The notes below the pieces were generated by a model. It saw nothing but the letters and a program-made list of their open reading frames with translations, ran no database searches and had not been told where the DNA came from. From a virus, in IMG/VR virus record IMGVR_UViG_3300022907_000124, positions 1-20,317 of that record: 20,317 nucleotides of DNA. One strand, given 5' to 3'. A program made the position numbers and the translations under genes. Positions within the stretch are counted from its first letter, which is position 1, and each line of letters opens with the position of its first letter. This document shows positions 1-20,317 of the stretch, piece by piece.

Positions 1-1
1 A

Positions 2-385
2 GCAAGATACATTACTAAGCAAGTAACAATTCCAGAAGACCGTGTTGCTTCTGATAACATCTCAGTGAGAATGCGTTGTTACAAACCTCGTGGTTCTGAA
101 ATTGCAGTTTACTACAAGGTACTTGCGCCAGGTGATGATTTTGCATTCGATGAAACACCATATGTTAGAATGACTTCACAAAATGCTTCTACATATTCTG
201 AGTATATTGGTGATACGGTTGACCTAGAGTGGAAACCCACAGACGGTACCGTCAATTATACAAACAGAGATGGTGTTGAATTTAATAACTTTGTGACTTT
301 TGCAATTAAAGTCTGTCTCTTCACAGACAATAAATCAAGAGTCCCATATTGTCAAGACTTGAGAGTATTAACAGGTAGTACATAA
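2..385 (+). CDS. Large virion structural protein, C-terminal part only
   Basis: The reading frame is open from the left edge (codons begin at base 2) and ends at TAA 383-385, so only the last 127 residues are visible; an internal GTG at 65 is not needed as a start. The fragment is beta-rich and contains the phrases YKPRGSEIAVYYKVL, FNNFVTFAIKVCLFTDNKS and a terminal QDLRVL. I recognise this arrangement from the C-termini of large structural (baseplate or tail-fibre associated) proteins of marine T4-like phages, which sit upstream of gene 13. The stop overlaps the next start (TAATG at 383-387), indicating translational coupling. The exact structural role cannot be assigned from the fragment; family placement is from memory of similar sequences. 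Confidence 0.75.
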   Translation, partial: ARYITKQVTIPEDRVASDNISVRMRCYKPRGSEIAVYYKVLAPGDDFAFDETPYVRMTSQNASTYSEYIGDTVDLEWKPTDGTVNYTNRDGVEFNNFVTFAIKVCLFTDNKSRVPYCQDLRVLTGST

Positions 386-645
386 TGCCAGATAAGACTT
401 TGGTAGAGAAGAAGTTTGAACCCCCTCAAGAACAACAGTTCTTGGGGGTGGTAGAAAGAGATGACTTGGTTCGTGATGAGTATTCTGGTGCTTTATTCCG
501 TGTTGACGATAAGGCGATAGAGGAGTATCTGGAAAAGAAAAAACTCCGAGAGCAAGCAAAGAGAAATGAAGAACGCCTAAATAGTCTAGAAGCAGATATA
601 GGCGACATTAAATCTATGCTCAGTCAACTTATAAATAAAGGATAA
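385..645 (+). CDS. Small conserved phage protein with C-terminal coiled coil, 86 aa
   Basis: The ATG at 385 overlaps the upstream stop codon. Residues about 25-45 (ERDDLVRDEYSGALFRVDD) form a compact motif. Residues about 46-86 are charged and heptad-like (EYLEKKKLREQAKRNEERLNSLEADIGDIKSMLSQLI), giving a likely coiled coil. Small proteins with a 'DLVRD...GAI' motif followed by a coiled coil are common among structural genes of marine T4-like phages, but I know of no assigned function. The context suggests a chaperone or a minor structural partner of the flanking virion proteins, which is inference only. The start of the gene encodes a strong RNA hairpin (421-448), and its last codons contain a late promoter box (630-637), so the gene end doubles as regulatory DNA. 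Confidence 0.8.
   Translation: MPDKTLVEKKFEPPQEQQFLGVVERDDLVRDEYSGALFRVDDKAIEEYLEKKKLREQAKRNEERLNSLEADIGDIKSMLSQLINKG
421..448 (+). repeat. Intragenic inverted repeat / RNA hairpin
   Basis: CAAGAAC (427-433) pairs perfectly with GTTCTTG (438-444) around an AACA loop. The stem extends through CCCC (422-425) with GGGG (445-448) across a single bulged T at 426, giving 11 paired bases inside codons 13-21 of the 86-aa gene. There is no T-run after it, so it is not a standard intrinsic terminator. It may protect or process the 3' end of the upstream mRNA or slow translation; both are inference. Confidence 0.6.
630..637 (+). promoter_or_regulatory. T4-type late promoter box (TATAAATA)
   Basis: This is an exact TATAAATA, the sequence recognised in T4 by the gp55 late sigma factor. 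It lies within the last codons of the 86-aa gene, 22 nt before the ATG of the 80-aa gene and just upstream of its AAGGAG ribosome site. A start about 6 nt downstream would give a leader of roughly 17 nt. Confidence 0.6.
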
Positions 646-659
646 CCAAGGAGAATCAT

Positions 660-902
660 ATGGCAATCTCTACAATTAACAACTCAAACTCTATTACTCA
701 ATGGGTAACTAGAACAAACGACATTATCAATGTCGTAAACGTTTTGGATGCTGATGGCGCAATTACAACTGTCCGTATTGCAGATGAAGCAGTTCAATCA
801 AGCAAACTTGCTGACGATATCAATATTCGTGGTACACTACGAGTGCAAGATATAGACATCCGTGACTATATTACCGCATATCATATTGGTTTTGGCGGTT
901 AA
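660..902 (+). CDS. Short protein resembling a tail-fibre N-terminal anchor, 80 aa
   Basis: The start is ATG 660 with a good ribosome site (AAGGAG, 649-654) and a late promoter box at 630-637. The N-terminus (STINNSNSITQWVTRTNDIINVVN, quoted in two parts: STINNSNSITQ and WVTRTNDIINVVN) is a motif I know from the beginning of tail-fibre-like structural proteins in marine T4-like phages, where it is followed by long fibre domains. Here only a short continuation follows (DEAVQSSKLADDINIRGTLRVQDIDI), ending in IGFGG. There is no signal peptide or membrane segment. It may be a reduced fibre anchor, an adaptor for another fibre, or a small baseplate component. The function is uncertain; that it is a real gene is well supported by its promoter, ribosome site and position. 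Confidence 0.75.
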   Translation: MAISTINNSNSITQWVTRTNDIINVVNVLDADGAITTVRIADEAVQSSKLADDINIRGTLRVQDIDIRDYITAYHIGFGG

Positions 903-910
903 GTTTGTTG

Positions 911-918
911 TATAAATA
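911..918 (+). promoter_or_regulatory. T4-type late promoter box (TATAAATA)
   Basis: This is an exact TATAAATA, followed by GA, in the 63-nt gap between the 80-aa gene and the 2020-aa gene, 47 nt before the ATG at 966. It probably drives the giant structural gene as its own late transcript, which ends at the terminator near 7060. Confidence 0.75.
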
Positions 919-965
919 GATTTATATAATCTTAATGTAAAAATTTCTTTGGGAGAAAAAAACAA

Positions 966-3900
966 ATGGCAAGACATTTAATTCCATCAGCATATGTCAC
1001 TTTCGACAAGGCGAATGGTACAGTCTCGTTCAATGGTAACCACCACAAGGAGAATATTCTTCTTATTACGGACGTTACTGCTGCGAAGACTCTGTATCAA
1101 TTTAATTCACGAAACTTCATGGGTAGCGTTGCTTTCTCAGAAGTAACAGAACAAACTACAGTTACCCTAGATTACGATACTGCTAATGATGCAGATATCA
1201 CGGTTGGTGACGTAATCCAAGTATTCGTAGACGTAGAAAACGAAGCAGTAACAGTCGCAGAAGACCTTCTAGACGGTGTTGGTAAAATTCGTGTTTCCAA
1301 CCCAGGTAACTTGATTGACACCGACTTCGAATATGGTCTACAGTCAACTAAGTGGGAAACACTTCAATCCGTAAACAACATTCCTACTGTTTACTCTTCA
1401 TCTGGTGACAAACCAATTGATGGTATCGTGTCTGTTGACGCAGTTGCGGGTTCCAAGCAAGTTAAAGTTACAACAAGTGTTGCTCATGGTATGGAATTGG
1501 GCAACCCAGTTTCAGTTCAAGGTTTGGATGACTATCAAGCAGAAGGTTTCTTCACCATCTCTGGTGTTGACGGTGATTACACATTCTTCTTCGAACTAGA
1601 CGTTCCAGCAACAACTACTGGTGATATCTCTGGTGGTTATACTACTATCGTTCCTGCGAAATTCTTTGAAGGAAGTCCTCTCCCAATTTCCGTAATTGAT
1701 GGCGCACAAACAGATGGTGGTTCACCTTCCAAGATTGATGTTACTACAGAAGAAACTCACGGTTTTGCTCTAGGTACTAAAGTTTATCTCCGCAATACAA
1801 TTGGACCAAAGTCTCTAATTATTGCTGACCCACAAGCAACTGCACCTGATGGTCGTCCATATATTGATACTGATTCAGTTTTCACAACTTCTATTGATGT
1901 TGTTGCAAGCGAAGACACTGGTCGTGCAAACGTCCGTCAAAACAAACTAGTAACTTGGGACCACCAATCAACTCACTCACATTATATTGACCCAACATAT
2001 GTTAATGTTGCAAACAATACTCTAGAGTGGGTAGGACATGGATTGGGTGACCGTTTCTGTCTATTGTTCAATACTCCTGTACTTGGCGATAGCGATATGG
2101 GATTGAATGATGGTACAGTATACTTCGTTGAAGTTATTGATGAAAACCTAATCAAACTACACTCAAACTATACTCTTGGTTCAGAGGTTACTCTTTCACA
2201 ACCTCTAAACGCTAAAGGTACTTGTCGTGTAGGTCTCGTATATAAGATTCGTGAAGAATATAACCGTATGGACAAGTTGTACACTGAGTACAACAAAGTG
2301 TCACAAGCAAACTCTACCAACTATGGTACTGCTGACGAATCATACGCAGGTCCTACAACCGCAACAACTGCAAACCGCTACAAAGCAACTTCTGCAAGAA
2401 TGCGTAACCAGATGAATGGCGAAGACCAATTTGGTTTCTATGTTGCTAACCTCTTTGGTGGTCACAGTGGATATTTGGATGGTTTGATTGCTAACGGTAC
2501 TCGTATCTTCCTTGACCGTGTTGGTGAAGGTGGCGGTGACCTTGAAGCAGCAGACGAATTCTCAACAGTCACATTCTATCGTCCAGAAGGTAACGGTTCT
2601 TTCGTAATCGGTACAGGTCCTAACAACCCAGAATCATTCTATATTGATAGTGAATCTGCAACCGAAATGAACGATGGTTTTGACGTTACTGCTGCATATC
2701 TAAGCACAAGTACAACATACGGTAACGGTGTTGGTACATTGCGTTATGACTTGAACGAATCAAGCACCTTGATTGGCGCATCTTCATGGGTTACATGGTA
2801 TTTCCGTCTAGATTTAGACCCAACTTCACAAGCACTATTCAAAGCAAACTTCTATGCGGATTCTGGTGCTGACCTTGCACTTGACCCAAGTGGTTTTGGT
2901 CTTGGTGGTGTTAACCCAGACCGTGTTCTTGCTTTCGTAGGTAAGACACCAACTGGTGGTGCGATTGATGCGGATGCTGCTCGTGACCTATATGCAACTC
3001 GTTCAGATAACGCAAACTCTCGTTACGGTACAGTTAAACCTGTTCGTACAAACGTACTATCATCTACTGGACAACATCTAATCTCTAGTCGAAACGTCCT
3101 ATCAGATGGTTCATTCCGAATCAACTTTAACATGGGCGATGACTCAGACCGTTTGATTTACTTGTCTGCTGGTGAAGGTTCGCATGTTTACTACATGTTC
3201 TCTCAGAACCTTAATGCTGACCGAAACACAATTTATGAAGTTGGACACGGTATTGAATCTGGACAAACTGCAACTGTTATCGTTGACCCAACAGACTATG
3301 CTGCTGGACAAAGATTTAAGTTTGCGTCTTCTGCTGGTGCAGTTACAGAAATTTCTGCTTCTGAGTTTGACGTAACTGTTGCTACAGTATCACCCGACTT
3401 GTTCCGTATTACATTGGATATTTCTCCAAATACAGACGATATTGTGGACTTCCCAGATAACTTTACAATTACTTTCAACAAAGAAAACGAATTGTATAAC
3501 ACAATCTATGTGAACAACCACAAGATTGTTGCACAATCACAAGCAACTTACCTTGCTTCTGGTAACAATGAAGATGCAACAGTTGTCTACACTGGTGCGC
3601 TAGAAACAGAAGGTGAAATTACTCTAAACGGTAAGAACCTTGGCGAAAATGCTCCAAATGCACAAGTTCGTGTCTACAGAAACCAAGCATATCAATTTGA
3701 TATTTCAGGTTTGACTTCTGTTGCAACAGGTGACCGTCCAAGTCTTTGGGTAAAAGATGCTGGTACTTGGTCAGAAGTTGCAAGCGGTGCAACCGTACTT
3801 ACAGATATTACTCCTGTATATGACGATGCAACTGACCCAGACATTCGTACTATCACGTTTACTGTATCTAATGATGATACTGTCTTTGGACAATTGCAGT

Positions 3901-6900
3901 CAGACAATGACTATGACCTTGCGATTTCTGTTGGAAACCCAGATTCAGATAGTAACTTCGTTTCATTCGATTACTACATTGTATCAGACATTCTAACTGG
4001 TGTTGTTAACGGTACTGCATACAACTTGAACCGTGTAAACGACTCTCGTTTGACCCTAACCCAAACTGTTGACACTTCTGCTAGTGCTACTACAGCAGTA
4101 ACAGGTGCTGCCAACAACAATACAATTACTAACCGATTCATCGACTTCGAAACTCCACTTGGTATTACTCCAACTGGTGCGTCAATCACTGGTGTTCAAT
4201 ACCGTGGTGACTTCAACGAAACTCGTGAATATGTTAAAATTACTTTTGCGGATGCAACTGAATACTTCATTGGTCGTACTGGTGGTGCTGATACTCAGTC
4301 CTTCCGTAACGATTCAACATGGGTAACTAAAGACGTTACTCCATTGTTGGTTGACAACGGTGGTGTTCTAGGTATCAACGTAACCTTTGACCCAACATCA
4401 CGAATTGACCGCAGAATTGGTTCTATGTCCAACTGGTGGGAAATTCGATTCATCATCACTGGTGCAACTGGTACTATTGTTCTTAACGCAACTGGTGTTG
4501 ATGGCGAACAAGAATTCTTGGTTGACTCACTCCGTGGTGCATACGATGGTGTGTTTGCAATTATTGACTCAATTCCAGCACCAGATGAGTTTATTCTTGA
4601 AACAGACTTCAAGATTCCTGCTCGTGAATACTCATTTACTGGTACTGACGTTGACCAAATTACTGGTACTATTACTTTCCCATCGGAACACAACTTGATT
4701 ACTGGTGAGATTGTTTCATATAACCCAGGTACTGGCAACACTTCAATGTTGACAGATGAAACCGACAATGTGTTTAACGTCATTGTTGTAAGTTCAACTG
4801 AAATTAAACTCGCAGTTTCTTCTGACTCTGCATTGAACAACATTGAAACTGGTGTTACTGCACAAACTGGTACCCATACACTAAAAGCACGTTCATTGGT
4901 TAAAGCAATCTCTGGTCAAGGTCTTATCACCTTCAACAGTGGTGAATCAAGCATTCAGGGTTCTGGTACCAAGTTCTTGACAACCTTCAAGCGTTTTGAC
5001 CGAATCTTCGTTAAAGGCGCTGATTATGTGTACTCAATGACAGTTCGTGACATTCAGACTAACGAAAAAATGCGTGTGTTTGAAACATTCGAAGAGACAG
5101 TTTCCTCTGCCTCAGAATATTTCTTCACCACTCAGTTGATGCTACGTCCAGACGGTTACTCACTCCACAAGTCATTTGACGGTGGTGTTGATATTACTGC
5201 TGGTACCTCACCTGACTCTAAGATTGTTCGTCAGTCTCGTAAATACTTCCGTTACCAATCTGGTAAGGGTATTCAAAACTCACTTGCAATTAACTTTAAC
5301 CCACCTCGCATTATGCGTGAGTTGATTAAAGCAGACTCAGCAACTGCCCGTGTTATCACTCAAGAACAACATAACTTGAGAGTAGGTGACGTTGTTACCG
5401 TAAGCGGTGCAGAAGTATCTGCTGGTGCAAACAACCCATATAACGGACGTTTTGAAGTTTCTGCTTTGATTGATGAATTCACATTCGAATATGAAATGGG
5501 TTCAGTACCAGACGAAGCAAAAGCATCTGGTTTCCCTGCATACACTCGTGCTGGTTGGACTGATTCATATGTTCGTGCTGGTATGTTCGATGACCAAAAC
5601 GGATTCTTCTTCGAATTCGATGGTCAGAAAATCTACACAGTGGTTCGTTCATCTACAACTCAGTTGGCAGGTTCTGTAACTGCAACTCGTAACTCACAAG
5701 TTGTTACTGGTAACAACACTTCGTTTACTACTCAAGTAAACGCAGGTGATAAGGTTGTTATCCGTGGACAGTCATACAAAGTTGTTGAAGTATCAAGTGA
5801 CTTGCGTATGGTTGTACAACCTGCATATCGTGGTGTAACATCTTCTGGTATTAAAGCAACTAAGACAGAAGACCGCAAAGTAGAACAAGCAAATTGGAAC
5901 ATCGACAAGTGTGATGGTCACGGTCCTACTGGTTATAAACTAGACACAACTAAGATTCAGATGTGTTATGCGGATTACTCTTGGTACGGTGCTGGTAAAG
6001 TTCGTTTCGGTTTCAAAGACAGAAACGGTCATATCAGATACGTCCACCAGTTCATCCACAACAACCGTCTAGGCGAATCATACTTCCGTTCTGGTAACCT
6101 TCCAGGTCGCTATGAGATTGAGAATGGTCCTAACGCAACTACTGCGCCAACACTATTCCACTTCGGTACCTCAATCATCATGGATGGTCGATTCGATGAC
6201 GATAAGGCATACTTGTTCTCTCGTAACAGTAAACCTTTCGCCTTCACCAACGGTGCAAGCAGAACATTCAGCACCAATGCGATTTCATCATTCGATGTTA
6301 TCACATTGAACGGTAAGCGTGTGTTCGTATACGCCCTACCATGTTCATTGGCAGATGCTACTGCAACCGTGGTTGGTTCACAGATTTCTCAAGGAAGCAC
6401 ATTCCCTGAGGGAACATATGTTACACAGGTTAAATTGGATGGTGCGACTTCTAAAGTGTACACTTCATATCCTGCAAGTAACAACGAACCATCATTGTCA
6501 GATATTGCTTCTGCAACAACTATCACCAACGGTGAAGTTAGTGCGATTGCTCTTGACCAACCAATTCCATTGGTTTCACTACGTCTTGCGCCTTCCGTTG
6601 ACTCTTCACTAACTGGTGCGATTGGTGAGCGTGAAATCGTTAACCGTATGCAGTTGAGACTAAGAAGTGCTGGTATTACCTCAAACGATGACTTGGAAGT
6701 GTTCCTAATCCTTAACGCAATTCCTTCAAATGCGGAATTCCAAGGTGCAGAATCTCCATCTCTATCACAGATTATTGACCATAACCATGGCGATACTCTA
6801 GAGGGTGGTACTACAATCTACTCAGTTAAAGCATCTGCTGGTTCTATCGAAATCGACTTGACTGAACTACTAGAACTTGGTAACTCAATTCTAGGTGGTG

Positions 6901-7028
6901 ACGGTGTGTTCCCGAACGGTCCTGACTTGTTGACTGTTGCGGTTCAACCACAGTCAACTGCTGGTATCTCTGGTACCGCACCATTCTTCGTAACTGGTAA
7001 GATTTCTTGGTCTGAATCACAAGCGTAA
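966..7028 (+). CDS. Giant modular virion structural protein, 2020 aa
   Basis: A single ORF begins at ATG 966 with GGGAG at 951-955. The protein is beta-rich, has no signal peptide or transmembrane segment, and is built from repeated small modules. Motifs of the form H-G/N-hydrophobic-x-x-G-D/N-x-V recur near residues 171, 262, 356, 758, 1240 and 1466, usually followed by a G and then an F-x-V/I and F segment; this resembles FCCH-type beta modules common in phage structural proteins. Two modules with a G-S/N-G/N-T-x-F core lie near residues 1331 and 1580. The region around residues 1640-1720, with GPTGYKLDTTKIQMCYADYS, is the part I most clearly recognise from large structural proteins of marine T4-like phages. 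The middle (about 480-1200) looks less familiar. It is likely a baseplate-peripheral, fibre or host-contact protein, and its exact place in the virion is unknown. It is transcribed from the box at 911 and terminated at 7035-7065. Confidence 0.9.
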   Translation: MARHLIPSAYVTFDKANGTVSFNGNHHKENILLITDVTAAKTLYQFNSRNFMGSVAFSEVTEQTTVTLDYDTANDADITVGDVIQVFVDVENEAVTVAEDLLDGVGKIRVSNPGNLIDTDFEYGLQSTKWETLQSVNNIPTVYSSSGDKPIDGIVSVDAVAGSKQVKVTTSVAHGMELGNPVSVQGLDDYQAEGFFTISGVDGDYTFFFELDVPATTTGDISGGYTTIVPAKFFEGSPLPISVIDGAQTDGGSPSKIDVTTEETHGFALGTKVYLRNTIGPKSLIIADPQATAPDGRPYIDTDSVFTTSIDVVASEDTGRANVRQNKLVTWDHQSTHSHYIDPTYVNVANNTLEWVGHGLGDRFCLLFNTPVLGDSDMGLNDGTVYFVEVIDENLIKLHSNYTLGSEVTLSQPLNAKGTCRVGLVYKIREEYNRMDKLYTEYNKVSQANSTNYGTADESYAGPTTATTANRYKATSARMRNQMNGEDQFGFYVANLFGGHSGYLDGLIANGTRIFLDRVGEGGGDLEAADEFSTVTFYRPEGNGSFVIGTGPNNPESFYIDSESATEMNDGFDVTAAYLSTSTTYGNGVGTLRYDLNESSTLIGASSWVTWYFRLDLDPTSQALFKANFYADSGADLALDPSGFGLGGVNPDRVLAFVGKTPTGGAIDADAARDLYATRSDNANSRYGTVKPVRTNVLSSTGQHLISSRNVLSDGSFRINFNMGDDSDRLIYLSAGEGSHVYYMFSQNLNADRNTIYEVGHGIESGQTATVIVDPTDYAAGQRFKFASSAGAVTEISASEFDVTVATVSPDLFRITLDISPNTDDIVDFPDNFTITFNKENELYNTIYVNNHKIVAQSQATYLASGNNEDATVVYTGALETEGEITLNGKNLGENAPNAQVRVYRNQAYQFDISGLTSVATGDRPSLWVKDAGTWSEVASGATVLTDITPVYDDATDPDIRTITFTVSNDDTVFGQLQSDNDYDLAISVGNPDSDSNFVSFDYYIVSDILTGVVNGTAYNLNRVNDSRLTLTQTVDTSASATTAVTGAANNNTITNRFIDFETPLGITPTGASITGVQYRGDFNETREYVKITFADATEYFIGRTGGADTQSFRNDSTWVTKDVTPLLVDNGGVLGINVTFDPTSRIDRRIGSMSNWWEIRFIITGATGTIVLNATGVDGEQEFLVDSLRGAYDGVFAIIDSIPAPDEFILETDFKIPAREYSFTGTDVDQITGTITFPSEHNLITGEIVSYNPGTGNTSMLTDETDNVFNVIVVSSTEIKLAVSSDSALNNIETGVTAQTGTHTLKARSLVKAISGQGLITFNSGESSIQGSGTKFLTTFKRFDRIFVKGADYVYSMTVRDIQTNEKMRVFETFEETVSSASEYFFTTQLMLRPDGYSLHKSFDGGVDITAGTSPDSKIVRQSRKYFRYQSGKGIQNSLAINFNPPRIMRELIKADSATARVITQEQHNLRVGDVVTVSGAEVSAGANNPYNGRFEVSALIDEFTFEYEMGSVPDEAKASGFPAYTRAGWTDSYVRAGMFDDQNGFFFEFDGQKIYTVVRSSTTQLAGSVTATRNSQVVTGNNTSFTTQVNAGDKVVIRGQSYKVVEVSSDLRMVVQPAYRGVTSSGIKATKTEDRKVEQANWNIDKCDGHGPTGYKLDTTKIQMCYADYSWYGAGKVRFGFKDRNGHIRYVHQFIHNNRLGESYFRSGNLPGRYEIENGPNATTAPTLFHFGTSIIMDGRFDDDKAYLFSRNSKPFAFTNGASRTFSTNAISSFDVITLNGKRVFVYALPCSLADATATVVGSQISQGSTFPEGTYVTQVKLDGATSKVYTSYPASNNEPSLSDIASATTITNGEVSAIALDQPIPLVSLRLAPSVDSSLTGAIGEREIVNRMQLRLRSAGITSNDDLEVFLILNAIPSNAEFQGAESPSLSQIIDHNHGDTLEGGTTIYSVKASAGSIEIDLTELLELGNSILGGDGVFPNGPDLLTVAVQPQSTAGISGTAPFFVTGKISWSESQA

Positions 7029-7034
7029 GAAAAC

Positions 7035-7065
7035 AGTGTGGGGGGAAACCCCCACACTTCTTTTT
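7035..7065 (+). terminator. Intrinsic terminator after the giant structural gene
   Basis: GTGTGGGGG (7036-7044) pairs with CCCCCACAC (7049-7057) around a GAAA tetraloop, and A7035-T7058 extends the stem to 10 bp. The T-rich tract TTCTTTTT (7058-7065) follows. It sits 7 nt after the stop codon of the 2020-aa gene and ahead of the gene 13 promoter. The downstream GTGTGG (7066-7071) could also pair with CCACAC (7052-7057), an alternative that would disrupt the terminator stem. Confidence 0.9.
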
Positions 7066-7084
7066 GTGTGGTGGTTCGTTGTGT

Positions 7085-7092
7085 GATAAATA
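7085..7092 (+). promoter_or_regulatory. Late promoter box, near-consensus (GATAAATA)
   Basis: GATAAATA is followed by CTATA, so from its second base on it matches the extended T4 late consensus TATAAATACTAT; only the first base differs. It lies just after the terminator and 37 nt before the gene 13 ATG, so it is the likely promoter of the 13-14-15-16-17 operon. Confidence 0.7.
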
Positions 7093-7128
7093 CTATAGAG
7101 AACCATTAAATCAAAGGTATGGAGAATT

Positions 7129-7872
7129 ATGGCAACACCCACATCTAGAGCAGACTTTAAGGAATATTGCCTTCGAAAATTAGGTAAGGGCGTTATTCAA
7201 ATTAACGTGTCTGACCAACAAGTAGAAGACAGAATAGATGATGCATTAGAGTATTTTCAAGAATATCACTCTGACGCAATCACTCGTACCTACGTCAAGC
7301 ATCAAGTCACTCAAGCAGATATCGACAATGAGTATATCTCACTAGACAATAGTGTGACTACTGTTGTGCGTGTATTAAGCATTGATGACGGAACCGCATC
7401 TTCAAGCATGTTTGATGTGCGTTATCAGATGCATCTAAATGACGTATTCGATTTCACTTCCGTAGATGCATCCCAATATGTTTCTATGCGTCAACATCTA
7501 ACGATGCTTGACGACTTGTTTAATGGTACTACACCAATTAGACATGAAAGACATACTGACAGACTTTACATGGACATGAATTGGTCTGACAATCTCGTAG
7601 TAGATTCATACATTATTATCGAATGCTATAAGGTTATTGACCCAACAACTTTTCCTCAGATTTGGGGAGATAGATTCCTAAGAGAATATTGTACCGCACT
7701 CGTTAAAGAACAGTGGGGTATGAACGTGTCAAAATATGAGGGCATTTCACTACCAGGTGGTGTCACCATGAATGGTCGTGCTATCTTAGATGAAGCAAAA
7801 ACTGAAATTGCAGAACTAGAAGAACAGATGCAATTAAGACATGAATTGCCAGTTGACTTCTTCCAAGGGTGA
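7129..7872 (+). CDS. 13: gp13 neck (head completion) protein
   Basis: This 247-aa protein has an N-terminus with SRADFKEYCLRKLGKGVIQINV and QQVEDRIDDALEYFQEYHSDA (quoted in part), which is the typical opening of T4-like gp13; T4 gp13 is about 309 aa, so this is a shorter marine-type version. gp13 binds with gp14 at the portal after packaging, sealing the filled head and forming the docking surface for the tail. The start at 7129 is supported by GGAG at 7121-7124 and the late promoter box at 7085. It is the first gene of a tightly packed run, with gp14 beginning 7 nt after its stop. The assignment rests on sequence flavour plus the diagnostic order 13-14-15-16-17. Confidence 0.92.
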   Translation: MATPTSRADFKEYCLRKLGKGVIQINVSDQQVEDRIDDALEYFQEYHSDAITRTYVKHQVTQADIDNEYISLDNSVTTVVRVLSIDDGTASSSMFDVRYQMHLNDVFDFTSVDASQYVSMRQHLTMLDDLFNGTTPIRHERHTDRLYMDMNWSDNLVVDSYIIIECYKVIDPTTFPQIWGDRFLREYCTALVKEQWGMNVSKYEGISLPGGVTMNGRAILDEAKTEIAELEEQMQLRHELPVDFFQG

Positions 7873-7878
7873 TGAAGC

Positions 7879-8745
7879 ATGGCAACTAATCCTCATTTCA
7901 ACTTTTACACAAATGTCGAAGAGCAATCTTTAACCAACGATTTGGTGGTTGAGTCCATTCAAATCTATGGACAAGATATTCGCTATATTCCTCGTTCCTA
8001 CGCATACGTTGATGATATCTTCAATGAAGTAAGAAACTCAGTATTTGATGAAGAGTTTACCATTGAAGCATACATTCAAGGTGTCGATGGTTTCCAAGGG
8101 GATGGAGACTTGTTGTCAAAGTTTGGCGTTGAGATTAAAGATACTCAAGATTTTATTGTATCAGTCACTCGATTTGCGGAAGAAGCAACTTCTGCGAATG
8201 TTGGTTTTAACGTACCAAGAGAAGGTGACTTACTATACTTCCCCCTTACAGATGCTATCATGGAGATTAAGTTTGTAGAGGATGAGGAAGTTTATTATCA
8301 AATAGGTAAAGCATATATCTACAGATTGTCCACAGAACTATTCTCATATTCTGGCGAGACAGTTGAAACTGGTGTAGAAGAGATTGACGATAATGTCACT
8401 GCCCAAATATACACTATCCAACTAACATTGGGTTCAGGTTCTGGTGACTTCACTCTTGGCGAATCAGTCTACCAAGGGGATGACCTTGCAAATGCAACTT
8501 CACAAGCAGTCGTTTCAGATTGGAATCCAGACACAGATGTTCTTACAGTAAAATCCGTATCAGGTAACTTTACAAGCGGTAATACTGTTATTGGCGACAC
8601 TAGTGGTGCGTCATATGTCTTAGGCGTGAAAGAAACTATGGTATTCCCTGAAGCAGTTGGTGATACAGACAACAAGACACTTGAAACTCAAGCAGATAGT
8701 ATCATTGACTTCACAGAAGACAATCCATTCAGTGAGGATTACTAA
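7879..8745 (+). CDS. 14: gp14 neck protein with a C-terminal beta module
   Basis: This protein has 288 aa (T4 gp14 is 256). The opening FNFYTNVEEQSLTNDLVVES and IQIYGQDIRYIPRSY, and the core DDIFNE...FEEEFTIEAYI-like stretch with LLSKFGVEIKDT, are characteristic of gp14, the second neck component that joins gp13 on the packaged head. Residues about 180-255 form an extra G/T/V-rich beta module (DFTLGESVYQGDD, SQAVVSDWNPDTDVLTV, NTVIGDTSGASYVL) like those inserted in many marine phage structural proteins. The acidic tail (DFTEDNPFSEDY) follows. Its stop overlaps the gene 15 ATG (TAATG), so translation is coupled. No strong ribosome site precedes the ATG beyond AGGGTGATGA. Confidence 0.92.
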   Translation: MATNPHFNFYTNVEEQSLTNDLVVESIQIYGQDIRYIPRSYAYVDDIFNEVRNSVFDEEFTIEAYIQGVDGFQGDGDLLSKFGVEIKDTQDFIVSVTRFAEEATSANVGFNVPREGDLLYFPLTDAIMEIKFVEDEEVYYQIGKAYIYRLSTELFSYSGETVETGVEEIDDNVTAQIYTIQLTLGSGSGDFTLGESVYQGDDLANATSQAVVSDWNPDTDVLTVKSVSGNFTSGNTVIGDTSGASYVLGVKETMVFPEAVGDTDNKTLETQADSIIDFTEDNPFSEDY

Positions 8746-9506
8746 TGGCATTAGGACATACATTCTATCATGCATCTATTAAGAAGATGGTTATCGTATT
8801 CGGTAACCTCTTTAACAATTTGTATGTGCGTGATTTTTATGAAAATGGTAATGAGAAGGAAAGACGTAAAGTCCCTATCTCATACGGACCAAAACAAAAG
8901 TTTCTAGCAAGACTAGATGCGGGTGGATTTCAGCAAGATAGCGGAATGTCTCTTCCTCGCATGGCATTTGAGATGGACAACTTGACATATGACTCAGAGA
9001 GAAAGTTAAGTTCTTTGGGTAGAATTTCCAACCAAAAAGATGGTGAGGGAGTCAAGTACGCATACATGCCAGTACCATATAACTTTGATTTTTCGTTGTA
9101 TATTATGGTTAAGAATGCGGATGATGGTACTCAACTTCTAGAACAGATTCTACCATACTTCACCCCCCATTTCACTGTTACGATTAAAGAGTTCCCAGAA
9201 TTGGATGTTACTCGTGACATTCCGATTATACTAAATAGTCTTACACAAGAAGATATTTACGATGGTGATTTTGAAACAAGACGTTCTATTGTTTGGACAC
9301 TATCTTTCTCAATGAAAGGTAACATGTACGGTGCAGTTAAGGGTGGACAACTTGTTTCTTCTACTGTCGTTTCCGTCAATAATACAAATCCAGATGGTTC
9401 GTCTTTGGCAGATGGTGTAACAACACAGAGCGCAGACAATCCTAGTGACGGATTACTAACTGGTGATTTTGGTTTCACTCAATCAACTGAGTCAGGTGAA
9501 CCATAA
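8745..9506 (+). CDS. 15: gp15 tail completion / sheath terminator protein
   Basis: This protein has 253 aa (T4 gp15 is 272). The start MALGHTFYHASIKKMVIVFG and the segments KVPISYGPKQKFLAR and SLPRMAFEMDNLTYDSERK are strongly typical of gp15. gp15 forms a hexameric ring on the finished tail end, stabilises the contracted-ready sheath and tube, and docks to gp13/gp14 on the head. The extreme C-terminus (about residues 205-253) is low complexity, rich in S, T, N and G, and looks disordered. The ATG overlaps the gene 14 stop. It is followed after 18 nt by the terminase small subunit. Confidence 0.93.
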   Translation: MALGHTFYHASIKKMVIVFGNLFNNLYVRDFYENGNEKERRKVPISYGPKQKFLARLDAGGFQQDSGMSLPRMAFEMDNLTYDSERKLSSLGRISNQKDGEGVKYAYMPVPYNFDFSLYIMVKNADDGTQLLEQILPYFTPHFTVTIKEFPELDVTRDIPIILNSLTQEDIYDGDFETRRSIVWTLSFSMKGNMYGAVKGGQLVSSTVVSVNNTNPDGSSLADGVTTQSADNPSDGLLTGDFGFTQSTESGEP

Positions 9507-9524
9507 TGCATAAGGTGAAGACAG

Positions 9525-9971
9525 ATGAAAAAATCGGTAGACGAAAAAATTGAAGACGTATTGAATATCAATACAGAACTAGTTAAAGCAGAAGAAGAGT
9601 ATCACCAAGTAATTGAAGTCGTGAAGGACAAGGACATTACTGGACTTGAAAGAGATGATGATTTCAATACTGCAAGAGAAAATATTGCAAGACTAATCCA
9701 ACGTGGAGAAGAAGCAGTAGATGGTATCTTACGTCTTGCTTCCGAATCTGAACAACCTCGTGCATATGAGGTTGCAAGTACGCTTATTAAAAATATGGTT
9801 GAAGCAAACAAAGATTTGCTTGACCTACATAAGCAAAAGAAAGAATTAGAAAAAGAAGATTACGCAGGTCCTCGTACCCAAGTACAAAACAACACTATGT
9901 TTGTGGGAAGCACTAAAGATTTGCAACAACATCTTATGAAACTTGCAAAGGGCGAGATTCAAGATGAGTGA
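9525..9971 (+). CDS. 16: gp16 terminase small subunit
   Basis: This 148-aa, largely helical protein (T4 gp16 is 164 aa) sits directly before gp17. gp16 oligomerises, recognises replicated concatemeric DNA and stimulates the gp17 ATPase to begin packaging. Visible features are a helical N-terminus, a central segment (FNTARENIARLIQRGEEAVDGIL, quoted as FNTARENIARLI and RGEEAVDGIL) and a long coiled-coil-like stretch ending KQKKELEKEDY. A C-terminal part follows with NNTMFVGSTKDLQQHLMKL, a motif typical of T4-like gp16. The ATG at 9525 is preceded by AAGGTGAAG. The end overlaps the start of gene 17 by 8 nt. Confidence 0.92.
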   Translation: MKKSVDEKIEDVLNINTELVKAEEEYHQVIEVVKDKDITGLERDDDFNTARENIARLIQRGEEAVDGILRLASESEQPRAYEVASTLIKNMVEANKDLLDLHKQKKELEKEDYAGPRTQVQNNTMFVGSTKDLQQHLMKLAKGEIQDE

Positions 9972-11598
9972 GAATTATCTAGGTAATCCCAACCTAAAAA
10001 GAGCAAACATTGCTGTTGACTTCACTCAAGAACAGATTGAAGAATGGGTAAAGTGTTCTAAAGACCCCCTATATTTTATCGAAAAATACGTTAAGATTGT
10101 TAACGTAGACTTGGGTTTTATTCCTTTTACACCATATGATTTTCAGAAGGATATTATTACACAAGTAAATAATAACCGTTTTGTTATTTGTAAGATGCCT
10201 CGTCAAAGTGGTAAGACCACTACAATTGCGGCATTGCTATTACATGCGGTGTTGTTTAATGAAGAATATAACATTGCTATTCTAGCACACAAACTTGCAC
10301 AAGCAAGGGAAATCTTGTCTCGTATTCAAAGAGCATACGAAGCACTTCCTAAGTGGATGCAACAAGGTGTTGTAGAATGGAACAAAGGTAATATTGAACT
10401 AGAAAACGGTTCTAAGATTTTGAGTTCTGCCACATCATCCTCTGCGATTCGTGGTGGTTCATTTAACCTAATTTACCTAGACGAATTTGCATTCATTCCT
10501 GCAAACTTGCAAGATGAATTCTTTGCGTCTGTGTACCCAACAATCTCTTCTGGTAAGACTACAAAGGTGTTGATTACTTCTACACCAAATGGTCTTAACA
10601 TGTTCTACAAATTGTGGACTGATAGCGAGAAGAAGAGAAATACATATAAGAGGGTGGATGTTCATTGGAGTGACATTCCAGGTCGTGATGCTAAATGGCG
10701 TGACGAACAGATTGCTAACACTAGTGAAGACCAATTCCGTGTTGAATTTGAATGTGAGTTTGTCGGTTCTTCAAATACTTTGATACCAGGTTCAAAACTC
10801 CGTTCTCTAACTTATGAGAAACCTAAATATGTTAGTGATGGAACTTCAATCTATGATGAACCACACCAAGATAGAGCATACGCAATGGTCGTTGACACAT
10901 CAAGGGGTACTGGTGCAGATTATTCTGCCTTTGTGATTTTTGATATTTCAGAATTACCATATAAAGTTGTATGTAAATATAGGAACAAAGAGATTTCGCC
11001 ACTACTATATCCAAGGGTAGTTGTAGGGGCAGCAAAGAAGTATAATGATGCATATATTCTCGTTGAAGTGAATGATGTGGGCGCACAAGTCGCAGATATT
11101 ATTCATGGGGAGTTTGAGTACGAGAATATTTTAAGTGTTGCACAAATGGGTCGTGCAGGGCAACAGATTGGTACTGGATTCGGTAAAAATGTTGCTTTTG
11201 GTGTAAAAACCTCTAAGTACGTTAAACGTATGGGATGTTCAACCCTAAAGGATTTGGTTATATCTGACCAGTTGATAGTGCAAGATTTTGATATCGTGTC
11301 TGAGTTGAATACGTTTGTGGCGAAGTCACAATCATATGAAGCAGAATCAGGTTCTCACGATGACCTTGTGATGTGCTTAGTGTTGTTCTCATGGATGACG
11401 ACACAAAAGTATTTCAGAGAACTAACAGATATGGATTTCCGTAGGAAATTAGAGGATTACAATCGTGAAATGATTGATGAAGAATTAACTCCGTTTGGTT
11501 TTATTGAAGATGGCATAAACAGAGAAACCACTTATAAAGATTCAAGTGGTCAAGTGTGGTCAACAGACACAGAACTAAAATGGGGCAATGATTGGTAA
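9964..11598 (+). CDS. 17: gp17 terminase large subunit (packaging ATPase-nuclease)
   Basis: This is the motor that pumps DNA into the prohead through gp20 and cuts the concatemer. I use ATG 9964 (544 aa), which overlaps the gene 16 stop in the usual way; the frame extends upstream only to a TTG. T4 gp17 is 610 aa. The ATPase domain carries Walker A MPRQSGKTT (about residues 78-86) and Walker B with catalytic Glu in IYLDEFAF (D173, E174), followed by the coupling motif LITSTPNG. The RNase H-like nuclease domain shows the expected acidic residues: D311 in VVDTSRGTGAD, E368 in ILVEVND and D466/D467 in SHDDLVM. All catalytic positions are present and there is no intron or intein. It is followed by a 97-nt spacer before gene 18. 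Confidence 0.97.
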   Translation: MSENYLGNPNLKRANIAVDFTQEQIEEWVKCSKDPLYFIEKYVKIVNVDLGFIPFTPYDFQKDIITQVNNNRFVICKMPRQSGKTTTIAALLLHAVLFNEEYNIAILAHKLAQAREILSRIQRAYEALPKWMQQGVVEWNKGNIELENGSKILSSATSSSAIRGGSFNLIYLDEFAFIPANLQDEFFASVYPTISSGKTTKVLITSTPNGLNMFYKLWTDSEKKRNTYKRVDVHWSDIPGRDAKWRDEQIANTSEDQFRVEFECEFVGSSNTLIPGSKLRSLTYEKPKYVSDGTSIYDEPHQDRAYAMVVDTSRGTGADYSAFVIFDISELPYKVVCKYRNKEISPLLYPRVVVGAAKKYNDAYILVEVNDVGAQVADIIHGEFEYENILSVAQMGRAGQQIGTGFGKNVAFGVKTSKYVKRMGCSTLKDLVISDQLIVQDFDIVSELNTFVAKSQSYEAESGSHDDLVMCLVLFSWMTTQKYFRELTDMDFRRKLEDYNREMIDEELTPFGFIEDGINRETTYKDSSGQVWSTDTELKWGNDW

Positions 11599-11610
11599 TA
11601 GGTAGAAAAC

Positions 11611-11664
11611 TGAAGAATACTAAATAATAATGTTAAATAAGAATTTGACTAACCATATTCTTCA
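11611..11664 (+). repeat. 9-bp inverted repeat flanking AT-rich leader before gene 18
   Basis: TGAAGAATA (11611-11619) and TATTCTTCA (11656-11664) are perfect reverse complements enclosing 36 AT-rich bases. The enclosed stretch holds ACTAAATA- and GTTAAATA-like boxes. In RNA this would be a long-loop stem; in DNA it could be a binding site. It is not a terminator because no T-run follows. Function unknown. Confidence 0.45.
11619..11639 (+). promoter_or_regulatory. Possible degenerate late promoter(s) for gene 18
   Basis: ACTAAATA (11619-11626) and GTTAAATA (11632-11639) each match TATAAATA at six of eight positions. Every other spacer in the window longer than about 40 nt holds a clear late box, and the sheath gene should be strongly expressed, so one of these may serve. 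An identical ACTAAATA occurs inside gene 15 near 9230, so the match alone is weak. Confidence 0.35.
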
Positions 11665-11695
11665 AACACAAATACATTAAAAAGGAGAATGAAAT

Positions 11696-13591
11696 ATGCC
11701 ATTTCAACTAAGTCCAGGTGTTAATGTCAGTGAAATTGACTTGACAACCGTAGTACCCGCAGTTGCGGCAACAGGTGGTTGTATTGCTGGAGAATTTGCA
11801 TGGGGTCCAATCATGGAGCGTAAACTGCTTGGTGACGAAGACTCAGTTGCAAATATGTTCGGTAAACCAACCAACACTACCGCAATTTCTTTCTTTACCG
11901 CTGCAAACTTTCTTGCATACGGTAACTCACTACAAATCGTTCGTGTAGCACAAACAGGTCAAGCAAACGCAACCACAGATGGTAGCACTGGTTCTGACGC
12001 TCTACTAATTGAGAACGATGAAGATTGGGAAAACAATTGGGAAGGTGGTCAGAATGTCGTTTCTGGTCGCTATTTCGCTGCTAAGTATGCAGGTGCTTTG
12101 GGTAACACCCTAAAAGTATCCGTGTGTCCTTCTGCCGCTGCTTTCCGTTCAACAGTAAACGTTTCAACTACTGGTGCAACTCTTACTCTAACCTCTGGTA
12201 ACCCAGAAGACCATCTAGCAGTTGGTTCTTTGGTAATCTACGGTGGTGAGACTCGCCAAGTCGAAGCAATTACCGCAGGAACTTCTGCAACTCTAGACTC
12301 TGGATTCTCAAGCGATATCTCTGCCGCTGACGCAACTTTCGAGTGGGAATACGCAACATCATTTGATGGCGCACCAGGTACTTCACCATACGCAGAGAAG
12401 CGTGGTGCTTCAAATGACGAAATGCACGTTGCAGTCATTGACGAAGACGGTGAGTTTTCAGGTACTAAAGGCGAAGTAGTCGAGAAGTTTGCTTTCGTTT
12501 CTAAAGCACCTTTCGCACTAAATGCAGACGGTTCAACAAATAACTACAAGAATGTAATCGACAGACGCTCATTCTTCATCCGTTGGATGGACCACAATTC
12601 TGGTTCAAACGCCAATTGGGATACCCCTGCTGCAAATGGAGTAGATTACAACGCTACACCTATCACAATGCCAAGCACTTGGTCAATGAGTGGTGGTTCT
12701 AACGGTGTTGCTGCTTCTGACGCACAGAAAATCAACGGTTACGACATGTTTGCTAACGCAGAAGAAGTGGATGTTTCACTAATTCTTGGTGCAGACGCTA
12801 ACCAGACTATCGCATTGCACCTAGTTGCAATGGCAGAGTCTCGTATGGACTGCGTAACATTCCTATCACCTGAGTTCTCAGATGTTGTTAACAACGCTGG
12901 TAGCGAAGCAACAGATATCGTAGAGTTCCGTAACTCTCTACCTTCATCTTCATACGCTTTCCTAGACGGTAACTGGAAGTATCAATACGACAAGTACAAC
13001 GATGTGTATCGTTGGGTACCATTCAACGGTGACGTTGCTGGTCTAGTTGTTCGTGCAACTGATACTCGTGACGCATGGTGGTCACCTGCTGGTTTCAACC
13101 GTGGTGGAATTAAGAATGTTGTTAAGACTGCATGGACTCCTAGCAAAACTTACCGTGATGAATTGTACAAGAACAACATCAACCCAATCTTGGTATTCCC
13201 AGGCGAAGGTTGTATTCTATTCGGTGACAAGACACTACTTGCTAAACCAAGTGCGTTTGACCGTATCAACGTAAGACGCTTGTTCATCGTAATGGAAAAA
13301 GCGATTGCAACTGCTGCAAAATACTCACTCTTTGAGTTCAATGACCAGTTCACTCGTTCAATGTTCCGTAACATGGTAGAACCATTCTTGAGAGATGTTC
13401 AAGGTCGCCGTGGTATTTACGACTTCCGTGTTGTTTGTGACGAATCCAACAATACTGGCGAAGTAATTGATAGAAACGAATTTATTGGTGACATTTATGT
13501 TAAACCAGCACGTTCTATCAACTTCATCCAGTTGAACTTTGTTGCTGTCCGTACAGGCGTTGACTTCTCCGAAGTAGTCGGTCAATTTTAA
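11696..13591 (+). CDS. 18: gp18 contractile tail sheath protein
   Basis: This protein has 631 aa (T4 gp18 is 659). The N-terminus PFQLSPGVNVSEIDLTTVVP and the C-terminal run (RSMFRNMVEPFLRDVQGRRG, YDFRVVCDESNN, GDIYVKPARSINFIQLNFVA) are hallmarks of T4-like sheath proteins. gp18 polymerises around the gp19 tube and contracts to drive the tube into the cell. The conserved C-terminal half forms the inner, tube-facing domain. Residues about 150-220 contain a G/T/S-rich beta module (TGATLTLTSGNPEDHLAVGS, YGGETRQVEAITAG) in the surface-exposed part. The start is supported by AAGGAG shortly before the ATG. Gene 19 follows after a 29-nt gap, so the two are probably co-transcribed. Confidence 0.96.
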   Translation: MPFQLSPGVNVSEIDLTTVVPAVAATGGCIAGEFAWGPIMERKLLGDEDSVANMFGKPTNTTAISFFTAANFLAYGNSLQIVRVAQTGQANATTDGSTGSDALLIENDEDWENNWEGGQNVVSGRYFAAKYAGALGNTLKVSVCPSAAAFRSTVNVSTTGATLTLTSGNPEDHLAVGSLVIYGGETRQVEAITAGTSATLDSGFSSDISAADATFEWEYATSFDGAPGTSPYAEKRGASNDEMHVAVIDEDGEFSGTKGEVVEKFAFVSKAPFALNADGSTNNYKNVIDRRSFFIRWMDHNSGSNANWDTPAANGVDYNATPITMPSTWSMSGGSNGVAASDAQKINGYDMFANAEEVDVSLILGADANQTIALHLVAMAESRMDCVTFLSPEFSDVVNNAGSEATDIVEFRNSLPSSSYAFLDGNWKYQYDKYNDVYRWVPFNGDVAGLVVRATDTRDAWWSPAGFNRGGIKNVVKTAWTPSKTYRDELYKNNINPILVFPGEGCILFGDKTLLAKPSAFDRINVRRLFIVMEKAIATAAKYSLFEFNDQFTRSMFRNMVEPFLRDVQGRRGIYDFRVVCDESNNTGEVIDRNEFIGDIYVKPARSINFIQLNFVAVRTGVDFSEVVGQF

Positions 13592-13620
13592 TTAACAGAT
13601 AAAAATTAAGGAGAAAAACA

Positions 13621-14142
13621 ATGGCATTTACAATTGACGGTTTCAGAGCAGAACTAACTGGCGGTGGCGCAAGAAGTAACCTGTTCGAATGTGAAATCAC
13701 CAACCCCTTCGGTGGTAGTGATAAATTCACTTTCATGGCGAAAGCATCACAACTTCCAGGTGACACTCTTGGTGTAATCGAAGTACCATACTTTGGTCGT
13801 ACTATGAAGGTTGCAGGTAACCGTACATTCGCAGAATGGACAGTTACAGTTATCAACGATGAAGACTTTGCAGTACGCAATGGTCTAGAGCGTTGGATGA
13901 CTTCAATCAACTCTCATATCTTGAACGTTGGTACACCTTCACCTATCCTACAGAAGTCTATTGGTACTATCAAGCAGTTTAGTAAAGATGGTTCACCAAT
14001 CAAGACCTATACATTTATTGGCATCTTCCCTGCGGATTTGTCACCAATTGATGTAGCATGGGATTCTAACGATACAATCGAAGAGTTTACAGTTACATTC
14101 CAGTATGACTACTGGATTGACGCTGCAAACGCAGTAATCTAA
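13621..14142 (+). CDS. 19: gp19 tail tube protein
   Basis: This protein has 173 aa (T4 gp19 is 163). The sequence carries the typical tail-tube pattern: a start with FTIDGFRAELTGGGARSNLF, then FMAKASQLPGDTLGVIEVPY with GRTMKVAGNRTFAEWTVTV, and a closing EEFTVTFQYDYW. It forms stacked hexameric rings making the channel through which DNA leaves the head. The start has TAAGGAG 5-11 nt upstream. A terminator hairpin follows 11 nt after the stop, so the 18-19 pair forms a transcription unit, partly separated from the head genes. Confidence 0.95.
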   Translation: MAFTIDGFRAELTGGGARSNLFECEITNPFGGSDKFTFMAKASQLPGDTLGVIEVPYFGRTMKVAGNRTFAEWTVTVINDEDFAVRNGLERWMTSINSHILNVGTPSPILQKSIGTIKQFSKDGSPIKTYTFIGIFPADLSPIDVAWDSNDTIEEFTVTFQYDYWIDAANAVI

Positions 14143-14153
14143 AAAGGGTTCTC

Positions 14154-14183
14154 GGGGGGTCTATAAATAGATATAGACTCCCC
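14154..14183 (+). terminator. Terminator-like hairpin after gene 19, overlapping the gene 20 promoter
   Basis: GGGGGGTCTATA (14154-14165) pairs with TATAGACTCCCC (14172-14183), giving 12 bp with one G-T wobble and a 6-nt loop. It is followed by AGAATTTAATTT, which has only short T-runs, so termination may be partial. The late promoter TATAAATA (14162-14169) spans the top of the left arm and the loop. Transcripts started from that promoter would carry only the right arm and could not form the hairpin. Confidence 0.7.
14162..14169 (+). promoter_or_regulatory. T4-type late promoter box (TATAAATA) for the head gene cluster
   Basis: This is an exact TATAAATA followed by GATATAG, 43 nt before the gene 20 ATG. 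It is embedded in the hairpin of the preceding terminator. It would start the transcript of genes 20, 67, the 124-aa gene, 68 and 21. Confidence 0.75.
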
Positions 14184-14212
14184 AGAATTTAATTTAGATA
14201 GGATAATATTTT

Positions 14213-15715
14213 ATGGCAAAGTTGTTTGGTTTTGAAATCACCCGACTCGGGCAAGGAGATTCCGATAGTCTTCCATCGTTTGTCGCACCGACAAATGACG
14301 ATGGTGCGTTGGAAATCCAAGAAGGCGGTATCTTTGGTCAATATCTTGACCTAGAAGGTAAGTCTAAATCCGAAGAAGAGTTGATTAATCGTTATCGTGA
14401 GATGGCGATGCAACCAGAATGTGAAACTGCGATTGATGATATCATCAATGAAGCAGTTGTGCAAGAAGATAAAGAAAGTCCAGTTTCAGTAAACTTGGAC
14501 GGTATTGATTTTGGTGCGGGTGTTAAGAAACGCATCACAGAAGAATTCGATAATGTCATGCGCCTACTGGATTTCAGTAACTATGGTGCAGACATTTTTA
14601 AGCGTTGGTACGTTGATGGTAGATTGTATTACCACAACGTTATTGATGTTGATAGACCAAATGAAGGTCTCAAAGAATTGCGCTTTATTGACCCAAGACA
14701 GATTAAGAAGGTCAGGAAAGCAATAGAAAAGAAAGACGCAGACACTAATGTGTCAGTGTTTAAAGAGTTCGAAGAATTTTTTGTATACAGTGAAATGGGT
14801 ATCAGTAATTCGGAGCAAGGCATTAAGATTGCTAAAGACTCTGTTACCTATGTTACAAGTGGTTTGCTTGACAAAGACGGTAAGCAAGTTATTTCTTACC
14901 TACATAAAGCAATCAAACCTCTTAACCAACTGAGGGCAGTCGAAGACGCAGTAGTTATCTACAGATTGTCTCGTGCGCCTGAACGTAGAATTTTCTATGT
15001 GGACGTTGGTAACCTGCCTAAAGGTAAAGCAGAACAATATCTGCGAGACATTATGGCAAGGTATAAGAACAAAATTGTATATAATGCAACGACAGGTGAG
15101 ATTGATGACAGTCGTAAACACATGTCGATGCTTGAAGATTTTTGGATGCCTCGTAGAGAAGGTGGTAGAGGTACAGAAGTTTCTACCCTACCTGGTGGTC
15201 AAAATCTAGGTGAGATGGATGACGTTAACTACTTCAAATCGAAGTTGTACAAGTCATTAAACGTTCCATCTTCAAGACTAGATAGTGAGAACCAATTCTC
15301 TATTGGTAAGACCGAAGAGATTACTCGTGATGAAATCAAGTTCAACAAGTTCATTAAGAAACTTAGAATTCGATTCTCACATTTGTTTGACGATTTGCTC
15401 AAAAAGCAACTAATCCTAAAGGGTGTTATTGCACCAGAGGATTGGGAAGAGTTGAAAGACAACATCTTCTACGACTTTAAAGCAGATACGCATTTTGCAG
15501 AATTGAAGAACCAAGAAATTCTGCGTGAAAAAATTGGTTTGTTGGGTGAAATCGAACCATACGTTGGTAAATATTTCTCACGACAAATGGTACTTAAAGA
15601 CATTCTCGGTTATTCTGACCAAGACATTGAGGACTTAGCGACTCAGATTCAGAAAGAAATCGACAATGGAGATATCGGTAATGAAGAAGATGAACAAGGC
15701 GGGGGTTACTACTAA
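14213..15715 (+). CDS. 20: gp20 portal protein
   Basis: This protein has 500 aa (T4 gp20 is 524). The portal dodecamer occupies one capsid vertex, nucleates prohead assembly, and serves as the docking site for gp17 and then gp13/gp14. The diagnostic stretch EDFWMPRREGGRGTE (from residue 308) followed by STLPGGQNLGE and YFKSKLYKSLNVPSSRL is the region widely used to identify T4-like portals. Earlier segments (YREMAMQPECETAIDDIINE, SNYGADIFKRWYVDGRLYYH) also match the family. The C-terminus is short and acidic (IGNEEDEQGGGYY). The start has AGGA at 14200-14203. The stop overlaps the ATG of the next gene (TAATG at 15713-15717). Confidence 0.97.
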   Translation: MAKLFGFEITRLGQGDSDSLPSFVAPTNDDGALEIQEGGIFGQYLDLEGKSKSEEELINRYREMAMQPECETAIDDIINEAVVQEDKESPVSVNLDGIDFGAGVKKRITEEFDNVMRLLDFSNYGADIFKRWYVDGRLYYHNVIDVDRPNEGLKELRFIDPRQIKKVRKAIEKKDADTNVSVFKEFEEFFVYSEMGISNSEQGIKIAKDSVTYVTSGLLDKDGKQVISYLHKAIKPLNQLRAVEDAVVIYRLSRAPERRIFYVDVGNLPKGKAEQYLRDIMARYKNKIVYNATTGEIDDSRKHMSMLEDFWMPRREGGRGTEVSTLPGGQNLGEMDDVNYFKSKLYKSLNVPSSRLDSENQFSIGKTEEITRDEIKFNKFIKKLRIRFSHLFDDLLKKQLILKGVIAPEDWEELKDNIFYDFKADTHFAELKNQEILREKIGLLGEIEPYVGKYFSRQMVLKDILGYSDQDIEDLATQIQKEIDNGDIGNEEDEQGGGYY

Positions 15716-15885
15716 TGAATACTATGGATATTATTAAGAGCGCAGAAGCAAAAGACGCAGCAGGAATTTCTGATGCAGTCAGTAAAGTTTTGTCTACTAA
15801 AGCATTTGAAAAGTTGGAAAATATGAAGCGTGATTTCGCCAAGAATCTTCTAACGCCCGAATCTAAGGTAGAGGGAGAGAACTAA
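15715..15885 (+). CDS. 67: gp67-like prohead core protein, 56 aa
   Basis: This small gene lies between portal and downstream head genes, exactly where T4 has gene 67. The ATG at 15715 overlaps the gene 20 stop, and its TAA (15883-15885) overlaps the next ATG. The translation begins MNTMDIIKSAEAKDAAGISD and includes LSTKAFEKLENMKRDFAKNLL. Its helical pattern ending in a K-x3-A-x-N-hydrophobic motif resembles the conserved N-terminal part of T4 gp67 (PIP), an 80-aa scaffold-core protein cleaved by gp21. The long acidic tail of T4 gp67 is missing; only a short ESKVEGEN end remains. The identification relies mainly on position plus this weak similarity. Confidence 0.75.
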   Translation: MNTMDIIKSAEAKDAAGISDAVSKVLSTKAFEKLENMKRDFAKNLLTPESKVEGEN

Positions 15886-16259
15886 TGAAATCCTTTAAGG
15901 AATTCAAATCTCAAGTGTCTGAGGGTATGGACGATGGTATTCATCGCCTACAAGATAAAGACATTGAGTTTGATATCGACAACATTGACGTAGAGACAGT
16001 CTATGATAAAGACGTAGACGTTTTTATGGATGAAGATGCGTTGGGTCAAATTAAGGATATCGTTAAAAATAGTTCTGCAAAAGCAGTAAAATTTGCAGAC
16101 GGTAAAAGCATGAAAGTTGATATGCAAACTGCAAACGTTCTTTTGAAGGTTTTAGATGCACTTAACGATACTAACAAGAAAAAATTCGGTGATATGCTCG
16201 GAAAGAATAAAGCAAACTTTATGAAAGCAGTCGATTTTGCTTGGGGTGCGGTGAAGTAA
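15885..16259 (+). CDS. Head-cluster protein with capsid-targeting-like N-terminus, 124 aa
   Basis: This gene is inserted between the 67- and 68-like genes, with a TAATG overlap upstream and gene 68 starting immediately after its stop. The N-terminus MKSFKEFKSQVSEG resembles the capsid targeting sequence of T4 internal proteins (MKTYQEFIAE type), which gp21 removes after a hydrophobic-x-Glu site; here VSE at residues 11-13 is the candidate site. The middle (about 20-55) is acidic and D/I/V-rich. The rest (about 60-124) is a compact lysine-rich domain with AKAVKFADGKSMKVDMQTAN and DMLGKNKANFMKAVDFAW. There is no membrane segment. A packaged or core protein is inferred from the N-terminus and neighbours; no function is known to me. 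Confidence 0.85.
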   Translation: MKSFKEFKSQVSEGMDDGIHRLQDKDIEFDIDNIDVETVYDKDVDVFMDEDALGQIKDIVKNSSAKAVKFADGKSMKVDMQTANVLLKVLDALNDTNKKKFGDMLGKNKANFMKAVDFAWGAVK

Positions 16260-16682
16260 ATGTCACTTCAACTGGTATTAGCAATTGAATCTGGAAACGC
16301 AGAAAAGGTTAAATCTGTGTTTGAGAGCGTTATAAATAATAAAGTAGCAGATTATTTGCAAGACTTGAAAATTGATATTGCATACGACATGTTTGAAGAA
16401 GTCGATTCTGATGATGAAGAAGAGATGGATGAGGCAAGAGTTAAGCGAGTGAATCGTATCCGTGGGGGTGTGGTTCAAAGGCGTAAGGTTGTTTCGACAG
16501 ATAGTAAATATCGTACAACTGGACAAGGACAAAAACTTGTTCGTATGTCTGCAACCGAAAGACGCAATCGCAAATTGGCGCAAATTAAAGCGGCAAGAAA
16601 GCGTAAAGCAAAAGCGAGTCGTAGTGCAATAAAACGCAAGTTGACTAATAGAAAACGAGAAACGAGGGGTTTCAACAGATGA
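16260..16682 (+). CDS. 68: gp68-like prohead core protein
   Basis: This protein has 140 aa, close to T4 gp68 (141 aa), and lies in the expected place just before gene 21. It has three zones: a helical N-terminus (LQLVLAIESGNAEKVKSVFE to about residue 45), a short acidic stretch (about 46-58, DSDDEEEMDE), and a strongly basic C-terminal half (about 60-140) with many K/R, including KLAQIKAARKRKAKASRS. MDE followed by A at 58/59 is a possible gp21 cleavage site that would release the basic tail, which could bind DNA or the acidic scaffold. The ATG directly follows the previous stop, and its TGA overlaps the gene 21 ATG (ATGA). An exact late promoter box lies inside the gene (16331-16338). Confidence 0.82.
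   Translation: MSLQLVLAIESGNAEKVKSVFESVINNKVADYLQDLKIDIAYDMFEEVDSDDEEEMDEARVKRVNRIRGGVVQRRKVVSTDSKYRTTGQGQKLVRMSATERRNRKLAQIKAARKRKAKASRSAIKRKLTNRKRETRGFNR
16331..16338 (+). promoter_or_regulatory. Intragenic late promoter box in gene 68
   Basis: This is an exact TATAAATA followed by ATAAAG, inside the N-terminal coding part of gene 68 and about 340 nt before the protease gene. It could give extra gene 21 transcript, or be a chance result of codons for V-I-N-N-K. Its downstream bases fit the extended consensus less well than those of the intergenic boxes. Confidence 0.35.
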
Positions 16683-17326
16683 AACTAATATCAGAAGCAG
16701 TTGAAGATATCCAGTTTGTAACGGAAGGTGCTGAATCAGGTGCTAAAAACTATTACATCACTGGCGTTTTCATGCAAGCAAACAAAAAGAATAGAAATGG
16801 GCGTGTCTACCCTGCGGAAATCCTCGAAAGAGAAGTTAAACGCTATGCAGACACATACATTACTAGCAATAGAGCATTCGGTGAACTAGGACACCCAGAT
16901 GGTCCTACTATCAATTTAGACCGTGTATCCCACATGATTACTGAACTTTACCGTGACGGTGATAACTTCATGGGTAAAGCAAAAATCATGGATACACCAA
17001 TGGGCAAAATTGTGAAGAACCTCATGGATGAAGGCGCACGTTTAGGCGTTTCATCTCGTGGTATGGGTTCGCTAAAGCAGTCTAATGGTGTCAACGTTGT
17101 GCAGAGTGACTTTTATTTGTCTACTGCCGCAGATATCGTTGCTGACCCTTCCGCACCTGATGCATTTGTGCATGGTATTATGGAAGGTAAAGAATGGATT
17201 TGGGATAACGGTGTACTAAGAGAATCCACTATTGGGGAATATAAAAAAGAAATCGAGAAGGCGACTTCATTACAACTTGAAGAAGTCAAAATGCGATTAT
17301 TCTCCGATTTCATTCAAAAATTGTAA
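16679..17326 (+). CDS. 21: gp21 prohead maturation protease
   Basis: This protein has 215 aa (T4 gp21 is 212), a serine protease of the herpesvirus-assemblin-like fold. Inside the prohead it cleaves scaffold, core proteins and gp23 after hydrophobic-x-Glu motifs. The catalytic His is H72 in FGELGHPDGP and the catalytic Ser lies in GVSSRGMG (S125/S126). NRNGRVYPAEIL at about residues 38-49 is also a family signature. Two candidate self-cleavage sites are visible near the N-terminus: LISE|A (6/7) and FVTE|G (16/17). The start overlaps the gene 68 stop by 4 nt, giving coupled translation. No terminator follows; the gene 22 promoter begins 4 nt after the stop. Confidence 0.95.
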   Translation: MKLISEAVEDIQFVTEGAESGAKNYYITGVFMQANKKNRNGRVYPAEILEREVKRYADTYITSNRAFGELGHPDGPTINLDRVSHMITELYRDGDNFMGKAKIMDTPMGKIVKNLMDEGARLGVSSRGMGSLKQSNGVNVVQSDFYLSTAADIVADPSAPDAFVHGIMEGKEWIWDNGVLRESTIGEYKKEIEKATSLQLEEVKMRLFSDFIQKL

Positions 17327-17329
17327 CAT

Positions 17330-17337
17330 TATAAATA
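17330..17337 (+). promoter_or_regulatory. T4-type late promoter box (TATAAATA) for gene 22
   Basis: This is an exact TATAAATA followed by GTATT, directly after the gene 21 stop and 37 nt before the gene 22 ATG. Confidence 0.75.
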
Positions 17338-17362
17338 GTATTGTAATAACTTACATCAAAAG

Positions 17363-17374
17363 GAGATTAATCTC
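17363..17374 (+). promoter_or_regulatory. Palindrome over the gene 22 ribosome binding site
   Basis: GAGATTAATCTC is a perfect 12-base palindrome that includes part of the AGGAG ribosome site and ends immediately before the ATG at 17375. As RNA it can form only a weak 4-bp hairpin, which may mildly modulate translation; as DNA it could be chance. Confidence 0.35.
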
Positions 17375-18424
17375 ATGCTAAAGAAATTTGCAGAGCAAAC
17401 CAACGAAGCGGAAGTAATTGCAGAAGATTTGGATGCTATCGAAGCATCTGAGTCAGAAGTGGTTGCGGAAGAAGAAGTTAAGGTTGAAGAAACACTAGAC
17501 GAAGCAAAATCTGTTAAGAAAGAAGAAGAAGGCGAAGAGTCTGATTCAGAAGACGAAGCAGAAGTAGCAGAGTCAAAGAAAGTCGCTAAAGAGTCTGACG
17601 ATATGGAAGACGAAGAAGGCGATGACGAAGACGAAGCAGCAGAAGACGACATGGAAGAGTCTAAGAAGTCTGTTAAGAAAGAAGAGGTCGAATTGACCGT
17701 TGACGTTCAAGAAGACGTTGAAGCACTTCTTTCAGGTTCTGACGCAGAACTATCAGAAGAGTTCAAGCAAAAGGCAACTGTCGTATTCGAAGCAGCAGTC
17801 AAGTCAAAAGTTGCAGAGCAACTAGACCAAATTAAAGAATCTGTTGAAGCAGAGTATCAAGCACAACTAGAATCAGTTCGTGCTGAACTTGCAGAAAAAG
17901 TTGACGGTTACCTCAACTACGTTGTTGAAGAGTGGGTTAAAGATAACGCACTTGCAATTGAGCGTGGTTTGAAGGGCGAAATCGCAGAAGAATTCATGGC
18001 AGGTTTGAAAAACCTTTTCATTGAGAACTACATTGATGTTCCAGAAGAAAAGGCAGACATGCTTGATGAATTAGCAACTAAGGTAGATACCCTAGAAGCG
18101 AAACTCAACGAAGAATTTGAAGCAAACGTTGAGATGAAGAAGGAACTTGATTCGTTCAAAGCAAAAGAAACTTTCTCAGAGGCATGTCAAGGTCTGACTG
18201 CTACTCAAGTAGAAAAGTTTGAAGGACTTGCTGAGGGCGTAGAGTTCGAAACTATTGACCAGTACCGTGAGAAGTTAGAAACTATCAAGGAATCTTATTT
18301 CCCTAAAGTAAGGGCAACTGGTGCAGAGAAAGAAGACAGTGTAGATGCTCCTGCAAAACTATCAGAGCAACTATCTGATACAATGAGCATTTATGCTAAA
18401 ACGCTTTCAAGCATGAAGAAGTAA
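17375..18424 (+). CDS. 22: gp22 prohead scaffold (major core) protein
   Basis: This protein has 349 aa (T4 gp22 is 269). The scaffold assembles on the portal with gp67/gp68, guides gp23 polymerisation, and is then degraded by gp21. Residues about 11-105 form an extremely acidic, low-complexity E/D/S/A region interrupted by KSVKKEE-type patches. The rest is predicted helical and coiled-coil with conserved-looking parts (VAEQLDQIKESVEAEYQAQL, VEEWVKDNALAIERGLKGEI, FMAGLKNLFIENYIDVPEEK). The C-terminus ends SIYAKTLSSMKK. Many hydrophobic-x-Glu sites are present, as expected for a gp21 substrate. It is longer than T4 gp22 mainly because of the acidic N-terminus. It has its own late promoter at 17330, and gene 23 has another. 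Confidence 0.95.
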   Translation: MLKKFAEQTNEAEVIAEDLDAIEASESEVVAEEEVKVEETLDEAKSVKKEEEGEESDSEDEAEVAESKKVAKESDDMEDEEGDDEDEAAEDDMEESKKSVKKEEVELTVDVQEDVEALLSGSDAELSEEFKQKATVVFEAAVKSKVAEQLDQIKESVEAEYQAQLESVRAELAEKVDGYLNYVVEEWVKDNALAIERGLKGEIAEEFMAGLKNLFIENYIDVPEEKADMLDELATKVDTLEAKLNEEFEANVEMKKELDSFKAKETFSEACQGLTATQVEKFEGLAEGVEFETIDQYREKLETIKESYFPKVRATGAEKEDSVDAPAKLSEQLSDTMSIYAKTLSSMKK

Positions 18425-18437
18425 AACATATTTGTAT

Positions 18438-18445
18438 TATAAATA
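18438..18445 (+). promoter_or_regulatory. T4-type late promoter box (TATAAATA) for gene 23
   Basis: This is an exact TATAAATA followed by CTAAT, close to the extended T4 late consensus, within the 88-nt gap and 67 nt before the gene 23 ATG. The box is the centre of a small palindrome (GTATT-ATA-AATAC, 18434-18446). The leader of about 60 nt is the longest of any gene here except that of gene 18. Confidence 0.78.
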
Positions 18446-18512
18446 CTAATATGAATGCTTTGAGTGTTTAGATAAAACAGTTATATTACATCTATCATTA
18501 AGGAGATAAGAC

Positions 18513-19781
18513 ATGTATCTATCAGAAGAATCCCAAAAGAAATGGGAACCAATCCTTGAACATGCAGACGCACCTGCAATTCAAGACCCCTACAAGAAGG
18601 CAGTAACCGCTGTTCTTCTTGAGAACCAAGAAAAAGCAATCCGTGAGCAACGTGAGCAAATGGGTTTGTTCGAAGCAGGTCCTCTAAACCAGACTGGCAA
18701 CGTTTCAAACTTTGACCCCGTTCTAATCTCACTAGTTCGCCGCTCAATGCCACAACTCATTGCATATGACGTTGCTGGTGTTCAACCAATGACTGCACCT
18801 ACTGGTCTAATCTTTGCTATGCGAGCAAAAGATGGCGCTGGTAACGAAGTGTTCTACAACGAAGCAGACACAGACTTCTCAGGTGCTGGTACTCACGCAG
18901 GTACTAACCCAATGGACGGTACTCCAGATTCAGACGTTTCTGGTGACGGTACTTACACAACTGGTACTGGTATGACTACTGGTGCTGGCGAAGCATTGGG
19001 CGCATCAGGTGGCGGTACTTTCAACGAAATGCAATTCTCAGTAGAGAAGATTTCTGTTGAAGCAAAAACTCGTGCGCTAAAAGCAGAATACACTGTTGAA
19101 CTTGCTCAAGACTTGAAAGCAGTTCACGGTCTAGACGCTGAAACTGAACTAGCAAACATCCTTTCTGGTGAAATCCTTGCGGAAATCAACCGTGAAGTTA
19201 TGCGTACAATCTACCGTTCTGCCAAACTTGGTAACGGTGGTACTGGTGCATTCGATGTTTCTGCTGATTCAGACGGTCGTTGGTCAAACGAGCGTTACAA
19301 AGGCATGATGTTCCAAATCGAGCGTGAAGCAAACGTTGTTGCTCGTGAAACTCGCCGAGGTAAAGGTAACTTCATCATCTGTTCCGCAGACGTTGCTTCT
19401 GCACTAGCATCTGCTGGCGTGATGACTTACACTCCTGCTCTTAACACTAACCTAAATGTTGACTCAACTGGCAACACTTTCGCTGGTGTTCTAAACGGTA
19501 AGACTCGTGTATACGTTGACCCATATGCTGGCAATGACTTCGTTGTTGTTGGTTACAAAGGCGACAGTGCATACGATGCTGGTATCTTCTACTGCCCATA
19601 CGTTCCTCTACAGATGGTTCGTGCGGTTGGTGAAAATACTTTCCAACCTAAGATTGGTTTCAAAACTCGCTACGGCATGGTTGCGAACCCATTCGCTCAA
19701 GGTATTACTGCTGGTGGCGGTGCGTTGACTCCTCGTAGCAACACCTACTACCGTGGTTTCTCAGTAACTAACCTTCTCTAA
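18513..19781 (+). CDS. 23: gp23 major capsid protein precursor
   Basis: This HK97-fold shell protein has 422 aa, clearly shorter than T4 gp23 (521). The N-terminal delta region (residues 1-54) ends in GLFE followed by AGPLNQTG, an evident gp21 cleavage site at E54/A55, leaving a mature protein of about 368 aa. Conserved family segments follow: NFDPVLISLVRRSMPQLIAY, GVQPMTAPTGLIFAMR, AELTVELAQDLKAVHGLD-like sequence, and near the end VPLQMVRAVGENTFQPKIGF and KTRYGMVANPF. A glycine/threonine-rich loop (about residues 124-170) lies where T4 has larger surface structures. The start is supported by AAGGAG upstream. It is followed by a strong terminator, consistent with a very abundant monocistronic product. 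Confidence 0.97.
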   Translation: MYLSEESQKKWEPILEHADAPAIQDPYKKAVTAVLLENQEKAIREQREQMGLFEAGPLNQTGNVSNFDPVLISLVRRSMPQLIAYDVAGVQPMTAPTGLIFAMRAKDGAGNEVFYNEADTDFSGAGTHAGTNPMDGTPDSDVSGDGTYTTGTGMTTGAGEALGASGGGTFNEMQFSVEKISVEAKTRALKAEYTVELAQDLKAVHGLDAETELANILSGEILAEINREVMRTIYRSAKLGNGGTGAFDVSADSDGRWSNERYKGMMFQIEREANVVARETRRGKGNFIICSADVASALASAGVMTYTPALNTNLNVDSTGNTFAGVLNGKTRVYVDPYAGNDFVVVGYKGDSAYDAGIFYCPYVPLQMVRAVGENTFQPKIGFKTRYGMVANPFAQGITAGGGALTPRSNTYYRGFSVTNLL

Positions 19782-19800
19782 TAGGTAGATACTAAGAAGA

Positions 19801-19817
19801 GTAGGACTTGAACCTAC
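19801..19817 (-). repeat. Stem-loop resembling a tRNA T-arm (minus strand)
   Basis: Read on the minus strand, GTAGG-TTCAAGT-CCTAC is a 5-bp stem with a 7-nt loop matching the TTCRANY pattern of a tRNA T-arm. No matching acceptor strand, D-arm or anticodon arm is found around it, so it is not a tRNA gene. It may be a remnant or a coincidence. It lies between the gene 23 stop and the terminator. Confidence 0.35.
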
Positions 19818-19826
19818 CAACCTTTT

Positions 19827-19853
19827 AGGGGACTCTTCGGAGTCCCCTTTTTT
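19827..19853 (+). terminator. Strong intrinsic terminator after gene 23
   Basis: GGGGACTC (19828-19835) pairs with GAGTCCCC (19840-19847) around a C(TTCG)G tetraloop, the exceptionally stable type. A19827-T19848 can add one pair, and six Ts (19848-19853) follow. It ends gene 23 transcription 46 nt after the stop. Confidence 0.95.
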
Positions 19854-19858
19854 ATGCG

Positions 19859-19866
19859 TATAAATA
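19859..19866 (+). promoter_or_regulatory. T4-type late promoter box (TATAAATA) after the gene 23 terminator
   Basis: This is an exact TATAAATA followed by GTATG, starting 5 nt after the terminator T-run. The expected RNA start (about 19872) excludes upstream ATGs at 19854 and 19869 as practical starts and supports ATG 19899 for the next gene. Confidence 0.75.
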
Positions 19867-19898
19867 GTATGAAGAAGTCTAACTATGAAAGGGTCTCT

Positions 19899-20111
19899 AT
19901 GTCTGATAGTAAGATTATCCTCATTCAAGATTTAATTGATAGTAAGTTACGCAAAGAACAAGAACTAGAGTTTTATCAAAGAGAGTTGGAAAAACTCCAA
20001 CAGAAGATGTGGTTCGTTCAAAAAGAAATCCAACTGACAGTAACTATCATCGACATTATTGAGACTGAGAAAGTTATCGACATTCAAGAGCATATTAGGA
20101 AAACCACATGA
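19899..20111 (+). CDS. Small coiled-coil protein, 70 aa
   Basis: The frame is open from 19854, but the late promoter at 19859-19866 would start RNA near 19872. I therefore choose ATG 19899, which has AAAGGG about 6 nt upstream. The product begins MSDSKIILIQDLIDSKLRKE and continues as a highly charged helix with heptad-like spacing (ELEFYQRELEKLQQKMWFVQ, KEIQLTVTIIDIIETEK). It is probably a soluble coiled-coil oligomer with no signal or membrane segment. Its TGA overlaps the ATG of the next gene (ATGA at 20108-20111), suggesting partnership with that tail protein. T4 has the vertex gene 24 in this position; this protein is not gp24. Function unknown. Confidence 0.75.
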   Translation: MSDSKIILIQDLIDSKLRKEQELEFYQRELEKLQQKMWFVQKEIQLTVTIIDIIETEKVIDIQEHIRKTT

Positions 20112-20317
20112 GCGTACAGAACCAACCGAAAAATTTAAACGTTGCGACTATTAATAATTTTCGCATGATATTTTCAAAACTTCCTACGATGGAGTTTTTT
20201 GTTACCGATTGCAATATCCCAAGCATTACATTGGGCGAAGCACTTGCGCCAAGTTACTTGATTGACAGACCACTTCCAGGTGACAAGATTACCTACGGTG
20301 AATTCTCAGTGGAATTT
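20108..20317 (+). CDS. Tail completion / tube-like protein, gp3-like, N-terminal part
   Basis: This gene is cut by the right edge after 70 residues. It is too short as a frame segment to be obvious but is continuous from ATG 20108, overlapping the previous stop. The translation begins MSVQNQPKNLNVATINNFRM and includes FFVTDCNIPSITLGEALAPS, then a PLPGDKITYGEFSVEF pattern. The order 'N-F hydrophobic strand, xxIPxI, then PGDKITYGEF' is typical of the tail-tube-like fold family that includes T4 gp3 (tail completion and sheath stabiliser). In marine T4-like phages a gene 3 homologue commonly follows gene 23. gp3 is therefore the best guess, but another tube-fold protein (gp19 or gp54 relative) is possible from the N-terminus alone. 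Confidence 0.7.
   Translation, partial: MSVQNQPKNLNVATINNFRMIFSKLPTMEFFVTDCNIPSITLGEALAPSYLIDRPLPGDKITYGEFSVEF

Follow-up and report, generated by a model that had tools for sequence, protein, structure and literature searches.

A late promoter motif nested in the hairpin between the tail tube and portal genes of T4-like phages: a candidate transcript-boundary element

The stretch of DNA analysed here (the window), a virus record of 20,317 bases, comes from a T4-like phage; PHROGs assignments identify genes for the large terminase, the sheath (gp18), gp19, gp20, the protease, the scaffold and the major capsid protein. The tail tube gene (gp19) and the portal gene (gp20) are separated by a spacer of 70 nt, which holds a 12-bp hairpin at 14154-14183. 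Its arms are 12 nt long and 92% Watson-Crick paired, the twelfth pair being G-U, and the predicted minimum free energy of -18.8 kcal/mol (14154-14183) falls to -26.6 kcal/mol when the folded stretch is widened to 14140-14215. The T4-type late promoter motif, TATAAATA, occurs seven times on the plus strand of the window and not at all on the minus strand (0.97 expected), and the copy at 14162-14169 lies in the right orientation, 44 nt before the gp20 start, as a T4-type late promoter should. The first-pass annotation of this DNA had placed the motif in the top of the left arm and the loop of a 12-bp hairpin following gene 19, and both the sequence and the fold confirm that this nesting is real. 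According to the T4 late promoter rule (PMC1524935), TATAAATA spans -13 to -6, and the features of the junction are as follows:

13621-14142, plus strand: gp19 tail tube gene (phrog_45)
14137-14143, plus strand: ATCTAAA, which overlaps the gp19 stop codon and could form the 5' side of a closing stem (70% complementary over 20 nt)
14154-14165, plus strand: left arm, GGGGGGTCTATA, with compensatory changes in relatives; it would be missing from RNA started at the nested promoter
14162-14169, plus strand: TATAAATA, predicted to span -13 to -6 and shared between the top of the left arm and the loop; invariant in alignment A1 (below)
14166-14171, plus strand: 6-nt loop, AATAGA, from the fold
14172-14183, plus strand: right arm, TATAGACTCCCC, from the fold
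14175, plus strand: where the head transcript is predicted to begin by the T4 rule, 6 nt past the motif
14193-14199, plus strand: TTTAGAT, which by complementarity could form the 3' side of that closing stem and abuts the Shine-Dalgarno sequence
14200-14203, plus strand: AGGA, the Shine-Dalgarno-like sequence of gp20, which the core stem does not include
14213-15715, plus strand: gp20 portal gene (phrog_213)

The possible closing stem ATCTAAA/TTTAGAT is weaker in the sequences L004/L005. Homologues of the late sigma factor gp55 were found in all seven of the relatives' records that were searched (E 1e-16 to 2e-20). A search of the window against Rfam gave 0 matches at the gathering score, and ARAGORN found no tRNA in it. 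On the minus strand at 19798-19822, just after gp23, there is a stretch, GGTTGGTAGGTTCAAGTCCTACT, that resembles a tRNA T-arm and 3' end and is possibly a tRNA relic.

The nesting lies far beyond chance and is conserved with compensatory changes. An ungapped scan of the window found four hairpins of -15 kcal/mol or lower, the one at 14154 being the second strongest, whereas 20 block shuffles gave 0.05 on average and never more than 1. When the motif was held fixed and its flanks were shuffled, the window site scored -25.4 against a mean of -4.0, and none of the 60 shuffles reached the native value. We then scored covariation on 14 named pairs in an alignment of the window with eight relatives (alignment A1), in which 90.5% of the cells were paired. 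Changes on both sides of a pair were seen in eight cells, compared with 2.9 in shuffles, and fell at three pairs (G-C/U-A, A-U/G-C and G-C/A-U). The covariation score was 0.262 versus 0.157 in shuffles (none of 500 reached it), and structures slid along the alignment scored at most 0.123; two of the five covariation measures did not exceed the shuffles, namely the number of pairs with both-sided change (reached by 143 of 500) and the number of pair types (494 of 500). Throughout A1 TATAAATA is invariant while the hairpin sequence varies and pairing persists. The covariation around a fixed TATAAATA that the first-pass annotation had put forward as a comparative check is thus borne out by the compensatory changes in A1, and an arm-swap test agrees: for 37 nested hairpins, which we sorted by stem sequence into 14 stem families, the mean fold was -18.8 kcal/mol for the native sequences, -7.5 kcal/mol when right arms were swapped between families and -6.4 kcal/mol when the flanks were shuffled.

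The arrangement is concentrated at one position in the genome. Viral contigs were scanned, blind to location, with the pattern GGGGN{1,4}TATAAATAN{6,13}CCCC, and a hairpin was called strong if it had at least 7 cross pairs and a fold of -15 kcal/mol or lower. Among the matches listed there were 96 sites, 30 of which had a strong hairpin, and 23 of those 30 lay no more than 120 nt upstream of a gp20 start. A second set of gp19-gp20 spacers was collected by protein search, and was therefore not chosen for nesting; it comprised 105 distinct spacers, or 86 after an ungapped dereplication that counts indel-bearing relatives separately. Nineteen of the 86 were nested, five had the hairpin and then the promoter (tandem), seven had the motif but no hairpin preceding or enclosing it, 32 had a hairpin without the motif, and 23 had neither. 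The nested form thus accounts for 19 of the 31 motif-bearing spacers, and these 19 fall into six stem families by our own grouping. In this classification the "nested" label of Aeh1 is spurious by eye, as a strong hairpin precedes the motif, and S-CAM8 is classed as having the motif without an upstream hairpin despite a 6-bp nested stem (-7.2 kcal/mol).

Among 21 reference phages (18 representatives once dereplicated), the Acinetobacter group (Octan, ZZ1) shows clear nesting and S-B64 and Melnitz a weaker form of it, the tandem form is found in T4, CC31 and Vibrio phage K352, and 8 of the 18 representatives have the motif but no hairpin preceding or enclosing it. The element occurs in cultured T4-like phages of Acinetobacter (Octan, AbTZA1 and ZZ1), and its stem is nearly identical among four Acinetobacter lineages. 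In T4 itself (L165, 9124-9208) a hairpin without a U run follows gene 19, with TATAAATA ~30 nt further on, a tandem version at the same junction. On a gp20 tree of 88 rows, from which T4, Mosig and AG-345-E15 were left out, five changes account for the nested label, which 43 rows carry; together with the differences in stem between clades, these label changes imply that the architecture arose, disappeared or was rebuilt on several occasions. Rows that are related are not independent observations, and all of these counts show clustering rather than probabilities. Judged by sequence, the nested arrangement recurs with unrelated stems at a single junction, gp19-gp20, in many T4-like phages. It is not required there, given the 8 of 18 references with the motif and no hairpin before or around it and the 32 of 86 spacers with a hairpin and no motif. 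A gp19-gp20 gap of ~500-780 nt, with apparent room for an extra gene, is seen in L020-L025, L027-L029, L037, L042, L211 and L226, and in such phages the nested or terminator element stays beside gp20.

The position of the predicted start gives the arrangement its likely consequence. In every one of the 47 nested spacers that were measured, this predicted start falls within the right arm and leaves 3-17 nt of it, so that RNA born at the promoter cannot form the hairpin. The earlier proposal that read-through RNA forms the hairpin and promoter RNA cannot is accordingly upheld for the window, where the T4 rule (PMC1524935) predicts a start near 14175 and a transcript that is missing the left arm. 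From the sequence we infer promoter activity, the start site and an effect of the hairpin on the tail transcript. The reading that we favour, and regard as moderately probable, is that of a transcript-boundary element, in which the hairpin marks read-through RNA only and the nested head promoter lets head transcripts escape. Polymerase arriving from genes 18-19 would make RNA with both arms, and the hairpin would then form and mark the end of the tail-gene message, whether through termination, through pausing and processing, or through protection of the 3' end. The gp55-type late promoter of the head operon would be built into the hairpin top; head transcripts would begin near 14175 in the right arm, without the left arm, and would be exempt from the boundary.

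How the end would be marked is a separate question, for which the window offers two hairpins of a more familiar kind:

7035-7058, plus strand: canonical U-run terminator, followed in tandem by the late-like GATAAATA at 7085-7092
19827-19848, plus strand: canonical UUCG terminator after gp23, followed in tandem by TATAAATA at 19859-19866

A terminator scan of the window listed these two hairpins and did not list the one at 14154-14183. The latter is a stable, GC-rich stem-loop following a gene, as an intrinsic terminator should be, but its tail is AGAATTTAATTT and not a U run, with an nT of 0.96; the values for the two canonical terminators are 3.2 and 4.1. The nested element resembles these T4-like intrinsic terminators in being a GC-rich hairpin that follows immediately on a gene and lies at the boundary of an operon, close to a late promoter, and differs from them in that they have a U run and that their late or late-like motif lies 10-26 nt past the hairpin, whereas that of the element lies inside it. 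The three intergenic strong hairpins of the window, two tandem and one nested with the promoter, thus mark late-operon boundaries. The only non-intergenic member of the four strongest is an 11-bp hairpin at 423-448 (-16.7 kcal/mol), within a short ORF at 385-645. As the U run is missing and the scan did not list the hairpin, we do not accept canonical intrinsic termination in the window, and intrinsic termination of any kind at this hairpin is only possible. The first-pass annotation had called it a terminator hairpin and proposed that the same 30 bases could both end the tail transcript and start the head transcript, and that initiation complexes could hinder polymerase from upstream as a roadblock; the nesting and the exempt promoter RNA stand, but the name "terminator" is not established for a stem without a U run, at which termination is something that we infer.

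Elsewhere the case for termination is better. Nested hairpins with good U runs occur in L027/L037, L214/L275 and L209/L212 (nT 3.5-5.4; the fixed 24-nt stretch shortens some tails, e.g., in L166, L167, L258, Octan and ZZ1, for which nT is underestimated), and in these U-run families a terminator role is well supported and likely from the sequence. The nested hairpin of the cultured Acinetobacter family is, like that of the window, without a U run. In the spacer before gp20 of L027, L029 and L037, CTAAATA, which is the late motif reported for Aeh1 (PMC1524935), lies within a hairpin that has 7-8 U directly after it, i.e., a nested promoter in a textbook terminator.

One clade carries two hairpins. 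In L020-L022, L024, L025, L033 (with L039 and L041) and L038/L042, a second, terminator-like hairpin with a U run or T-rich tail comes after the nested one, and 9 nt of its loop region are complementary to the predicted 5' end of the late RNA (GCGTAATAG/CTATTACGC or GTAATAGTT/AACTATTAC). This complementarity is present in eight of nine tested sequences, L023 being the one without it, and for none of the eight does the fraction of shuffles reaching it exceed 0.0015. In this clade the late RNA is predicted to begin with GUAAUAG; among 117 TATAAATA sites, drawn from 11 contigs or genomes, only three are followed by GTAATA, one of the three being the element itself. In the predicted read-through folds, these late-start bases are for the most part tied up in the nested hairpin. 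Together with the complementarity, this suggests for these relatives a promoter-gated attenuator that would stop read-through RNA and pass promoter-born RNA. As the late RNA is still predicted to fold into the terminator hairpin, such an effect would have to be kinetic or act by loop pairing. The two-hairpin arrangement is absent from the window. We offer only tentatively the wider idea that the gp19-gp20 junction is an origin-dependent transcript boundary, a 30-bp element that would end or mark upstream RNA and exempt its own, and that it evolved into a two-hairpin attenuator in one clade.

The principle of a promoter inside a hairpin is already known from T4. Late promoters lie inside inhibitory leader hairpins of T4 e, soc, 49, I-TevI and segB and of Aeh1 mobE, and these hairpins hide the Shine-Dalgarno sequence or AUG of a gene that is to be silent early (PMC3014915 and PMC2988022). 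The likeness is close, in that the late promoter occupies the DNA of the 5' strand of the hairpin and is lost from promoter-born RNA, and read-through RNA folds while promoter-born RNA cannot. They differ from the gp19-gp20 element in that the ribosome site is in their stem, whereas the element lies between two late genes and has a U run in several families. Our TATAAATA scan recovers T4 ribosome-site hairpins as positives (e, I-TevII and 26). At gp19-gp20, in contrast, the Shine-Dalgarno sequence is outside the core stem in all 47 nested spacers (0/47 overlap) and the predicted start is in the right arm in all of them, and the element is thus not a ribosome-site hairpin of the e/I-TevI type. 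Hairpins that do look e-type, with TATAAATA inside and a right arm ending in AAGGAG, are found elsewhere, in L195 (G012) at 7567 and L194 (G009) at 13316.

A related alternative, which we consider unlikely, is translational insulation, whereby the extended hairpin (core plus closing stem) in read-through RNA would limit ribosome access to gp20 and the promoter-born RNA would be open. Such a mechanism would resemble that of T4 e, soc or I-TevI, minus the Shine-Dalgarno sequence in the stem, and the T4 precedent is established (PMC3014915 and PMC2988022). We computed opening energies for 18 sequences, with L111 and L101 left out. For all nine members of the window family, opening the -18..+5 region is predicted to cost more energy in read-through RNA than in RNA from the promoter (8.7 vs 4.1 kcal/mol in the window). 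However, the Shine-Dalgarno stretch of the window alone barely differs (3.4 vs 2.7), and the nine other spacers are mixed, with the read-through value higher in five, equal in one and lower in three. Given these mixed values and the Shine-Dalgarno sequence outside the core stem in every nested spacer, sequestering of the ribosome site is rejected as a general function; a minor translational role in the window family is possible, but it is not the shared function. The seg43 hairpin of Aeromonas phage 25 (PMC2988022) is similarly a very stable hairpin directly upstream of a free ribosome binding site, but the passage that describes it makes no mention of a nested late promoter.

It is less likely still that the hairpin serves mainly as a substrate for RNase III or another processing activity, with cleavage in the long stem splitting read-through RNA into a tail and a head message, to which the nested promoter would add uncut head RNA. 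Such processing would suit the long, near-perfect stems of the window family (13-18 bp in the core, longer with the closing stem) and would make a U run unnecessary, but it fits poorly with the short cores of 7-9 bp in L020-L025 and L033. We regard as improbable a function of the palindrome as DNA, either as the operator for a dyad-binding protein or as a cruciform acting on the promoter. The arms are indeed palindromic around a promoter, but the arm sequences are not common to the families, and there is thus no common operator; furthermore, G-U pairs are tolerated in one orientation only. Owing to these pairs, the plus-strand RNA is the more stable of the two strands in 30 of 37 nested hairpins (means -18.8 vs -14.6), a bias strongest in the window's family, which disfavours both DNA readings and implies that selection probably acts on RNA. 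That a terminator-like hairpin and a late promoter overlap by coincidence, in short spacers that crowd signals together and that include five tandem arrangements and seven with no hairpin before or around the motif among the 31 motif-bearing, is very improbable in view of the compensatory changes, the arm-swap and shuffle controls and the 23 of 30 strong location-blind matches, among those listed, that fall at this junction.

A literature search of open-licence papers found no account of a late promoter inside a gp19-gp20 boundary hairpin, or of a promoter inside a terminator. What appears to be new, as far as that literature goes, is a late promoter in the hairpin of the gp19-gp20 operon boundary that recurs across lineages and leaves the ribosome site untouched. 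If the transcript-boundary reading is correct, the fate of an RNA would be set by the position at which it starts, without a dedicated protein and within ~30 bp, and the element would be a compact terminator-promoter part. The tail message would end and the head message begin at the same place, with both units separately tunable. The recurrence of the arrangement with unrelated stems at one junction points to selection for separate transcription of the tail tube and portal genes.
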